Assembly: GCA_017626135.1 (NCBI GenBank)
Contig: JAGAJI010000033.1
Location: forward strand, 1-64,000
DNA from: Clostridia bacterium
GTDB taxonomy: Bacteria > Bacillota > Clostridia > Christensenellales > Borkfalkiaceae
DNA: 64,000 nt
Direction of reading: 5' to 3'
This document shows positions 1 to 64,000 of this stretch, one piece after another (position 1 is the stretch's first letter; each line of letters begins with the position of its first letter). Below the pieces are notes generated by a model. It had not been told where the DNA came from, did no database searches, and saw only the letters and a program-made list of their open reading frames with translations. The translations under genes were made by a program, and so were the position numbers.

Positions 1-20
1 AAAAATTTGTTAATTCTCAT
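1..20 (-). CDS. Start of a probable rluB-type pseudouridine synthase gene (cut by window edge)
   Basis: Only six complete codons are visible, reading MRINKF from an ATG at 20 on the minus strand, with an AAGGA-type ribosome binding site just upstream. MRINKF is a common opening of the S4 domain in RluB/RsuA pseudouridine synthases. In Bacillota, rluB often follows scpA-scpB and a DD-carboxypeptidase gene, as it would here. The identification rests on six residues plus gene order, so it is tentative. Confidence 0.45.
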
Positions 21-55
21 AGTGTTTCCTTTTTCTTTTGTCTTTCTTTTTACCT

Positions 56-1084
56 TTATAGTTTATACAAATTTCCCGAAAAAAGCAACCGTTTTGAGAG
101 ATAGATTGTAAATTGTCCGACAATTTCTTTATTTTTTGAAGAAATCGAACGCGTTCTCACTTCCAACTGCGCGTTTTCCCCGTCTGATAGCGGATAATAG
201 TAGTCCTCTTTCACGACGCCGCTGAGTTTCTTATCTCCGTTTTGAATCGGCAATACCGTTCCTGCTCTTAGTAAGCATTGCATTTGATAGGCATCGAAAG
301 CGTCGTCGAGCAAGCTCGCCGACCGTTCGTACGTCTGCGGACAGTTCAAAACAGTACAAATCAACGTCATTCCATTCCGTTTCGCCGCCGTGACGAGACA
401 TCTGCCCGCCTCTTTTGTATACCCCGTTTTCACGCCGATCCCCCCGTCGTAATGATAGAGCATTTTGTTCTTGTTTTTCCAGTTTTTCGGCGGGTAGTAT
501 TGCGTCGCGACAATCTCCCGAAAGGTAGGATTTTTCATAGCGTAACGGGTGATATAGCTCAAATCCCTTGCCGTCGTGTAATGATTTTCGGCAGGTAAGC
601 CATGCGGGTTGGAAAAACGGGTATGCAAAGCCCCTGCCATCTGTGCCGTCTCGTTCATCTTCGAGGAAAAATTTTCCAAGCACCCGCCAAACCGCAACGC
701 CAACGCCGTCGCGCAATCGTTCCCCGAGCGAAGCATCAATCCGTAAAGCAACTCTTCCACGGTGCAATTTTCTCCTGCTTTCAAATAGACGGAAGAACCT
801 TCCACACCTGCGGCATCGCTTGGAATTGTAACACTTTCCTGCAAATTCTCACATAACCGTAAAACGGTAGCTGCCGTAGCGATCTTCGTCGTACTCGCCA
901 TGGGCAATCGCAAATCTCCGCGCGATTCGTAAAGCACACGACCCGTGGTCAGCTCCATGACGCACTCCGCTTTTCCGTGCGTGTATTCTTCCGCGCTTGC
1001 CTTTTGCGTCCAGACGAACGGATAGGTGCACATATGCACACATAGGCATATAAGGGATAGGAAAATAAACGAATACTTCCGCAT
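56..1084 (-). CDS. Serine-type D-alanyl-D-alanine carboxypeptidase (DacB/DacF family, S11)
   Basis: This 342-residue low-molecular-weight penicillin-binding protein should trim the terminal D-alanine from peptidoglycan stem peptides outside the membrane. A hydrophobic N-terminal segment (about residues 5-25) looks like a signal peptide. All three active-site motifs are present: STTK at 64-67, SGN at 120-122 and KTG at 219-221. The C-terminal part after about residue 270 is weakly conserved and probably a short beta domain. It is the last complete gene of the M50 protease-scpA-scpB-DUF2953-gerW group and starts 3 bases after the gerW-type gene. Position next to a gerW-type gene suggests a sporulation (DacB-like) role, but a vegetative role is equally possible. 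A second paralogue lies at 5807-7030. Confidence 0.9.
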   Translation of the reverse strand: MRKYSFIFLSLICLCVHMCTYPFVWTQKASAEEYTHGKAECVMELTTGRVLYESRGDLRLPMASTTKIATAATVLRLCENLQESVTIPSDAAGVEGSSVYLKAGENCTVEELLYGLMLRSGNDCATALALRFGGCLENFSSKMNETAQMAGALHTRFSNPHGLPAENHYTTARDLSYITRYAMKNPTFREIVATQYYPPKNWKNKNKMLYHYDGGIGVKTGYTKEAGRCLVTAAKRNGMTLICTVLNCPQTYERSASLLDDAFDAYQMQCLLRAGTVLPIQNGDKKLSGVVKEDYYYPLSDGENAQLEVRTRSISSKNKEIVGQFTIYLSKRLLFSGNLYKL

Positions 1085-1087
1085 CGC

Positions 1088-1459
1088 TCAGTCTTTCGCC
1101 ATGATATCGTGTACGATTTCCCCTGCTCGTTCAATCAGATTGTCGATGGGTTCCTCCGTAATCTTCAAGATGCGGCAAGTCTTCCCGTCGTCGACGAGAA
1201 ATCCCAAAGGTTTCATGCTGACGACTGCACCGCTCCCACCTGCAAACGGGAAAGCGTCCGTCTCTTTGATTACCTTGACGTCTCCGTATTCTCCCCCTCC
1301 CGTCAGATTGCCCAAAGTTACTTTGGAAAAGGGAATGACCTGACATCCGCTCGCCGTGACGATCGGCTTTCCGATCACCGTATTGACGTCCGCCAGAGAA
1401 TCCAACTTCTCCAAAGACGCCCCAATCAAGTTGTTGATTTTTTGATTTTTGTCTGACAT
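1088..1459 (-). CDS. GerW/YtfJ family sporulation protein
   Basis: The predicted product has 123 residues and belongs to the GerW (YtfJ) family, whose Bacillus subtilis member is needed for efficient spore germination. The family core is visible: VNTVIGKPI near the N-terminus, then a glycine-rich VTLGNLTGGGEYG stretch, and a later GGSGAVVSMKPLGFLV segment. I chose the ATG at 1459, which opens the sequence MSDKNQ, because an AAAGGAG site lies about 13 bases upstream; a longer frame to 1573 has no family similarity. The gene overlaps the end of the DUF2953-type gene by 34 bases and is followed directly by the carboxypeptidase gene. The exact function is not established biochemically. Confidence 0.85.
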   Translation of the reverse strand: MSDKNQKINNLIGASLEKLDSLADVNTVIGKPIVTASGCQVIPFSKVTLGNLTGGGEYGDVKVIKETDAFPFAGGSGAVVSMKPLGFLVDDGKTCRILKITEEPIDNLIERAGEIVHDIMAKD

Positions 1460-1980
1460 AGTACCTGAATTTTCTCCTTTACCGATTTGAAAAGGTTCCG
1501 CAACAGAATAAAAAGGTTGAAACGAATGACGAAATTCAAGGAAATCCGCAAAACGTCCCCTTCGCGCAACCATAGATTGTTGCTCAATTTTTCTTTCTTT
1601 CCCCCTTGCGATAGGAAATAAATGCGGAAAATCGCTTGCGCCAACGATACGTATAATAGATACTCCGCACCCGTTTCCGCCGTAATATCCAAGGATTTTA
1701 GACGAAAAGTACGCATGATGGAAATGCGTTTGCGCTCGTTCTCCATATCGGAATACGGCAACAAAATCGCCTTTCGCGGCGATACGTGAATGGCAAGTCC
1801 GCCTCGATAGGTCGCCATATAGCCTCCAACGATCCGCAGAAATTTGTAGACTTTGACGGCAAAGGCAAGTTTTCGACCGTTCATATCGTATAGCGCATCC
1901 ATTTCCAGATAGATGGGAAAGAATAGCAACAGGAGCACGCCGAGAACGCTGCCCCCTATCACGAAAAACGACCTGTCCAT
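1426..1980 (-). CDS. DUF2953-type membrane-associated protein
   Basis: The product is up to 184 residues with one clear membrane helix at the N-terminus (about residues 5-23), followed by a mixed, basic soluble domain. The layout and place between scpB and a gerW-type gene match the DUF2953 family common in spore-forming Clostridia; no biochemical function is known. The ATG at 1980 has no ribosome binding site and sits inside the 3' arm of a strong hairpin. A GTG seven codons in would give MIGGSVLG and may be the real start. The 3' end overlaps the gerW-type gene, so the two are translationally linked. Confidence is good that the gene is real and moderate for the family name. Confidence 0.7.
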   Translation of the reverse strand: MDRSFFVIGGSVLGVLLLLFFPIYLEMDALYDMNGRKLAFAVKVYKFLRIVGGYMATYRGGLAIHVSPRKAILLPYSDMENERKRISIMRTFRLKSLDITAETGAEYLLYVSLAQAIFRIYFLSQGGKKEKLSNNLWLREGDVLRISLNFVIRFNLFILLRNLFKSVKEKIQVLCQTKIKKSTT

Positions 1981-2001
1981 ATCATCAATATGGGCAGGTC
2001 G
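1964..2001 (-). terminator. Intrinsic terminator/attenuator covering the start of the DUF2953-type gene
   Basis: On the minus strand a 14-bp stem (1988-2001 with 1969-1982, one mismatch, 5-base loop) is followed by five T residues at 1968-1964. It lies 31 bases after the scpB stop. The downstream ATG and first three codons form the second arm of the stem, so the same sequence is both terminator-like and coding if the ATG start is used. Confidence 0.7.
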
Positions 2002-2032
2002 CTATAAACTATGTACTTTTTTGAATGAATGG

Positions 2033-2749
2033 TTATTGAATTTTGATAATTCCGTCTTCGATATCCTTCAAGAAATCGGGCAGTTCAAATCCGTCCATGG
2101 ATTTAGGCGCTTTGCGCTCGGCATCGGCTGCCGCCGTTTCGGCTTCCGGCAATAAATCGGGATCTTCGTCGGGATTATATACGTCCTTCTCGTAAAGATA
2201 TGTACTGCCGTCTTCCTGCACGGCGCTCAACGAGGAAATTTTCGCCATGAGCTCGTCGTAATCGGGAAGTTCTTTCAAGGAATGCAACTTAAAGCGTTTG
2301 AGGAAGTTGTCCGTCGTCGCATAAAGCGTAGGACGACCGGGCGAATCCTTTCTTCCGCAAGGCTCGATCATTTCCAGACTTAAAAGGGTCGTGATCGCGT
2401 AGTCGCTGTTCGTGCCGCGAATCGTTTCCAACTCCGTACGGGTGATGGGTTGTTTGTAAGCGATAATTGCCGCACATTCCAAAATCGTTCTCGTGAATTC
2501 CTTTTCGCGAATGGGCGTAAGCACCAAGGAAATGGTATCTTTATAGTCGGGGTTGGTCGCAAACTGCAATTTGTGATTAAAATTGAGCAAACGGATCCCG
2601 CAATCCTCCGAATATTTCTTCTCGAGCTGTCGAATCGCCGTATCTACGTCGCGTTTGGATACGCCCAGCTTTTCACGCAATAAGTCTACGGGAACCGCAT
2701 CTCCGGACGCAAACAAAATCCCCTCAATTATATTCGTCAATTTCTCCAA
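2033..2749 (-). CDS. scpB: Segregation and condensation protein B
   Basis: ScpB is the winged-helix partner of ScpA and Smc in the bacterial condensin that compacts and segregates the chromosome. The 238-residue product shows the family pattern: MEKLTNIIEGILFASGD at the N-terminus, the conserved segment with AAIIAYKQPITRTELETIRG near residues 93-112, and GRPTLYATTDNFL near 140-152. An acidic tail of about 60 residues follows the second winged helix. The start is a TTG at 2749, which has an AGGAGG site 9 bases upstream. It overlaps scpA by 26 bases, indicating coupled translation. A hairpin terminator follows the stop. Confidence 0.95.
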   Translation of the reverse strand: MEKLTNIIEGILFASGDAVPVDLLREKLGVSKRDVDTAIRQLEKKYSEDCGIRLLNFNHKLQFATNPDYKDTISLVLTPIREKEFTRTILECAAIIAYKQPITRTELETIRGTNSDYAITTLLSLEMIEPCGRKDSPGRPTLYATTDNFLKRFKLHSLKELPDYDELMAKISSLSAVQEDGSTYLYEKDVYNPDEDPDLLPEAETAAADAERKAPKSMDGFELPDFLKDIEDGIIKIQ

Positions 2750-3539
2750 TTTCTTCGTCCTCCTTCTTGTCGGGATTTCTCTTAATCGTAATCGTCGAGA
2801 ACAGATCTTCCTGTTCTACGAAGATAAATTGATGTTTCAAAAGCTCCAAGAGTGCCTGAAAAGTCGTTACCACCTCGGGAACGCTCGCATTTTCGTCGAA
2901 TAAAGACTCGAATTGCATGGAATCCTGCAGGGCGATCCTCTCCCGAATGTATTTGATTTTATCCCGTACGGTATATACGTCGCGGGGAATTTCACGGGGA
3001 GGCGGCGCTTCGCGACGCTGTGTTTCCAGACGTACCATCATCTTGGTGAACGCCTTCATCAGTCCGTCCAACGTCATATCCCCATACTGTACTTGCGTTG
3101 CGGAAAACTCCTTGTCGGGTTCTTTGAATATGTACCCCACCGTTTCACGCTCCCGCAATTTCTTGGTGGTCTGATATTCTTCCAGCGCCTCGATCAATTC
3201 GCGTTCGGGATTGTAGGTGCCGTCGGTGAAGTCGTCGTTATCTTCCCACCCGTACTCTTCGTCGGGCGGCGGCAACAGACGTCTGGCTTTGATATCAATG
3301 ATCGTCGCCGCGATGGACAGATATTCGCTCGCCTTATCGAGGTCAATAAACGGAAGTCCCTTCATATACGCCAGGAACTGTTCGGTTACCTGGGACACGA
3401 ATACGTTTTTAATCTCGATTTTCTCTTGGTTGATCAAATACAGCAACAGATCGAGCGGGCCTTCGAAATTGTCGAGCACCGTCGTGTAATCTACTTCCGT
3501 TTCAAAATTTTTAACAGAATCTACCGTTAATTTTTCCAT
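2724..3539 (-). CDS. scpA: Segregation and condensation protein A
   Basis: ScpA is the kleisin subunit that bridges the Smc heads and binds ScpB. The 271-residue product has the diagnostic N-terminal segment NFEGPLDLLLYLI (about 23-35) that contacts the Smc coiled coil, a helical region with the DLDKASEYLSIAATI pattern, and a C-terminal winged helix ending in an acidic tail. The ATG at 3539 was preferred over the longer frame to 3617 because it has a GGGAG site and starts at the family's normal N-terminus. Only 10 bases separate it from the M50 protease gene, and scpB overlaps its end. Smc is not in this window. Confidence 0.95.
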   Translation of the reverse strand: MEKLTVDSVKNFETEVDYTTVLDNFEGPLDLLLYLINQEKIEIKNVFVSQVTEQFLAYMKGLPFIDLDKASEYLSIAATIIDIKARRLLPPPDEEYGWEDNDDFTDGTYNPERELIEALEEYQTTKKLRERETVGYIFKEPDKEFSATQVQYGDMTLDGLMKAFTKMMVRLETQRREAPPPREIPRDVYTVRDKIKYIRERIALQDSMQFESLFDENASVPEVVTTFQALLELLKHQFIFVEQEDLFSTITIKRNPDKKEDEEIGEIDEYN

Positions 3540-3549
3540 GAAAACTCCC

Positions 3550-4236
3550 TTATACAAATAAACTGAAAATCCAGTTCCAAAGCAACGTGATCGGCTTTCC
3601 GAAAAAGTCCGTCGCAAACGTCAACGCGTAGCCGAGAATATCGATATATCCTAAGAAAGATATACGACTTGCAAATATATGCACAAAAATCAAGCCCATC
3701 AAAATATAATATCCGTAATCGCGCAGGAAACGATAAATCTTCCCTCTCGTCGTATTCACGGCGTCCACGATGCGGAATCCGTCAAGCGGATAAAAAGGCA
3801 AAAGATTGAATACGCAAAAGCTCAACGAACAAGCGAATAAGCTCCAGAACAAATACGTCAAAAATATTTCCAGGTACGTGCCGGACACAAGGGGGCAAAC
3901 GTATATGGCGATGACCAAATAGAGCGGATACAGGACGAACGCCATCACGTAGTTCATCAATACCCCTGCCGCCGAAGTCCATAAACACCCTTTTCGAAAA
4001 TTGTCGAAATTGTTAGGATTGACGGGAACGGGTTTTGCCCAACCGAATCCTGCCAAGGCAAACATCAGAATTCCCAAGGGATCGAAATGTTTGAGTGGAT
4101 TCAAAGTCAACCTGCCTGCATATTTGGCGGTAGAATCCCCGCATTTATACGCCGCAAACGCGTGCGCAAACTCGTGAAAGGTCAAAACGACTGCCGCCGC
4201 AATAAATTGTGCTAAAATAGCGATAAAATAGTCCAT
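3550..4236 (-). CDS. Site-2 protease family (M50) membrane metalloprotease, YwhC-like
   Basis: The product is a 228-residue polytopic membrane protein of the M50 family, which cleaves substrates inside the membrane. The zinc-binding HEFAH motif is at residues 21-25 and the third-ligand motif NLLPFYPLDG is at 144-153. No PDZ domain is present, which places it with the short YwhC/YydH-like group rather than with RseP/SpoIVFB. The substrate is unknown. It is the first gene of the operon running through scpA-scpB, with a good sigma-A promoter directly upstream. The same neighbour pair (M50 protease-scpA) is common in Clostridia. Confidence 0.88.
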   Translation of the reverse strand: MDYFIAILAQFIAAAVVLTFHEFAHAFAAYKCGDSTAKYAGRLTLNPLKHFDPLGILMFALAGFGWAKPVPVNPNNFDNFRKGCLWTSAAGVLMNYVMAFVLYPLYLVIAIYVCPLVSGTYLEIFLTYLFWSLFACSLSFCVFNLLPFYPLDGFRIVDAVNTTRGKIYRFLRDYGYYILMGLIFVHIFASRISFLGYIDILGYALTFATDFFGKPITLLWNWIFSLFV

Positions 4237-4245
4237 ACTATATAA

Positions 4246-4274
4246 ATTATAGCATATTCTTGCAAAAATTGCAA
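4246..4274 (-). promoter_or_regulatory. Sigma-A promoter of the M50 protease-scpAB operon
   Basis: On the minus strand TTGCAA (4274-4269) and TATAAT (4251-4246) are 17 bases apart, with TG one base before the -10 box (extended -10). The -10 box lies 9 bases upstream of the start codon, so the leader is very short. Confidence 0.7.
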
Positions 4275-4344
4275 GTGCGCAAGGTGTTGATTTTATGAAA
4301 AATACTTAATTCCTTACCCTTTTTTGACGAAAAGTTTTTCCGTC

Positions 4345-5673
4345 TTATTTTTTCAACCGTTCGGGAATGACGTCGTTCCGATTCAGGTCCTCATAGCTCT
4401 GCGGACGAACGATATATTCCGCCTTCCCCTCGTGTACCAACACGCAGGGCGGGATCATATTGCGGTTGTAGTTCATCGCCATGGAATAGTTGTACGCACC
4501 CGTGGAAAGGATCGCAAGAATATCGCCGCTCTGCGCCTTGGGCAGGGAGACGTTGACTGCGATCATATCGCCGCTTTCACAGCATTTCCCTGCGATCGAT
4601 ACGAGTTCCGTGCACGCTTCCGTCGCCCTGTTCGCAAGAATCGGCGTGTATTTGGACTCGTACAAAGCGTAACGGGGATTGTCGAACATACCGCCGTCGA
4701 TCGCCACGTACTTTTTGACCCCGGGGATTTCCTTGATTGCACCGACGGTATACAGAGTAACCCCGGCTTCCCCGACGATCGAACGACCGGGTTCGATCAG
4801 AAGGAAGGGCTCCTGCATATCGTGCTCCTGCGCCTTTCTTTGCACTTCTCCGATGAGCGCTTCCAAATATTCCGCATACCCTTCGGGAGGGATCTTTCTG
4901 TCCTCGTCCGTGTACCAAATCCCGAATCCACCGCCGAGGTTGAGCGTCTCCATCGTGAAACGGAGCTTTTCTTTCATTTCCGCGGCAAAATCCATGACTT
5001 TGGTCACGGCGATGACGAAGGACTCCTTTTCAAAGATTTGCGAGCCGATGTGGCAATGATACCCCGCGAGTTTGACGTTCTTCTTCGTCAACGCGTACGC
5101 CGTGATTTTTTCCGCCGTACCGTTTGCGATGGAGAAACCGAACTTGCTGTCCGTCGTCGCCGTCTGTACAAAGGCGTGCGTGTGTGCTTCTACGCCGGGA
5201 TTGATGCGGAGTAAAATCGTCTGTACCATCCCACGTTTTGCCGCTTCGGCGTCGATTTTGTCGATTTCGGAATAGGAGTCGGCGACGATGCAACCGATTT
5301 TCGCATCCAGAGCCTCTCCGATTTCATAGTCGAGTTTGTTATTTCCGTGCATATAGATTTTTTCGGCAGGGAACCCTGCTTGCAAAGCGGTATACAATTC
5401 ACCGCCCGAAACGACGTCAACGCCGATGTTTTCCTGATCGGCGATGCGGTAGATCGCCTGGCAGGAGAAGGCTTTGGACGCGTAGAGCACGAGTCCGTTT
5501 CCGTCGTATTTCTTCAAAATTGTATCGCGGTATACGCCCATCATGCGACGAATATACGCCTCGTCGAATACGTAAAGCGGCGTGCCGAATTGCTTTGCCA
5601 ACGAGACCGCGTCTGCGCCGCCGATTTCCAGATGTCCGTCTTGATTGATTTTCAAAGTGTTTCTCTCATTCAT
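4345..5673 (-). CDS. lysA: Diaminopimelate decarboxylase
   Basis: LysA decarboxylates meso-diaminopimelate to L-lysine, the last step of lysine synthesis. The 442-residue product has the fold type III PLP enzyme pattern: YASKAFS with the PLP lysine at residue 67, CHIGSQI, the glycine-rich GGGFGI, EPGRSIVGEAG, and the C-terminal catalytic CESGD motif. Length is normal for the family. It stands alone with its own promoter, facing the end of dacF upstream. With the meso-diaminopimelate-type MurE at 58121-59587, it implies that the cell makes diaminopimelate for both lysine and wall. Confidence 0.95.
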   Translation of the reverse strand: MNERNTLKINQDGHLEIGGADAVSLAKQFGTPLYVFDEAYIRRMMGVYRDTILKKYDGNGLVLYASKAFSCQAIYRIADQENIGVDVVSGGELYTALQAGFPAEKIYMHGNNKLDYEIGEALDAKIGCIVADSYSEIDKIDAEAAKRGMVQTILLRINPGVEAHTHAFVQTATTDSKFGFSIANGTAEKITAYALTKKNVKLAGYHCHIGSQIFEKESFVIAVTKVMDFAAEMKEKLRFTMETLNLGGGFGIWYTDEDRKIPPEGYAEYLEALIGEVQRKAQEHDMQEPFLLIEPGRSIVGEAGVTLYTVGAIKEIPGVKKYVAIDGGMFDNPRYALYESKYTPILANRATEACTELVSIAGKCCESGDMIAVNVSLPKAQSGDILAILSTGAYNYSMAMNYNRNMIPPCVLVHEGKAEYIVRPQSYEDLNRNDVIPERLKK

Positions 5674-5704
5674 TCGTGAAATACCTCTAAAATACTATAA
5701 AAAT

Positions 5705-5733
5705 ATTTTAGCAGATTTTATCGAAAAATGCAA
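5705..5733 (-). promoter_or_regulatory. Putative sigma-A promoter of lysA
   Basis: TTGCAT (5733-5728) and TAAAAT (5710-5705) are spaced by 17 bases on the minus strand, about 30 bases before the lysA start codon. I see no lysine riboswitch in the short leader. Confidence 0.6.
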
Positions 5734-5762
5734 CGAATGCAACCCCTTTTTTCAAGGAAAAA

Positions 5763-5796
5763 TCCGCCTTTGCGAAAAAAACTTCGCAAAGGCGGA
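5763..5796 (-). terminator. Hairpin terminator after dacF
   Basis: A perfect 14-bp stem (5763-5776 with 5783-5796) with a 6-base loop lies 10 bases past the dacF stop. On the minus strand it is followed by a short T-rich stretch. Confidence 0.8.
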
Positions 5797-5806
5797 ATCC
5801 GTTTTA

Positions 5807-7030
5807 TCAACCGTTCCAGTTTCGTGCAATTTCCTGCAAGCGGTCAAAGATATTCGCTTTCCGTACGCTTTCCATGGCGAGCAGATCCACTCGGTCTACT
5901 TCCACGCCCTCTCGGAACAAAATCATTTCTCCCACCCGTTCCCCCTTCTCGATGGGCGCGGCGGTTCTGTCAAAATGCGCTTCCACCTGATACTTGCTCG
6001 TTTCCCCTCGCTTTTGCAGGGAATACATCGAGCGCGACGGGCAAACGTTCACCGTTTTTTCCTTACCGCCCGACACGGGAAGGGGCTGCTCAATCGCCGT
6101 ATTCTCTTCCACGACGAGGGCGTTCGTGTAATTCGCAAACGCATAATCAAACATCGTCCTGACGTCGTCGAAGCGGTTGGAGCTCGTCTCCTCCCCGATT
6201 ACGACGGAAATAATACGCAAATCGTTGCGTTTTGCCGTTGCCGCCAGACAAAATCCCGCCTCGTTGGTAAAGCCCGTCTTCCCGCCGTCGCATCCGTCGT
6301 AAAACCGTACGAGTTTGTTGGTGTTGGAAATCTCCGTATATCTCCCCTTGGGATGTTCGAATTTATCCATCCAGACCTTCCCGAACTCATAATATTTCTC
6401 GTGTTCAAGCAAACTCCTAAGCATGATTGCAACGTCCTTCGCACAGGAATATTGCGGTTCTTTCGGAAGCCCCGTACAATTCGCGAACAACGTATCTTCC
6501 GCGCCGATCTCCTGCGCCTTGTCGTTCATCTTATCGACGAAAAGAGCCTCGCTTCCTGCGATCCGTTCCGCCATCGCCACGCAACTGTCGTTTGCCGAGC
6601 AGACGACGATGCTCTTGATGAGGTTATAGACGGAATATTTCGCATTCGCTTCCAAAAACACCTGCGAACCTCCCATCGACGCAGCGCGCTCACTCACGCA
6701 AATTTCCTCGTGGATATCCAAAGTTCCTTCCTCGATTGCGTCGAACGAAAGCAACAGCGTCATGATCTTACACATACTCGCGATGGGCAAACGCTCTTTC
6801 TCGTTGTAGGCATACATCGGCGTTTTCGTCGAAAAATCCATCATATACGCCGATTTTCCGCGCGTATGCAACGCATCTTTGGCTACCGCGTCCACGGAAA
6901 TGCAAGCGTCCTCCTCACAGGCAATTTCATAGGCATAGCTCGCCGCCTTATCCTCGACGTTTGTAACCACGTTTGTGCCGAGACTGCATAAGATCGCCGC
7001 GCCTATCATCCATTTCCCTAACTTTTTCAT
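5807..7030 (-). CDS. dacF: D-alanyl-D-alanine carboxypeptidase, DacF-like
   Basis: This is the second S11-family DD-carboxypeptidase of the window (407 residues), predicted to trim peptidoglycan stem peptides. It has an N-terminal signal peptide, SMCK at residues 85-88, SAN at 135-137, and KTG at 241-243. Its C-terminal region carries the beta domain and a final amphipathic stretch that could anchor it in the membrane. The name dacF is chosen because it follows spoIVB and its upstream region fits a forespore-type promoter; DacF of Bacillus subtilis is forespore-made. Substituting cysteine in the SxxK motif (SMCK) is acceptable, since the two middle positions vary. Confidence 0.88.
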   Translation of the reverse strand: MKKLGKWMIGAAILCSLGTNVVTNVEDKAASYAYEIACEEDACISVDAVAKDALHTRGKSAYMMDFSTKTPMYAYNEKERLPIASMCKIMTLLLSFDAIEEGTLDIHEEICVSERAASMGGSQVFLEANAKYSVYNLIKSIVVCSANDSCVAMAERIAGSEALFVDKMNDKAQEIGAEDTLFANCTGLPKEPQYSCAKDVAIMLRSLLEHEKYYEFGKVWMDKFEHPKGRYTEISNTNKLVRFYDGCDGGKTGFTNEAGFCLAATAKRNDLRIISVVIGEETSSNRFDDVRTMFDYAFANYTNALVVEENTAIEQPLPVSGGKEKTVNVCPSRSMYSLQKRGETSKYQVEAHFDRTAAPIEKGERVGEMILFREGVEVDRVDLLAMESVRKANIFDRLQEIARNWNG

Positions 7031-7047
7031 GTCTCCCCCCCACGTCT

Positions 7048-7082
7048 GCTATGTCAGACATAATAATTATGTGTGAAATAGC
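7048..7082. repeat. 35-bp imperfect palindromic element (paired 13-bp palindromes)
   Basis: The sequence holds TATGTCAGACATA (7050-7062), a 5-base spacer, then TATGTGTGAAATA (7068-7080). The outer bases GCTAT and ATAGC are also complementary, so the whole 35 bases can fold back on itself. The same paired unit occurs twice inside the flavoprotein gene at 27691-27763. Here it fills most of the gap between spoIVB and dacF. Confidence 0.75.
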
Positions 7083-7094
7083 ACTCTTTATTCA
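7065..7094 (-). promoter_or_regulatory. Possible sigma-G/sigma-F-type promoter of dacF
   Basis: On the minus strand TGAATA (7094-7089) and CATAATT (7071-7065) are 17 bases apart, close to the sigma-G consensus TGAATA / CATACTA. The -35 box overlaps the spoIVB stop codon and the -10 box lies in the palindromic repeat. This is a consensus match only. Confidence 0.4.
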
Positions 7095-8092
7095 CGGATC
7101 ATTCTTTCGATATCGATTCCATACCCCCGCGTGGGATCGTTGATAAATACGTGCGTGACCGCCCCCACCAACTTATCTTCCTGTAAAATCGGACTTCCGC
7201 TCATTCCTTGTACGATTCCGCCCGTTTCGGCAATCAATTCCTCGTCGACGATTTTAATCACGTAATTTTTATTTTCTTTATTGAGGCGATCCACTTTTAC
7301 GATTTCAATTTCGTACCGTTTGGGTTCCACGCCGTTGACGGTCGAGTAGATATAGGCACTCCCCGGTTTCGCATCGTCGGAATCGACGACGGCAATCGTC
7401 AAACCCTTCAAAGAAAATTCCTTGGAGACTTTCCCAAAGATGCCGCAATCGCAGAGTTTATCGGCATTTCCGAGCGGTTTATCGTTCAAAAACAGACCGC
7501 GAAGCTCACCTGCTTTGCCGCGTACGCCTTTGCTGACGCCTATGATATTGCAGGAGAATACCACGCCGTTGGAAATCTCCATGGCTTGGTTGTTTTCCCC
7601 GACGACGGAATGTCCCAACGAACCGAACCGCCCCTTTTTATCTACGTAGGTGACGGTACCGATCCCCGACACGCTTTCCCGTACCAGCACCCCGATTTTA
7701 TAGCGGTTGGTCAGCTTTTCCTTCACCGCTTGCAGGCGGAAACGCAGGATTTCCCCCTTTCTGACGACTTCGTACTCCATCGTCTTTCCCTTGCTTTTCT
7801 CGACGATTTCGTTGAGTTGCGCAATCGTTTCCACGGGAATTCCCCCTGCTTTCCGAATCATATCTCCCACGCGAAGCCCCGCTTCCTGCGCCGGAGCGCA
7901 AACGCCGCCCTCCGTCGTAATTTCGCTAAGCCCGATCACCTGCGCGCCGCCCGTTTTCAAAGTAAACCCCGCCGACATGCCGCCTACGTACACCGTAGAT
8001 TCTTCGGCAACCGCCCTGACGGAGCCAACGCTTCCGAACGCAAACGTTATGGATAACGCGGCGCCGATAAAAAAAATACTCGATTTGCGCAT
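7088..8092 (-). CDS. spoIVB: SpoIVB signalling serine protease (S55)
   Basis: SpoIVB is secreted from the forespore into the intermembrane space, where it triggers pro-sigma-K processing. The 334-residue product has an N-terminal signal-anchor helix, a PDZ domain (about residues 65-135, with GLRVGDMI), and the S55 peptidase domain. That domain contains RFGSLGHSV and the catalytic GMSGSPI at about 296-302. The ATG at 8092 was chosen because GGAGG lies 5 bases upstream. The gene lies between recN and dacF, a classic Bacillota arrangement. SpoIVFA/SpoIVFB, its usual targets, are not in the window. Confidence 0.95.
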   Translation of the reverse strand: MRKSSIFFIGAALSITFAFGSVGSVRAVAEESTVYVGGMSAGFTLKTGGAQVIGLSEITTEGGVCAPAQEAGLRVGDMIRKAGGIPVETIAQLNEIVEKSKGKTMEYEVVRKGEILRFRLQAVKEKLTNRYKIGVLVRESVSGIGTVTYVDKKGRFGSLGHSVVGENNQAMEISNGVVFSCNIIGVSKGVRGKAGELRGLFLNDKPLGNADKLCDCGIFGKVSKEFSLKGLTIAVVDSDDAKPGSAYIYSTVNGVEPKRYEIEIVKVDRLNKENKNYVIKIVDEELIAETGGIVQGMSGSPILQEDKLVGAVTHVFINDPTRGYGIDIERMIRE

Positions 8093-8111
8093 ATTCCCTC
8101 CATACTGAAAA

Positions 8112-8142
8112 TAATTTGCGCAAAGCGAGTATTTCTTATTCA
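8112..8142 (-). promoter_or_regulatory. Possible sigma-G-type promoter of spoIVB
   Basis: TGAATA (8142-8137) and CAAATTA (8118-8112) are 18 bases apart on the minus strand, with the -10 box about 20 bases before the start codon. spoIVB is known to be forespore-transcribed in Bacillus subtilis. The match to the -10 consensus is 5 of 7. Confidence 0.4.
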
Positions 8143-8164
8143 CTATTATAAAATATTAGAAAAA

Positions 8165-9862
8165 TTAGACGGTCGCCTTATATTCTTTTGCCTGTTTCAA
8201 CAGTTCTTCCGCGTGTTTCAAGGCAAACTCGTCTCGATCGGTACCTCCGAGCAAACGTACAATCTCCTTCGTTTTCTCCCTTTCGTCGAGCGCATACACC
8301 TTCGTGAGGGTTTTTCCTTCGTTTTCCTGCTTTTCAATGAGGAACTCGTCGTCGCTCATGACGGCGATCTGCGCCAAGTGGGATACAGCGATAATTTGAG
8401 TATTTTTTGCGATGCGTGCGAGCTTTTCCCCCACGACTTTCGCCGTTTTTCCGCTGATTCCCGCGTCGATTTCGTCGAAAATATAGGTGGAAATTTCATT
8501 CACGTCCGAAAGTTGGGTTTTCACGGCGAGCATGAAACGACTCATTTCACCGCCGCTGATGATTTTTCCCAACGATTTCATGGGTTCGCCTGCGTTTGCC
8601 GAGAACATAAAACATATTTCGTCCAGTCCGTTGGCGTTCGCTCTGCCTACGTCCCCTTCCTCGTACTCCTTAAACGCAATCTCAAACTGCGCGCTGGCAA
8701 TATTCAGCGTTTTCAGCTCGTCCGTGACTCGTTTGCAAAAAGCGGCGCCCCGCGTTTTGCGAAGTTCGGTCATCTTTTTGCAAAGGGTGTAGATCCTCTT
8801 TTCCAACTTGGATTTTTCCGCCGTCAAAATCGCGTATTGCCCTTCGCAATCGGAGAGCAACTCGTATTCCGCCGTGATCTTTTCCAAATACGCCTGAATT
8901 TCCGAAATATCCGCGCCGTACTTGCGTTTCAACCCGTGGATCAAATCCAGACGGGCTTCCGTTTCTTCCGCTTCCCGTTCGTCGAAATACAGTTCGTCCG
9001 CCAAATCGGATAAAGTCTGCGCGATATCGTCCGCATCGCTCGCCACGCTCTCCACCTTTTCGTAGAGTCGTTCGTATTCGGCGTCGATACGGGAAATGCC
9101 CGAAAGCGCACGTTCCGTCACCCGCAAGCCGTCCAGCACGCCGCCCTCGCCCGAGAGCGCCTGTATTCCTTCACGAATGGCGGAAATGATCTTTTCCAAA
9201 TTGTTGATTTTATTGCGTTTTACGAGCAGTTCCTCTTCTTCCCCGTCCTTCAAGTCGGCGGCTTCGATCTCCTCGATTTGGAAATGCAGGATATCCAGTC
9301 GGCGCCCGCGCTCCTTTTCGTCGCCGCCGAGCAAGGCGATTCGCGCCTCCACGTCCTTTTTGTCCTTCAAAAGCTCGGACAATTCGGATTTCAAGGGGAG
9401 TAATTCCGCCCCGATCACGCCGTCCAACGTCTTCAATTGATTGCTTTCCTTCAAGAGGAAAAAATGCTCGCTTTGTCCGTGTACGTCCACGAGACTGTCG
9501 GTCACGCTGCGTAGCATCGCCGCCGTCACCGCATTCCCGTTGATTTTTATGGAGCTCTTCCCTGCTTCCGTGAGTTTTCGGGAAATGATAATCTCACCAT
9601 CCGTGTCAATATCCATTTCACGGAGGGTCGCGATTGCCTTCGAGGACTCGGGCAAAAGAAATTCCGCCTTTACCATACATTCCGATTCCCCGTAGCGAAT
9701 CATGGAGCGGTCGGCTTTTGCACCCAGTACGAAATTGACGGAGTCCAAAATCACCGACTTTCCCGCGCCGGTTTCCCCGGAAAGCACGTTCAAGCCTTCT
9801 CCGAATTGAATGTCCGCCCGTTCAATGAGGGCTACGTTTTTAATGGCAAGTTTGGATAACAT
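8165..9862 (-). CDS. recN: DNA repair protein RecN
   Basis: RecN is an SMC-like ATPase that acts early at DNA double-strand breaks. The 565-residue product has the Walker A motif GETGAGKS at 29-36, two long coiled-coil arms around a central region, and a C-terminal ABC head. That head carries the signature ISGGEMSRFMLAVK and the Walker B segment TYIFDEIDAGISG. Length is normal. It follows argR after an 18-base gap and precedes spoIVB, the same order as in Bacillus and many Clostridia. Confidence 0.96.
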   Translation of the reverse strand: MLSKLAIKNVALIERADIQFGEGLNVLSGETGAGKSVILDSVNFVLGAKADRSMIRYGESECMVKAEFLLPESSKAIATLREMDIDTDGEIIISRKLTEAGKSSIKINGNAVTAAMLRSVTDSLVDVHGQSEHFFLLKESNQLKTLDGVIGAELLPLKSELSELLKDKKDVEARIALLGGDEKERGRRLDILHFQIEEIEAADLKDGEEEELLVKRNKINNLEKIISAIREGIQALSGEGGVLDGLRVTERALSGISRIDAEYERLYEKVESVASDADDIAQTLSDLADELYFDEREAEETEARLDLIHGLKRKYGADISEIQAYLEKITAEYELLSDCEGQYAILTAEKSKLEKRIYTLCKKMTELRKTRGAAFCKRVTDELKTLNIASAQFEIAFKEYEEGDVGRANANGLDEICFMFSANAGEPMKSLGKIISGGEMSRFMLAVKTQLSDVNEISTYIFDEIDAGISGKTAKVVGEKLARIAKNTQIIAVSHLAQIAVMSDDEFLIEKQENEGKTLTKVYALDEREKTKEIVRLLGGTDRDEFALKHAEELLKQAKEYKATV

Positions 9863-9880
9863 AGCAGGTCTTCTTCCCGA

Positions 9881-10333
9881 TTACTTCAAAAATTCCGCAA
9901 GTTTATTGACGACGTATTCTGCGCTTTCCTTGTCCGCGCAAACGATCAAAAGGGTATCGTCCCCGGCTACCGAGCCGACGATCTGCTCGTAATTGAGCTT
10001 GTCTACGATCGCGCCGGCGTTCGCGCCGTTGCCCGCCAACGTCTTTACGACGATGAGGTTTTGCGCGGCTTTCACTCCGATCACGCAATCGCGGAAAAGA
10101 CTTCTCATCTTGGGAGAAATCTCACCTTGCGCCTCGTTTATATATGCGTAACGGTATTTTTTCTCAATCCCCGCCACCTTAAAGAGGTGCAAATCGCGAA
10201 TATCTCGCGAGATCGTCGCCTGCGTTACGACGTGATTGAGTTTATTGAGCTCGGCGCAAAGTTCTTCCTGCGTTTCAATTTCCTGTTGCGAAATGATTTC
10301 CAAAATTTTCGCGTGTCTGACTGATCTTAACAT
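9881..10333 (-). CDS. argR: Arginine repressor ArgR/AhrC
   Basis: ArgR is a hexameric, arginine-dependent regulator of arginine metabolism genes. The 150-residue product has an N-terminal winged helix (about 1-70, with TQATISRDIRDLHL as the recognition region). Its C-terminal oligomerisation and arginine-binding domain contains GNGANAGAIVDKL and SVAGDDTLLIVC. It sits between nadK and recN, where it is usual in Bacillota. No arginine biosynthesis gene is in the window, so its targets lie elsewhere. Confidence 0.95.
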   Translation of the reverse strand: MLRSVRHAKILEIISQQEIETQEELCAELNKLNHVVTQATISRDIRDLHLFKVAGIEKKYRYAYINEAQGEISPKMRSLFRDCVIGVKAAQNLIVVKTLAGNGANAGAIVDKLNYEQIVGSVAGDDTLLIVCADKESAEYVVNKLAEFLK

Positions 10334-10369
10334 ATCCGATTTTCTCCTGTTGTGATTTTATATTCTGAT

Positions 10370-11176
10370 TTATCCGTTTAATTTATTTCTTACACGCGCA
10401 AAGAAATCCACGTCGTCCTTCACGGGGAAGTCCGCGGTAAACGGAGCTTTTTTGACGTGAAGTTCCTCGCCTTCCGACAGCGCGGCGAACACGTTTCCGT
10501 CCGCCAGCACGTTCGCCCTTCCCTTTGCGATTTTCACCTGAAATTCATCGGCGCTGGAAAAGACGATGGGCCGCGCGCGCATGGAAAAGGCGCAAATCGG
10601 CGTCATCATAAACACGGGCACTTCGGGGGTCAGAATGGCGCCGCCCGCCGAAAGAGAATAGGCGGTAGACCCCGTGGGCGTGCAAATCAACACGCCGTCG
10701 CCGGCAATCAATTCCCTCCCTTCGTTTGCGGAAAACTCCACTTTCAGAATTTGAGAGTTGCTCATCGCCGTGGGATGATTGTCCCGTTGTACGGCAATTT
10801 CATTCAATGCGTAATACGACTTGCCTCCTACGGTGACTTCCAACAAACTACGTTTGACGATTTTACAGCTCCCCCGTCCCAAAGCAGAAAGCAAATCCTT
10901 CACGTCTTCCCATTCGTTTCTTTCGTATTCCGTCAAGAAACCGAGCGTTCCATAGTTGATCCCGATGATCTTGATTCCCTTTTGTGCGGCAACGACCGCC
11001 GCGTGTAAAATCGCCCCGTCTCCGCCGAGCACAATCACGACGTCCACGCCTTTCACCTCGGTATGCGTGGAGAAAAAGAGAGTATCGTGCCCTGCCCTTT
11101 CCAGAAAACGCCGCATCTCTTCGCGCGTTTTCTCCGTGCCGATTTTATCCATATTGCTAAGTATGCCGATTTTCAT
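10370..11176 (-). CDS. nadK: NAD kinase
   Basis: NadK phosphorylates NAD to NADP. The 268-residue product has the GGDG motif at 51-54 and the downstream conserved segment DGVLICTPTGSTAYSLSAGG that binds the dinucleotide. I chose the ATG at 11176 (MKIGILSN), which has a GGAG site within the end of tlyA; the longer frame starts within tlyA and lacks support. It is separated from tlyA by a single base and belongs to the nusB-to-recN run of genes. Confidence 0.95.
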   Translation of the reverse strand: MKIGILSNMDKIGTEKTREEMRRFLERAGHDTLFFSTHTEVKGVDVVIVLGGDGAILHAAVVAAQKGIKIIGINYGTLGFLTEYERNEWEDVKDLLSALGRGSCKIVKRSLLEVTVGGKSYYALNEIAVQRDNHPTAMSNSQILKVEFSANEGRELIAGDGVLICTPTGSTAYSLSAGGAILTPEVPVFMMTPICAFSMRARPIVFSSADEFQVKIAKGRANVLADGNVFAALSEGEELHVKKAPFTADFPVKDDVDFFARVRNKLNG

Positions 11177-11177
11177 C

Positions 11178-11969
11178 TTATTCCAACTCCCCCGAGGAAT
11201 TACGTCTGACAAAACACTTAATTTCTTCCAACACTTGTTTCGTCGGTTTCGCTCCCTCGTACTGCGGTTTACAATGGAGTATATATTCTACGTTTTTTCC
11301 CTTACGAACGGGCGCGTTGACGATCCCGTGCGGATATAAACCGTTGTCCGTCAAATACCCGAGCACCTTTTCCACGATGGCAGGATGGGCGGACGGCGTG
11401 ACGATACCGCTCTTACCGATGTGTTTCTTTTCACATTCAAACTGCGGTTTGATCAATACGAGCGCGCTCCCGTCCGATTTTAAGATTTCCTTGATAACAG
11501 GAAAAATCAAGCGCAGGGAGATAAAGCTCACGTCGGTAACGACGCCGTCGATCTCCTCGGGGAAATCCTCTTTCGTCAGATATCGGGCGTTCGTGTTTTC
11601 CATTTGGACGATGCGTGCATCCTCTCGCAAACTCTCGTGCAAAAGACTTTCTCCGACGTCGATCGTATATACTTTCTTCGCGCCGTTTTGGAGCAGACAA
11701 TCGGTAAAACCGCCCGTGCTTGCCCCGATATCCGCAAAAACCTTACCGAAACAGTCAAACCCGAAGGTTTTGAGCGCACGGTCGAGTTTATAGCCGCCGT
11801 TGGAAACGAAACGTGTTTCCGCTTCCACGAACGAAATCTCGTCCGTCTCTTTGATTTCCGTTTTTGGTTTGATCGGCTTGCCGTTGACGAGCACCAACCC
11901 CTTCTCCACAGCCTCCGCCGCTTTGGTGCGCGAGCCGTACTTTTCCGCGAAAAATTTATCCGCTCTCAT
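11178..11969 (-). CDS. tlyA: TlyA family rRNA methyltransferase/haemolysin-like protein
   Basis: The 263-residue product joins an S4 RNA-binding domain (about 1-60) to an FtsJ-like SAM-dependent methyltransferase domain with the glycine-rich motif DIGASTGGFTDCLL. TlyA proteins studied elsewhere 2'-O-methylate 16S/23S rRNA; the older name haemolysin reflects a phenotype and not a mechanism. It overlaps dxs by 4 bases and nadK follows at once, as in many Bacillota. The exact rRNA target here is unknown. Confidence 0.92.
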   Translation of the reverse strand: MRADKFFAEKYGSRTKAAEAVEKGLVLVNGKPIKPKTEIKETDEISFVEAETRFVSNGGYKLDRALKTFGFDCFGKVFADIGASTGGFTDCLLQNGAKKVYTIDVGESLLHESLREDARIVQMENTNARYLTKEDFPEEIDGVVTDVSFISLRLIFPVIKEILKSDGSALVLIKPQFECEKKHIGKSGIVTPSAHPAIVEKVLGYLTDNGLYPHGIVNAPVRKGKNVEYILHCKPQYEGAKPTKQVLEEIKCFVRRNSSGELE

Positions 11970-13690
11970 GATAGTACGCTCCGAATATGCGCCTTGATTT
12001 TTTCTTTATCAAGCCCGAATTCGCTTTGGAGCTCTTCCACAGTCCCTTGCGGAATAAAGCGATCCTCATACCCGAAATTCTTGACGCTGCAAAGTGTTTG
12101 GCTTTGTACGACCCATTGATCGACCAAGGCGCCGAATCCGCCGCTTAAGACGTTGTCTTCCAAAGTGACGACGTGTCCCCCCTGCAAAGTTTCCAACAAC
12201 GCGGTATCGAGCGGTTTTACGAAACGTGCGTTTACCACGTTGAAATCGAGATTTTCGGTTTGCAATTCCCGTAAAATTTCCATTGCCGTGCGCAGACACC
12301 GCTCGCCCACTGCAAGCACCGTCACCTTCGTCGCGCTTTGATGCAGATATTCCCATGTTCCCAACCGAAGGGGGGCGTCCCCCTTCTCAAAGAGAACTTT
12401 ACCCGTTCGGGGGTACCGAATGGCGAGCGGATGGGAATAGGTCAGGCTGAATTCCAACGCCCTTTTCAATTCGTCCGTATCCTTGGGCGAGATAATCGTA
12501 AGGTTGGGTATGAGAGACAGATAGGAAAGATCGAATACGCCCTGATGGGTCTCCCCGTCCGCACCTGAAATCCCGGCACGGTCGATGCAGAACGTAACGG
12601 GCAAATCCTGTCCGCAAACGTCGTGAATCACCTCGTCGAAGGAACGCTGCAAAAAGGTGGAATAGACGGCGTAATAGGGTTTCAAGCCACCTGCCGCCAT
12701 CGACGCACAAAGCACCGCGGCGTTCTCTTCGCAGATGCCGACGTCCAACGCCCTTTCGGGATACGTTTCAAAGAACTCGCTCAAGCCCAGCGCCTCTTTC
12801 ATCGCCGCAGCCACCGCGACCACTTGATCGTCGCGCGCCGCCATTTCACATAACTTTTCGCCCAAAACCTGAGAATATTCTCTCTGTTTTGGCGCACCGA
12901 CGGGAGAAATGCCGTGCGTATCCGTGGGGTGTTCCTCGCTGAATTCGTAGCCCTTGCCCTTTTTGGTTTCGATATGCAAAAGCACGGAAGTCGTGGAAAG
13001 CTTGGTCTTTGCCTCGCCCAACGCCTCGATCATTTCTTGCAGGTTATTGCCGTCCTTGACGCCCATATACGCAAGCCCGAAGCTCTCCAACAAGCGAATA
13101 TTCTCTTCCTTGCCGTTCGTGCGGATCTCGGATAGTACGTCATACATACCACCTACCGTGGGCGAAATGGACATACCGTTGTCGTTCAGAACGATCAATA
13201 CGTTGGTTCGGACGATTTTTAAGCTGTTCAAGGCTTCGTAGACGAGTCCGTTGTTGAAGGATCCGTCTCCGATATAGGCGATGACGGCGTAATCTTCTTG
13301 GGCAAGGTCACGCGCTTTACTCAATCCGATCGCCGCGGAGACGGAAGTCCCTGCGTGTCCGGTATCGTAGCAATCGTAAATACTTTCCTTGCGTTTGGGA
13401 AAACCCGAAATCCCCCCTCTTTGACGAAGGGTGGAAAATGCGGAATACCGCCCCGACAACAATTTATACGGGTAGCATTGATGCCCGACGTCGAATACGA
13501 TTTTATCTTTGGGAAAATCAAAAACGTAAAAGAGCGCGACGGTCGATTCCACCGCGCCGAGGTTGGACGCCAGATGCCCGCCGCATTTGCCGACCGTATC
13601 GCATATCGTCGCGCGAAGTTCGTCGCAAAGAGCGGTGAGCTCCGCAAGCGTACGATCCTTTATATTTTCAGGCGATATCCTTTCTAACAT
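11966..13690 (-). CDS. dxs: 1-deoxy-D-xylulose-5-phosphate synthase
   Basis: Dxs condenses pyruvate and glyceraldehyde-3-phosphate, the first step of the MEP isoprenoid pathway. The 574-residue product has the thiamine pyrophosphate motif (GDGSFNNGLVYEALN, about residues 139-153), a transketolase pyrimidine-binding domain with the conserved glutamate in GICEENAAV, and a C-terminal domain. It is shorter than the usual 620-640 residues, apparently by trimmed loops rather than by truncation. With ispA next door and ispH at 22970-25051, it indicates an MEP-type cell. Confidence 0.95.
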   Translation of the reverse strand: MLERISPENIKDRTLAELTALCDELRATICDTVGKCGGHLASNLGAVESTVALFYVFDFPKDKIVFDVGHQCYPYKLLSGRYSAFSTLRQRGGISGFPKRKESIYDCYDTGHAGTSVSAAIGLSKARDLAQEDYAVIAYIGDGSFNNGLVYEALNSLKIVRTNVLIVLNDNGMSISPTVGGMYDVLSEIRTNGKEENIRLLESFGLAYMGVKDGNNLQEMIEALGEAKTKLSTTSVLLHIETKKGKGYEFSEEHPTDTHGISPVGAPKQREYSQVLGEKLCEMAARDDQVVAVAAAMKEALGLSEFFETYPERALDVGICEENAAVLCASMAAGGLKPYYAVYSTFLQRSFDEVIHDVCGQDLPVTFCIDRAGISGADGETHQGVFDLSYLSLIPNLTIISPKDTDELKRALEFSLTYSHPLAIRYPRTGKVLFEKGDAPLRLGTWEYLHQSATKVTVLAVGERCLRTAMEILRELQTENLDFNVVNARFVKPLDTALLETLQGGHVVTLEDNVLSGGFGALVDQWVVQSQTLCSVKNFGYEDRFIPQGTVEELQSEFGLDKEKIKAHIRSVLS

Positions 13691-13714
13691 GTATACCCAA
13701 ATCCTAAAAGCAAG

Positions 13715-14596
13715 TTATTTTTTACGGTTGAGCACCTCGTCGATCATATCGTGCAAAAACGAAGTATCGCCGTCGATACTCTCCAAAGTCGTATGGCAAT
13801 TTTGCGCGCAAATTTCCGCGCGGAGCTTCGCGCCCTCCAACCCGTACAGCCGCACGCAGGTCGCCTTGTGTTCCCCTTCGTCCTTTCCGACTCTCTTGCC
13901 CACATCGTCGAAATTGCCCGTGACGTCCAAAAGATCGTCCGTCATCTGGAACAAAACGCCCAAAAGGGACCCGAAACGCTCCCATTTGTAATAATTTTTA
14001 CTCTTTTTCAGAACGCTTGCCATAAGCATGGGCGCGAGCAACAGTTTCCCCGTTTTGTGCGCGTAAATGCGCAACAGGGATTCTTCCGTGAGTTCCTCTT
14101 GCCCTGCCGCAAATTTCAAATCCGCAGACTGCCCGGCGATCATGCCGTAAACCCCGGCGCATTCGTTCAAAATCATCCCGGCGCGAATATACGCTTCCCC
14201 CTTCAACCCCTCGCCAAAGCAGAGGGCATAGGCTTCGTTCAACAGTCCGTCGCCTGCCAGAATCGCATTTGCCTCTCCGAATTGCTTATGATTGCTCGGT
14301 TTTCCGCGACGGAAGTCGTCGTCGTCCATCGCAGGCAAATCGTCGTGAATGAGGGAATAGGTATGGATCATTTCCAAAGCGAGCGCAAACGGCAGAATTT
14401 CCCGTCTGTCTAAACCCAAAACGTCCGCGCACGCCAACGCCAGAACGGGACGGATCCTCTTGCCTCCGTTCTGCAAACTGTACGCCATACTCTCTCCCAA
14501 CACGGACGGTTGGGTTTTCAGCGTACGCATATATTCCGCGGCGTATTCTTCAAATTCCGTTCGATACCGCTCGTAACGGATATCGTATTCGCTCAC
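13715..14596 (-). CDS. ispA: Polyprenyl synthetase (farnesyl/geranyl diphosphate synthase)
   Basis: The enzyme elongates DMAPP with IPP to geranyl or farnesyl diphosphate, feeding the bactoprenol carrier used in wall synthesis. The 293-residue product carries the first aspartate-rich motif DDLPAMDDDD at 85-94 with RRGKPSNH after it, and the second, TDDLLDVTG, in the C-terminal half. Length fits the short-chain class. It overlaps folD by 4 bases. The xseA and xseB genes that usually lie between folD and ispA are absent here. Confidence 0.93.
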   Translation of the reverse strand: MSEYDIRYERYRTEFEEYAAEYMRTLKTQPSVLGESMAYSLQNGGKRIRPVLALACADVLGLDRREILPFALALEMIHTYSLIHDDLPAMDDDDFRRGKPSNHKQFGEANAILAGDGLLNEAYALCFGEGLKGEAYIRAGMILNECAGVYGMIAGQSADLKFAAGQEELTEESLLRIYAHKTGKLLLAPMLMASVLKKSKNYYKWERFGSLLGVLFQMTDDLLDVTGNFDDVGKRVGKDEGEHKATCVRLYGLEGAKLRAEICAQNCHTTLESIDGDTSFLHDMIDEVLNRKK

Positions 14597-15450
14597 TCCA
14601 CGCGCCCTCTCTTGTCGATTGCTCTCAAATAAGTATTATACGTCAGCATGGTGATCGTCATCGGTCCAACCCCTCCGGGCACGGGAGTTATGTGTGACGT
14701 AATATCTTTGACGTTTTCAAAATCCACGTCTCCGCACAATTTTCCGTTTTCGTCGCGATTCATGCCGACGTCCACGACGACCGCCCCTTCCTTGACCATG
14801 TCCCGCGTGACGAATTTTGCAATTCCCACCGCGGACACGAGGATATCCGCCTCACGGCAAATCGCCTTCAAATCCTTGGTGCGGCTATGGCAAACGGTCA
14901 CCGTCGCATTCGCGTTCAGCAAAAGCATCGCCATAGGCTTCCCTACCGTTTCGCTTCTGCCGAGTATCACGGCGTGCTTGCCTTCCAAGCAAATCCCTTC
15001 CCGTTGAAGGAGTTTCATCACGCCGAGCGGCGTGCACGCAACGATTTCCGCTCTGTTCCGCATCAAAAGCCCGAGGTTGTAAGCGGAAAATCCGTCCACG
15101 TCCTTTTCTACGGGAATATGTGCGCAAGCGGCTTCTGCGTTCAAATGTCTCGGCAAAGGCAATTGCAACAGAATTCCGTCCACTTCCTCCTGCGTCCCAA
15201 GCTTATCCAACAACGCTTCCACTTCTTCCTGCGTGGACGTTTCCGAAAGCTCGTACGTATAGGAACGGATTCCCAGTTCGGCGCAAGCCTTTACCTTATT
15301 GCGAACGTAAATTTTGGAAGCAGGGTCCTCGCCGACGATGACGACCGCCAGCCCCGGTTTCCGTTCCAAAAGATCGATTTTTTCCTTTAATTCCGCGCGA
15401 AGCTCTGCCGCTATCGCTTTTCCGTCGATAATCTTCATAGGTTCGCTCAT
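14593..15450 (-). CDS. folD: Bifunctional methylenetetrahydrofolate dehydrogenase/cyclohydrolase
   Basis: FolD interconverts 5,10-methylene- and 10-formyl-tetrahydrofolate. The 285-residue product contains the catalytic region YVRNKVKACAELG, the PLPRHLN stretch, the nucleotide-binding segment VILGRSETVGKPMA, and the C-terminal signature HITPVPGGVGPMT. Both ends overlap neighbours by 4 bases (nusB upstream, ispA downstream), so it is translated as part of one operon. Confidence 0.96.
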   Translation of the reverse strand: MSEPMKIIDGKAIAAELRAELKEKIDLLERKPGLAVVIVGEDPASKIYVRNKVKACAELGIRSYTYELSETSTQEEVEALLDKLGTQEEVDGILLQLPLPRHLNAEAACAHIPVEKDVDGFSAYNLGLLMRNRAEIVACTPLGVMKLLQREGICLEGKHAVILGRSETVGKPMAMLLLNANATVTVCHSRTKDLKAICREADILVSAVGIAKFVTRDMVKEGAVVVDVGMNRDENGKLCGDVDFENVKDITSHITPVPGGVGPMTITMLTYNTYLRAIDKRGRVE

Positions 15451-15839
15451 TTATTGATGACGCCGGCGAGCACGCCGTTGACGAAATCGGCGCTCGTATC
15501 CGTGGAATACTTGCGCGCAAGCCCCGCCGCTTCGGAAACGGAAACGACGTTGGGGATATCGTCGAAGTAACGGATCTCCGCCATTGCGATCAACAAGATG
15601 CTCTTATCCGTAGGATTGATACGGTCTGCCCTGTAATGATGGCAGGCGTCCTCGATGCCCGTGATGAGTTCGTCGTAGTGTTCTTCCACCGTCGCCACCA
15701 AATCGGCGGCAAACAGCAAATCGTCCTCTTCCAAGGCAAACTGTTTGTAAATTTTCTTCTTTAACTGGTCCAAACAATCCGTGTTGAACTGTTGCGCGAA
15801 AATAATATTCAGCGCCGCTTCTCTTGCTGCATTTCTCAT
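15447..15839 (-). CDS. nusB: Transcription antitermination factor NusB
   Basis: NusB, with NusE (S10), assembles the antitermination complex on rRNA operons. The 130-residue product is all-helical with the family opening MRNAAREAALNIIFAQQF and a C-terminal segment, DIPNVVSVSEAAGLARKYS, followed by FVNGVLAGV. It begins the tightly overlapping nusB-folD-ispA-dxs-tlyA-nadK series. A weak hairpin separates it from the yqhY-type gene upstream. Confidence 0.95.
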   Translation of the reverse strand: MRNAAREAALNIIFAQQFNTDCLDQLKKKIYKQFALEEDDLLFAADLVATVEEHYDELITGIEDACHHYRADRINPTDKSILLIAMAEIRYFDDIPNVVSVSEAAGLARKYSTDTSADFVNGVLAGVINK

Positions 15840-15875
15840 AAATCTTCTCTTTTTCTCCGTGCGTATACGACGAAA

Positions 15876-15898
15876 ACCCTTCGCCGTCGTCGAAGGGT
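15876..15898 (-). terminator. Weak hairpin between yqhY and nusB
   Basis: An 8-bp stem (15876-15883 with 15891-15898) lies 16 bases past the yqhY-type stop, followed on the minus strand by TTTTC. With such a short T-run it may only partly stop transcription, allowing read-through into nusB. Confidence 0.5.
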
Positions 15899-15913
15899 AT
15901 CGCCTATCGTGAT

Positions 15914-16321
15914 TTAGTTATTCTCTTCCGTGAGTTCTTCCTCTTCTTCCTCCCCCTCTTCCTGCTCTTCTTTGTCCGCAGGATCTACGGGGAGTGCGCC
16001 GTCGAAGACTACGTCCAGAACGTGCACGTCGACTTCCGCAACTTTGAAGTTGGTCATATTCTCTATGCTCTGTTTGACGGATTGCTGAACCCGATACGCG
16101 AGTTCGGGCACGTTGTATCCGTATCTTACAGCCACGGAAACGTCTACGTAGACGCCGTCTTTCTCCACGAAAAAGGAAATTCCGCTTTTTCTACCCAAAT
16201 GATGAGGGACGGTTCCTTCCACTTCGGCGACTGCGTTCGCTATGATGTCGCCGAGAATGCTTTTGCTGTAAACGATCTTTCCGCTCTTTTTATCGTTAGA
16301 GGTTAATTTGAAATTAGACAT
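15914..16321 (-). CDS. yqhY: Asp23/Gls24 family protein (YqhY-like)
   Basis: The 135-residue product belongs to the Asp23 (DUF322) family; the core VYSKSILGDIIANAVAEVEG and the closing NFKVAEVDVHVLDVVF are clear. An acidic glutamate-rich tail (about 110-135) follows the domain. Members are envelope-associated or, for YqhY, linked to regulation of fatty-acid synthesis. In Bacillus, accB and accC lie between spoIIIAH and yqhY; here they are missing while yqhY and nusB stay in order. It starts with an AAGGAG site and has its own promoter. Confidence 0.88.
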   Translation of the reverse strand: MSNFKLTSNDKKSGKIVYSKSILGDIIANAVAEVEGTVPHHLGRKSGISFFVEKDGVYVDVSVAVRYGYNVPELAYRVQQSVKQSIENMTNFKVAEVDVHVLDVVFDGALPVDPADKEEQEEGEEEEEELTEENN

Positions 16322-16353
16322 TCGAAAATATCTCCTTATAATATATCCATTCT

Positions 16354-16382
16354 ATTATAGCACATATTTCCGAATTTTTCTA
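16354..16382 (-). promoter_or_regulatory. Sigma-A promoter of the yqhY-nusB operon
   Basis: TAGAAA (16382-16377) and TATAAT (16359-16354) are 17 bases apart on the minus strand, with TG one base before the -10 box (extended -10), about 32 bases before the start codon. Confidence 0.55.
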
Positions 16383-16411
16383 CTGTTTTGAAGTTATTTT
16401 TTCAGCTTTTT

Positions 16412-16900
16412 TTAGGATTCCGCATAAACGGGCATGATGATGACGTTCCCGGACACGATTCCCGTTTCATTTTTCATCATGCTGTAGATGGAAAGCGCCG
16501 TATCGTAATTCAATTCCGCCGAATTGATAAACACGTTGACGTTGTCCGAATCTGCGGAAACGGATACCACCGCGTCCGAAAATCCGAGCGATTTGACCAT
16601 GTTTTCCAAAATGAGTTCCTTCTCCATCGCCGCTACGATTTCCATCTTCATTTCCGTCGCTTCCTCGTACTTTTCGTCCCCCACGTCGTACAGGGCGATG
16701 ACGCTGTCGAGTTGCACGAGTTCTTCGTTTCTCGTCGTCGTGCGTTCCGAACGGTAGGTCGTGAAATAGTTGGCGACGCTCACTCCGCCGTCCGTCGAAC
16801 CCGCCGTGATGGAATTTGCAAAAATGAAATTGAATACTGCGGTAACCGCAAGCAACAGCACCAACGACGACATAAGTATAATCTTCTTCTTGTTTGACAT
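16412..16900 (-). CDS. spoIIIAH: Stage III sporulation protein AH
   Basis: SpoIIIAH is the mother-cell membrane protein whose extracellular domain pairs with forespore SpoIIQ, forming part of the channel between the two cells. The 162-residue product has one N-terminal membrane helix (about 8-28), then a helical, charged region and the ring-building (YscJ/FliF-like) domain. That domain includes ENMVKSLGFSDAVVSV and DNVNVFINSAELN. It is the last gene of the spoIIIA operon. SpoIIQ is not in the window. Confidence 0.93.
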   Translation of the reverse strand: MSNKKKIILMSSLVLLLAVTAVFNFIFANSITAGSTDGGVSVANYFTTYRSERTTTRNEELVQLDSVIALYDVGDEKYEEATEMKMEIVAAMEKELILENMVKSLGFSDAVVSVSADSDNVNVFINSAELNYDTALSIYSMMKNETGIVSGNVIIMPVYAES

Positions 16901-16915
16901 GATTTTATCTCCTTT

Positions 16916-17299
16916 TTACTCTTTTTTCAAATATATTTTCACCGCTTTTTCTTCCGTCCCGAGCGCCGCGGCAACAGCCTCCCGAACGTTCATCACCACG
17001 CGCAGATTGTTCGCGCCCTCACACACGACCACGACGCTTTTGGGGCCGTCCTCCGTTTCGTAGACGATCACGTTGGCTTCCCCCACCCCGTCGATCTCTT
17101 CGAGCAGCCGCATTACCTTGCGCTCCGTTTCCGTCATTCCAACCGCAGAGGTTGCCGTCACTTCTTCCGTATGAAATATTTGCCAAGCCGAAAATACGAG
17201 CACGAGCGCCAACGCCGCCAGCAAGAAGATATCCTTCACCCTTCCGTCTATGCGCTTGAAGAAGTTTTTCAGCGATCCTTTTCCCGTCATCCTATTCAA
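16916..17299 (-). CDS. spoIIIAG: Stage III sporulation protein AG
   Basis: SpoIIIAG forms a large ring in the intermembrane space as part of the SpoIIIA-SpoIIQ feeding channel. The 127-residue product has a short cytoplasmic basic start, one membrane helix (about 22-42), and a ring-building domain including ANVIVYETEDGPKSVVVVCEGA and NLRVVMNVREAVAAALG. It is shorter than the Bacillus subtilis protein (about 230), mainly because the inserted beta-region is small or absent. It overlaps spoIIIAF by 8 bases. Confidence 0.92.
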   Translation of the reverse strand: MNRMTGKGSLKNFFKRIDGRVKDIFLLAALALVLVFSAWQIFHTEEVTATSAVGMTETERKVMRLLEEIDGVGEANVIVYETEDGPKSVVVVCEGANNLRVVMNVREAVAAALGTEEKAVKIYLKKE

Positions 17300-17789
17300 T
17301 CAACACCTCGCTGCAATAATTTTTCGTCAGATATTCCCACATTTCCCTTATCGCCTCCTCGCTGATCGGGGTTTTGAGCCCAAGATGAATTGCCGTAATT
17401 CGGATTTTTTCGTCGACATAGCGCCCGTCGACGAGCTCTTCCACGTATTCGTAAGAAAGCGTCGCTTCCACGTCCGCTTCGTATTTTTCCCTTAGCTCCG
17501 CTTCCAATGCCCTTTCCGTTTCCCGTATTCTCATTTCACTGTAATACTCTATGAAGGCATTTTCCGATTCTATGACTGTTTGCGTAAAAAATCCCTCCGA
17601 ATTTTTCCCCTTTTCCCAAGGGAACGTCCCCGACTGAAAAAACTGCAATACGGGAGAAATGATCGCCAGAATACAGACCAACCGCGAAACGGCTTTGACG
17701 ATCCCCGCCGTCTTGCCCTCCGGCAGGACGGCTACCATGATCGCCGACAGAATGACCGCGCCGATGACACTCAACAAATACCCGCTCAA
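17292..17789 (-). CDS. spoIIIAF: Stage III sporulation protein AF
   Basis: SpoIIIAF is a small membrane component of the SpoIIIA complex. The 165-residue product has two N-terminal membrane helices (about 5-22 and 33-50), a linker, and a soluble domain resembling the ring-forming fold, ending with HLGLKTPISEEAIREMWEYL. The start is a TTG at 17789 overlapping the spoIIIAE stop codon (TTGA), with GGAGG 7 bases upstream. A much longer frame reaching 18503 is antisense-like extension through spoIIIAE and has no support. Confidence 0.9.
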   Translation of the reverse strand: MSGYLLSVIGAVILSAIMVAVLPEGKTAGIVKAVSRLVCILAIISPVLQFFQSGTFPWEKGKNSEGFFTQTVIESENAFIEYYSEMRIRETERALEAELREKYEADVEATLSYEYVEELVDGRYVDEKIRITAIHLGLKTPISEEAIREMWEYLTKNYCSEVLIE

Positions 17790-18967
17790 AACAAAACCTC
17801 CGATACGCAGACCATGAGCATGATGCTCAAAAAGTAAAGAAACGCCGTAAACAGCAATCCCGCCGTGCAATAATGCAGATTGTCCGCCGTTTCCCCCAAA
17901 AAGTCGGAAATTCTTCCGTCCCCGAACGATTGCGTGAGCGCCGCCGTCAATCGCAGGAGCAAATTGACGGAAATCAAAAGGATCAGGGGCTCGAAAATCA
18001 CGGTGAAGATGAGGAAAATACTCATCGTCCCCAAGGAATTTTTGATGAGGACGCTCCCTGCCACCGCCAGATCGAATCCCCCTGAAAGGAATCCCCCGAC
18101 GATGGGGATCCCGTTCCCGATCACGTATTTCGTCGTACGGCGCATGATGCCGTCGTACCCAGCGGCAGTCACCCCCTGCAACGTAAAGAAAATGCCGAAA
18201 GCGGAAACGCATATCCCGATGAGCCATTTGTTGACGCTCTTGAAAAAAGCTGTAAAACGACTGATTTTCAGCTCTTTCGTAAGGCACCCCGCCATGGAAA
18301 ACACGATTACCGTGACCGCAATCGGCAACACGACGGACGAGATCACGGAGACGATGTTCGTCGCAAAAAATCCGACCGCCGGGCGGCAGACTGCCGCCGT
18401 CAACGTCCCGCCGCTCGCCGCCATCAGCGTGAGCATGAGCGGAAAAATGATCTGCATCTGCGTCTGCATTTGGGAGATACTCTCCATCGTCTGCTGAAAA
18501 CACTCCGTCAAAATGGCAACGAGTGGAATCATCGCCGCCGCGTAGGTGATCAAAAATACCATTTCCGAAGTGGTTTTCGCATTCGAGCCGCTCTTCATCG
18601 TCGAGAGCAGCCCCGACAGTAAAGTAATCGCCGCAATACAGGAAAACGCAGGCGTAATTTCTATCACCTTCGCGAACAGAACCGTCCCCATCTGCTCCGC
18701 AAAACTCTGATAATCCAACTCTTCCCCGCGAATATACGCCAACAACCGCTCCGCGACGCTCTCATTTGTGAAATTTCCCAAAGAATCCAAATACTCCTGC
18801 AACGCTTGCAAATCCAACTGTCCGAGCTGTTCCACGATATTTTCGTTGAGCTTCTCCTCCCCCTCCGATTCCGCGACGGCGTTTACGCCTGCCATACCAC
18901 CAAATAGGAGTACGATCAGGAGTATAAATAAGCAAAAAATCCCCTTCTTGACGGTATATTTCTTCAT
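17786..18967 (-). CDS. spoIIIAE: Stage III sporulation protein AE
   Basis: SpoIIIAE is the large polytopic membrane protein of the SpoIIIA complex, thought to act as the transporter-like core. The 393-residue product has a signal-like hydrophobic N-terminus, an acidic helical stretch (about 30-75), and then six to eight membrane helices. The family patterns GKGIPIVGGFLSGGFDLAVAG-like and KNSLGTMSIFLI-like segments are visible. The ATG at 18967 overlaps the spoIIIAD stop (ATGA); the longer frame adds sequence inside spoIIIAD. Confidence 0.95.
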   Translation of the reverse strand: MKKYTVKKGIFCLFILLIVLLFGGMAGVNAVAESEGEEKLNENIVEQLGQLDLQALQEYLDSLGNFTNESVAERLLAYIRGEELDYQSFAEQMGTVLFAKVIEITPAFSCIAAITLLSGLLSTMKSGSNAKTTSEMVFLITYAAAMIPLVAILTECFQQTMESISQMQTQMQIIFPLMLTLMAASGGTLTAAVCRPAVGFFATNIVSVISSVVLPIAVTVIVFSMAGCLTKELKISRFTAFFKSVNKWLIGICVSAFGIFFTLQGVTAAGYDGIMRRTTKYVIGNGIPIVGGFLSGGFDLAVAGSVLIKNSLGTMSIFLIFTVIFEPLILLISVNLLLRLTAALTQSFGDGRISDFLGETADNLHYCTAGLLFTAFLYFLSIMLMVCVSEVLF

Positions 18968-19359
18968 AATAGCTGTAAAAATCCCTGAATGAGCGACAGC
19001 AAGCTCTCGATGACGGGAAAAGAAAGGGTGAGAATGACGACTTTCCCGCATAACGAAACCTTGTCCGCGACGGACGGACTTCCGAAATCGGTCAGAATCC
19101 CTGCGCCGAACTCGGTGATATACCCCACGCCCACGATTTTCAGAAGGATTTTGATAAGTCCGTTTTCCACCCCCGTGAGCTCGGCGATTTTGGAGAAAAC
19201 GATCAGAGAACTTTGCAGCATATCGACGAGGAAGAGCAAGATCACGAGAATTCCCGTCACCGTAACGGCAAAGGATAGCTCGGGTTTGGTGCTCCGAAGA
19301 AGCAACGCGGCGATCGCCGTGACGAAGGCTACGCCGATAATTTTCAGAATTTCCTGCAT
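18964..19359 (-). CDS. spoIIIAD: Stage III sporulation protein AD
   Basis: This 131-residue hydrophobic protein with four predicted membrane helices matches SpoIIIAD, a membrane subunit of the feeding-channel complex. Opening MQEILKIIGVAFVTAIAALL is typical. The ATG at 19359 has AAAGGAGG 8 bases upstream, which decides against the GTG three codons earlier. It lies between spoIIIAC and spoIIIAE with near-zero spacing. Confidence 0.94.
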   Translation of the reverse strand: MQEILKIIGVAFVTAIAALLLRSTKPELSFAVTVTGILVILLFLVDMLQSSLIVFSKIAELTGVENGLIKILLKIVGVGYITEFGAGILTDFGSPSVADKVSLCGKVVILTLSFPVIESLLSLIQGFLQLL

Positions 19360-19373
19360 ACGCCGCACCTCCT

Positions 19374-19571
19374 TTACGTCAATTGAAAAATGTCTTGAAT
19401 TTCCTCAAACAAATCTCCGACCATGCCCACCACCACCGCGAGCACGATGATAAATCCCACGATGCTCACCAACGTCGCGATATCGTCTCGGTCGGATTTT
19501 TTGAGAATTTGACAAATCACCGTAATGATCATGCCGATCGCCGCTATCTTAAATAAAATACTGATATCCAT
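19374..19571 (-). CDS. spoIIIAC: Stage III sporulation protein AC
   Basis: This is the 65-residue small membrane protein SpoIIIAC, with two membrane helices and the central DRDDIATLVSIVGFIIVL segment that is well kept in the family. The start is the ATG at 19571 (MDISILFKIA), with a GGGGGA site upstream; the longer frame to 19661 would begin inside spoIIIAB. SpoIIIAC and AD together resemble small membrane components of secretion machines. Confidence 0.94.
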   Translation of the reverse strand: MDISILFKIAAIGMIITVICQILKKSDRDDIATLVSIVGFIIVLAVVVGMVGDLFEEIQDIFQLT

Positions 19572-19585
19572 GCGTTCCCCCTTCT

Positions 19586-20077
19586 TCAAATGATCAATAT
19601 CAAAAGGAGCAGACCGCATAAAAATCCCATTTTGATATACAAATCTCCATACCGTTTGCAACTCTCCTCCGCCTCCGACTGCAATTTGGAAAGCGTCTCC
19701 TTGATGGAAGAAAAATAGGCTTTTTGCGAAGCGCTATCTCCCTTTCCCAACATTAAAAAATAATCTTCCACCACCCGCTTTTCTTCCGCCTTCAAAAAAG
19801 CAAAGTCCGTCTCTTCCGTAAAGTCTCCCTTCCGTTCGTCGTCCCCAAGCATTTGAGAAAATGCGCGGAGCAGGCACTCGAACTCACCTTGATAGGAAAA
19901 ATTGCCGATAAATTGCTGAATGGGACGGCGATAATAGGAAATTTCCGTTAAAAATCGTTCGTTAAACTCCTTCCATTGTGAAAAAAACTGCCTTCGTCGA
20001 CGATACTTCCTTGCCAACAGATATCCGCAAAAGGTCGTAAAGGCAATAATTACTATGCCAGACAGAAATTTCAACAT
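19586..20077 (-). CDS. spoIIIAB: Stage III sporulation protein AB
   Basis: The 163-residue product has an N-terminal membrane helix, a helical cytoplasmic domain and a C-terminal membrane helix with the family ending MGFLCGLLLLILII. SpoIIIAB resembles type II secretion GspF-like membrane proteins and probably positions the SpoIIIAA ATPase. It starts 3 bases after the spoIIIAA stop and is part of the one spoIIIA operon. Confidence 0.92.
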   Translation of the reverse strand: MLKFLSGIVIIAFTTFCGYLLARKYRRRRQFFSQWKEFNERFLTEISYYRRPIQQFIGNFSYQGEFECLLRAFSQMLGDDERKGDFTEETDFAFLKAEEKRVVEDYFLMLGKGDSASQKAYFSSIKETLSKLQSEAEESCKRYGDLYIKMGFLCGLLLLILII

Positions 20078-20080
20078 ACC

Positions 20081-20935
20081 CTACGGCAACTCCTCTTTCC
20101 GCTTGTGATAAATCTCCTTGATCTTTCCGATCTCCTTATCGTCCAACAAAACGATATCGTCAAACGACGCGAAGAACGGCTCTGCAATTCGGCTTATTTC
20201 CGCATAATGAGCGCTCGCAATCACCCGCACCCCTGCGAAAATCGCCCTTTCAACGGCTTTTAAGTCGTGAACGGTAAGCTCGTCGGTGACGATAATATCC
20301 GGTCTCATCGCGCGAATCCCCGCTTCAAACGCAATTTCTTTGCTCGAAAATTTGATTACGTCGCAAGTTTCTCCGAGTTTTCCAACGGATATTTCCCCTC
20401 GTTCATCGCAAATTAAAATATTTTTCTTGGTGTTTTCACTCAATATCCGCGCCAAATCCCGCAAAATCGTCGTTTTGCCCAACCCCGGCGAGGACGTCAA
20501 TAATAGGTTACCTACTTTGTCAGACATACATATTTTGTAGATTTCTCCCCCACAGCCGACGACCTCGTGCGGCACGCGAATACAAAGGCCGTTGAAGTTG
20601 CGCAAGGCAAGGGGTTGTCCCTTCTCCAACACGTATTCCCCTGCGATTCCGATTCTTTCCCCGTGCGCCGCCGTTAAAAATCCCTGTTTTAATTGCTCTT
20701 CTACCGAATATACGGAGTACGCCCCGGCGCGGTAGATACAATCGGACAAATCTTCCGCGCTGCAAACGAGTGCTTTCTGACGGTTTCCCGTCAAGCCGTA
20801 CTCACTCAGATACCGATAGTCCCCCTTCCAACTGACGGTGACGGGCTTATCCACGCGCAAACGCAATTCGTAGACGTGTTGTAGATTGACGTAGCGCAGT
20901 CCGTTTTTGATCTTTTGCGGTAAAAACTCTAACAT
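20081..20935 (-). CDS. spoIIIAA: Stage III sporulation protein AA, ATPase
   Basis: SpoIIIAA is the ATPase that energises the SpoIIIA-SpoIIQ complex; it resembles secretion ATPases. The 284-residue product has Walker A SPGLGKTT at 149-156, Walker B-like NILICDERGEISV, and the later MRPDIIVTDELTV segment. It heads the operon spoIIIAA-AB-AC-AD-AE-AF-AG-AH, all eight genes intact. The ATG at 20935 begins at the family's usual N-terminus but has no visible ribosome binding site. It lies directly after a sigma-E-like -10 box, so the message may be leaderless. Confidence 0.95.
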   Translation of the reverse strand: MLEFLPQKIKNGLRYVNLQHVYELRLRVDKPVTVSWKGDYRYLSEYGLTGNRQKALVCSAEDLSDCIYRAGAYSVYSVEEQLKQGFLTAAHGERIGIAGEYVLEKGQPLALRNFNGLCIRVPHEVVGCGGEIYKICMSDKVGNLLLTSSPGLGKTTILRDLARILSENTKKNILICDERGEISVGKLGETCDVIKFSSKEIAFEAGIRAMRPDIIVTDELTVHDLKAVERAIFAGVRVIASAHYAEISRIAEPFFASFDDIVLLDDKEIGKIKEIYHKRKEELP

Positions 20936-20942
20936 TTGTTAT

Positions 20943-20971
20943 ATTGTATGCAGCTTGTCTATCGAATAGAA
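20943..20971 (-). promoter_or_regulatory. Probable sigma-E promoter of the spoIIIA operon
   Basis: On the minus strand TTCTATT (20971-20965), 14 bases, and CATACAAT (20950-20943) match the mother-cell sigma-E pattern (KMATATT / CATACAAT). spoIIIA is sigma-E controlled in Bacillus subtilis. The -10 box ends only 7 bases from the ATG. Confidence 0.6.
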
Positions 20972-20983
20972 CGGATTTTGCAA

Positions 20984-21016
20984 GAAAAAGGACGCCTTCC
21001 GTCAGGAAAGCGTCCT
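20984..21016 (-). terminator. Terminator after htpG
   Basis: A hairpin (20990-21016: GGACGC arm, inner TTCC/GGAA pairs, 4-base loop) is followed on the minus strand by five T at 20989-20984. It lies 15 bases past the htpG stop, just before the spoIIIA promoter. Confidence 0.88.
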
Positions 21017-21030
21017 CAGATTTTATGAAA

Positions 21031-22854
21031 TTATTTGCTGTATTCGTAGAGAAGTTCCCCGCTTTTTGCCATGAAGTCGGACAATTCGTCGGGAGAAAGT
21101 TTTTTATAGGACAGCATTGCCATATAGTAGACCTGATTGACGATGACTTTTTGTTTTTCTTCGGGTTGCGTGAGCAATCCTGCGATGATGGGGTTGGTCA
21201 GATTCAATACGAGCGTCGCGTTTTTGGTGGAATCCGTTTCGTCCATACCGTAAAATCCGTTCATTTCAGACATTCTGCGCATAAATTCGTCCACGTTGAC
21301 GATGGCAGGCTGTTTCCCACTCTTAAAGCGTTCCGCTTTGACGGTGATATCCTGATTTACCAGATGTTTTTTGAACGTTTCGACTAGGTCTTTGTACTCC
21401 TCTTCCGAAGCCGTTTCCCCTTTCAAAGCGCTGTCGATATCCGCGTCGATACGCACGAAATGACACTTTTTCGGGTTCTTATACTCGATGAAGCTCAAGA
21501 AATGAGGATCGATAAGGGTATTGCAAACGATAGCGTCCAGCCCCGCGTCTTTGAACATGGAAATATATTGCGCCTGCTGCACTTCGTCGGATACGTAATA
21601 GATCGCCTTGGGCTGCGTGCCCTTGTTGAACTCTTCGTCGGTGAGCTCTTCCCCATACAAATCGTTCAACGCCTTATATTCGCCGTTCAAATTCTTGAAG
21701 ATGAGGATTTTTTCTACTTTTTCATAGAAATCGTTCTCTTTGATACAACCGAATTTAATGAAGGTGGAGATGTCGTTCCAACATTTTTCATAACGTTCAC
21801 GGTCGGTATTGAACAACGCCGTAAGTTTGTCCGCCACTTTCTTGACGATATGTTTGGAAATCTTCTGCACCTGCTTGTCGTTCTGCAAGAAACTTCTGGA
21901 TACGTTCAGGGGAATATCCGGGCAATCGATGACGCCGTTCAACAGCATCAAAAACTCGGGGATCACTTCTTTGATATTGTCCGCGATGAAAACTTGGTTA
22001 CAATAGAGCTTCACCTGCCCTTTTTCGAGTTGAACCTGATTTTTCTTGACCTGAGGGAAGTACAAAATCCCCTTCAATCTGAACGGATAGTCCATATTCA
22101 GATGAATCCAGAACAGGGGTTCGTTAAAATCCATGAACGCTTCGCGGTAGAATTCCTTATATTCTTCCTCCGTACATTCCTTGGGATCCTTCAAATACAA
22201 AGGCCGGGTGTTGTTGATGGGTTTGTCCGAATCGTCCCCCTTGGGATTGAGATAGATATCCACGGGCATGAAGGAGCAATACTTGCGGAGCAACTCACGA
22301 ATACGGTATTCCTTCAAGAATTCCTCCTCGCCTTCCGCCAAATGCATCACGATTTTCGTGCCGCGTTCGGATTTGTCCGTTTCCGATATGGTATAAGTCG
22401 AGTTCCCGTCCGATTCCCATCTTACCGCAGGCTCGTCGCGATAACTCTTCGTATATATTTCGATATCCTCGGAAACCATATACGCAGAGTAGAACCCCAA
22501 ACCAAAGTGCCCGATAATACCGTCACCCGAAGCGTTTTCATACTTCTGCAAGAAATCGGACGCGCCGGAGAAGGCAATCTGCGTGATATATTTCTCCACT
22601 TCGTCCGCCGTCATACCGATCCCGTTGTCTTCCACCGTCAGCGTTTTCGCCTGTTCGTCCACGAACACTTTGATGGAATAATGTTCCTCCTTTTCCGCTT
22701 CACCCATATCGACGAGCTTTTTATGTTTCGTAACGGCGTCTACGCCGTTGGCTACGATTTCTCTCAAAAATATGTCCTTATCCGAGTACAGCCACTTTTT
22801 GATTATGGGCATCATATTTTCGCTGGATATTTGAATTTTTCCTTGCTTTTCCAT
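21031..22854 (-). CDS. htpG: HSP90-family chaperone HtpG
   Basis: HtpG is the bacterial ATP-dependent HSP90 chaperone. The 607-residue product has the GHKL ATPase domain (about 1-215) with REIVANGVDAV, the ATP-binding VEDNGIGMT and GHFGLGFYSAYMV motifs, a middle domain with FWIHLN and PLNVSRSFLQND, and a C-terminal dimerisation domain. The usual NASDA of the first motif is NGVDA here; the catalytic glutamate and asparagine remain. I chose the ATG at 22854 because AAGGAG lies 9 bases upstream. It stands alone between two terminators. No CIRCE element is visible. Confidence 0.95.
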   Translation of the reverse strand: MEKQGKIQISSENMMPIIKKWLYSDKDIFLREIVANGVDAVTKHKKLVDMGEAEKEEHYSIKVFVDEQAKTLTVEDNGIGMTADEVEKYITQIAFSGASDFLQKYENASGDGIIGHFGLGFYSAYMVSEDIEIYTKSYRDEPAVRWESDGNSTYTISETDKSERGTKIVMHLAEGEEEFLKEYRIRELLRKYCSFMPVDIYLNPKGDDSDKPINNTRPLYLKDPKECTEEEYKEFYREAFMDFNEPLFWIHLNMDYPFRLKGILYFPQVKKNQVQLEKGQVKLYCNQVFIADNIKEVIPEFLMLLNGVIDCPDIPLNVSRSFLQNDKQVQKISKHIVKKVADKLTALFNTDRERYEKCWNDISTFIKFGCIKENDFYEKVEKILIFKNLNGEYKALNDLYGEELTDEEFNKGTQPKAIYYVSDEVQQAQYISMFKDAGLDAIVCNTLIDPHFLSFIEYKNPKKCHFVRIDADIDSALKGETASEEEYKDLVETFKKHLVNQDITVKAERFKSGKQPAIVNVDEFMRRMSEMNGFYGMDETDSTKNATLVLNLTNPIIAGLLTQPEEKQKVIVNQVYYMAMLSYKKLSPDELSDFMAKSGELLYEYSK

Positions 22855-22899
22855 AAGTAATTTCTCCTTGTCAAATTTTTCGAACAATTATTTATACAC

Positions 22900-22932
22900 A
22901 AAAAAAGCCATTCTTAATCGCTTAAGAATGAC
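22900..22932 (-). terminator. Terminator after ispH-rpsA
   Basis: An 11-bp stem (22907-22917 with 22922-22932) with a 4-base loop is followed by seven T on the minus strand (22906-22900), 37 bases after the stop codon. Confidence 0.9.
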
Positions 22933-22969
22933 TTCTTTTTATTATATGAATAGTATTCGCCTAAAACAA

Positions 22970-25051
22970 TCAGGAGTTCTTGTTCAAAAGATCTGCGATG
23001 GAGACACCGCCCAAACCGCCTTCATTCCATTCGGTTACTTCGTCTTCGGATTTCGCAACTCTGGGCTTTCTGGGAGCTCTTTCTTTCGTTTCGCCGTCTT
23101 CAGCCTTAGCCGCTCTGGGTTTTCTTTCCACGTTTTCAGGCTTGGGTTCCAGCGCTTTGATCGAAAGCGTCATCTTCTTTTCTGCGCAGTCGAGCTTCAG
23201 GATCTTTGCGTCGATTTCCTGACCGATCGTAAGAGCGGTCGTAGGATTTTCGAGGAATTCGTGAGAAATCTGGGAAACGTGTACCAAACCGTCGATACCT
23301 TTTTCCACTTCTACGAATGCGCCGAAAGGTACGATTCTTACGACTTTGCCGTGAATAACGTCGCCTTCTGCATATTTTTCAGCAGCAAGTTCCCAAGGCT
23401 GCGGTTGAAGCTGTTTATAGCCGATGGACACTTTCTTGTTTTCTTCATCGATTTTAAGTACTTTGAACTGATACTTCTGACCGATTTCAAGCACGTCTGA
23501 AACGGATTTAACGCCCGTCCAGGAAAGATCGGAAATGTGCGCAAGGCAATCGAACCCGTTTACGGATACGAATGCGCCGAATGCGGTTACTCGTTCCACT
23601 TTACCTTCCACTACGTCGTCAACGTGAATGGATGCGAAGAATTCTGCTTCTTTCGCAGCTTTTGCAGCGTCTCTTGCAGCTCTTTCTTCTTCGAGAATCA
23701 CACGCTGGGAAGCAATGATTTCTTTTCTTCTTTCCGTCTTGACCTCGATCATTCTCAAACGGAGCTTTTTGCCCACGTATTTTTCGAGTTCTTTTACGAA
23801 ACCCATACGAATTTCACGTGCGGGTACGAATACGGTATAAGAACCGAGTTCAGACGTCAAACCGCCCTTGTTGAAACCGGTACATACGACTTCGAATTCT
23901 TTGCCTGCCTGAATATCGGCGAGCATAGCTTCCTCTTCCTTGATCTTTTTGATCTGCTTTTGGGAAAGCTTAACGGGATTGATTGCAACAACCATCAATT
24001 CGATTTCTTCGCCGAGTCTTGCATTGAAATCATCTTTGTTGTAAACTTCGCAGTCCACTTCGTCCTTGTCAAGGATAACTTCCTTCTTTGCAAGGGGGAG
24101 CAATACTGCAACACCCGTGTCGTCTGCCGACGAGATCGTAGCCGTAATCAACTGTCCTTTTTTGAACTTGGGTTGACTGTCCATGTTTGCAACGACTTCA
24201 GCCATCGTTGCTTTTGCTTCTGTTTCCATTTCCATCTTTAATAGAACCTCCTGAGTTTGCGCGTTAGGGGTGCTGGCACCCGTAACAATACCTACCTTCT
24301 TAAAATTTTTGATTGTTTTATAGTCGAGCTCGACTACACTTGACAAACGAATTACGTTCAAACAATGCTCCGCGCAGACGTCGAAAAGCTTATTCGTGTT
24401 GCTGCTATTCAGCCCTCCGATCACCAAGACCGCATCGCATTTTTGAGATAATTCGCGCGCCTCGTTTTGTCGCTCTATAGTAGTATAGCAAATTGTGCGA
24501 AAAACTTCAAGTGTTTTTGCTTGACTATTGCTAAGATTTTTTATAATTTTTTCAAATTTTCCCACAGAAAAGGTCGTTTGAGCGACTACAACGCAATTTT
24601 TTCCTTCTAAAACGGAAAAATCGTCCTTATCTGAGGAAAAAATATACCCTTTCCCTTCGCACCAACCTTGGAGTCCTATCACCTCGGGATGCGTCTCTTC
24701 GCCGATGACGACGATCGTCTTCCCCTTTCGATACGCCTCGTCGATGATCGTCTGCGTCCTCTTCACGAACTCGCAAGTACAATCCACGATTGTAATGCCG
24801 TGAGTCCGACAATATTCGTACACGCCCTTCCCCACGCCGTGAGAACGAATGATCAGCGTAGCGCCGTCGGGTACGAGGGAAAGCTCCTCCACCGTCTCGA
24901 CGCCGCGCGCCGCAATCGATTGCACCACTTCCGGGTTATGAATAATTTCCCCGAATACGTAGGTGTTTTCGGGATCAATACTCATCGCCGTATCGACGGC
25001 TTTACGTACTCCTCGACAAAAACCGCCGTGCTTCGCTATCACAAATTCCAT
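22970..25051 (-). CDS. ispH-rpsA: Fused HMBPP reductase (IspH) and ribosomal protein S1
   Basis: The 693-residue product joins two enzymes' worth of domains. Residues 1 to about 285 are IspH, which reduces HMBPP to IPP and DMAPP; its three iron-sulphur cysteines are C12, C93 and C188, with SSNTNKL near 216-222. From about 300 the protein is S1-like with four S1 RNA-binding domains, including EGKVERVTAFGAFVSV and GKVVRIVPFGAFVEV, and a basic/acidic tail. This fusion is known from Clostridia. It lies in the usual order cmk-plsC-ispH-rpsA, four bases after plsC. Confidence 0.95.
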   Translation of the reverse strand: MEFVIAKHGGFCRGVRKAVDTAMSIDPENTYVFGEIIHNPEVVQSIAARGVETVEELSLVPDGATLIIRSHGVGKGVYEYCRTHGITIVDCTCEFVKRTQTIIDEAYRKGKTIVVIGEETHPEVIGLQGWCEGKGYIFSSDKDDFSVLEGKNCVVVAQTTFSVGKFEKIIKNLSNSQAKTLEVFRTICYTTIERQNEARELSQKCDAVLVIGGLNSSNTNKLFDVCAEHCLNVIRLSSVVELDYKTIKNFKKVGIVTGASTPNAQTQEVLLKMEMETEAKATMAEVVANMDSQPKFKKGQLITATISSADDTGVAVLLPLAKKEVILDKDEVDCEVYNKDDFNARLGEEIELMVVAINPVKLSQKQIKKIKEEEAMLADIQAGKEFEVVCTGFNKGGLTSELGSYTVFVPAREIRMGFVKELEKYVGKKLRLRMIEVKTERRKEIIASQRVILEEERAARDAAKAAKEAEFFASIHVDDVVEGKVERVTAFGAFVSVNGFDCLAHISDLSWTGVKSVSDVLEIGQKYQFKVLKIDEENKKVSIGYKQLQPQPWELAAEKYAEGDVIHGKVVRIVPFGAFVEVEKGIDGLVHVSQISHEFLENPTTALTIGQEIDAKILKLDCAEKKMTLSIKALEPKPENVERKPRAAKAEDGETKERAPRKPRVAKSEDEVTEWNEGGLGGVSIADLLNKNS

Positions 25052-25054
25052 GAA

Positions 25055-25765
25055 TTATGCCTTTTTCCGTTTTTTTGCGTTCAGATATTCCGTATGCTCC
25101 CGTTTCATCTCGAGCATTCGCTGACGGAGCATCTCGTCGACTTGCGCAAACTCTTCCTGCGAGAGTTTTCTGTCGTAATATTCACTCAAATCTATGGGTT
25201 CGCCGTACAAAATATGCGCACAATGAAAAAACTTGGGTCTGCTGTAAATGACCAAGGGAATGATGGGCACTTTGCATTTGATTGCCATGACTGCCGCGCC
25301 GGAATGGAAGGGCAACATTTCCGCATCCGTCTTATTGCGCGTTCCCTCCGGGAAAATAGAAATCTTTTCCCCGTTTTTCAAACATTTGAAGCAATCGAGC
25401 AATCCGCGCGCGTCGTTTCCGTCACGGTTCACCGCAATGACCTTTGCGCCTTTTGCAAAGAACGCCAGAAAGGGATTATCGAGCACTTCCTTTTTGGCAA
25501 CGAAATGAATTTGCTCCCAAGTCAAGGACGCAGGATAGACGGGATCCAAAAGCTGATAATGGTTGGAAATAAACACGCATGCGCCTTCGGGAACTTTCTT
25601 TTCTCCGTAAAAACGGAAGGGGCGCACGAGATAGTACAAGGGAATGACCAGACAACGCAAAAAATTCAAAAATAGATTGATATGCTTGCCCTTTTTATTC
25701 GCTTTTACCGTAATCGGCTTGCTCTTCTCCTTTTTCGGCGCTGCTTTCGTTTTGTTTTCTTCCAT
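25055..25765 (-). CDS. plsC: 1-acyl-sn-glycerol-3-phosphate acyltransferase
   Basis: PlsC transfers a second acyl chain to lysophosphatidic acid, making phosphatidic acid. The 236-residue product starts with a lysine-rich cytoplasmic stretch, then a membrane-associated segment. It carries NHYQLLD (the NHx4D catalytic motif) and FPEGTRNK, the glycerol-phosphate binding motif. It lies between aroH-cmk and ispH-rpsA with a 3-base gap to the latter. The 20-residue basic N-terminal extension is more pronounced than in most relatives. Confidence 0.93.
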   Translation of the reverse strand: MEENKTKAAPKKEKSKPITVKANKKGKHINLFLNFLRCLVIPLYYLVRPFRFYGEKKVPEGACVFISNHYQLLDPVYPASLTWEQIHFVAKKEVLDNPFLAFFAKGAKVIAVNRDGNDARGLLDCFKCLKNGEKISIFPEGTRNKTDAEMLPFHSGAAVMAIKCKVPIIPLVIYSRPKFFHCAHILYGEPIDLSEYYDRKLSQEEFAQVDEMLRQRMLEMKREHTEYLNAKKRKKA

Positions 25766-25791
25766 AACGGTTTCCTCTTCGTAGTAATATT

Positions 25792-26799
25792 TTATATTTC
25801 AGCTTGAATCCTTCTTTTGATTTTTGCGACGACCTCTTCCACGCTCAAGGATGAAGTATCGACCACCACGGCGTCTTTCGCACAAATCAGGGGTGCAAAC
25901 TCCCGTTCGCTGTCCTGCTTATCGCGGGCTACGATTTCCGCGTGTAACTTCTCAAAGTCCACCTTCTCGCCTCGAGCGGAGAGCTCCTCAAAGCGTCTCT
26001 GCGCGCGGACACGACTGTCCGCCGTGATAAAGAATTTATATTTTGCGTCGGGTAAAACGACGGAACCGATGTCTCTGCCGTCTAAAACGCAGGACATTCC
26101 CCTCGCAATTTCCCGTTGCATTTCCACCATTTTTTCACGGACGCAAGCGTGCGCGGAAATGTCCGAAGCCGCCATCGAAACCGCGTTCTCGCGGATCGTC
26201 GAGGATACGTCTTCCCCGTCGAGTATCGTACGTTGCTTGCCGTCCCGATATTCCACTTTCAGATTCAAGGACGGCAACATCGCTTCGACCGCCTTTCCGT
26301 CCTTGGGACTGATTCCTTGGCGCAAGGCTTTCAAACCGCAAGCGCGATACATAGCGCCCGTATCCAAATATAAAATGTTGTAGTCCTTGGCAATAATCTT
26401 GGCAATCGTACTCTTACCGCTCCCGGCAGGCCCGTCCAAGGCAATATTCAAAATTTCAGAGATATCCTTTCTCAAAACCTTCGCTCCTTTTTGATATACG
26501 TGACGCACGGCTTTGTCCGTTTCCGTAAACAACATCAGACGAATACACAAAGGCAGTCCGCCTTGAATTTCGGGCTCGATCGCCGCAAACAAAGGCGCGA
26601 AATCGTAACCGCATTCCCTTGCCGCCTTAGCGGGATGATAGGAATGAATATCCGTCGTCAAGGAAAATAAAAAGCCCTTGACCTCCTCTTTACGCAGACC
26701 GTTTGCCGAAAACACCTCGTCCAAAAGCTCCTTGACTGCAACGGAAATCTCTTCTTTACAATCGTTTTTTATCGTCGTAGCGCCACGAATAATCGTCAT
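25792..26799 (-). CDS. aroH-cmk: Fusion of AroH-type chorismate mutase and cytidylate kinase
   Basis: Residues 1 to about 115 match AroH, which converts chorismate to prephenate. The active-site residues known from Bacillus subtilis align: R5 (RGATT), R61 (HPAKAARE), E75, R87 (CIRLM) and Y102 (HVYQ); the cysteine equivalent to C75 is alanine. Residues 116-335 are cytidylate kinase, phosphorylating CMP/dCMP, with Walker A GPAGSGKS at 123-130 and VLDGRDIGSVV later. There is no internal stop or start between the halves. In related genomes aroH and cmk can be neighbours, so fusion of adjacent genes is the likely origin. Confidence 0.92.
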   Translation of the reverse strand: MTIIRGATTIKNDCKEEISVAVKELLDEVFSANGLRKEEVKGFLFSLTTDIHSYHPAKAARECGYDFAPLFAAIEPEIQGGLPLCIRLMLFTETDKAVRHVYQKGAKVLRKDISEILNIALDGPAGSGKSTIAKIIAKDYNILYLDTGAMYRACGLKALRQGISPKDGKAVEAMLPSLNLKVEYRDGKQRTILDGEDVSSTIRENAVSMAASDISAHACVREKMVEMQREIARGMSCVLDGRDIGSVVLPDAKYKFFITADSRVRAQRRFEELSARGEKVDFEKLHAEIVARDKQDSEREFAPLICAKDAVVVDTSSLSVEEVVAKIKRRIQAEI

Positions 26800-26829
26800 A
26801 ATTGCCTCTTTTCGTTATCTATTTTTACT

Positions 26830-26858
26830 ATTATACCAAAAACAAACCTTTTCGTCAA
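26830..26858 (-). promoter_or_regulatory. Sigma-A promoter of aroH-cmk-plsC-ispH-rpsA
   Basis: TTGACG (26858-26853) and TATAAT (26835-26830) are 17 bases apart on the minus strand, 30 bases before the start codon. Confidence 0.85.
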
Positions 26859-26892
26859 GCCCTTGACACCTTTTACGCAAAATCAATTTTTT

Positions 26893-28176
26893 TCAATTCC
26901 GAATACTTTTTCCCGCCGCGTAGCCCGTTGCGAATGCGATTTGTAAGTTAAAACCGCCCGTAAATGCGTCCACGTCGAGCACTTCGCCGCAAAAACGCAC
27001 CCCGTTTGCCTTCTTGCACTCCATCGTTTTGGGGTTGATTTCCGACAGATCCACGCCGCCCGAAGTGATGATTGCCTCTTCGAATCCACGCAGGGAACGA
27101 AGCTTGATCGGCAGCGCCTTTAACGTCTTGACCAGTCTCCCGCGCTCCTCTTTGGAGAGCACGTTGACGGACTTCGTCGCGGAAATCCCTGCGCTCGATA
27201 AGACGGTGGGAATGAGCTTTTGGGGCAACAACTCCACCAAAGCGTTGGAAATTTGCTTATTTTTATACTTATCGAAATCGCGAAGTAAGCGTTTGTCCAA
27301 CGTCGACTCGTCCAAGGCAGGCTTCAAATCGATCGTTGCTATCAGGGAAGAGAGCTGCAGGCGATTGATCGTCGACGAAGCGGAAAGTACAATGGGACCG
27401 GATATTCCGAAATGGGTGAATAGCAGCTCCCCAAATTCTTCGTATACCGTCTTTCCCCCGTTTTTTACGGAAAACGTAACGTTTTTTAAGGTCAATCCCT
27501 GCAATTCCTTAAACCAACTCCCCTCCAAATTCAAACCGCAAAGCCCGCTTTTCAAATCGGTGACTTTAAGCCCGAGCTCCTGCGCGAACGCATAGCCGTC
27601 CCCCGTAGACCCCGTAGACGGATAACTCAACCCGCCGGTGGATATAATTACTTCATCAAATTCATATTCCCCTTTTTGCGTCATGATTGCTATGCGTGGC
27701 ATAGGTATTATGTTTGACATAGCATCGTCAACTATGTCAGACATAGGTATTATTTCAGACATAATACGTTGGATTTTTTCTACTTTTTCGTTCAAATGGA
27801 TCTCTACCCCTACCGATTTGCAGGCTTTTTCCAACGTTTTCGTCACGTCGCTGGCGTGATCGGAGACGGGAAATGCGCGGTTTCCACGCTCTATTTTGAC
27901 CGAAAGTCCGTATTTTTCAAAGAAATCGATGGTTTTTTGCGGCGGAAAAGCGTAAATCACTCCCGTTAAGAACTTCTTGCCGCGCACGACGTTCTGCAAA
28001 AAATCGTCAGGCGCGCAGTCGTTGGTGAAATTGCAACGCCCTTTGCCCGTGATATAAATTTTTTTCCCAAGTTTCTCATTTTTTTCAAACAGTACCACTT
28101 GGTGTCCGTTTTCAGCCGCCGCGTACGCCGCCATCAATCCAGCCGCCCCACCGCCGATTACACATACCTTTTTCAT
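26893..28176 (-). CDS. BaiN/HI0933-family NAD(P)/FAD-dependent oxidoreductase
   Basis: The 427-residue flavoprotein has the FAD-binding VIGGGAAGLMAA at the N-terminus (about 6-17), GKGRCNFTN near 45-52, and STGGLSYPSTGSTGDGY near 179-195. The C-terminal ATG(Y)-type motif is VDAFTGGFNLQIAFATGYAAG. The family is widespread in gut bacteria; BaiN acts on bile acids, but most members have no known substrate, so I do not assign one. The ATG at 28176 was preferred to a longer frame with no family similarity. Residues about 138-164 form a two-fold repeated peptide encoded by the palindromic repeat and absent from typical relatives. Confidence 0.88.
   Translation of the reverse strand: MKKVCVIGGGAAGLMAAYAAAENGHQVVLFEKNEKLGKKIYITGKGRCNFTNDCAPDDFLQNVVRGKKFLTGVIYAFPPQKTIDFFEKYGLSVKIERGNRAFPVSDHASDVTKTLEKACKSVGVEIHLNEKVEKIQRIMSEIIPMSDIVDDAMSNIIPMPRIAIMTQKGEYEFDEVIISTGGLSYPSTGSTGDGYAFAQELGLKVTDLKSGLCGLNLEGSWFKELQGLTLKNVTFSVKNGGKTVYEEFGELLFTHFGISGPIVLSASSTINRLQLSSLIATIDLKPALDESTLDKRLLRDFDKYKNKQISNALVELLPQKLIPTVLSSAGISATKSVNVLSKEERGRLVKTLKALPIKLRSLRGFEEAIITSGGVDLSEINPKTMECKKANGVRFCGEVLDVDAFTGGFNLQIAFATGYAAGKSIRN
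27691..27763. repeat. Two in-frame copies of a paired 13-bp palindromic element inside a gene
   Basis: Each 31-bp copy is a 13-bp palindrome, the spacer GGTAT, and another 13-bp palindrome. Copy one has TATGCGTGGCATA (27691-27703) and TATGTTTGACATA (27709-27721). Copy two has TATGTCAGACATA (27733-27745) and TATTTCAGACATA (27751-27763). The copies start 42 bases (14 codons) apart, so the reading frame of the flavoprotein stays open and gains a repeated peptide (MSEIIPM / MSNIIPM). Confidence 0.85.
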
Positions 28177-28224
28177 GAATTTTTCCCTTATTTTTACAAT
28201 GCGTATTTCCCTTTCCAAATTATG

Positions 28225-28270
28225 CAATAATATTGTTTCATGAAAAATGTTTCACAACTCAATATTATTG
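28225..28270. repeat. 11-bp inverted repeat with TGTTTCA motifs in its loop
   Basis: CAATAATATTG (28225-28235) and CAATATTATTG (28260-28270) are exact reverse complements. The 24-base loop contains TGTTTCATGAAA (28234-28245) and TGTTTCAC (28248-28255). It is 49 bases upstream of the flavoprotein start and could be an operator or an RNA hairpin. Further TGTTTCAC motifs lie at 28362-28369 and 28376-28383. Confidence 0.5.
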
Positions 28271-28325
28271 ATGCCGTTCCCTTTCATACTTTTAGCCCAT
28301 TGTTCCAAGCGCTATACATAAATTT

Positions 28326-28354
28326 TACGCAACCGAGTTTTTTTCGGTTGCGTA
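28326..28354 (-). terminator. Hairpin after oadA
   Basis: A perfect 11-bp stem (28326-28336 with 28344-28354) with a 7-base loop lies 40 bases past the oadA stop. On the minus strand only AAATTTAT follows, so the U-tract is poor and termination may be partial. Confidence 0.5.
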
Positions 28355-28393
28355 TAACCTATGTTTCACGTAAATTGTTTCACAATATTTTTA

Positions 28394-29827
28394 TCAAACG
28401 GGATAAACTTCCGTTTTAGCAAGATCTCTGTCCACGCCTTTTTTCTGTGCGTCTCTCCACTTGAAAAAGTTTTCAGCCACCTGTTCGAAGAGTGCGTAGG
28501 AAAGCACATCTTCTTCCTTTTCGTAATAGCCAAGCTCGATCACCTTTTTCTTGAGGTTCTCGTATTCGGGTTCGAGAAGGTCGGCAGGACGGCAAGTAAT
28601 TCTTTGGGTATTTCCCAAAATCTTTGCGGCAACTTCTTCGTTCAAAGGCATGGGAAGGGTGCCGTATTTGCCTGCAAACAAGTCTTTGGTCTCTTTCGTC
28701 ACCATCTTGTACCGTTCGCCCGTGACGACGTTCATGACCGCCTGTGTCCCTACGATTTGTGAGGAAGGCGTTACGAGAGGCGGATATCCGCAATCCTTTC
28801 TGACGTTGGGCACTTCCGCAAGGCATTCCATAAGTTTATCCGCCTTGCCTGCCTTTTCAAGCTGATTGATGAGGTTGGAGAGCATACCGCCGGGCACCTG
28901 ATACAACAGCGTATTGATATCGATTCCCTTGGATTTCTGATTGAGAATTTTATCGTCAATAAGACGTTTTTCAACCTTTTTGAAATGATTTACGATGGGA
29001 AGGAGCTTATTGATATCGATTCCCGTATCGTAAGGCGTGCCCTTGAGCGTTGCAACCAACGGTTCGGTGGCAGGTTGGGAAGTCCCGTTGCCGAGCGGCG
29101 ACAACGCCGTATCCACGATATCCGCGCCGGCAAGGATCGCCATGAGGTACGTCATATCGCCCGTACCCGTCGTGTTGTGCGTATGCAAATGCAATTTGGT
29201 GGTAGGTTTCAGCGCCTTTTTCAATGCGCTCACAAGCGTATATGCACGGAACGGCAACAGCAAGTTTGCCATATCCTTCAAGCAGATATTGTCCGCTCCA
29301 CGTTCTTCGAGCTCCTTGGCGAGCTTTACGAAATATTCATCGGTGAATACTTCCTGCCCGTCCACGACGGCGCTCGTGTAGCAAATCGTACCTTCGCAGA
29401 TACCGCCGTATTTTTTAATGGCTTTCATGGAAACTTCGAGGTTGCGAGGGTCGTTCAACGCGTCGAACACACGAATGACGCCCACGCCGTTTTCGATGGA
29501 TTTCGCCACGAATTTCTCCACGACGTCGTCCGCATAATGGCGATACCCAAGCAAATTCTGCCCACGAAGCAACATCTGAATAGGCGTTTTCAAATGGGCT
29601 TTGAGCGTTCTGAGCCGTTCCCAAGGGTCTTCGTTCAAGAATCGCAAACAACTGTCGAAGGTTGCGCCGCCCCACGCCTCAATCGAATAATACCCGATTT
29701 CATCGAGCTGTTCGAGCACGGGCAACATTTCGTCAAGACGCATTCTCGTTGCGGCTTGCGATTGATGTGCATCACGCAAAATCGTTTCCGTTATCATTAC
29801 TTTTCTATTTTCAAATTGAATATCCAT
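28394..29827 (-). CDS. oadA: Carboxyltransferase subunit of a biotin-dependent decarboxylase (OadA/PycB type)
   Basis: The 477-residue product is the HMGL-like carboxyltransferase that moves carboxyl groups between oxaloacetate (or pyruvate) and biotin. It has TETILRDAHQSQAATRM at the N-terminus, the metal-binding histidines in LHLHTHNTTG, and the PYC_OADA domain (about 300-460, with QVPGGMLSNL). It has no biotinyl domain; a separate carrier gene is two genes upstream. It ends the operon mmdA-like, gamma, biotin carrier, beta, oadA. Oxaloacetate decarboxylase and transcarboxylase 5S roles are both possible. Confidence 0.93.
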   Translation of the reverse strand: MDIQFENRKVMITETILRDAHQSQAATRMRLDEMLPVLEQLDEIGYYSIEAWGGATFDSCLRFLNEDPWERLRTLKAHLKTPIQMLLRGQNLLGYRHYADDVVEKFVAKSIENGVGVIRVFDALNDPRNLEVSMKAIKKYGGICEGTICYTSAVVDGQEVFTDEYFVKLAKELEERGADNICLKDMANLLLPFRAYTLVSALKKALKPTTKLHLHTHNTTGTGDMTYLMAILAGADIVDTALSPLGNGTSQPATEPLVATLKGTPYDTGIDINKLLPIVNHFKKVEKRLIDDKILNQKSKGIDINTLLYQVPGGMLSNLINQLEKAGKADKLMECLAEVPNVRKDCGYPPLVTPSSQIVGTQAVMNVVTGERYKMVTKETKDLFAGKYGTLPMPLNEEVAAKILGNTQRITCRPADLLEPEYENLKKKVIELGYYEKEEDVLSYALFEQVAENFFKWRDAQKKGVDRDLAKTEVYPV

Positions 29828-29845
29828 ATCCGTTCACCTTTTTAA

Positions 29846-31039
29846 TCAGAATAGAGAAATGAGGAAGCCAGCCGCAATCGCAGAGCCGATCACCCCTGCC
29901 ACGTTGGGCCCCATGGCGTGCATCAAAAGATGGTTGCTGGGATCTGCTTCCCGTCCCACGTCCTCGGAGACGCGAGCCGCCATCGGTACGGCAGAAACGC
30001 CTGCGCTACCGATCAAGGGATTGATTTTCCCGCCCGAAAGCTTGCACATCAGTCTTGCGGCCAAAAGTCCGCCTGCCGTGCCGAATGCGAACGCAACGAG
30101 GCCCAACCCGATGATCATGAGCGTCTGCCATTGCAGGAAGGTGCCGCCGAATGCTTTACAGCCTACGGACACGCCGAGGAAAATGGTGATCGTATTCATG
30201 AGCCCGTTCTGTGCCTGCGAAGAAAGTCTGTCGCATACGCCCGACTCCTTCAACAAATTTCCGAGCATCAACATACCGAGAAGAGGGACAGCATCAGGCA
30301 AAAGACAACCGACCACAAGCGTTACCATGACGGGGAAGATGATCTTTTCCGTCTTGCTTACAGTACGCAAAGGTTTCATTTTGATCGTGCGTTCCTTTTT
30401 GGGCACGAGGAGTTTCATAATAAATTTTTGAATAAAGGGAATGAGCGCCATATACGAATACGCCGCAATCGCAATCGCCGAAAGCAAGTCTTCGTTCGTA
30501 TATTTCGCCAACGTCTGCGTGAGGTAGATGGCGGTAGGGCCGTCCGCACCACCGATGATGGCGATGGAGCAAGCCGCTGCCAAGTCAAACCCAAGCACGA
30601 CCGCGCCGATCAAAGTCAAGAAAATACCAAGCTGCGCCGCCGCGCCGATAATCATGCTCTTGGGGTTGGAGATCAAAGGCCCGAAGTCTGTCATCGCCCC
30701 GATCCCCAAGAAAATGAGGGGCGGATAAATGACGTTCTGCACGCCGTAGAACAAATACCACAAAAGCCCGGGATTCTGCACGTTTTCATAGGTGTGTTCC
30801 GTGCCTTCCGCATACGTACCCCAAAGGATATCGTAAGCACCCGGCAAATTGATCAGGAACATACCGAACGCAATCGGCAATAATAAGAGCGGCTCGTATT
30901 TTTTGACAATCGCCAGATACATGAGCAAGAAGGAAATGAGAATCATGACGTAATTCGTCCAGTCCCCCTTTGCTAATCCCGACGATTCCCATAAATTGAC
31001 GAACATGCCGCCGATGTCAACGAGTAAATTATTGAACAC
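29846..31039 (-). CDS. oadB: Sodium-translocating decarboxylase beta subunit
   Basis: The 397-residue, highly hydrophobic protein matches the beta subunits OadB/MmdB/GcdB, which decarboxylate carboxybiotin in the membrane and export sodium ions. About ten membrane helices are visible. The conserved GGADGPTAIYLT segment, with the functional aspartate, is near residues 175-190, and there is a late VSEDVGREADPSNHLLMHAMGPN segment. It lies between the biotin carrier and oadA. Sequence alone does not tell which acid is decarboxylated. Confidence 0.94.
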   Translation of the reverse strand: MFNNLLVDIGGMFVNLWESSGLAKGDWTNYVMILISFLLMYLAIVKKYEPLLLLPIAFGMFLINLPGAYDILWGTYAEGTEHTYENVQNPGLLWYLFYGVQNVIYPPLIFLGIGAMTDFGPLISNPKSMIIGAAAQLGIFLTLIGAVVLGFDLAAACSIAIIGGADGPTAIYLTQTLAKYTNEDLLSAIAIAAYSYMALIPFIQKFIMKLLVPKKERTIKMKPLRTVSKTEKIIFPVMVTLVVGCLLPDAVPLLGMLMLGNLLKESGVCDRLSSQAQNGLMNTITIFLGVSVGCKAFGGTFLQWQTLMIIGLGLVAFAFGTAGGLLAARLMCKLSGGKINPLIGSAGVSAVPMAARVSEDVGREADPSNHLLMHAMGPNVAGVIGSAIAAGFLISLF

Positions 31040-31064
31040 GATAAATACCTCTCGTCCAAGTCCA

Positions 31065-31439
31065 TCAACCGATTACGGCAAGTACGGAATCCGATTCTAC
31101 GTTTGCGCCTTTCGCCACCTGAAAATGTACGGTGCCGTCGCAAGGCGCGGTGATATCGTTGTCCATCTTCATCGCTTCCAACACGAGAATGGGCTGATCT
31201 TTCTTGACGCTTGCCCCTTCCGCTACCAAAAGATTTTTAATGAGTCCGGGGAAGGGAGAAAGCACCTTCTCTCCGTTTGCGGGAGCCGCCGCTTTGGGCG
31301 CCGCTTTCGTAGCTACGGGCGCTGCGGGCGCTGCGGGAGCCGCAACGGGTACGATAACGGGCGCGGAGTTGTTTGCTCCAACTTCTTCTACCCCTACTTT
31401 ATAAGATTTTCCATTCACCGTGATAATAAAATTACGCAT
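31065..31439 (-). CDS. Biotin carboxyl carrier protein of the decarboxylase
   Basis: The 124-residue product has a short N-terminal domain, an alanine/proline-rich flexible linker (about 26-55), and a biotinyl domain with the biotin lysine K91 in EAMKM. Such carriers shuttle carboxybiotin between the carboxyltransferase and the beta subunit. It overlaps the gamma-subunit gene by 8 bases and precedes oadB. The linker is typical of MmdC/GcdC-type carriers. Confidence 0.94.
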   Translation of the reverse strand: MRNFIITVNGKSYKVGVEEVGANNSAPVIVPVAAPAAPAAPVATKAAPKAAAPANGEKVLSPFPGLIKNLLVAEGASVKKDQPILVLEAMKMDNDITAPCDGTVHFQVAKGANVESDSVLAVIG

Positions 31440-31806
31440 AATTGTTTCTCCTTACTTTCTTAATTCTTTTTATCGTAAATTCGCATTTGGGATCCTTCTT
31501 TTCATAATACGCCGTGAGCGCCGCCATAATGACCGCGACCGTTTCTTCATCGACTTCCTCCGACTGCTCGGGCAGAACTTCCGCCACGGGCGAAGGCGTA
31601 TTTTCCACTACCGTTTTCTTTCCTTTCCGAAGTTTCACACCACCTGTTTTCGTCATCAATTTCCCGACGAGCCAAACGACCAAAATCAGAAAGGCGATCC
31701 CGGCAAAGACGACCAAATACCCCATGAGCGCATACAGCACGGCTTCCAAAAACGTCGCCTGCACACCGCCTTCGGGAAGCGTGTCGATCAATAAATTCAT
31801 CCACAT
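31432..31806 (-). CDS. Decarboxylase gamma-type subunit (OadG/MmdD)
   Basis: The 124-residue product has one membrane helix (about 20-42), a short charged linker, and a C-terminal helical tail with PCEFTIKRIKKVRRNNYA-like basic end. This is the layout of OadG/MmdD small subunits that hold the complex together at the membrane. Start at the ATG at 31806, six bases after GAGG; a second in-frame ATG lies two codons on. It lies between the mmdA-like gene and the biotin carrier. Confidence 0.82.
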   Translation of the reverse strand: MWMNLLIDTLPEGGVQATFLEAVLYALMGYLVVFAGIAFLILVVWLVGKLMTKTGGVKLRKGKKTVVENTPSPVAEVLPEQSEEVDEETVAVIMAALTAYYEKKDPKCEFTIKRIKKVRRNNYA

Positions 31807-31816
31807 ACGCCACCTC

Positions 31817-33184
31817 TTATCTTTCCAGCATCTGCAACGCCGCAATTACGTATTGTTTCACAAATTGCGGTTGGATAATCGCGTCGATATAGCCGTCCTT
31901 CGCCGCATGAATGGGATCGGAGTTCTCTTCTGCATATCTTTCCGCAAGCGCCGCTTTGTCCGCCTTTTCGTCGTTCAATTCGATCTGCGCTCCCTGCACG
32001 CTGTCGAAGAGTGCGATCTTCGCATTTGCAAACGCACAGGTATAATCAAAGCCCACCGACTTGGAGGCAAACAGCGAATACCCAAGCCCGATCGCTTTCT
32101 TGTACACGACGGCGATCTTCGCCGTATCAATCGTATCGAGCATATCGAGATACTCCGCCGCTTCCTTCATGGCGAGACTGTTGTTGACACAGGCGCAAGG
32201 GCATATTCCCTTTACGTTCGCAAACGTGAGGAAAGGCAAACCGTAACAGCAGGCAAACTCTGCAAAATTTCTGATTTTCGCAAGCTTTGCGGCATTGAGT
32301 TCCACGCCTTCTTCCCCGCCGTCAAAGACGACGGCAGCCACGGAAATACCACCGATCCGCCCGAGCACCGTCTTGACGTCAGGTTCGCAAAGTCTCCCCA
32401 CTTCCAAGGGATTTTCAAAAATCCCCATCAGGTTTTCCACCGTGACGTTTTCATTCAGCGCGGGCATACTTGCATTGAGTTCCGCATCCACCGAAGGGAC
32501 GGAAATCAAATCGTTGATGGCGATGATGCGCGCCTTGACTTCGTCGAGGTCCTGTACTTCGAATGCAGGGATCCCCGATTTGTCGAGCGCTTTGGCTCCG
32601 CCGACTTCCTCTTTAGACAGATTTTTACCCATCTTTGCGGAAAGCACGAAGGGACTGTTCACGGCAAGCACGCTCTTCTTTTCCACGAAAAAGGTAAAAT
32701 CGGCAATCGCCGCCAGCATCGCCGACGAACCGTAAACGTCGCCGTTCACCACGACGTATTGAGGAACGACGCCTTTAAGCTGAGTACTGCGCATGAGCAA
32801 TTTGCCCAAGCCTTCGAGCACGGTCACCCCTTCGCCGATCTGTACCCCCTGCGAGCTCAACAAATACACCACAGGCGTCGTATTTTTCTCTGCCGCATCC
32901 AAACATTTTACGATCTTATCGCAGTTTGCCTTCGAGATACCGCCGCGCATTACGTTATAGTTTTGCGCAACGATATAGAAGGGATAGCCGTCTATCGTCG
33001 CAAAGCCGGTTACGACTCCTTCGCCGACGGCGTCTTCCCCGTAAAATTCATTTTTCGAGAAGCTGAACGCCGACAGTTCCACAAAGCTTTCCGCATCCAC
33101 AAGCGTTTGAATTTGCGTGCGGATATCTTTGCTTACCTCTTCCAAGCGAGCCTTCCGTTCTTGTAACAATTGAATTTTATCCAT
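31817..33184 (-). CDS. Divergent acyl-CoA carboxyltransferase (MmdA/PccB-like)
   Basis: The 455-residue product has the two crotonase-like halves of the carboxyltransferase family (MmdA, PccB, transcarboxylase 12S). Landmarks are GGISKANCDKIVKCLDAAEKN, the QIGEGVTVLEGLGKLL segment and the second-half GICPCACVNN region. It is shorter than the usual 510-520 residues. The first oxyanion-hole region reads YGSSAMLAA where typical members have a GG(A)xYSPA pattern, so substrate use may differ. It opens the decarboxylase operon behind a good promoter. Malonyl- or methylmalonyl-CoA is the natural guess for the substrate, but this is inference. Confidence 0.82.
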   Translation of the reverse strand: MDKIQLLQERKARLEEVSKDIRTQIQTLVDAESFVELSAFSFSKNEFYGEDAVGEGVVTGFATIDGYPFYIVAQNYNVMRGGISKANCDKIVKCLDAAEKNTTPVVYLLSSQGVQIGEGVTVLEGLGKLLMRSTQLKGVVPQYVVVNGDVYGSSAMLAAIADFTFFVEKKSVLAVNSPFVLSAKMGKNLSKEEVGGAKALDKSGIPAFEVQDLDEVKARIIAINDLISVPSVDAELNASMPALNENVTVENLMGIFENPLEVGRLCEPDVKTVLGRIGGISVAAVVFDGGEEGVELNAAKLAKIRNFAEFACCYGLPFLTFANVKGICPCACVNNSLAMKEAAEYLDMLDTIDTAKIAVVYKKAIGLGYSLFASKSVGFDYTCAFANAKIALFDSVQGAQIELNDEKADKAALAERYAEENSDPIHAAKDGYIDAIIQPQFVKQYVIAALQMLER

Positions 33185-33243
33185 AATTTCTCCTTCAAGA
33201 ATTTTGTAGCTCTTACATAAAATGCAAAATCTCTACCAAATAC

Positions 33244-33272
33244 ATTATACAACAAATCGTTTCATTTTGCAA
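33244..33272 (-). promoter_or_regulatory. Sigma-A promoter of the decarboxylase operon
   Basis: TTGCAA (33272-33267) and TATAAT (33249-33244) are 17 bases apart on the minus strand. The leader is about 55 bases and ends in a GAAGGAG ribosome binding site. Confidence 0.75.
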
Positions 33273-33304
33273 GCGTCCGAACAAAAAAATTCCCCTTTTT
33301 TGAA

Positions 33305-33358
33305 AAAAATCGACAATATTTTCCCTTCCTCCCGAAAGTATCAATATCGTCGATTTTT
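33305..33358 (-). terminator. Terminator after the TVP38-type gene
   Basis: Long arms 33305-33320 and 33343-33358 are complementary with one G-T pair and enclose a 22-base loop. On the minus strand the second arm ends in a run of T. It separates the rnhA-TVP38 unit from the decarboxylase promoter. Confidence 0.75.
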
Positions 33359-33429
33359 CAGTTTTCTATCATTTCATTTTTTGCATACTTTCCCGAGTAG
33401 TTTCAGTATGCGCAGCCCGCGTTTTTCTA

Positions 33430-34395
33430 TTACTCCCTTTTGTGCTTGCGATTCTTGAAGTCCTGAATCCACGCCTGAATTTTCTCCAAATTCTTATAGG
33501 CGAGCACGAATACCGTCACGATTGCCGCAACGAATACCGCCCAGATCAAAAGCCCCCACCAGGTGTTGAGCGGAATGAACTCGAACGAGTAACAAGTCCC
33601 CGACACCACGAGCAAGCGCGAAATGGTGATGATGATCAAAAAATATTTGGTCGACATGGAGGAAAGTCCTGCGATAAAACACAGCGCATCGTCGGGGAAC
33701 ATGGGCAAAACGAACATCATGGACAATAAGAGATTGTCCTTCCCCTTCAATTTTTCCTGCCATTTGCGAAGCGTGTCTTCTCCGATCATCCAGGCAACCG
33801 CCTTGCTCCCGAGTTTTCTGCCGACCAAAAACGCGGTGACGGACGCCGGCAAAATGCCCGCTAAACTAAAAAGCATCGTCTTGAAAGGCCCGAACAACGC
33901 AACGCCTGCCACCGTGCTCACGACGCTGGGAATGGGCAATAGCACTACCTGCAAATATTGCAAAAGGATATAGATGAGGGGCATCCAGACGCCTGCGCGC
34001 TCCAAATATGCCTGCAAGTTCTCCGCGCTACTGACGACCTCAAAAAACCCCGTTTTCTGCAAAGCGAACAGCAACACGAGTGCAAATAAAATCAAGAGAT
34101 AGGCGCTAAACGCCGTCTTTTCCAAGGATTCTTTCCCGGCGAGCGTAAACCAAACGCTCACGCCGCAAAAGGCGCAAAGCAAAGCGACCGCAAGTGCGAT
34201 CATCCACCCTCTATGCGCTTGCATGAACGGGATATCCGTTTCGTAAATACATAAAATCGCGAATACGATACACACCGCGGTCAAGGCGAAAAAGGTAAGC
34301 AAAAAGAGCCAACTGCGCCGCGCGGTGCTTGTCTTTTTCTCTTCCGTCTCGTCTTGTTTTTCTTCCCGTTCGTCTCGGTTGATTTCTTCTGCCAT
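33430..34395 (-). CDS. TVP38/TMEM64 (DedA-like, SNARE-associated) membrane protein
   Basis: The 321-residue product has a charged cytoplasmic start (about 1-25), then six or more membrane helices. The VTT-domain patterns include LPIPSVVSTVAGVALFGPF, GSKAVAWMIGEDT and LPMFPDDALCFIAGLSSMS. Proteins of this superfamily are linked to lipid scrambling or membrane homeostasis; the exact role of bacterial TVP38 proteins is not settled. AAGGAG lies 5 bases before the ATG at 34395. It directly follows rnhA (one-base gap), with which it is surely co-transcribed. Confidence 0.85.
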   Translation of the reverse strand: MAEEINRDEREEKQDETEEKKTSTARRSWLFLLTFFALTAVCIVFAILCIYETDIPFMQAHRGWMIALAVALLCAFCGVSVWFTLAGKESLEKTAFSAYLLILFALVLLFALQKTGFFEVVSSAENLQAYLERAGVWMPLIYILLQYLQVVLLPIPSVVSTVAGVALFGPFKTMLFSLAGILPASVTAFLVGRKLGSKAVAWMIGEDTLRKWQEKLKGKDNLLLSMMFVLPMFPDDALCFIAGLSSMSTKYFLIIITISRLLVVSGTCYSFEFIPLNTWWGLLIWAVFVAAIVTVFVLAYKNLEKIQAWIQDFKNRKHKRE

Positions 34396-34396
34396 A

Positions 34397-34915
34397 TTAC
34401 TCCTTATCATCTTCTTTCCCGACTTCGTTGGCGGCTTGCAATGCGGCGAGCTCCTCGGGGGATAAACGCTTTCTCAAATCGGAAATTGCCTGACGGGCGA
34501 GCTCGTCACAACGGTTGTTGTACTCGTTGTCGGCGTGACCTGCAACTTTATGGAAGGTCACTTCGTGTACGTGCGTGAGCTGATATAATTCTTCCCAAAG
34601 ATCGACGTTCAATACCGCTTTCCCGTCCGCTTTTTTCCAGTTTTTCTTCGCCCAACCGTAAATCCAACCGTTCGCAAAGGCGTTGACGGTGTAGGCGGAA
34701 TCGCTGTAAACCTCTACGATACAGGGATATTTCAAACGTTTCAGTCCCTCGATGACCGCCTGCACTTCCATGCGGTTGTTGGTCGTCTGCTTGTCGGCGC
34801 CGTTATACTCCCGCTTCACGTCACCGTACATCAAAATACCGGCGTAACCGCCCAGCCCGGGGTTTCCCGAACAAGCTCCGTCCGTATATAAAATTACCTT
34901 CTTTTTCTCTGTCAT
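34397..34915 (-). CDS. rnhA: Ribonuclease HI
   Basis: RNase HI cleaves the RNA strand of RNA-DNA hybrids. The 172-residue product has the opening LYTDGACSGNPG with the first catalytic aspartate, the glutamate in TTNNRMEVQAVIEGL, the aspartate in YSDSAYTVNA, and the histidine/aspartate pair in KVAGHADNEYNNRCDELAR. A C-terminal charged tail of about 25 residues extends past the domain. The ATG at 34915 begins the normal family N-terminus. No convincing promoter lies directly upstream; a perfect minus-strand promoter at 35301-35329 could serve. Confidence 0.95.
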   Translation of the reverse strand: MTEKKKVILYTDGACSGNPGLGGYAGILMYGDVKREYNGADKQTTNNRMEVQAVIEGLKRLKYPCIVEVYSDSAYTVNAFANGWIYGWAKKNWKKADGKAVLNVDLWEELYQLTHVHEVTFHKVAGHADNEYNNRCDELARQAISDLRKRLSPEELAALQAANEVGKEDDKE

Positions 34916-34978
34916 ACTTTCTCTTTTCAAAATGTTTTATTTTTTATCAAATTTCCCGCGATATCGCCTTAAAAACAA

Positions 34979-35007
34979 TTGACAAATTTCTTTTTTTGTT
35001 ATATAAT
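34979..35007 (+). promoter_or_regulatory. Consensus promoter of tRNA-Trp
   Basis: TTGACA (34979-34984) and TATAAT (35002-35007) are exactly 17 bases apart, 13 bases before the mature tRNA 5' end. Confidence 0.92.
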
Positions 35008-35020
35008 AGCTCTGTTACTT

Positions 35021-35095
35021 AGGGGAGTGGCTCAACGGTAGAGTAGCGGTCTCCAAAACCGTAGGTTGCGTGTTCGAATCGCGTCTCCCCTGCCA
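35021..35095 (+). tRNA. tRNA-Trp (anticodon CCA)
   Basis: The acceptor stem AGGGGAG (35021-35027) pairs fully with CTCCCCT (35085-35091), followed by discriminator G and an encoded CCA end. The anticodon loop CTCCAAA carries CCA, reading UGG. D and T arms are normal (TTCGAAT loop). It is one of only two transcription units in the window on the plus strand. Part of its 3' end is repeated 117 bases downstream. Confidence 0.97.
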
Positions 35096-35097
35096 AG

Positions 35098-35142
35098 ATA
35101 AGACGTATACACAAACGTTTTTGTGTGTGCGTCTTATTTTTT
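35098..35142 (+). terminator. Terminator of tRNA-Trp
   Basis: ATAAGACG (35098-35105) pairs with CGTCTTAT (35130-35137), with further inner pairing ACACAAA/TTTGTGT, and six or so T follow. Confidence 0.9.
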
Positions 35143-35199
35143 ATAAAACCTCGGTTAGCGTGTGACGCTGACGCTATTCCACTTCGTTTACGCCTCACT

Positions 35200-35212
35200 G
35201 TCTCCCCTGCCA
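35200..35212 (+). repeat. Duplicated tRNA-Trp 3' end
   Basis: GTCTCCCCTGCCA at 35200-35212 exactly repeats the last 13 bases of tRNA-Trp (35083-35095), including the CCA end. No anticodon arm remains upstream, so it is debris rather than a second tRNA. Confidence 0.8.
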
Positions 35213-35241
35213 AACGCTTTGGTTTATCCAAAGCGTTTTTT
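35213..35241 (+). terminator. Second terminator downstream of the tRNA debris
   Basis: AACGCTTTGG pairs with CCAAAGCGTT (loop TTTAT) and is followed by TTTTT. It follows the duplicated tRNA 3' end just as the first terminator follows the real tRNA. Confidence 0.85.
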
Positions 35242-35300
35242 ATAAAACCTCGGCTGCGTGTGACGCTGGCGCTATTTTCCAACAATCTTTCCTGCATTTG

Positions 35301-35329
35301 ATTATACCATTTTATCCTGCTTTTGTCAA
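35301..35329 (-). promoter_or_regulatory. Perfect minus-strand promoter antisense to the tRNA-Trp region
   Basis: On the minus strand TTGACA (35329-35324) and TATAAT (35306-35301) are 17 bases apart. Transcription would start near 35294 and run antisense through the repeats and tRNA-Trp towards rnhA. It may be the rnhA promoter or make an antisense RNA. Confidence 0.65.
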
Positions 35330-35368
35330 TCGACTAACGGCTTTTTGTCTTAATTATACGAAGAATGT

Positions 35369-35397
35369 TTGACCGAAAGCGTCTTTTATGTTATAAT
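35369..35397 (+). promoter_or_regulatory. Promoter of the HAD phosphatase gene
   Basis: TTGACC (35369-35374) and TATAAT (35392-35397) are 17 bases apart on the plus strand, 32 bases before the start codon. Confidence 0.85.
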
Positions 35398-35429
35398 GAA
35401 ACTATCCAACTTCTGAAAAGGATTTCACT

Positions 35430-35924
35430 ATGATTCAATGTATTCTCTTTGATCGGGACGGTACGTTGGGCGACCTGTCCGACTTGCGTTTCCCCGAGAC
35501 TTTCCGTCCCTTTGCCGATATCCCGTCCACGTTCGCAAAACTCAAAGCCAAAGGCTACTACGTTGGGATTATCACCAACCAGTCGAGCATCGCACGCGGC
35601 ACAGCCAAAGATTACGACTACGCCGCCGAATTTGCCTCCTATGGTGTCGATACGTGGAAGATATGCCCACATGACCGTGCGGACAACTGTAACTGCCGAA
35701 AACCCAAGAGCGGTTTGCTCCTTGCCGCTGCGGAAGAATTGTGCCTCTCCCCAAGTGAATGTCTCGTCGTAGGCGATCGCCTAAGCGATATTCTCTGCGC
35801 CAAAAACGCAGGGGCGAGCGCGGCGCTCGTTTTGACAGGATACGCCGAAAAGGAAGCTGTTTTAGCCACTTTCCCCGATACGCCGATTCTGAAACGATTC
35901 GACGACATTTTGAATATAGTATAA
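35430..35924 (+). CDS. HAD-superfamily phosphatase, HisB-N/GmhB-like
   Basis: The 164-residue product has the HAD nucleophile motif DRDGT (D8 and D10), the second motif ITNQSSIARG, the lysine in CRKPKSG, and the acidic motif VVGDRLSDI. A zinc-loop pattern with CPHDRADNCNC places it with the histidinol-phosphatase / D-glycero-D-manno-heptose bisphosphatase branch. A similar loop is found in GmhB. No heptose or histidine gene is near, so the substrate is unknown. It is the only protein gene on the plus strand, with its own promoter and a bidirectional terminator shared with mgtC. Confidence 0.88.
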   Translation: MIQCILFDRDGTLGDLSDLRFPETFRPFADIPSTFAKLKAKGYYVGIITNQSSIARGTAKDYDYAAEFASYGVDTWKICPHDRADNCNCRKPKSGLLLAAAEELCLSPSECLVVGDRLSDILCAKNAGASAALVLTGYAEKEAVLATFPDTPILKRFDDILNIV

Positions 35925-35960
35925 AAACGCAGTTTTTGCTCCTTGCAAAAACTGCGTTTT
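35924..35960. terminator. Bidirectional terminator between the HAD gene and mgtC
   Basis: AAAACGCAGTTTTTGC (35924-35939) is complementary to 35944-35960 across a 4-base loop. The A- and T-rich ends give a U-tract in both directions. It sits between two convergent genes. Confidence 0.92.
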
Positions 35961-35962
35961 CT

Positions 35963-36607
35963 TCAATCGCTATCACAGCGTTCTACCGAACAGATAAACG
36001 GATTTTCTTCCATCAACTGATTGAGCCACGAAGAGGAAAATTCCTTTTCCGTCGTCAACGTCGCGCTGTAAATAATCTGTCCGTTCTCTCTCGTAATCAC
36101 CAACTTGTTGAATCGATCCGTACCAAACAGCTCTTTGATCTTCAAATTCTCGTCCGTCTTTTGAATAAAAACGATTCTGACGGAGTAAGACTTCTTTTGC
36201 ACGAGCGGACGCAACGGCAAGTGCAGAATCGCTTGCACAAAGACAAGAATCAGCGTAGCTCCCGCCGCGAGAATGTATTGACCTGCGCCGCACGCCATAC
36301 CGATCCCCGCCGTTGCCCATACGCCTGCCGCCGTCGTGAGCCCGTACACTTCGTGCTGACGGTAGACGATCATACCTGCGCCAAGGAAACCGACGCCCGA
36401 AACGATCTGCGCCGCAACGCGGGCAGAGTCCGCCGATCCGTCGAATGCGTGTTTGGAAATGACCATCATAAGTGCCGCCCCGAAACATACGATCGTATGC
36501 GTACGAATCCCCGCCTTCTTGGAGCGTAACTTCCTCTCATAGCCGATCACAAAACCTAATAGAACGGACAACAATAAGTCTAATAAAAGCATCCAATCAA
36601 AATCCAC
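35963..36607 (-). CDS. mgtC: MgtC family membrane protein
   Basis: The 214-residue product has four to five N-terminal membrane helices with the family motifs GYERKLRSKKAGIRTHTIV, VSGVGFLGAGMIV and GLTTAAGVWATAGIGMACG, followed by a soluble C-terminal domain (about 140-214). MgtC proteins are linked to growth under magnesium limitation and to regulation of ATP synthase or membrane potential. The start is GTG at 36607 with GGAGGG 7 bases upstream. It has its own consensus promoter; I see no M-box in the short leader. Confidence 0.92.
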   Translation of the reverse strand: MDFDWMLLLDLLLSVLLGFVIGYERKLRSKKAGIRTHTIVCFGAALMMVISKHAFDGSADSARVAAQIVSGVGFLGAGMIVYRQHEVYGLTTAAGVWATAGIGMACGAGQYILAAGATLILVFVQAILHLPLRPLVQKKSYSVRIVFIQKTDENLKIKELFGTDRFNKLVITRENGQIIYSATLTTEKEFSSSWLNQLMEENPFICSVERCDSD

Positions 36608-36628
36608 CTTCTTTCCCTCCTTTTCTTT

Positions 36629-36657
36629 ATTATACTATAAAAACCACGATTTGTCAA
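36629..36657 (-). promoter_or_regulatory. Consensus promoter of mgtC
   Basis: TTGACA (36657-36652) and TATAAT (36634-36629) are 17 bases apart on the minus strand, 21 bases before the start codon. It begins just after the ABC transporter stop codon. Confidence 0.9.
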
Positions 36658-36668
36658 TACCCATTTTT

Positions 36669-38396
36669 TCATTCTTTGAACTGATAACGGTATAATTCCG
36701 CGTACAGTCCGCCCTGTTCAATCAGTTGTTCGTGCGAACCCCGTTCGGTGATCTCTCCGTCCGTCAAAACGAGGATTTCATCCGCATTCTTAACGGTGGA
36801 AAGCCGATGCGCCACGACGAGGGTAGTTCTGCCCACCGACAGTTCGCTCAACGCCTTTTGCACCTGCATTTCCGTCATATTGTCAAGTGCACTCGTCGCC
36901 TCGTCCAAAATCAATATGGCAGGATCTTTCAGAAAGGCACGGGCTATGGAAATACGCTGTTTCTGTCCGCCCGAAAGCTTGACGCCGCGCTCCCCAACCT
37001 CGGTATCGTATCCGTTTGGCAAGCTCATGACGTACTCGTGAATGTTGGCGCGTTTCGCCGCCTCCAACATCTCCTCTTCCGATTTATGCGGCGATCCGTA
37101 CGTGATATTTTCCCGAATCGTCCCTGCAAACAGGAACACGTCCTGCGCCACGAAAGCGATCTTGGCGCGCAAATCCTTGGACGTCACGGTGTTGATGTCC
37201 GTGCCACCGATGGAAATCCTGCCGTCGTTACACACGTAAAAGCGGGGCAACAGATTGCAAATCGTCGTTTTACCGCCCCCGGACGAGCCGACGAGCGCCA
37301 CCGTCTGCCCTTTCTTGACGGTGAACGAGACGTTTTTCAATACTTCCCCGTCCTTCCCGTCTACGCTCTTGTAACCGAAACTCACCTGATCGAAGACGAT
37401 ATCACCGTCCAGATCGCTATGTACGGGCGTTTCGGGTTCGTATTCCGAAGGAGTATCTAAAAGCTCGCAGAAGCGATTGTAGCCCGTCAACCCGTCCTGA
37501 ATTTGTTCGAACAGATTGATGAGGGTACGAATGGGGGTCAAAAGCATCGTGACGTACAGGATAAACGCCGTAAAGTCGGGCCCGTCAATCGCCCTAAAAT
37601 AGAACAACAGGCCTCCTGCCACCAAAGCGATTAAGTACAGATAATCGTTGAATGCCGACATACCTGCCTGAAAACCGCCCATCGCGCGGTAGGAATGCCC
37701 CCTCGCCTCTTTGAATTGCCCGTTGACGTTTTCAAACTTCGCGCATTCCGTCTCTTTCGCGTTGTACGCTTTGGACACGCGCACGCCCGACACGGAAGAC
37801 TCGATCTCCGCATTAAGGAGCGCCACCTTCTGACGGGACTCGTCGAACGCGCGATTCATCTTCGTTCTCGCTTTCGCGGCGAAAAAGATCATAAAGGGCA
37901 CGTAACAAAGGACAATCAACGCCAACCAAGGGTTGATCAGGCAAAGCATCACGAGCGCACCGACGATGGAAATCAAGGAGTTGAACACGTCCTCGGGCCC
38001 GTGATGCGCCAGCTCGGACACCTCGAACAAGTCGTTGAGGATACGCGACATGATACTCCCCGTCTTATTCTCGTCAAAATAAGAAAAAGGCAAGGTTTCT
38101 ATATGCTCGAACAGATCCTGTCGCATATCTCCCTGAATGCGCACGCCGAGCACGTGTCCCCAGTATCCGACGACGTAAGTAAGCGCGCATTTCACCGCAT
38201 AGATCGTAGCGAGCGCGATCGCCCAGACGATCAATAAACGCAAGTTTTCGTTTGGTACGTAGTCGTTCATGATATTGCGGGCAATCATGGGATAGAACAT
38301 ATTGCACACGGAAATCAAAAAGGAACAAATCAAGTCGATCAAAAACAGTTTTTTATGCGGTTTATAATAGTGGAAAAATCTTTTCAGTTTCTTCAT
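36669..38396 (-). CDS. ABC exporter, fused permease-ATPase half-transporter
   Basis: The 575-residue product has a six-helix type IV exporter domain (about 1-310), then an ATPase domain with Walker A GSSGGGKTT, the signature LSGGQKQR, and Walker B ILILDEATSALD with the H-loop VAHRLSTV. It should work as a homodimer, exporting lipid, drug or peptide; nothing nearby tells the substrate. GGAGG lies 5 bases before the ATG. It follows the tRNA-Thr terminator and has no clear promoter of its own, so read-through is possible. Confidence 0.92.
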   Translation of the reverse strand: MKKLKRFFHYYKPHKKLFLIDLICSFLISVCNMFYPMIARNIMNDYVPNENLRLLIVWAIALATIYAVKCALTYVVGYWGHVLGVRIQGDMRQDLFEHIETLPFSYFDENKTGSIMSRILNDLFEVSELAHHGPEDVFNSLISIVGALVMLCLINPWLALIVLCYVPFMIFFAAKARTKMNRAFDESRQKVALLNAEIESSVSGVRVSKAYNAKETECAKFENVNGQFKEARGHSYRAMGGFQAGMSAFNDYLYLIALVAGGLLFYFRAIDGPDFTAFILYVTMLLTPIRTLINLFEQIQDGLTGYNRFCELLDTPSEYEPETPVHSDLDGDIVFDQVSFGYKSVDGKDGEVLKNVSFTVKKGQTVALVGSSGGGKTTICNLLPRFYVCNDGRISIGGTDINTVTSKDLRAKIAFVAQDVFLFAGTIRENITYGSPHKSEEEMLEAAKRANIHEYVMSLPNGYDTEVGERGVKLSGGQKQRISIARAFLKDPAILILDEATSALDNMTEMQVQKALSELSVGRTTLVVAHRLSTVKNADEILVLTDGEITERGSHEQLIEQGGLYAELYRYQFKE

Positions 38397-38426
38397 ACGT
38401 CCTCCCTTCTCCTGCGAGTAAAATAA

Positions 38427-38453
38427 AAACAGAACACCACGGTGTTCTGTTTT
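38427..38453 (-). terminator. Terminator of tRNA-Thr
   Basis: ACAGAACACC and GGTGTTCTGT form a 10-bp stem with a tiny loop directly past the tRNA 3' end; TTTTTATTTT follows on the minus strand. Confidence 0.88.
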
Positions 38454-38454
38454 A

Positions 38455-38530
<76 letters not shown>

Positions 38531-38553
38531 GTCTGCGCAACGATTACTATGAT

Positions 38554-38582
38554 ATTATAGTGAAAATAATCCCATTTGTCAA
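38554..38582 (-). promoter_or_regulatory. Consensus promoter of tRNA-Thr
   Basis: TTGACA (38582-38577) and TATAAT (38559-38554) are 17 bases apart on the minus strand, 23 bases before the tRNA 5' end. Confidence 0.92.
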
Positions 38583-38629
38583 GCTTTATTATGCCCTTTT
38601 TTGAAAAAAATCCGAAAAATTTTTATCAA

Positions 38630-38657
38630 AATCCCCTCTGTGTGCACAGAAGGGATT
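38630..38657 (-). terminator. Terminator after rny
   Basis: A 13-bp stem with a C-A mismatch pairs 38630-38642 with 38645-38657. TTGATAAAAATTTTT follows on the minus strand, 9 bases past the rny stop. Confidence 0.75.
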
Positions 38658-38665
38658 GTGATGAC

Positions 38666-40279
38666 TTATTTTGCGTATTCCACACCACGGAACTCTCTGA
38701 TTACGTTTACCTTAATCTGTCCGGGATATTCGAGCTCTGCCTCGATTTTCTTTGCAATATCCTTTGCAAGGAAGAGTGCCTGCGCGTCGTCTACCTGTTC
38801 GGGCTTTACGATTACGCGGACTTCTCTACCCGCCTGAATCGCATAGCTCTTGTCTACGCCGTGGAATCCGGAAGCAATCTCTTCCAGTCTTTCCAAACGT
38901 TTCACGTAGTTGGAACCCATTTCTCTTCTCGCGCCGGGGCGAGCACCGGAAATGGCGTCTGCCGCCTGAATGAGCACCGCTTCGATCGTCTTGGGCTCTA
39001 CGTCGCCGTGATGCGCCATGATTGCGTTGACGATGTTTGCGTTTTCCTTGTATTTCTTCGCGAGGTCGGCACCGATCTGAATATGCGTGCCTTCCTGTTC
39101 CTGATCCACCGCTTTCCCGATGTCGTGGAGCAGCCCTGCGCGTTTTGCGAAGTTGACGTCCAACCCAAGCTCTGCTGCCATCTGACCCGCCAGCATGGAG
39201 ACTTCGATCGAATGTTTATAGACGTTCTGGCCGTAGCTCGTTCTGAATTTCAAACGACCGATGAGCTTGATAAGTTCGGGATGCAAGCCGAAAATTCCCG
39301 CTTCGAATACGGCGGCTTCGCCCGCTTCCTTGATCTGGAGATCCATTTCACGCGTAACTTTTTCCACCGTTTCTTCAATGCGTGCGGGATGGATTCGTCC
39401 GTCATTGATGAGTTTTTCCAAGGACAGTCTTGCAATTTCTCTTCTCACGGGATCAAACCCGGAAAGAATGACGACCTCGGGGGTATCGTCGACGATAAGT
39501 TCGATGCCCGTTGCATTTTCAAGCGCACGAATGTTTCTGCCCTCTCTACCGATGATACGAGCCTTCATATCGTCGTTGGGCAGAGGCACGACGGAAACGG
39601 TAATTTCCGCAGCCTGATCCGCCGCACATTTCTGAATGGCAAGGGAGATGATCTTCTTCGCATTGACGTCCGCTTCGTCCTTTGCCTGCTGTTCGAGGTT
39701 GCGAACCTGAATCGCAACGTCGTGACGGGTTTCGTCCAAAATTTCCTCGGTGAGCAAGCGCTTCGCTTCCTCACGGGTGAGCTGTGCAACCTTTTCGAGT
39801 TCCTGAATCATGAGTTCGTGCTGAGAGTTGAGCTTTTCCTGCAACGCCTGCACCTCTTCCTCTTTCTTCAAAAGGTTGTTTTTCTGCTGTTCGAGGACTT
39901 CCGCTTTCTTATCGATCGCGTCCTCTTTTTGCGTCAAACGCTGTTCCATACGCTGAATTTCAGCTTTCTTTTCCTTCGTTTCACGCTCGAATTCGTTTCT
40001 TAATTTCAGATCCTGTTCCTTCGCTTCAAGCAGCGCTTCTTTGAGCGCACGCTTGCTTTCTTCCTTTCCTTGCGTCTTGATCTTTTCCGCTTCCGCTTTC
40101 GCGTCTTCTTCCATTTTGCGAACGCGTTCTTCCGCAGAGCCGACTTTCTTTTCCGAATCTTTCTTATACAAGAAAAATGCAAGAAGACCGATAGCCGCAC
40201 CCGCTACAACGCCGATCGCAATACCGACAAGCCAGGGCATTGCATTGAGAAACAGGACGCTCAAATTGATTGTGTGCAT
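38666..40279 (-). CDS. rny: Ribonuclease Y
   Basis: RNase Y is a membrane-anchored endonuclease that starts mRNA decay in Bacillota. The 537-residue product has an N-terminal membrane helix (about 14-35), a long charged coiled coil (about 45-205), a KH domain with [19 protein letters not shown], and an HD domain with [10 protein letters not shown]. The ATG at 40279 has AGGAGG 9 bases upstream; a longer frame to 40429 is untranslated leader. It has a consensus promoter 130 bases upstream and a possibly structured leader. Confidence 0.96.
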
Positions 40280-40329
40280 GATTTGCGCCTCCTGTATAAA
40301 ATTAAATTGATAATAATGATTATTTTTAA

Positions 40330-40383
40330 CAGATTTTAAGCCAACGCCGCCATTGAACGCGACCTTGCCCCAAGCAAAATCTG
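40330..40383 (-). other. Stem-bounded leader RNA upstream of rny
   Basis: In the 130-base rny leader, CAGATTTT and AAAATCTG (40376-40383 and 40330-40337) can pair and enclose a GC-rich 38-base core with a CTTG/CAAG mini-stem. It does not match a riboswitch class I can recognise. It may be a simple structured leader or a regulatory element for RNase Y. Confidence 0.4.
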
Positions 40384-40408
40384 ACCTATAATTTTTCTTA
40401 TCGTGACT

Positions 40409-40437
40409 ATTATACAATATTTTTTTCAAAATGTCAA
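40409..40437 (-). promoter_or_regulatory. Consensus promoter of rny
   Basis: TTGACA (40437-40432) and TATAAT (40414-40409) are 17 bases apart on the minus strand. It lies between the recA terminator and the rny leader. Confidence 0.92.
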
Positions 40438-40493
40438 TGGTTTGGCGGGAAAATTGTGAGTGCTTCGTGAAAATAATTTCTAAAATATGGAAA

Positions 40494-40517
40494 ACGGAGC
40501 AGGTTTCCCTGCTCCGT
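40494..40517 (-). terminator. Terminator after recA
   Basis: A perfect 10-bp stem (40494-40503 with 40508-40517) with a 4-base loop lies 8 bases beyond the recA stop, followed by TTTTCC on the minus strand. Confidence 0.85.
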
Positions 40518-40525
40518 GCACGTTT

Positions 40526-41554
40526 TTATTCTTCTTCCGTGGCGATTTCCGCTTTTCCCTTCGCCGCGTCGCGGATCTTCTGTTCGATTTCCGCTTTGAC
40601 TTCGGGATTTTCTTTCAGATACAGACGGAGTTTTTCGCGGCCCTGCGCAATCTTTGCGCCGTTGTAACTGAAGAAGGAACCGCTCTTGCCGATGATATCG
40701 TACTGCACGCCCATATCCATGATACAACCTTCCTGCGAGATCCCCTCGCCGAAGACGATATCGAATTCCGCCTGACGGAAGGGAGGCGCAAGTTTGTTCT
40801 TCACGACCTTCGCTTTCGTTCTGTTCCCCATCGCGCCGTCTGCGTCTTTGAGCGTATCCGTCTTGCGGACGTCCAAACGTATGCTTGCGTAGAATTTCAA
40901 CGCCTTACCGCCGGGCGTCGTTTCGGGGTTGCCGAACATGATCCCCACCTTTTCACGGAGCTGGTTGATGAAGATGACGCAAGTTTTGGATTTGTTGACG
41001 ATTGCCGTCAATTTTCTCAAAGCCTGCGACATCAGACGAGCCTGCAAGCCTACGTGCGTATCCCCCATATCCCCTTCGATTTCCGCTTTCGGCGTCAACG
41101 CCGCGACGGAGTCGATGACGATGATATCGACGGCGGAACTTCTCACGAGCGCGTCGGTAATGTCGAGCGCCTGTTCCCCCGTATCGGGCTGGGAAACGTA
41201 GAGTTCGTCCAAGTTTACCCCCAACTTCTTCGCATAGACGGGATCGAGCGCGTGCTCTGCGTCGATGAACGCCGCAACGCCGCCCATTTTCTGCGCCTCT
41301 GCGATGGCGTGGAGGGCGACCGTCGTCTTACCGGAAGATTCGGGGCCGTAAATTTCGATGATTCTGCCGCGAGGGAAACCACCAATGCCGAGCGCTAAGT
41401 CGAGGGTGAGACAGCCGCTGGGGATCACTTCGATTTCCGTGCTGCCTGCATCGTCGCCAAGGCGCATGATAGAGCCTTTGCCGTACTGCTTTTCGATCTG
41501 CAACAAGACGGCGTCGAGAGCCTTCATTTTGTCCGTGTTTTTTTCGTTTGCCAT
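40526..41554 (-). CDS. recA: Recombinase RecA
   Basis: RecA forms filaments on single-stranded DNA for recombination and SOS signalling. The 342-residue product has Walker [10 protein letters not shown] at about 69-77, the LNxxR-type segment, the DNA-binding loops with [21 protein letters not shown], and a short acidic C-terminus. Length is normal. It follows cinA (30-base gap), as in many Bacillota, with an AGGAGA site. No LexA/DinR box is seen in the short gap, so regulation would come from upstream. Confidence 0.97.
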
Positions 41555-41584
41555 TTATAATTCTCCTAATTATTTTTTGCTGAT

Positions 41585-42691
41585 TTATATATTTTTCAAT
41601 TGCCTATACGCCAAAAACAGCGCGTAGTTAATTGCCTTTTCCGTAATTTCTTCCCGACTGCCGTCGAATTTGTACTGGTATACGCAAATTCGTTCCTTCG
41701 TCCCGACCGCAATGCAACAATACCCTACGGGTAAATTGCTCCTGTCTGATTTGGGACCTGCCAGTCCCGTCGTCGAAACGGCGATATCGCAATCGCCCGT
41801 GTTGAGCAATCCCAACGCCATTTCGTACGCCGTCTTTTCGGACACCGCACCCACCGTACCGAGCGTGTACGCAGAAACGCCCAACCGCTTGATTTTCGAG
41901 CCTTCGTTGTAGGTGTTCAAGCCTTCGAAGTACACTTCGCTCGCCCCGGGCACGGAGACGATCCTTCTCGCCACGCCACCGCCCGTAAAGGATTCGGCGA
42001 CGCTCAAACGCTTTCCGCGCACCTTCAACAAAGAGACGAGCTGGTTTTCGAGCGTCGTATTATCGAGCGCGTAAATAGTATCCCCAAAACCTTCCGCAAG
42101 CATACGCAAAACGTCGTCCGCCAACATTTTGGGTGTGTTGCTGTCGTACGTGATTTCGACGATATCCTCGTCGTACTTTCTCGTATGCGCGCAGGAAATC
42201 GCGTTCCCGCCCATACGCTTCGCCTCCGACAACGTTTGCTCCACGTGTGCCGAATTCGCCCCGACCGCACGAAGGACGATCTTATCGAAACGAAGTCCGT
42301 ATTTTTTCTGTAAAAACGGGATGCAGGCGTTCCTGATATACTGCGTGCCCGTCTCCGTTTGATCCGTCGAGCACAATAAGAGAGAAGACTTTTTCCCGTC
42401 GTAGACGACGGCGTTGGCAAACTCCGCGTACGCCTGCGCCGACTCCCCTTCCGACGAAAGATAGCTCTTCGCAACGGGCAAGGCGGCTTTCTCCGCAAGC
42501 ACGAATATATTGTCGTATTCCGTCTTCAACGCGGTGAGCGCATGAATCACTTTCTTCTCGTCCGATTGAGGCAAAAAACGAATTTCATCAAGCGCGTATC
42601 CGCCGAGAAAAAGCTCGTCCAAAACGGCGTTTACGCCCGCGTCGGGCGCGGCGTTTACCGATTTTTTCAAGACGATGCAAGCGTTTTTCAT
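41585..42691 (-). CDS. cinA: CinA-like protein with a degenerate N-terminal domain
   Basis: The 368-residue product has a well-kept C-terminal CinA domain (about 215-368), whose members deamidate nicotinamide mononucleotide. It shows SVAESFTGGGVARRIVSVPGAS, YNEGSKIKRLGV and STTGLAGPKSDRSNLPVG. The N-terminal half can be aligned in outline to the MoaB-like CinA domain, but the hallmark TGGLGPTxDD motif is absent and replaced by NIFVLAEKAALPV. The N-terminal pyrophosphatase activity is therefore probably lost. The ATG at 42691 has GGAAGG upstream. It lies between pgsA and recA, the standard location. Confidence 0.85.
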   Translation of the reverse strand: MKNACIVLKKSVNAAPDAGVNAVLDELFLGGYALDEIRFLPQSDEKKVIHALTALKTEYDNIFVLAEKAALPVAKSYLSSEGESAQAYAEFANAVVYDGKKSSLLLCSTDQTETGTQYIRNACIPFLQKKYGLRFDKIVLRAVGANSAHVEQTLSEAKRMGGNAISCAHTRKYDEDIVEITYDSNTPKMLADDVLRMLAEGFGDTIYALDNTTLENQLVSLLKVRGKRLSVAESFTGGGVARRIVSVPGASEVYFEGLNTYNEGSKIKRLGVSAYTLGTVGAVSEKTAYEMALGLLNTGDCDIAVSTTGLAGPKSDRSNLPVGYCCIAVGTKERICVYQYKFDGSREEITEKAINYALFLAYRQLKNI

Positions 42692-42716
42692 AAATTTCGT
42701 TCCTTCCACTATTTTA

Positions 42717-43316
42717 TTACGCGTCCTTTAACACCTGTTTGTTGTTCACGACGTAGGCGATCCCCGACCAAACGGTGAGGACGGTCGCCGCCAAGAACGT
42801 CACGCCGCCGACGCCAAACAGAAAGTCACCGAAAAATTCGACGAAATCGGATGCGAACAACAACACGGCGATGGCGATATCCTGAAAAATCGTCTTGAAC
42901 TTTCCGAGCTTGTCCGCTGCCATCACGACGCCGTTCGCCGCCGCAATTTGACGGAAGGCGCTGATGATGAGTTCTCTCGCCATGATGATGCAAATGCAGA
43001 CCGCCATGAGCACGTATAACCCGTCCGCCCACTCGCCCGTTCTCGCAAACAAACTCTCTTTGATCGTCAAAAGTAGGAGCATTGCCGTCGAGACGAGTAC
43101 CTTATCCGCAATGGGATCGAGGAATTTGCCGAGGTTGGTGACGAGCCCCCTCGAACGGGCGATATGCCCGTCAATGAAGTCCGTGCAAGCCGCCAAGACA
43201 AAAACGATGGCGGCAATCCCGCGCGCGAACGGCAAAACCCCGTCCAGAAAAAAGAACAACACGAACACGGGAATCATGCAAATTCTCGTAAGAGTAATCT
43301 TGTTAGGTAAATTCAT
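42717..43316 (-). CDS. pgsA: CDP-diacylglycerol-glycerol-3-phosphate 3-phosphatidyltransferase
   Basis: PgsA makes phosphatidylglycerol phosphate, the first committed step to phosphatidylglycerol and cardiolipin. The 199-residue membrane protein has the CDP-alcohol transferase motif in DFIDGHIARSRGLVTNLGKF followed by LDPIADK. About five membrane helices are visible. It starts 3 bases after the rimO stop and precedes cinA-recA, the same order as in Bacillus. Confidence 0.95.
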   Translation of the reverse strand: MNLPNKITLTRICMIPVFVLFFFLDGVLPFARGIAAIVFVLAACTDFIDGHIARSRGLVTNLGKFLDPIADKVLVSTAMLLLLTIKESLFARTGEWADGLYVLMAVCICIIMARELIISAFRQIAAANGVVMAADKLGKFKTIFQDIAIAVLLFASDFVEFFGDFLFGVGGVTFLAATVLTVWSGIAYVVNNKQVLKDA

Positions 43317-43319
43317 GTT

Positions 43320-44657
43320 TCAAATCTCTCCTTCATAATCTTCGGTATGCCCGAATAAATCGTAGCAATCCGCTCTGTCCACGTGCACGGTATACCGCTT
43401 GCCCTGCACCGCCTCTGCGGCGTGGAAATATACCTTTCCGTCGATATCGGGCGCATTGAAATACGCTCTTCCGACAAAGCAACCCTTTTCGTAATCGATG
43501 CCGTCGCAAAGCACTTCCACGTCCTTTCCGACGAATTCGGACAGGAGCTGCGCGGAAATCTCCGCCTGTACTTCATACAGCTCGCGCACGCGGCGTTTCT
43601 TCGTTGCATGGTGAATTTGCGGTTTCAGACGATATGCACCCGTATCCGGCTCTCGCGAATAGGCGAAAAATCCGCAATTGATGAGTTTTGCTTCGCGAAG
43701 AAATCCTTTCATCGCCTCAAATTCTTCCTCAGTCTCGGTGGGAAATCCCGAAATAAAGGTGGAACGAATGGCAATATCGGGGATTCTTTGGCGCAACTTT
43801 TTAAGCAGGGCGAGGTAGCTCGCTCTCGTGCCCTTGCGGTTCATGAGTTTGAGCACGCGGTCCTCCGAATGTTGCAAAGGAATATCCATATATTTCAGAA
43901 TTTTATCGTTGCTTGCAATCTCTTCGATGAGCGCGTCGTTGATGACGTCGGGATAGCAATACAAAAGACGGATCGTTTGGATATTTTCAAGCGCCGACAG
44001 CTTTTGCAACAGCTCCACGAAGGAGTTTTTGCCATACAGATCCTCACCGTAACGGGTGGTGTCCTGTGCCACGATGATAAGTTCCGCCGTTTCTCCCAGA
44101 CTTTCCGCTTCTTTGAGGAGCTCCTCCATCGGATAGGAGCGATATTTCCCGCGGATTTTGGGGATTAAGCAATAGGTGCAATGATTATAACACCCGTCGG
44201 CAATTTTCAAATACGCGTAATGCTCGTCCGTGGTCAGGACGCGGTTTTGAAGATACCCGCTATTGCCCTGCCCCACGCAATTTTGCCGTTCACCCGTGCT
44301 ATAAGACGCTTCCAAAGCGTCAAAGAGTTTTTCATAGTCGTTGATACCCAAAAAGACGTCCGCTTCTTTTAGAGGCAAATATAATTCATCAATGAATTTT
44401 TGGGGCAGACAACCGGTCACTACAAGTTTTTCCAACCGACCGCTTTTATAATCCGCACATTCAAGAATGGTGTCAATCGCTTCCTCGCGCGCAGACTGCA
44501 AAAACGCGCAGGTATTCACGACGACGATTTGCGCTTTGGACAGATCGTCGGTGAGGGCATACCCCCGCTCCTTGATCAAGCCGAGGAGCTTTTCCGAATC
44601 CACGCGGTTTTTGTCGCATCCCAAAGAAATCACGCCAAATAATTTCTTCGATAACAT
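43320..44657 (-). CDS. rimO: Ribosomal protein S12 methylthiotransferase RimO
   Basis: RimO adds a methylthio group to an aspartate of ribosomal protein S12. The 445-residue product has the N-terminal UPF0004 domain (GCDKNRVDSE and NTCAF with cluster cysteines), the radical-SAM motif CYNHCTYC, and a C-terminal TRAM domain. MiaB is the main alternative, but the SLGCDKNRVDSE opening and position before pgsA favour RimO. It follows ftsK by 28 bases with an AAAGGAAA site. Confidence 0.94.
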   Translation of the reverse strand: MLSKKLFGVISLGCDKNRVDSEKLLGLIKERGYALTDDLSKAQIVVVNTCAFLQSAREEAIDTILECADYKSGRLEKLVVTGCLPQKFIDELYLPLKEADVFLGINDYEKLFDALEASYSTGERQNCVGQGNSGYLQNRVLTTDEHYAYLKIADGCYNHCTYCLIPKIRGKYRSYPMEELLKEAESLGETAELIIVAQDTTRYGEDLYGKNSFVELLQKLSALENIQTIRLLYCYPDVINDALIEEIASNDKILKYMDIPLQHSEDRVLKLMNRKGTRASYLALLKKLRQRIPDIAIRSTFISGFPTETEEEFEAMKGFLREAKLINCGFFAYSREPDTGAYRLKPQIHHATKKRRVRELYEVQAEISAQLLSEFVGKDVEVLCDGIDYEKGCFVGRAYFNAPDIDGKVYFHAAEAVQGKRYTVHVDRADCYDLFGHTEDYEGEI

Positions 44658-44685
44658 TTTTCTTTCCTTTTTTCAGATCGTTTGA

Positions 44686-47600
44686 TTACTGCAAAGGTCC
44701 GTACAGACTTTCGAACTGCTCTTTCGTGATGAGCACCTTTCTCGCCTTTGCGCCGTCGAATGCCGAAATGTAGCCCATGTCTTCCATCCATTCGATAATT
44801 CTGCCTGCGCGGTTATACCCCGCCGAGCATTTGCGTTGGATCATGGAAATGGACGCGCTGCCGCTTAAAATGACGTGGCGCAACGCTTCGATATACATGG
44901 GATCGATCTCTCCACCCTTCTCTCCCGTTGCCGAATCGTCTCCGCTCTCGCGCGTATTGTTGATGTAAGCCGTCGCTTCCTCATCGTAATACGCCTCGTT
45001 GTTCTCTTTGATATAGTTGACGACTCTTTGAGAATCTTCCGGGGAAATGAAGGCGCTCTGCACGCGCACGGGGGTATTGATCCCCGGCATCGTGTACAGC
45101 AAGTCCCCTTTGCCCAAAAGTTTCTGCGCCCCCGACTGATCGAGGATAACGCGGGAATCGACGTCCGAGGATACGCTGAATGCGATACGGGTTGCGAGGT
45201 TGCTCTTGATGACGCCCGTAATGACGTCCGTCGAGGGACGCTGGGTAGCGACGATCAGGTGAATGCCTGCGGCGCGCGCCTTTTGCGTCAGGTTTTGGAT
45301 ACGATCTTCCATCTCTTTCTTCGCCGCCAACATTAAATCGGCGAGCTCGTCGATGATTATAACGATCTTAGGCAACCGTTCGTCCTTTTGTCCTTTCTTG
45401 ACGAGCTGCGCGTTGTATTCGTCCAGATTGACGACGTACGTCTCCGAAAGGCTCATTTGCTCAAACAAGGCGTAGCGGCGATTCATCTCTCCGATCGCCC
45501 AGTTCAGACTCTGCACCGCTTTATTCGCATCCGTGATAATTTCGTTGATCATCAGGTGGGGCAAATTGTTATACAAAACGAACTCCGTCTTCTTGGGATC
45601 GATGAGGATCAGACGCAATTCCTGCGGCGAATACTTATAGATCAAACTGATGATGAGCGCGCCCAAAAATACACTCTTCCCCGAGCCGGACGAACCGGCA
45701 ACGAGCATATGGATCATCTTGGAAATATCCCCATACACTTTCACGTTCGCAACGTTCTTCCCCATGGCGAACATCAGCGAAGAGGAATGGGCGTTGACGA
45801 AAGTATTCCCCGAAAGCATAGAGCCGAGTTTGACGAATTGACGCTCCTTGTTGGGCACTTCGATGCTGACGACGCCGTCCTCGTAGTTGGGATAAATATT
45901 CACCCCGCTCGAGCGCAAACCAAGCGCGATCGACTGATCGAGGGATACGATTTTCTGCGGGGAGACGGATCTGGGCAAGGCGATGTTATACCGCGTGACC
46001 GTAGGCCCGAAAGAGACGGAAGCAACGGTTGCCCCCGTCACTTTGAATTCCTCCAAAATGGCGATGATGTTCGCCTTGGTTTCCTCCACTTCCATTTCGT
46101 TTTGCGTGGGTTCGATATCCCGACAATCGAAATCGTCCAAAGGTACTCGTTTATAAGGCTTGATCACACGGGGTTTGGGAGGCTGTGGTGCGGGAGGGTC
46201 GGGTAAGCGCTTCGGCTCCGTGCTCTTCGGCGTTTCGGGAATCTCACGGGAAACGGGCGTTTCCTCCCTGTTTCCAAATCCGAATCCCCCGCGCGAGCTT
46301 TCTCTGCCCCGCTCCAAATCCGACGTGTCTTCGAATTCCGAACGCAAGGTATAGGGATCCTCCTCCCGTTCGTCGAAAATATGCAAACCGTCCTTTCTTC
46401 GATCCTCGTCTCTGATTTCGAAAGAATCGCGGGATTCGTTCAAATACTCCTCGCGGCCCGTAAAGTCGTCGCGCGATTGAGGAAGCGTTCTCTCCCCTCT
46501 GTCTCCTCTATCTCCTCTGTCACCTCGATCTTCACGCCCTTCCCGTTCGGGGAAACCTTCTTCACGTCTACGCGCGAAAGGATCCTTTCCGTCCTCGAAC
46601 AGACGGGGGTTGGAAGGCGAGAACATATCCATATATTCGTGGCGTCTGTACCCCGATCCCTCTTCGGGCTTGACTTCGGGCGCCTGCGTCTCTTCACGCA
46701 ATTTCTTGAAATCGACCTCTTCCTTCTGCGGCGTATAGGACTCGTACAAGGGAGTAGGCGGCTCGTCGTAGGAAGGATAGGTTGCCGTTTCCATAGGCTT
46801 GGGCGGCTCTTCCGCAAGGAAGGACATCTTCTCCAAGGGCGGTTCTTCCGTCTCCAAAGGCGTCTGCCGTATATTCGTATTGTCGCTGACGATCATGGGC
46901 GGACGCTCCTCTATCGTCTGCTCGTTGACTTCGTTTTCATACGCCTGCGTATACGAAGGCGTAAACTGCGTATACGCTTCCGTCTTTTCCTCGTGGGTGA
47001 CGGGCGGGCGTTTGTTCACGCCGGCGTTGGGATCGAAAAGCAGGTTGGTCCTGTAATTTTCCGCGGGCGTACTGCTGAACAAAAATTCCCGAGCGTTGTT
47101 GTATCCCGCAGGCATTTGGGGTTGAGCTTGCCGTTGTTCACGCTGATTCTGCTCCATCACCTCCGCCATTCCGAAGGGCGAAAACGCAGCCGTAGCAGGT
47201 TTTGCCTGTGGTTGCGCCTGCGGAGCAGACGGTTCGGACAAGCTGACGCCGGGGCGTTGCGCAACCGTTGCGTTCGACGTCGGTTGCATTTCCTGCGCAG
47301 ACTGCGGCGCGGGCGCTTGCCTTTTTTCTTTCTTGACGGGTTTTGCGGGTTTTCCCCCTTTCTGCACGGGCTTGCGTACGCTCGTCACCGTAAGGTAACC
47401 GAGGAACAAAGTCAACGCCGAAAAGAAGACGATCGCGCCGACGTTGGAAAGGACGGCGGATACGCCGAAGACGAGAATACCGCCCAGCCCTCCCGTGACC
47501 GTCGTGGCAGGGAAAGTTTCTCCCGCGGAAAAACAGGCGAGGATATATCCCTCTCTCGCCCAGTTGAACGTAAGCGCGGTATGTACGAGCAATGTTGCAC

Positions 47601-47904
47601 TCAAAAAGGTCAGACACCCGAGCGCGAACGCCGCTCTGTTTTTCAAGAGGCGTTTGCCGATCAACGCGGTAACACACAAATACATGGCGCCCACGGCGAG
47701 CGGGTAGGCAAGATAGCCGAACGTGCCCGTCAAAAAGCTGTGCACGGCAAGCCCCAACTCCCCGAACATAAGAGAACGGGTACACAATATCAAAAATGCA
47801 AGCAACGAGAAGATGAACCCTGCGGCGGCAAAGCTTTCCTTGGTCACCAACAACGACTCTTCTCTTTCCGCATTCGGTTTCGTGTTTTTATTAGGATTAC
47901 TCAA
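44686..47904 (-). CDS. ftsK: DNA translocase FtsK/SpoIIIE with a long charged linker
   Basis: The 1,072-residue translocase moves chromosomal DNA through the closing septum. Four to five membrane helices span about 25-185; a low-complexity linker follows from about 190 to 620, first P/Q/A-rich and then full of E, R and D. The motor domain (about 620-970) has Walker A GSSGSGKS near 735 and Walker B IVIIIDELADLM. The C-terminal gamma winged helix (RKCSAGYNRAGRIIEWMEDM) reads KOPS-like sites. The start is a TTG with GGAGG 7 bases before it. SpoIIIE of Bacillus is about 790 residues, so the linker is unusually long. Confidence 0.95.
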   Translation of the reverse strand: MSNPNKNTKPNAEREESLLVTKESFAAAGFIFSLLAFLILCTRSLMFGELGLAVHSFLTGTFGYLAYPLAVGAMYLCVTALIGKRLLKNRAAFALGCLTFLSATLLVHTALTFNWAREGYILACFSAGETFPATTVTGGLGGILVFGVSAVLSNVGAIVFFSALTLFLGYLTVTSVRKPVQKGGKPAKPVKKEKRQAPAPQSAQEMQPTSNATVAQRPGVSLSEPSAPQAQPQAKPATAAFSPFGMAEVMEQNQREQRQAQPQMPAGYNNAREFLFSSTPAENYRTNLLFDPNAGVNKRPPVTHEEKTEAYTQFTPSYTQAYENEVNEQTIEERPPMIVSDNTNIRQTPLETEEPPLEKMSFLAEEPPKPMETATYPSYDEPPTPLYESYTPQKEEVDFKKLREETQAPEVKPEEGSGYRRHEYMDMFSPSNPRLFEDGKDPFARRREEGFPEREGREDRGDRGDRGDRGERTLPQSRDDFTGREEYLNESRDSFEIRDEDRRKDGLHIFDEREEDPYTLRSEFEDTSDLERGRESSRGGFGFGNREETPVSREIPETPKSTEPKRLPDPPAPQPPKPRVIKPYKRVPLDDFDCRDIEPTQNEMEVEETKANIIAILEEFKVTGATVASVSFGPTVTRYNIALPRSVSPQKIVSLDQSIALGLRSSGVNIYPNYEDGVVSIEVPNKERQFVKLGSMLSGNTFVNAHSSSLMFAMGKNVANVKVYGDISKMIHMLVAGSSGSGKSVFLGALIISLIYKYSPQELRLILIDPKKTEFVLYNNLPHLMINEIITDANKAVQSLNWAIGEMNRRYALFEQMSLSETYVVNLDEYNAQLVKKGQKDERLPKIVIIIDELADLMLAAKKEMEDRIQNLTQKARAAGIHLIVATQRPSTDVITGVIKSNLATRIAFSVSSDVDSRVILDQSGAQKLLGKGDLLYTMPGINTPVRVQSAFISPEDSQRVVNYIKENNEAYYDEEATAYINNTRESGDDSATGEKGGEIDPMYIEALRHVILSGSASISMIQRKCSAGYNRAGRIIEWMEDMGYISAFDGAKARKVLITKEQFESLYGPLQ
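46495..46530. repeat. 9-bp tandem repeat coding for Gly-Asp-Arg in ftsK
   Basis: Four consecutive 9-base units on the minus strand encode D-R-G repeats in the FtsK linker, with silent third-position variation (GGA/GGT/GGG, AGA/CGA). Unit number could vary by slippage without breaking the frame. Confidence 0.8.
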
Positions 47905-47955
47905 AATCTTTCCTCCTGTCCTGTGAGAAAGTGCAAATAAATAAGATACTTATTT

Positions 47956-47984
47956 ATTATAGCATTTTTTTTTACTTTTTTCAA
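47956..47984 (-). promoter_or_regulatory. Sigma-A promoter of ftsK-rimO-pgsA-cinA-recA
   Basis: TTGAAA (47984-47979) and TATAAT (47961-47956) are 17 bases apart on the minus strand, with an extended -10 (TGC before TATAAT), about 50 bases before the TTG start. Confidence 0.8.
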
Positions 47985-48080
47985 TAGTTTGACAGGAGAA
48001 AAATAGGCAAAAACCGAGTTTTTTTTATTTCTCCCCGACTTTTGCCCCAAATTTTTAGTTTTGAAGATATGCAAGCTCGT

Positions 48081-49430
48081 TTATCCGAGTTCTTTCAAAA
48101 GGTACTGCGCGACGTAATAGATATCCCCCGCGCCCAAAAACAGCACGAGGTCGCCCTCCTTCACCGTCTTTTTCAGCCAAGTTTTCAGAACGTATACGTT
48201 CTCCGAATACAGACAATTCCCCACGATCCTCGAAAGAGTTTCCGCGCTCCCCTCCCCGTCGTACTTTTCCCGAGCGGGATACGTCTTATAGATCATGAGA
48301 TTTTTAATGGGGCGCAACGCCTCCGTAAATTCTTTCAGAAGCAGTTTCGTCCGAGAATAGGTATGCGGCTGAAAGACCACGTACAAATTCCCCCGACACA
48401 CCCCTGCCGCCGTGGCGACGGTGGACGCAATCTCTCTGGGATGATGGGCGTAGTCGCAAATAAAACTCGCCCCGCGGTACGCTCCGATTTTCTCGAAACG
48501 CCGTTTCACCGCCGTGAAGCTCTCCAAGCCTTTCGCGATTTCCTTTTCGTCGAAGCCGAGGGAACGGATCGCCGCAAACGCCGCGACTGCGTTATACACG
48601 TTGCACCGCCCGACGGCATTCAACCGCACCCGAACGAGGGGTTTCCCGTATTCCTCCACCGTAAAAGAATATCTCTCGCCGTTTGCGCGAAGGTCGATCG
48701 CCCGATAATCCGCCAGTACGTCGTGAATCCCGAAGGTGGAAAAATCCCCCAGGCCCACGCAGTTTGGATCGTCTGCGCACACGAAGGCTGCGTCCGCGCT
48801 TTGGCAGTATCGACGAAAACATCCCTTCAAATCGTCAAAGTCCGCGTAACATTCCATGTGATCCCTGTCAATATTCAGAAGCAAAGCGGTGTTCGCACGG
48901 AGTTTTAATAAATTTTTCTTATACTCACAGGCTTCCGTCACCAAATATTCCGAGCCCGTCGTATAAAAGTTTCCAAACGCGCTGTCCTCGCCGCCGATAT
49001 GGGCGGTAAAGGGCGCGGCGGCGTGCTTCAAAATATGCGCGCACATGGACGTGCAGGTCGTCTTCCCGTGGCTCCCTGCCACTGCGATCACGTGGGGAAA
49101 TTCCTCGCAAATCATACGCAGCAGCTCCGCGCGGGAACAGATCCTTTTCCCAAGTTTTTCCGCCGTCGTAAACTCGATATGATCGGGCGGAATCGCGTCG
49201 GTAAACACGACGACGTCCGCCGCTTTCAACTCCGCTCTCTCCCCGTCCGCGCCGATATATACGCGCGCCCCGTAAAAGGCGAGCGCCTCCGTTTCCTCGC
49301 TGCGCGTACCGTCGCTCCCCGACACCTGATATCCGCAGGTGCTTAAAAATTTCGCGAGTGCGCTCATACTGATGCCGCCGATTCCGATAAAATAGATCTT
49401 TTTCGCTTTTTCTAATCCTTTTATCCGCAT
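48081..49430 (-). CDS. murC: UDP-N-acetylmuramate-L-alanine ligase
   Basis: MurC adds L-alanine to UDP-MurNAc. The 449-residue product has the N-terminal nucleotide-binding FIGIGGISMSALAKFL, the ATP-loop GSHGKTTC (about 109-116), and the central EYKKNLLKL region with HMECYADFDDL. It is located just after ftsZ but beyond a strong terminator, so it is a separate unit from the division cluster. The ATG at 49430 matches the family start but has only a weak ribosome binding site. Confidence 0.94.
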   Translation of the reverse strand: MRIKGLEKAKKIYFIGIGGISMSALAKFLSTCGYQVSGSDGTRSEETEALAFYGARVYIGADGERAELKAADVVVFTDAIPPDHIEFTTAEKLGKRICSRAELLRMICEEFPHVIAVAGSHGKTTCTSMCAHILKHAAAPFTAHIGGEDSAFGNFYTTGSEYLVTEACEYKKNLLKLRANTALLLNIDRDHMECYADFDDLKGCFRRYCQSADAAFVCADDPNCVGLGDFSTFGIHDVLADYRAIDLRANGERYSFTVEEYGKPLVRVRLNAVGRCNVYNAVAAFAAIRSLGFDEKEIAKGLESFTAVKRRFEKIGAYRGASFICDYAHHPREIASTVATAAGVCRGNLYVVFQPHTYSRTKLLLKEFTEALRPIKNLMIYKTYPAREKYDGEGSAETLSRIVGNCLYSENVYVLKTWLKKTVKEGDLVLFLGAGDIYYVAQYLLKELG

Positions 49431-49465
49431 ACGCTATTCTATTTTGATTGACGGCTCGATATGTA

Positions 49466-49488
49466 TATTATAAGTAATTCTTATAATA
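49466..49488. repeat. Perfect 23-base palindrome upstream of murC
   Basis: TATTATAAG (49466-49474) and CTTATAATA (49480-49488) flank the 5-base spacer TAATT. TATAAT boxes appear in both directions. It may be an operator, a promoter pair, or both; it lies 36 bases before the murC start. Confidence 0.55.
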
Positions 49489-49623
49489 CAAATGAAAATT
49501 TCCCCTCTCATTCGCTTGCTTATTTTGTAGTAAAGTGATATAATAATCTAAATTATTGATTATGTGTGTCGTTTTGATTTAATTATTTAATTGATTACAC
49601 TCATATCTGATTTATTCTTCCTC

Positions 49624-49655
49624 AAAAGAGCGTCTGTTTCCACAGGCGCTCTTTT
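49624..49655. terminator. Second hairpin downstream of ftsZ
   Basis: A 14-bp stem with one mismatch (49624-49637 with 49642-49655) has A-rich and T-rich ends, so it could terminate in either direction. It lies between the ftsZ terminator and the AT-rich leader of murC. Confidence 0.75.
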
Positions 49656-49662
49656 ACCGTAC

Positions 49663-49692
49663 AAAAAAAATACCGCCGATTTTGCGACGGTA
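49663..49692 (-). terminator. Terminator after ftsZ
   Basis: TACCGTCG pairs with CGGCGGTA across an AAAAT loop (49671-49692), followed by eight T on the minus strand (49670-49663), 19 bases past the ftsZ stop. Confidence 0.92.
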
Positions 49693-49710
49693 TCGTAATT
49701 TAGTTGTCCG

Positions 49711-51123
49711 TTACTGATCTTCCCCGTTTTTACGCATAAAGAAGTCCACGAAACGGGGGCGATGCTTGCGGTCTACGGGAGGCTCCTGGGGAGCGGGTTG
49801 ATCGGGAATAGGATCGTCCGGTTCAAACGGGCGCGCGGTTTGCGCATACGGCATGGGCGAAACGGGTTGCGCCGACGCGTAGTTGCCCTGTGCGTTGGAA
49901 TAGGGAGTCGCGTACGTAGGTTGAGAAGGCTGCGCATACGCAGGCGTTGCGGGTTGCGTATAGGCAGAAGGCGTTTGCGCGCGATAAGCATTCGCCGATG
50001 CAACCTCCGCGTTTTCCCGACTGTTATAGGAATAGTCGAGTTTCTTGGAAAGTATCGCCGCCTGACGGAGTGCCGCGTCCTGCGCCTCGAATCCGTATCC
50101 GTTCTGATTGTTATCAAAGCCCGTCGCGATCAGGACGATTTCCACTTCGTCCGTCATATTCTCATCGATCGCCGCACCGAAAATCACGTTTGCGGAATAG
50201 TCGATGACGTCACGAACGAGGTTCGCCGCCGTAACGACTTCGTCGTAAGAAAGGGACTTGTCGCCGATGACGTTCAGAATGACCGAATGAGCGCCTTCGA
50301 TGGTGGTATTGAGCAGAGGGCTGCACACCGCGCAACGCACGGCGTCGTAAATACGCTTTTCCCCTTTCGCTACGCCCATACCCATATGCGCGACGCCGCG
50401 TCCCTTCAACGTCGTTCTTACGTCCGCAAAGTCGAGGTTGATCAAGGAAGGTTTCACGATGAGTTCGGTGATGCCGCGGATCCCCTGACGAAGGACTTCG
50501 TCTGCGACCTTCAACGCCTCGGGGAAGGGCGTTCCCTTGGGAACGACCTGCGAAATCTTATCGTTGGGAATGGTGATGATGGAATCGACGGATTTTTTAA
50601 GTTCCTCGATCCCCGTCAAGGCGTTCGTCATTCTCAATCTTGCTTCAAACGCAAACGGAAGGGTCACCACGGCAACGGTGAGAATCTTCATCTCTTTCGC
50701 GATTTTTGCGATCACGGGAGCAGCGCCCGTGCCCGTGCCACCGCCCATACCTGCGGTAATGAAGAGCAAATCAGTACCCTGCAACGCTTTTTGAAGCATC
50801 TCCTTATCCGCTTCTGCCGCCGCTTTGCCGACGTTGGGATCCGCCCCTGCGCCGAGCCCTTTGGTGAGCTCCGCGCCGATTTGCAGGCGGTTGGTCGCTT
50901 TGGAGCGCGCCAGATCCTGCACGTCCGTATTGACGACGATAAATTCTGCGCCCTCGATGTTCGATTCGATCAGGCGATTGACCGCGTTGTTTCCCGCGCC
51001 GCCGACGCCGATGACCTTGATTTTCGCACCGCCGCTGAAATTGTTGAAAGCGAACGTATTTGCAGGCCGATTCTGGGGAGAATAGCCGTATCCTTCTCTT
51101 CTTTCGTCAAAATTATCCATCAT
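49711..51123 (-). CDS. ftsZ: Cell division protein FtsZ
   Basis: FtsZ is the tubulin-like GTPase that builds the Z ring. The 470-residue product has the nucleotide motif VGGAGNNAVNRLI, the tubulin signature GGGTGTGAAP, and the T7-loop region with LINLDFADVRTTL. After the core (about residue 335) comes a long A/Q/Y/P-rich linker, and the end DRKHRPRFVDFFMRK resembles the C-terminal peptide that binds FtsA. The ATG at 51123 has GGAGG 9 bases upstream and overlaps the ftsA stop (ATGA). Confidence 0.97.
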   Translation of the reverse strand: MMDNFDERREGYGYSPQNRPANTFAFNNFSGGAKIKVIGVGGAGNNAVNRLIESNIEGAEFIVVNTDVQDLARSKATNRLQIGAELTKGLGAGADPNVGKAAAEADKEMLQKALQGTDLLFITAGMGGGTGTGAAPVIAKIAKEMKILTVAVVTLPFAFEARLRMTNALTGIEELKKSVDSIITIPNDKISQVVPKGTPFPEALKVADEVLRQGIRGITELIVKPSLINLDFADVRTTLKGRGVAHMGMGVAKGEKRIYDAVRCAVCSPLLNTTIEGAHSVILNVIGDKSLSYDEVVTAANLVRDVIDYSANVIFGAAIDENMTDEVEIVLIATGFDNNQNGYGFEAQDAALRQAAILSKKLDYSYNSRENAEVASANAYRAQTPSAYTQPATPAYAQPSQPTYATPYSNAQGNYASAQPVSPMPYAQTARPFEPDDPIPDQPAPQEPPVDRKHRPRFVDFFMRKNGEDQ

Positions 51124-52307
51124 TTTCTTTTTCCTCCGATGACGTTTAGAAATTTCTCCAACCAACCTTCCTTCGCGCTGTCCGAGATTGCCGTTGCAAG
51201 CAGGGATATCCTCGAAGAGCAGGTCGGTTTATCGTAGTAGGGCAAATCGGGATAGACGGTTTCCGTCAGCCAACTTACCCGTTTGGCAATATGTTCCGCC
51301 GCGCCTTTGATGCCGCTGATGCCTTCCCCCGTAACGCTGATGGGGTTTGCCGACAACATGAGCGAGGCTTTGTCTTTGTAATATTTTCTGAGGAATGCGT
51401 CCACCCGTTCGCACAACTCGTCCAGTGCAAACTTGATGACGTCGTTCACCTTCTGCACGGGGAAGGATCTCTCGGCGATTTCCGAGACGTACGCCATGTC
51501 TTTGGGCACCGTTCCCCCCGAAATATTTGCGTTGGCAAGGAGTTCTTCCGCGACGGGATAATCGACGCCGAGCGTTTCAATCAACTGCACCAGAACGCTT
51601 CCAATGCCGCAATTAAAGTTCTCCTCGTGCACGATGCCGCTGCCGTAGACGACGGAGATCGAACTCGTCATAAAGCCGATATCGAGCAAAAAGGCGTAGC
51701 CCTCTCTCTTCTTTTCCGACAACAGATAATAGGCTTGCGCGAGCGTCGAGGGAATAAATTTCACCTCGGGGAATCCCATATCCCCCAACAGCTTTTTGAT
51801 AAATTCATGAAAGTATTCGGACACGAAGTAATAGCACAGCGCCCCTTTGAGCATCGTCGTGGGAACGCCGTATAAATCGCTCGCAAAGAAATGCTTGCGG
51901 TTGTCTCCCAACGTAAAATACATCGCTGAACGCCGAATACATATCCCTTCGGTCAACAAATCGTTCATGCCGCTTTCGTAGAGTGCTTCGATATCCTGCG
52001 AGGAAATTTTCCGTTTTCTCGGGAAGGACGCCGTATGTCCTTTGGTCACGACGGACACGAAAGGCGAGGGCACGCCGACGTAGATCTCCCCGATCCGTCC
52101 CTCGTAGGTCTGCTGGACGTCGCTCACCGCGCGCATCACCGCGCGACGGAAAGAATCTTCGTCAAAGAATCCGTCCAGACAGTACCCCTCGTAGCTTTCA
52201 CTCTGCATTCCGCTAAAAACGAACGTGCCGTTCACGCCCTTCGAGCCAAGCAAGAAGGACACTTCATTCGACCGTATATCCAAAACCGCAACGCATTCGT
52301 TCTTCAT
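51120..52307 (-). CDS. ftsA: Cell division protein FtsA
   Basis: FtsA is the actin-like protein that tethers FtsZ to the membrane. The 395-residue product has the actin-ATPase phosphate motifs (VAVLDIRSNEVSFLLG at the start, FLLDIGFMTSSISVVYG in the second half), the inserted 1C subdomain, and a C-terminal amphipathic helix with GWLEKFLNVIGGKRK as the membrane anchor. It is rather divergent from Bacillus FtsA, but place, length and ends agree. It starts a transcription unit with ftsZ behind a consensus promoter. Confidence 0.88.
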   Translation of the reverse strand: MKNECVAVLDIRSNEVSFLLGSKGVNGTFVFSGMQSESYEGYCLDGFFDEDSFRRAVMRAVSDVQQTYEGRIGEIYVGVPSPFVSVVTKGHTASFPRKRKISSQDIEALYESGMNDLLTEGICIRRSAMYFTLGDNRKHFFASDLYGVPTTMLKGALCYYFVSEYFHEFIKKLLGDMGFPEVKFIPSTLAQAYYLLSEKKREGYAFLLDIGFMTSSISVVYGSGIVHEENFNCGIGSVLVQLIETLGVDYPVAEELLANANISGGTVPKDMAYVSEIAERSFPVQKVNDVIKFALDELCERVDAFLRKYYKDKASLMLSANPISVTGEGISGIKGAAEHIAKRVSWLTETVYPDLPYYDKPTCSSRISLLATAISDSAKEGWLEKFLNVIGGKRK

Positions 52308-52359
52308 AATCGTTTCACTCCATGAACGGCTTATCGAAAATTAGCAAATCTTGACTTTA

Positions 52360-52388
52360 ATTATACACTATTTATAGGCAAATGTCAA
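52360..52388 (-). promoter_or_regulatory. Consensus promoter of ftsA-ftsZ
   Basis: TTGACA (52388-52383) and TATAAT (52365-52360) are 17 bases apart on the minus strand, about 50 bases before the ftsA start. It allows ftsAZ expression apart from the upstream wall genes. Confidence 0.92.
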
Positions 52389-52413
52389 TTACATAGCGAA
52401 AAAAAGATGAGAA

Positions 52414-52437
52414 AAAACACGCAAAATTGCGTGTTTT
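52414..52437 (-). terminator. Terminator after divIB
   Basis: AAAACACGCAA and TTGCGTGTTTT form a perfect 11-bp stem (52414-52424 with 52427-52437) followed by TTTTTTCTC on the minus strand, 20 bases past the divIB stop. It ends the mraZ-to-divIB transcript. Confidence 0.88.
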
Positions 52438-52456
52438 CCTATATTTTGAACTATTT

Positions 52457-53245
52457 TCAACTTTCAAACTCGTCCCTGCTCGCGTAGTTGGTAAAAATTT
52501 CCTCGCCCGTCGCGGAAATCACCATTCTCCCGATGAGCTTTTGTTCGTCCGACAAATCGCGGTACGCGCGTACTGCCGCCTCCGCCTTTTCCTGTGTTTT
52601 TTGCGTGGGATCGCCGAAATACAACTTGACCCCTTCGCGCATCGTCAAGCGATAAATCGTTTCGGGTTCTCGGGTAAACACTTCCACCGAAACCACGTTG
52701 CTGCGAATGCCGCCAAGTTGCAAGGACAACGCTTTACAGAGGGCGAGCACGGAGTTGAAATGGGGATCCCCCGCGGGCAACTTGCCGTTCTCCCCGACGA
52801 CGGACAACCCTTGGATCAGTACGTTTTCCGCACCGTTGAGAACGTTTACGGGCGTTTCGCGCGCCCCCAGAACCGTCCCGTCCTCCCCGAGGATATAATA
52901 GCCGACTCCCGGTGTCTCCACCGCGTAAACTTCCGCGTCCTCCGCTATTTTGACGATCAGACGGTTGGGATGGGATTTTTCAAACCCGGTCAATCGAAAA
53001 TAGGGAAATTCCGTCATAATTTCCTGTGCCGTGCGCTCGCTGACAAAAAAGATACTCTCCCTTGCGTAAGCCTCTTCCAACCGCTCCCGAAGCACCTGCG
53101 CCTGCCCTTCCGCCTCCTTGGAAACGAGGGAGGATTCGAGCGTCACTTTCTCCACTCTGTACACCGCAGACACCCCCAACGCAGCGCCCGATAAAAACAG
53201 GATCGCCGACAATAGGATCACCCAAAATTTCTTTTGTCTTTGCAT
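52457..53245 (-). CDS. divIB: Cell division protein DivIB/FtsQ
   Basis: DivIB/FtsQ is a single-pass membrane protein of the FtsQLB-type division complex. The 262-residue product has a short cytoplasmic basic start, one membrane helix (about 8-28), and an extracellular POTRA-like domain (about 32-110, with the pattern RLIVKIAEDAEVYAVE). A beta domain and a variable tail follow. The ATG at 53245 was chosen for its GAGG site; the longer frame lies in the murA gap. Last gene before the terminator of the wall operon. Confidence 0.85.
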   Translation of the reverse strand: MQRQKKFWVILLSAILFLSGAALGVSAVYRVEKVTLESSLVSKEAEGQAQVLRERLEEAYARESIFFVSERTAQEIMTEFPYFRLTGFEKSHPNRLIVKIAEDAEVYAVETPGVGYYILGEDGTVLGARETPVNVLNGAENVLIQGLSVVGENGKLPAGDPHFNSVLALCKALSLQLGGIRSNVVSVEVFTREPETIYRLTMREGVKLYFGDPTQKTQEKAEAAVRAYRDLSDEQKLIGRMVISATGEEIFTNYASRDEFES

Positions 53246-53267
53246 AACTTGATTTCCTCTTTTGCTT

Positions 53268-54524
53268 TTATATCCGTACCCGCTTGATCTTCGCGCCGAG
53301 GTTTCGCAACGTGCCCTCGAATTCCGCATACCCTCTATCGATATGAGAAAGGTCCATCACCGAGCTCTGTCCTTCCGCCCTCAAAGCGGCAACCACGAGC
53401 GCCGCGCCGCCGCGCAAATCCCCTGCCGTCACCGAAGCGCCGTGCAGTTTTTCCACGCCGCGAATGAACGCCGCTCTTCCGCGAACGGTGATATCCGCAC
53501 CCATGCGTTTGAGCTCCGCCGCGTAACGATACCTCGTTTCGAACAAATTCTCCACGACGAGCGTCGCGCCCTTCGCCGTTGCGCTGAGGGCAGAATATTG
53601 CGCCTGCAAATCGGTGGGGAATCCCGGGAAGGGCATCGTCTCCACCAGATTGACGGATTTCAACTTTCCGTCGCTGTACAATTCTATTTTATCATTTTTC
53701 GTATGGATTTTGCAACCGTTTTCACGCAGTTTATGTAAAAGAGCCGCAATATTTTCTGCGGGAACCCCCTCGATTTCCATCTCGCCGCCGCAGGACGCCG
53801 CCGCGATCAGGTACGTACCCGCCTCGATACGGTCTCCGATCGGCGTATAATCGACGCCGTGCAGCCGCTCGACCCCCTCGACGACGATCGTCCCCCCACC
53901 CGCGCCGCGCACCTTGGCGCCCATTGCATTCAAAAAGCGTTGCAGATCGGAGATCTCGGGTTCCTTCGCCGCGTTGCGGATCACGGTGATCCCCGCCGCT
54001 TTCACCGCGGCGAGAATGATATTTTCCGTCGCTCCCACGCTGGGGAAATCAAGCAGGATCTCCGCGCCTTGGAGCCGCTCGGCGCTACAATGGATATATC
54101 CGTCCTTTTCCACGATCTCCACGCCGAGTTTTTTGAGTCCCGACAGGTGCAGATCAATGGGACGAAGCCCGATATCGCAACCGCCCGGATAGGAAATTTT
54201 CGCACGGCGAAAACGGGTCAGGACGGAGCCCAACATAAAAACGGAAGAACGCAGCTCCTTCGTCAGCCGCGTTGGGATTTCGTGGGAAACTGCGTTCGAA
54301 CTGTCTATGACGGCGCAATCCTTTTGCCGTTTGATTACGCATCCGACCTCGCTCAATATATGTAACATATTTTCCACGTCGTTGATTGCGGGGACGCCGT
54401 GAATTTTTACCTGTTCATCAGTCAAAACGGAGGCGGCGAGCAGGGGTAAAACGGTGTTTTTCGCGCTGTGCACGCGGACTTTTCCGTATAATTTTTCGCC
54501 ACCGTCTATGATAAATTTATCCAT
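53268..54524 (-). CDS. murA: UDP-N-acetylglucosamine 1-carboxyvinyltransferase
   Basis: MurA performs the first committed step of peptidoglycan synthesis, transferring enolpyruvate from PEP to UDP-GlcNAc. The 418-residue product has K22-N23 (SAKN) and the catalytic loop GGCDIGLRP with cysteine 116, the residue attacked by fosfomycin; so a fosfomycin-sensitive form is expected. The ATG at 54524 has GGAG 9 bases upstream. Its place between ftsW and divIB, where murG, murC or murB often stand, is typical of some Clostridia. Confidence 0.95.
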   Translation of the reverse strand: MDKFIIDGGEKLYGKVRVHSAKNTVLPLLAASVLTDEQVKIHGVPAINDVENMLHILSEVGCVIKRQKDCAVIDSSNAVSHEIPTRLTKELRSSVFMLGSVLTRFRRAKISYPGGCDIGLRPIDLHLSGLKKLGVEIVEKDGYIHCSAERLQGAEILLDFPSVGATENIILAAVKAAGITVIRNAAKEPEISDLQRFLNAMGAKVRGAGGGTIVVEGVERLHGVDYTPIGDRIEAGTYLIAAASCGGEMEIEGVPAENIAALLHKLRENGCKIHTKNDKIELYSDGKLKSVNLVETMPFPGFPTDLQAQYSALSATAKGATLVVENLFETRYRYAAELKRMGADITVRGRAAFIRGVEKLHGASVTAGDLRGGAALVVAALRAEGQSSVMDLSHIDRGYAEFEGTLRNLGAKIKRVRI

Positions 54525-54547
54525 ACGCAAAAGCTCCTTATAGTGTA

Positions 54548-55702
54548 TTATATGGAGTTTTTCCGCTTTTTTGTGTCCCCCTTTCCCTCCGAAGCGGCGG
54601 AAACGGCGTATAGGATCCCCATGGACGCCATGGTGATGATCAGCGACGTATTGCCCGAACTGATCAAAGGCAACGGCAAGCCCGTCGGGGGAATACTGCC
54701 GCTGACGACCAGGGCATTGATCACCGTCTGGATTCCGTACACGAGCGTGATCCCCGAAGCGAGCAAAAAGGAGAAAAAGTCCTGCGCGCGATAGGCGGTC
54801 CTGATCCCTCGGTAGATCAAAAACGCGCTGACGGAAAACAGGATAAAAATCCCTACGAACCCGAGTTCTTCCCCGATGATGGACAAAATGAAATCGCTTT
54901 CCGCAAAGGGCAAGAAACGGTATTTCTGACGGGAGTTAAAAAGTCCCGTCCCGAACCAGCCTCCGTTCCCGAGCGCGTACAAGGACTGAATGAGCTGATA
55001 CCCCTCTCCCCTCGGATTTTCCCACGGGTCGAGGAAGGCGCTCAGACGGGAGATACGGTAGGGTTCGGCAAGGATCATAAGGGGCACGACGAGCAGGGCG
55101 GGGATAAAAATCATCATGAAATATTTGATTTTCATGCCCCCTAAAAAAAGCATGGCGAGCATGAGCAGCCCCACGCACATGGTGACGGACATATTCGGTT
55201 CCAAAATGATCAGAACGCAGATCGCGCCCCCGGCGAAAAGAACGGGGAGGATTCCCGAAAAGGTACGCATCCTCCCCATGTCGTCCGACATATACGCCGC
55301 GGCGAAAATCACGAACCCATATTTGGCGAGTTCGGAAGGCTGCAAAGTAAAACTGCCGATCCCGATCCACCGCGTCGCGCCGTAGTTGGTCTTCCCGATC
55401 CCCGGTACGAACACGAGCGCAAGCAAAACGACGGGCAGGATCCACGCCGCCCACCTCACCTTTTTGCCCTTCAACTTCGAATAATCGAACTTTGCGCAGA
55501 AAAACATAGCGACGAGCCCGAGCACGAAACCGATCAGCTGTTTCTTGACGAAATACCACTCGTCGCCGTACTGCGTTTTCGCCACGTAACTGCTTGCGGA
55601 ATAGATGGCGAGCACCCCGAATCCCGACAACAACGCCGTGACGAGGAGTATGTAAATATCCCCTTTGGGTTTATTCCATTTGCTCTTCTTCGTCGACGGC
55701 AA
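54548..55702 (-). CDS. ftsW: Septal peptidoglycan polymerase FtsW
   Basis: FtsW is the SEDS-family glycosyltransferase that polymerises septal glycan. From the TTG at 55702 the product has 384 residues with about ten membrane helices, the early VLAIYSASSYVA segment, GNGGWFGTGLFNSRQKYRFLP and the closing VSGSIPPTGLPLPLISSGNTS. No ATG exists near the family start, so a TTG with GAGG six bases upstream is the best choice. The frame can be extended upstream to 55870, but that part lies over the acidic tail of MurD and has no FtsW similarity. It overlaps murD by 32 bases. Confidence 0.9.
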   Translation of the reverse strand: MPSTKKSKWNKPKGDIYILLVTALLSGFGVLAIYSASSYVAKTQYGDEWYFVKKQLIGFVLGLVAMFFCAKFDYSKLKGKKVRWAAWILPVVLLALVFVPGIGKTNYGATRWIGIGSFTLQPSELAKYGFVIFAAAYMSDDMGRMRTFSGILPVLFAGGAICVLIILEPNMSVTMCVGLLMLAMLFLGGMKIKYFMMIFIPALLVVPLMILAEPYRISRLSAFLDPWENPRGEGYQLIQSLYALGNGGWFGTGLFNSRQKYRFLPFAESDFILSIIGEELGFVGIFILFSVSAFLIYRGIRTAYRAQDFFSFLLASGITLVYGIQTVINALVVSGSIPPTGLPLPLISSGNTSLIITMASMGILYAVSAASEGKGDTKKRKNSI

Positions 55703-57143
55703 GGGCTGCCTCAACGTCTGCGTCTGCGTCGTCGCTTGCAGGATCGTCCGATTCGTCGTCGGTTGCGACGGAGGGTTCCAAAGGGGCTTTTGCTTCCTGT
55801 TTTTGAATAAAAGACTGAACGATTTCAACAAATTTATCTCCCCTTTCCTCGTAGTTTGCAAATTCGTCAAAGCTTGCGCTGGCAGGACTCAACAGGACGC
55901 ATTGACCGCGGTTGGCTTTGAGCGCCGCGATTCGAACGGCAAACTCAAAGGTGTCGCATAAGGTAAAATTCACGAAGGCAGCTTTCCCCGCGCTTTTGAG
56001 CAACTCGAAACGGTTTTCCCCGTAAAAGATTGCGTGTACTACCTTGGAGCCTGCGAGCTTTTCAAAGAGTTTTTCATACTCGTAGCCTTTGTTTTTTCCA
56101 CCGAGCAAGAGTACCGTGTCTGCGTTCATGGACTCGATCGCCTTGATCGTCGCGTCTACGTTCGTGCCCTTGGAATCGTCTATATAGGTCACGCCGTCCA
56201 CTTCTCCGACGACCTCGATGCGGTGTCTGACCCCCTTAAATTCGGTGAGCGCGGAGACGATATCCGCATTCTTCACCCCCATGATCTTCGCCGCCAAAAT
56301 GACCGCCAAGGCGTTCTGTACGTTATGTAGTCCCCCCAAAGGCAGGTCGGAAACGGAAAGAATCTTCTCCTTCCCGAAATAGAGATCGCCGTTTTCGTAG
56401 TACGCGCCGCTCACCCGTTCCCGTACCGAAAAATATACGACTTTCGCCTTCGTCTTTTCCGCAAAGGTGCGCACCGTCGGATCGTCGTAATTGAGGACGA
56501 CGTACTCCGCCTCCGTACAGTTTTTCAAGAGCTTGGATTTTAAGAATACGTAGTTTTCCATATTGTAATGGCGGTTCAAGTGGTCTTCGGTGATATTGAG
56601 CACCATGGCGATATGCGGACGGAGAGATTGCAGGGTTTCGAGCTGATAGCTGGAAATTTCCGCCACGCAAATTTCCTGCTCCGTCGCCTGCGCGAACTCG
56701 ATCATGGGCGTGCCGATATTGCCGCACGCATGGGCGTTCAAGCCCCCTTTTTTCAGCGTTTCCGTCAACATCGTCACTGTCGTCGTCTTTCCGTTCGTAC
56801 CCGTCACGGCAACGAGCGGACAACGCATATATCGCGCCGCCAACTCCGTTTCCCCAAGCACCGCGAGGCGGTTTCGCTTAAACGCCACCGCAAGCGGATG
56901 ATCGATGGGGATCCCGGGGCTCAATACGAGCCCGTCGCACACCTCCGTCATGCGCGAAAGCTCTTCCTTTTTCACCCGTTTCGCGCCCTTACTTTCCAGT
57001 TCCTGTGCGGTCTGCTCGATTCTTTCCGTCGAAAGCTCGTCGTAGATATACGTCACCGCCCCTCTCGAAAGCAAAAATTCCGCGGCGGCACGCCCTGATT
57101 TGGACAGTCCGAAGACCAAAAACACCTGTCTTTGAAGATACAT
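55671..57143 (-). CDS. murD: UDP-N-acetylmuramoylalanine-D-glutamate ligase
   Basis: MurD adds D-glutamate to UDP-MurNAc-L-Ala. The 490-residue product has the N-terminal Rossmann-like domain (VFGLSKSGRAAAEFL), the ATP loop GTNGKTTT near 115-122, the NITEDHLNRHYNMENY segment, and the C-terminal domain with LLLGGKNKGYEYE and LLSPASASFDEFANYEERG. After the normal end a 38-residue, very acidic tail (DDESDD, DDADADVE) is added. Its 3' end overlaps ftsW. Confidence 0.95.
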   Translation of the reverse strand: MYLQRQVFLVFGLSKSGRAAAEFLLSRGAVTYIYDELSTERIEQTAQELESKGAKRVKKEELSRMTEVCDGLVLSPGIPIDHPLAVAFKRNRLAVLGETELAARYMRCPLVAVTGTNGKTTTVTMLTETLKKGGLNAHACGNIGTPMIEFAQATEQEICVAEISSYQLETLQSLRPHIAMVLNITEDHLNRHYNMENYVFLKSKLLKNCTEAEYVVLNYDDPTVRTFAEKTKAKVVYFSVRERVSGAYYENGDLYFGKEKILSVSDLPLGGLHNVQNALAVILAAKIMGVKNADIVSALTEFKGVRHRIEVVGEVDGVTYIDDSKGTNVDATIKAIESMNADTVLLLGGKNKGYEYEKLFEKLAGSKVVHAIFYGENRFELLKSAGKAAFVNFTLCDTFEFAVRIAALKANRGQCVLLSPASASFDEFANYEERGDKFVEIVQSFIQKQEAKAPLEPSVATDDESDDPASDDADADVEAALAVDEEEQME

Positions 57144-57155
57144 ACAACCCTCCCT

Positions 57156-58124
57156 TTACAACGCGGTCAAAACGCACACGAGCCCTAACAGCAGCGTCAC
57201 GGAAAAATACAGATAGGAAATACGACTTTCCGAATACCCTTTCATTTGGAAATGGTGATGAATGGGCGACATTAAAAAGATTCGTTTGCCCCGCGTTACC
57301 TTATAATATATTACCTGCACGATCACGGATATGACTGATAAAACGAAACAAACGCCGATCACGGGAATAAACAATGCGTTTCCCGAAAAGGAAGAAATCG
57401 CCGCGATAAATCCGCCCAAAGCGAGCGAGCCCGTATCCCCCATGAATACAGACGCAGGCGACACGTTGAACGCCAGATAGGCAAGCAACGCTCCCACCAG
57501 ACAAAAGGAGAGCAAGGCAAGCCCTTCGTCCCCCTTCTGCAATAGGATTAAAACTCCGAGAGCGCACAGAAAGGGGGTGCAAGTCCCCGCCGCAAGACCG
57601 TCCAGTCCGTCCGTCAGATTGACGGCGTTCACCGTTGCCAGAAACACGAACGCGATCAAAGGAATAATTCCCCAACCGATATCTATCGTACTACGAAAAA
57701 AGGGAAGGACGAGCTCCGTCAGCTCCGCACGGAAACAGTAGACGCCGCAAAAGATCGCGACGACGCTCTGAAAGGCAAACTTCTGCCAGGCGCGAAGCCC
57801 CAAATTTTCCTTGTGCCGTTTTTTGAGGTAGTCGTCCAAAAAGCCGATGATCATATAGGAAAGTCCGATGACCAACGCCAAGATCGTCGTGCGCAGAAGT
57901 TCCACTTGCACGAAGGGAAAAAGGACTGCCGTGGACAGGACGGCGGCTGTGATAAAAGCGATACCACCCATGGTGGGCGTACCGCTTTTGCTTTTATGTT
58001 CGGTCACGTAACGAAGAATATTTTGCCCCGCCTTGAGTTTTCTCAAAAGCGGAATTAATCCGAGCGTAAACAGGAAAGACAACGCGAAGGAGAGCAATAC
58101 GGCGGCTAAATAAATTTTCATCAT
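57156..58124 (-). CDS. mraY: Phospho-N-acetylmuramoyl-pentapeptide transferase
   Basis: MraY loads the precursor onto undecaprenyl phosphate to make lipid I. The 322-residue protein has ten membrane helices, GTPTMGG near residues 48-54, the DDYLKKRHKENLGL active-site loop, NAVNLTDGLDGLAAG with further catalytic aspartates, and MSPIHHHFQ near the C-terminus. Two successive ATG codons (58124 and 58121) overlap the murE stop; the AAAGGA site allows either. Confidence 0.96.
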   Translation of the reverse strand: MMKIYLAAVLLSFALSFLFTLGLIPLLRKLKAGQNILRYVTEHKSKSGTPTMGGIAFITAAVLSTAVLFPFVQVELLRTTILALVIGLSYMIIGFLDDYLKKRHKENLGLRAWQKFAFQSVVAIFCGVYCFRAELTELVLPFFRSTIDIGWGIIPLIAFVFLATVNAVNLTDGLDGLAAGTCTPFLCALGVLILLQKGDEGLALLSFCLVGALLAYLAFNVSPASVFMGDTGSLALGGFIAAISSFSGNALFIPVIGVCFVLSVISVIVQVIYYKVTRGKRIFLMSPIHHHFQMKGYSESRISYLYFSVTLLLGLVCVLTAL

Positions 58125-59587
58125 TTTCCTTTCTTTTCCAAAAGTTTTTCAATGATATCATGGTCGTTGAAGGGATATTTTATACCCATAATTTCCTGAT
58201 AATGCTCGCCGCCCTTGCCTGCCACCAACAACAAATCCCCTTCTCTTAAAGAATCCAACGCATAGTCGATTGCGTGCCTGCGATCGGGCACGACCACGTA
58301 ACAAACGGAAAACCGCCGATACCCTTTTTCAATTTCGGAAATGATGTCCAAGGGGTCTTCATAGCGCGGATTGTCCGACGTAAGAATGGCAAAATCGGAC
58401 TTTTTTGCCACCGTTTCCCCCATGAGCGGTCGCTTGGCTTTGTCCCGATTCCCTCCGCAACCGAACAGGCAAACGAGCCTGCCCCGACAATGGGGACGAA
58501 GGGCGTCCAACGATTTGCCCAATCCGTCGGGCGTATGGGCAAAATCCACGAAAATGTCCGCGCCGTTATAGGCACACACCCGTTCCAGACGTCCTTCCAC
58601 CCCTTTGAGTTCCGTCAAGCCTTTGGCAATCGCGCGCATGGGGATTCCAAGATTTGCGGCGCAAGTCGCCGCGGCAAGCGCGTTGTATACGTTGTGCCGT
58701 CCGAGCATCGCAAGGGAAATCCGACTCAACCGATCGTCGATATTCAGCACGCATTCGCTTCCAAGCAAAGATTCCTCCGTTACAATCGCAAAGGCGTCCG
58801 TCGGCGTCTGCATACCGTAAACCGTCGACTGCGCCCCCGCCTCCTCTCTCGCTTTTGCGATTTCTCTTCCGACTTCGTCGTCGCCGTTGAGAATCGCCAA
58901 ATCGCAACGCACTTTCTCAAACAGTTTCTTTTTCGCCGCTTTATAGTCGCTCATGTTCTCGAAGAAGTCCAGATGATCCTGCGTCAGATTCGTAAAGATA
59001 CACGCCTGAAAGACGATCCCTTCTACCTTGTCGTAATAGAGGGCGTGCGCCGACACTTCCATGACGACGTATTCCACACCGTGCTTGCGCATATCCGCAA
59101 GGATCGCCTGCAATTCGACGGGATCGGGCGTCGTCAGATCGGACGGGAGCTCCTTCCCCTCGTACCGTACGCCCAACGTCCCGATGATTCCCGTTTTTTT
59201 TCCTGCGTTCCGCAAAATGGAAGCCAGCATATACGCCGTCGTCGTCTTTCCGTTCGTACCCGTAACGCCGATTATTTTCAGCCTCTCACTCGGTTTCCCG
59301 TGAAACACGGAAGAAATTTCGGCAAGTGCTTTCCTCGTGCTTTTCACCGGGATTTGCGCGACGTTCAGCGCCAACCGCCTTTCGGTCACGACCGCCACGC
59401 AACCGTTGCGAACGGCTTCCGCGGCGTACAGATGCCCGTCGCTCGTTCCCCCCGTCAGACAGAAAAACAAACCGTTCTCCACCTGTCGTCGACTGTCCGT
59501 GACGAGCGCCTCGATCTCTAACGCCAAATCTTCTTCCGACAGCGTATTTTCATATTCCACGTTCTCGATGAGTTTTTCCAAGTGCAT
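58121..59587 (-). CDS. murE: UDP-N-acetylmuramoyl-tripeptide synthetase MurE (meso-DAP type)
   Basis: MurE adds the third amino acid to the stem peptide. The 488-residue product has LTGGTSDGH in the N-terminal domain, the ATP loop GTNGKTTT near 111-118, the HALYYDKVEG region, and the specificity motif DNPR (in LTSDNPRYEDP). In this family DNPR binds meso-diaminopimelate, so the wall is expected to be of the DAP type. An AAGGAG site precedes the ATG. MurF, which normally follows MurE, is not in this cluster. Confidence 0.95.
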   Translation of the reverse strand: MHLEKLIENVEYENTLSEEDLALEIEALVTDSRRQVENGLFFCLTGGTSDGHLYAAEAVRNGCVAVVTERRLALNVAQIPVKSTRKALAEISSVFHGKPSERLKIIGVTGTNGKTTTAYMLASILRNAGKKTGIIGTLGVRYEGKELPSDLTTPDPVELQAILADMRKHGVEYVVMEVSAHALYYDKVEGIVFQACIFTNLTQDHLDFFENMSDYKAAKKKLFEKVRCDLAILNGDDEVGREIAKAREEAGAQSTVYGMQTPTDAFAIVTEESLLGSECVLNIDDRLSRISLAMLGRHNVYNALAAATCAANLGIPMRAIAKGLTELKGVEGRLERVCAYNGADIFVDFAHTPDGLGKSLDALRPHCRGRLVCLFGCGGNRDKAKRPLMGETVAKKSDFAILTSDNPRYEDPLDIISEIEKGYRRFSVCYVVVPDRRHAIDYALDSLREGDLLLVAGKGGEHYQEIMGIKYPFNDHDIIEKLLEKKGK

Positions 59588-59625
59588 ATCCTTTTCTCCT
59601 TGCTTCTTTTTTATATATATTATAT

Positions 59626-61320
59626 CTATGCACTTGTCCGCGGCTGTATGTTTTTCAGAGAAATAATTCCCTCAAAAATTTCCTTCGCGCACGGAGCGGC
59701 GACGACGCTTCCGTAATAGGCGCCCTGCGGCTGGTCAACCGTCACGAGGGTCAGATACTTAGGCTCGTCGGCAGGGAAAAATCCCACGAACGAGGACACG
59801 TATTTCCCGACGGCGATCCTTCCGTTCTCGTATTTCTGCGCCGTACCCGTCTTGCCGCCCACGCGGTACCCTTCGATATACGCCTTTTTTCCGCTTCCCT
59901 CGCGAACGACTCCTTCCAGCATTTCCCTTAAAATTTTGGACGCCTCTTCGCTGATCGTCCTGTTTTTCACCTCCGTTTGCGCCGTTTGCAACACGTAGCC
60001 GTCCTCCGCGTAAATCCGCTTGACGAGGCGCGGCGTATAGTAATAGCCACCGTTCACCGCAGACGCCGCGGCGCAGGCGAGTTGGATCCCCGACACGGCG
60101 ATCGTCTGCCCGAATCCGATACGGGCAAGGTCGCAATCGCGCACGACGGACTCCGCCAACAGCAAGCCGTACGCCTCGCCGCTGAAATCGATCCCCGTCT
60201 TTTTTCCAAACCCGAAAGCGGCAAGATATTCGTAAAAGGTTTCCTTGCCCAAGGACAACGCAATATCCGTAAAGCAGGGATTACAACTCGTGTTCAACGC
60301 GTCGGAAAGCGTTTGATTGCAATGTTTGCCGTTCGCATGATTGCTCCAACATTTGACCGTCGTACCGTCCACGAAACGGGTACGGGAGCTCGGGAAAATA
60401 TAGCTCGTGGAAAAGGCTTTGGGATTGCCTTGCAAATGTTCCTCGATATCTGCCGCCGAGGTGATGATTTTGAAGGTGGAACCCGGCTCGTACACGTCGC
60501 TGATCGTGCGATTTCGCGTGAGCGTATTCAAAAGCGCGGCGTCCTCTCTCGGCACCTCGTTCAAATCGTACGAGGGATAGCCCGCAAGCGCCAACACCTC
60601 GAAGGTATTGACGTCTAAAACGATGCAGGACGCGGCGTTGGGATCGTACGCGTTCGCCATCTTTTCAAGCGTACTCTCCACGATTTCCTGAATCCCGTAA
60701 TCGATGGTCAGCTCCACGTGATAGCCGTTTTCCGCAGGCAGATAGGCAGCGACGCTGTCCTCGATCTCGATGCCGACGAGGTCGGTTTCATAGAGAAGTT
60801 CCCCTCTTTTCCCTGCCAGATAGGATTCGTAGTATTTCTCGATCCCCGTCGTGCCCACGTTGTCCGACGAGGTGAAGCCGAGCACCTGACACAGTGCGTC
60901 GCCCTTGGGATAGTAGCGGATATTATCGCGCGAATAGTAGACGCCGTCTAACGAAAGTTCCGACAGGTTGGCGATCTCCCCCTTGCCCACCTTTTTGGCG
61001 ATCGTCACTTCCGACGCCTTCTTTTTGGTGAGTCTCTCGTAGAGTGTTTCTTGCTCCATATGCAAAACTTGAGACAAAAGTGCTGCCGTCCCTTCCGTAT
61101 CCTTGACGGCGTTGGAGCGCGCGAACACGGTGTACGCCGTGGAATTGTCCGCCAGCACGACCCCGTTGCGGTCGGTGATCTTGCCGCGCTCCGCGACGAT
61201 GGGAAGTTCTCTCGTCCATTGATCGAGCGCCCGATAGCCGAGTTCCTCGCTCCAAATCACCTGTACGTAAAAAAATCGACCGAATAAAAGACAAAAAAGA
61301 AAGGTTATCGCCACAATCAT
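59626..61320 (-). CDS. Septal class B penicillin-binding protein (FtsI/SpoVD-like)
   Basis: The 564-residue transpeptidase cross-links septal peptidoglycan. It has one membrane helix at the N-terminus, a dimerisation domain (about 30-210), and a transpeptidase domain with STFK in EPGSTFKIITS, SNH as the SxN motif, and KTGTAQ. No PASTA domain follows, unlike vegetative Bacillus PBP2B. The place between ftsL and murE fits FtsI; a SpoVD-type role in spore cortex is also possible. The ATG at 61320 begins directly in the membrane helix; see the separate finding on its start. Confidence 0.92.
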   Translation of the reverse strand: MIVAITFLFCLLFGRFFYVQVIWSEELGYRALDQWTRELPIVAERGKITDRNGVVLADNSTAYTVFARSNAVKDTEGTAALLSQVLHMEQETLYERLTKKKASEVTIAKKVGKGEIANLSELSLDGVYYSRDNIRYYPKGDALCQVLGFTSSDNVGTTGIEKYYESYLAGKRGELLYETDLVGIEIEDSVAAYLPAENGYHVELTIDYGIQEIVESTLEKMANAYDPNAASCIVLDVNTFEVLALAGYPSYDLNEVPREDAALLNTLTRNRTISDVYEPGSTFKIITSAADIEEHLQGNPKAFSTSYIFPSSRTRFVDGTTVKCWSNHANGKHCNQTLSDALNTSCNPCFTDIALSLGKETFYEYLAAFGFGKKTGIDFSGEAYGLLLAESVVRDCDLARIGFGQTIAVSGIQLACAAASAVNGGYYYTPRLVKRIYAEDGYVLQTAQTEVKNRTISEEASKILREMLEGVVREGSGKKAYIEGYRVGGKTGTAQKYENGRIAVGKYVSSFVGFFPADEPKYLTLVTVDQPQGAYYGSVVAAPCAKEIFEGIISLKNIQPRTSA

Positions 61321-61407
61321 GGCAAATAACCTCTTTCGTAAAACCGATATCGAATACTCTGTATGTCGTTGTTTGATAACCGTAAACTCCCGTTTTGATT
61401 TTCTTTT

Positions 61408-62037
61408 TTAATTTTCTGATTTCACCATTCCCTGTGACTCGGCATACTCGCGAATGGTCTCTTCCGACTTCGCGTCTTCAATGCGTTTCTGAACCTGTGC
61501 ATTCTGTTCCACGAGTACGGCTTTCTGTTCTTCCAAACGAGCGATATTCGCGCGCTTGGCGTTGATGGTATAGGTATTTACGCAGATGAGCGAAAGCATG
61601 ACGGTGACCACCGCCACGAACGCCACGATTGCGATCTTCGCCGTCAACGAAAGGGAATACTGCGCTTCCATTCTGACCGCCGCGGCTTGTACGGGCGCGG
61701 CGACCGTCTGCTCTTCGGGGAGCTGCATTCTCTCGAATTTTTCCGTCGTGAAAAGCGCCGCCGTCCTTTGCGAGGCGTACTCGGTGACCGTAGGCACTTG
61801 CGCATACGTAGAAGCATTGCCGCCGTTGGGCGATATGTACGTGGGTTTTTCATGCGCGTTGACGTTCGCCCGAGAGTCGTCTGCTCTACGTTCATCCGTG
61901 CGTACGTCTTCTGCAAATTGCGATGCAATTGCATTTTTCAATCTGTTGTAGTTCTCGCTGATCCGTGCGTTATGTTTTTGTGCCTCTGTTTCGGCGTTAT
62001 AATTCTGAACCTGTGTTTCCTCACGTAACAAATCCAT
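61408..62037 (-). CDS. ftsL: FtsL-like division protein with a long cytoplasmic N-terminus
   Basis: The 209-residue product has a single membrane helix (about 131-153) and a following heptad-like coiled coil (about 158-200), the layout of FtsL. About 130 hydrophilic, Q/A/N-rich residues precede the helix, whereas the usual FtsL has 30-60. The ATG at 62037 has GGAGGA 8-9 bases upstream and is clearly the start. Its position between rsmH and the septal penicillin-binding protein supports FtsL, as primary sequence in this family is poorly kept. Confidence 0.8.
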   Translation of the reverse strand: MDLLREETQVQNYNAETEAQKHNARISENYNRLKNAIASQFAEDVRTDERRADDSRANVNAHEKPTYISPNGGNASTYAQVPTVTEYASQRTAALFTTEKFERMQLPEEQTVAAPVQAAAVRMEAQYSLSLTAKIAIVAFVAVVTVMLSLICVNTYTINAKRANIARLEEQKAVLVEQNAQVQKRIEDAKSEETIREYAESQGMVKSEN

Positions 62038-62087
62038 GATGTCGCTCCTCCGTATTTTTTCCTCTTTCCCCTTTGTTTCGACGCTTC

Positions 62088-63026
62088 TTAAATTCTTTCG
62101 GCAATTCTGAGCTTCGCGCACTTACTTCTCGAATTCTCGTTTATCTCACGTTCGCTCGCCGTGATCGGCTTGCGGGTTATAATCTTGATTTCCGGTTTTT
62201 TCCCACATACGCACACGGGAAAGTTCCCGGGGCACGTACAGGGATTCTCCAACTGTCTGAACGCTTCTTTTACGACCCTGTCCTCCAACGAATGGAAGGT
62301 GAGAATGGCGATCCTGCCTCCTCTTTTCAACCTTCTCGTCAAAGCGATCACCAACTCGTATAAGCCGTCTAATTCTCCGTTGACTTCAATGCGGATCGCT
62401 TGAAAGCTCTTTCTTTCGCAGGGAGCTCCAAAACGGAATTTCGCAGGAATGCTGTTTCTGATGATTTCCGAGAATTCCCCCGTCGTTTTCAGGGGCTGCT
62501 TTTCTCTATACTTCACCACGTTTCTGGCAATCTGTTTGGCAAACGTCTCTTCGCCGTACGTTTTCAATATTCTGGCGAGCGCCTCTTCCGAATAGGTATT
62601 CAAAACGATTTCTGCCGTCAGGTACGCCGAGGTGTTCATGCGCATATCCAGCGGAGCGTTCCCGTCGCGATAGGTGAATCCCCTGTCGCTGTCGTCCAAC
62701 TGATGGGAGGATACCCCGAAATCGAGCAGCGCCCCGTCAATCTGCGAAACCCCTGCGCGGTCAAAGACGATCGAAAAGTCCTTGTAATTCGATTTGTAAA
62801 TTTCAAAACGTCCGTCAAACTCCTTCAAGCGTTCGCTTGCCGCCGCGATGGCTTCATCGTCCAAATCGGTGGCGATCAGTCTGCCGCTCGGAGCCGTCCG
62901 TTTCAAAATCTCGTAGGAATGACCGCCTCCGCCGACCGTGCCGTCGTACCAGATTCCCCCGTCTTTCAGGGCGAGACCTTCCATACATTCTTCCGGCATT
63001 ACGGGTTTGTGCGAAAATTCCAACAT
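62088..63026 (-). CDS. rsmH: 16S rRNA (cytosine-1402 N4)-methyltransferase
   Basis: RsmH (MraW) N4-methylates C1402 of 16S rRNA. The 312-residue product has the family opening HKPVMPEECMEGL, the SAM motif DGTVGGGGHSYEIL, the LLDFGVSSHQLDDSDRGF segment and RGGRIAILTFHSLEDRVVK. A short C-terminal cysteine-containing stretch (CTCPGNFPVCVCG) before the basic end is typical. It follows mraZ by 3 bases and leads into ftsL. Confidence 0.97.
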   Translation of the reverse strand: MLEFSHKPVMPEECMEGLALKDGGIWYDGTVGGGGHSYEILKRTAPSGRLIATDLDDEAIAAASERLKEFDGRFEIYKSNYKDFSIVFDRAGVSQIDGALLDFGVSSHQLDDSDRGFTYRDGNAPLDMRMNTSAYLTAEIVLNTYSEEALARILKTYGEETFAKQIARNVVKYREKQPLKTTGEFSEIIRNSIPAKFRFGAPCERKSFQAIRIEVNGELDGLYELVIALTRRLKRGGRIAILTFHSLEDRVVKEAFRQLENPCTCPGNFPVCVCGKKPEIKIITRKPITASEREINENSRSKCAKLRIAERI

Positions 63027-63029
63027 GGT

Positions 63030-63455
63030 TTATATCCTCAATTTTTCCAACTCTGCGTCGTAATCGACGTCATCCATATATTCGTAATATCTTTCAGCCG
63101 CCCAGATTTCAAGACGGTTCCCTACGCCCAGCGTAACGACGTCCTTCTGAATCCCCGCCATTCTTCGAAGGGACGCCGGGATCACGATTCTCCCCTGCGT
63201 ATCTTCTTCCGCCTGGCTGATACTTGCAAACAACGCCCTCGTGATCTTATTGCTTTCCGAAAGCCCTTCCGACGAAAGAGAGGCGAGCATTTCGTCCAAC
63301 TCCTCGTCCGGCATGACACAGATGCAGTTATTTTTCCCACGGAACAGACTGTAAGGTCTCTTCCCGCCTTCCCCCGTAAGCTCTTTCTTGAACTTGGAGG
63401 GAATACGAAGACGGTTCTTATCGTCCAACTGATGTTCAAACATGCCCGTGTACAT
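63030..63455 (-). CDS. mraZ: Transcriptional regulator MraZ
   Basis: MraZ is a small DNA-binding protein that controls its own division/cell-wall operon. The 141-residue product has two SpoVT-AbrB-like beta domains with the motifs LDDKNRLRIPSKFKKEL and DTQGRIVIPASLRRMAG. It is the first gene of the operon; a GAGGAGG site lies before the ATG and a consensus promoter with GTGGT repeats lies upstream, as expected for an autoregulated gene. Confidence 0.96.
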   Translation of the reverse strand: MYTGMFEHQLDDKNRLRIPSKFKKELTGEGGKRPYSLFRGKNNCICVMPDEELDEMLASLSSEGLSESNKITRALFASISQAEEDTQGRIVIPASLRRMAGIQKDVVTLGVGNRLEIWAAERYYEYMDDVDYDAELEKLRI

Positions 63456-63512
63456 TCGATTTGCCTCCTCGTCCTTTTTGCTATTTTCTCATTTGAAGAA
63501 TAGCTTACCAAT

Positions 63513-63541
63513 ATTATAGACCACTTTTAACCACCTGTCAA
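63513..63541 (-). promoter_or_regulatory. Consensus promoter of the mraZ division operon
   Basis: TTGACA (63541-63536) and TATAAT (63518-63513) are 17 bases apart on the minus strand, about 57 bases before the mraZ start codon. Confidence 0.93.
63520..63534 (-). promoter_or_regulatory. Probable MraZ operator boxes
   Basis: Two GTGGT boxes on the minus strand (63534-63530 and 63524-63520) are exactly 10 bases apart and lie between the -35 and -10 boxes. A third AAGTGGT lies at 63592-63598. MraZ is known to bind repeated (A)GTGG(G/T)-type boxes in its own promoter; binding here is inferred. Confidence 0.6.
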
Positions 63542-63599
63542 GTATTTCACGATAATTTTATTAAATTTTTTTCGATTTTTCTTATTTTTTAACCACTTT

Positions 63600-64000
63600 T
63601 TACCCCAAAAAGCCATCTTGCTTGCGAACGTATGTTTGTTTGTATATTTTTTCGTTATTTTCGGCACTTTCGCCCAAGAAGACGACCTCCCCTTTCCCCT
63701 GATTTTTCAAGGGATTGAGGGGGGTTTGATACAAACGTTTGTTTGCTTTTTTGTCCGCCTCTTTCCCGAGGGGATTTTGGGGGAAAATCGTGGTCGAAAA
63801 TCCCAAATTTTTCAGTTCGAAAACGTCGGGTGGTCGCCCGTCCCTATTTCCCCTCAAAAGGGTGTAAAGTCGACGCGCGATCCCCCCATTGCCGTGGTAG
63901 ACGGGACAGGCGTAATACGCCGCAATCTGCGCTTCAATATATACGTAATGCGTACATCCCAGCACCACGCCGTCCGCTTTTTGGCGCGGCAAAAAGGGAG
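63600..64000 (-). CDS. murI: Glutamate racemase, C-terminal part (cut by window edge)
   Basis: The visible 130-odd codons run off the window's right edge. They carry the second catalytic cysteine motif VVLGCTHY, then a HGNGGIARRLYTLL segment that matches the family's late helix. MurI makes D-glutamate for MurD's reaction. After that helix come about 54 residues with several G- and P-containing turns (RPPDVFEL, PQNPLGKEAD, PLNPLKNQGK), then VVFLGESAENNEKIY, which looks like the normal C-terminal strand and helix. The 54 residues seem to be an insertion. The gene is located directly upstream of the mraZ promoter. Confidence 0.8.
   Translation of the reverse strand, partial: PFLPRQKADGVVLGCTHYVYIEAQIAAYYACPVYHGNGGIARRLYTLLRGNRDGRPPDVFELKNLGFSTTIFPQNPLGKEADKKANKRLYQTPLNPLKNQGKGEVVFLGESAENNEKIYKQTYVRKQDGFLG

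Follow-up and report, generated by a model that had tools for sequence, protein, structure and literature searches.

tRNA genes are classic landing pads of integrases that carry their own tRNA end, and the integration sites are sorted into sublocation classes (T-loop and 3′-end). Among short palindromic repeats, the REP/BIME sequences and the RAYT (Y1 transposase) systems have been described. The nearest architecture to the one reported here is that of the Escherichia coli tyrT operon repeats, the RtT RNA (rttR) of Rfam entry RF00391, in which the tRNA-Tyr 3′ end (position 58 to CCA) is repeated downstream, with a 178-bp spacing after tyrV. Strain MG1655 gives four RtT matches and has six exact 19-mer tRNA-Tyr tails at tyrT/tyrV, two of them inside the tRNA genes. 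A 10-base inverse of the tail, GGGGAAGGAT, is present in three of the five intervals (200 shuffles each: mean, ~5.5; maximum, 8 to 10), and the other two have an 8-base inverse, a level that shuffles reach.

The window, i.e. the whole 64,000-nucleotide stretch of DNA analysed here, contains an intact tRNA-Trp gene followed by a second copy of its 3′ end. The features of the locus are as follows (tRNA positions are numbered T55, C56, R57, with the tail from 57 to 76):

34979–35007, + strand: sigma-70-like promoter of tRNA-Trp, TTGACA-17-TATAAT, 12/12 to the consensus (consensus scan).
35021–35095, + strand: intact tRNA-Trp(CCA) with encoded CCA (ARAGORN and Rfam RF00005).
35076–35095, + strand: TAIL, tRNA positions 57–76, GAATCGCGTCTCCCCTGCCA, the stretch duplicated in the family.
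35095–35140, + strand: terminator hairpin 1 with T-run (−26.2 kcal/mol; z, −8.5).
35149–35163, + strand: left flank of copy 1, CCTCGGTTAGCGTGT, like the left side of the tRNA-Trp-type units of relatives (ACCTACGGTTGCGTGTGACGC in L091).
35164–35191, + strand: copy 1 of the putative hairpin element, in a shortened, decayed form, GACGCTGACGCTATTCCACTTCGTTTAC (alignment to the units of genomes G021, G007, G002, and G067).
35192–35213, + strand: displaced copy of the tRNA-Trp 3′ end, of which the last 14 bases (35200–35213) are exact and the T-loop side is diverged.
35213–35241, + strand: terminator hairpin 2 with T-run (−15.1 kcal/mol; z, −7.4).
35249–35276, + strand: second left flank and putative truncated element copy 2, ending at GCGCTATT.

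An earlier note on this DNA had described the recurrence of the tRNA-Trp 3′ end with correct coordinates; the repeat comprises 14 bases, not 13, with GTCTCCCCTGCCAA at 35083–35096 repeated exactly at 35200–35213, 117 bp downstream. The 13-mer has two matches in the window at ≤1 mismatch, as compared with 0.05 on average and at most 1 in 100 shuffles. Its further observations, that each copy is followed by a different strong hairpin and then by the same tail of about 40 bases, also held: the two terminators are unlike each other and both strong with T-runs (neither being reported by a strict terminator scan of the window), and the matching tails are located at 35137–35178 and 35236–35276. Of the tail parts, TTTTTTATAAAACCTCGG is identical in both (2 of 100 shuffles reach two matches at ≤3 mismatches), and the 21-base part GCGTGTGACGCTGRCGCTATT has one mismatch (shuffle mean, 0.00). 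From the shuffle means of the 13-mer and the 21-base tail part, chance is a poor explanation of the doubled tRNA-Trp end. The two copies are 104 bases apart, with no integrase gene between them. The neighbouring genes are those of an RNase H (34397–34930, minus strand) and a HAD-type hydrolase (35430–35924, plus strand); an RNase HI-like sequence, recognised by eye, also lies upstream of tRNA-Trp in genome G001.

Because the tails keep a GCGT-GTG-ACGC mini-hairpin, the note had suggested that they may form a repeat family in their own right. A dispersed family does exist and is the main finding of this analysis, with a different unit. The string GCGT-GTG-ACGC is found in both window tails; in relatives, it straddles the joint between the end of a T-stem half-copy and the first bases of the element, and what is conserved there is a longer hairpin, GACGC...GCGTC. 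The family's unit is therefore not the mini-hairpin. The intact element in relatives (uncultured gut Clostridia) is most often 53 nt long, this being the commonest length (42 of the 94 clear-stem copies among 181 copies), and reads GACGC, hairpin, CGCTATTCCGTCGCTNCGCTCCTTAC. The usual 53-nt layout consists of a GACG/CGTC stem with a 6-nt bulge, a CGATTG/CAATCG stem, and a variable apical stem, followed by GCTNCGCTCCTTAC. In the 41 of 185 copies (35 distinct) that were picked for a covariation test solely by GAC at −53, the other 144 copies lying outside the test, 484 of 490 stem cells are paired (98.8%), and none of 500 shuffles reached this paired fraction or the covariation score. Seven of the 14 pairs are changed on both sides, which one of the 500 shuffles equalled, and sliding the stem partners abolished the covariation signal. 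These results indicate that the stem is maintained as a stem.

The pattern (T)GACGC, variable hairpin, and an end near CGCTATTCCGTCGCTNCGCTCCTTAC was found in 62 copies in 30 of 101 genomes of the family (≤3 mismatches), with no match for the reversed control. With a covariance model of the element (R1), 35 of 200 order genomes gave matches at an E-value of 0.001, with up to 16 copies per genome, and a scan of species genomes gave at least 120 stretches matching the element pattern. Among the 80 matches listed are MAGs named Clostridia, Clostridiales, Christensenellaceae, Oscillospiraceae, and Firmicutes, one Corallococcus, and members of Candidatus Borkfalkia, Coproplasma, Limihabitans, Ornithoclostridium, and Christensenella sp. 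UBA1259. Among nine comparable cores, too few to bear on homogenisation within genomes, similarity is 0.56 within a genome and 0.54 between genomes. A longer, autonomous version of the element was not noticed among the loci read. An origin from phages or plasmids was rejected, since the exact 20-base core pattern had no match in a viral contig collection and one 92-nt unit had no blastn match to phages and plasmids at an E-value of 0.01.

At tRNA-Trp itself, some relatives have several tails with terminators between them: three each in G002 (spaced by 152 and 177 bp), G067 (163–164 bp), and G033 (the middle one diverged). Exact tRNA-Trp 13-mers ≤200 bp apart occur in at least 20 of 151 family genomes, as counted by eye among the matches listed, and their presence varies. 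In the window's own genome, the motif TGACGCTNNCGCTATTCC has one further exact occurrence, beside tRNA-Ser(TGA) on contig C46. The search for the tail beside other tRNAs and the comparison with relatives, both suggested in the earlier note, have thus shown that the tail occurs elsewhere and that the structure is not identical in all relatives. On contig C46 (L349, 1498–1900), an intact tRNA-Ser(TGA) is accompanied by a partial antisense copy of its 5′ half, beyond which lies the best-preserved element copy of this genome. Model R1 fails to reach the element copy of the window, and the family membership of the window copy therefore rests on intermediate relatives, of which G000, G021, and G007 resemble steps of decay with the last 13 tail bases remaining exact.

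The siting of the element was examined in 223 copies from all loci, most of which were fetched via the element or the tRNA tail, so that the conservation of the tail is subject to ascertainment. The right flank matches a tRNA at ≥15 of 20 bases in 128 copies (random control, 10 of 150, inflated because the loci contain tRNA genes), and in 108 of these it begins exactly 20 nt before the tRNA 3′ end, that is, at R57 in the middle of the T-loop (GTTC|RA). The rest comprise six copies that begin one base earlier, six located elsewhere in the sense orientation, and eight antisense copies, six of which are in the anticodon loop of tRNA-Ser(TGA), again after TTTC. The 108 position-57 copies carry 28 best-match isoacceptor labels, and 71 of them (22 isoacceptors) have an intact cognate tRNA within 600 bp upstream, 84 of the 108 having 600 nt of upstream sequence to inspect. 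In a set sampled by the element and not by the tRNA, 29 of 62 copies are located directly before a tRNA 3′ tail (≥15/20), as compared with 2 of 3000 random 20-mers; four further copies match a tail one base off (read by eye), and the cognate gene is within 600 bp upstream in 23 of the 62. The presence of the element at T-loop position 57 in many tRNAs is thus well supported, and with 95 of the 223 copies being devoid of a tRNA match at ≥15/20, the T-loop is a favoured rather than the sole site.

The usual order at tRNA genes is tRNA, terminator, element, tRNA 3′ end, and terminator. In tRNAs, the element lies between C56 and R57, in place of T55, and is followed by the stretch from R57 to the CCA end, GTTC|RA taking the form GT-element-C|RA. 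In the well-assembled genome G242, a tail copy is found within 400 bp downstream of 11 of 48 tRNA genes and upstream of none of the 48. Not all of these 11 are accompanied by the element; two Leu units with CCAAGCGGAGCAA before the tail lack it, as read by eye. In the window's genome, a tail copy is present downstream of 2 of 22 tRNAs and upstream of 1 of 22, tRNA-Trp itself being under the threshold. Among the 94 clear-stem copies (of 181), a purine follows TTAC in 93 and a T precedes GAC in 82, and copies outside tRNAs share the TTC|R junction. Genome G347 has 21 unoccupied GAGATTCTTCGACTACGCTCAGAATGACA-like sites (≤3 mismatches; five exact; reversed control, none), the occupied form of which is GAGATGCT, element, CGACTACGCTCAGAATGACA, with the same TTC|G junction in occupied and unoccupied sites. 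The element was found in 14 of the 15 stretches of G347 that were read (L441–L455), about 11 of them with these same flanks. Because it lies here inside a longer dispersed repeat (GAGATGCT...CGACTACGCTCAGAATGACA), the element can spread outside tRNAs, too. The idea of insertion exclusively into hairpin loops, which had arisen from the tRNA-Ser anticodon case, was dropped, as the TTC of the GAGATTCTTCGACTACGCTCAG repeat is located in a stem by eye.

Judged from sequence comparison, the explanation that we favour, and regard as fairly probable, is that a REP-like hairpin element inserts at TTC|R with a preference for T-loops and is kept where a duplication restores the tRNA 3′ end, the window copy being a decayed scar of such an event. 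We infer that the element moves, with TTC|R as its probable insertion site. An insertion into an essential tRNA would persist only if one complete tRNA remained, owing to the event itself or to a tandem duplication linked to it; the unit of tRNA 3′ end and terminator would thereby be doubled, and further tandem amplification would become possible. The covarying hairpin may be needed for movement or for single-strand recognition, as in other palindromic repeats. On this reading, the event at the tRNA-Trp of the window would be an old one: the element there is shortened, the tail copy has diverged in part, and terminator 2 is followed by another element that is truncated.

When the trailer of the tRNA is compared with that of the tail copy, identity is ≥80% in 50 of 115 units, 60–80% in 22, and <60% in 43; the unit of the window is outside this set because its tail is too different, and its terminators differ by inspection. 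Tandem duplication explains the 50 alike trailers, but plain tandem duplication explains neither the 43 unlike ones nor the differing terminators of the window, and trailers less than 60% alike need divergence or import of the terminator. Other inserts are found between the tails at the same tRNAs, namely decayed tRNA in G075, G166, G017, and G053, and other sequence in G051 and G135, which indicates that tail duplication also occurs without the element. Five species (L286, L287, L024, L023, and L002) have decayed tRNA-Trp arrays with CCACCA in the place of the anticodon loop, and a further type of unit thus seems to be present in these decayed bodies. At tRNA-Trp in G053 (L284, 1185–6420) and G063 (L285) lies an insert of 5,214 bp that carries Phage_integrase and Resolvase genes; it is base-for-base identical in these two genera, which points to a very recent transfer.

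The analysis found neither a transposase nor a recombinase for the element. A Y1 transposase of the IS200/RAYT type was tried as its partner and rejected for the absence of linkage and for weak co-occurrence: Y1 genes are present in 15 of 30 element-positive and 24 of 71 other genomes (p = 0.18) and absent from the window's genome, and one of 30 Y1 loci is near the element (~1.5 kb).

The doubled end in the window could alternatively derive from tandem duplication of the whole tRNA-Trp gene, with decay of the body and survival of the 3′ end and terminator, which resembles the tandem tRNA array remnant suggested in the earlier note. Sister species do have such arrays, in G075 (three extra units, ~97 bp), G017, G023, G166, and G053 (117–118 bp units), in which remnants of the D- and anticodon-arms are recognisable, and in G021 an element-type unit is followed by a decayed tRNA body. 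In the window, however, no tRNA body is seen, the longest sense match to the tRNA reaching 6 nt in the interval and 7 nt beyond the second copy, and the interval can be aligned with element-type units from G021, G007, G002, and G067 rather than with a decayed array; this origin is thus unlikely, and the suggestion of an array remnant is not supported for the window. The note had also offered insertion at the tRNA 3′ end as an attachment site. Its choice of position was right, since the T-loop boundary 56|57 is the site concerned, whereas the insert is a small hairpin element, 104 bases being far too short for an integrative element. In the corresponding scenario, a tyrosine-integrase element would have entered at the tRNA-Trp 3′ end, restored the gene, displaced the tail, and later been deleted. 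The tRNA-Trp site of relatives indeed harbours the 5,214-bp integrase insert (G053 and G063) or an integrase gene (G001), each with a displaced tail. Nevertheless, the 104-bp interval of the window contains no gene, and neither an integrase insert nor its remains were found between the tails. Element-type units at other tRNAs begin exactly at 57 in the 108 copies with 28 isoacceptor labels. In the G063 insert, by contrast, the block of identity begins at G53, and its exchange point seems, in our own reading of one A/G difference in G053, to lie beyond 59. The 40-base sequence shared by the window tails is likewise not expected from a deleted foreign insert, and we hold such a scar to be improbable.

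A functional RNA, either a tRNA-like minihelix or an RtT-like regulatory RNA that would be released from tRNA read-through and use TAIL–antiTAIL pairing, would account for the covariation of the hairpin, and would also suit the second, inverted copy of the tRNA tail that many relatives have on the left of the element, with which acceptor/T-like helices can form. The inverted-arm score to the cognate tail is ≥7 in 53% of 118 units, as compared with 23% with swapped tails. At the 59 cells where the tail copy differs from the tRNA, however, the arm is Watson–Crick complementary to the tRNA in 37 and to the copy in 8 (within the arm, 20 versus 2; cells that come from tandem units depend on one another), showing that the arm follows the tRNA and is not coevolving with the copy, and speaking against a functional minihelix with coevolving arms. 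Further counting against a functional RNA, the CCA end is more variable than most of the acceptor strand, and the copies in tRNA-Ser(TGA) lie in antisense orientation. In the window, moreover, an inverted arm is absent (longest match, 5 nt), and shuffled sequences fold as well as the 70-nt interval does (z, −0.6). A functional RNA is, from these sequence features, very improbable as the explanation. The inverted arms rather look like by-products of the making of the unit, for which fold-back copying at the terminator may be offered as a guess.

The favoured hairpin element can be placed between the systems mentioned at the outset. Tandem copies of the tRNA 3′ end, from the T-loop to CCA, downstream of a tRNA are shared with the RtT repeats, which differ in being restricted to one tRNA species and in having a longer unit and a different sense sequence. 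RF00391 had no match in the window at the gathering threshold, nor in L001, L082, L183, L223, L084, and L008 up to an E-value of 1. In MG1655, an antisense 42-nt stretch of an RtT-type repeat between tyrT and tyrV (L299, 1462–1503) matches R1 with 21.7 bits (E = 1.7e-4 over 2.5 kb); that this match after tyrT ties the RtT repeats to the element family is only a lead. It is conceivable, as a tentative and wider proposal, that a ~53-nt mobile hairpin homes to the T-loop TTC|R of many or any tRNAs (occasionally to the antisense tRNA-Ser anticodon loop) in this group of Clostridia and escapes gene loss by doubling the stretch of 3′ end and terminator; the tyrT/RtT repeats of E. coli would then have arisen as another outcome of a process of this kind. 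If true, this would offer an origin, open to test, for RtT and other repeats of tRNA ends, would account for some of the partial tRNA genes that genome annotation reports, and would suggest that these bacteria have an enzyme acting on single strands or palindromes by cutting them. The titles and abstract openings covered by a literature search, which reached subscription papers thinly so that a publication may exist, contained nothing on tRNA-end repeats or T-loop-sited palindromes. In size and palindromy, REP/RAYT is the nearest system: like REP/BIME, the element of relatives is a short, bulged, imperfect palindrome that occurs in several to many copies and shows compensatory stem changes, the window copy being decayed. 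The present element differs in having no linked Y1 transposase and, unlike REP, in having about half of its copies in T-loops at base precision. With tRNA-targeting integrative elements of the tyrosine-integrase type, it shares the tRNA region and the displaced 3′ end downstream; unlike them, its unit is tens of bases long, gene-free, and built on one common core at many isoacceptors. A gene-free hairpin at the same T-loop base of more than 20 different tRNAs, leaving a countable scar, would therefore be a different route.
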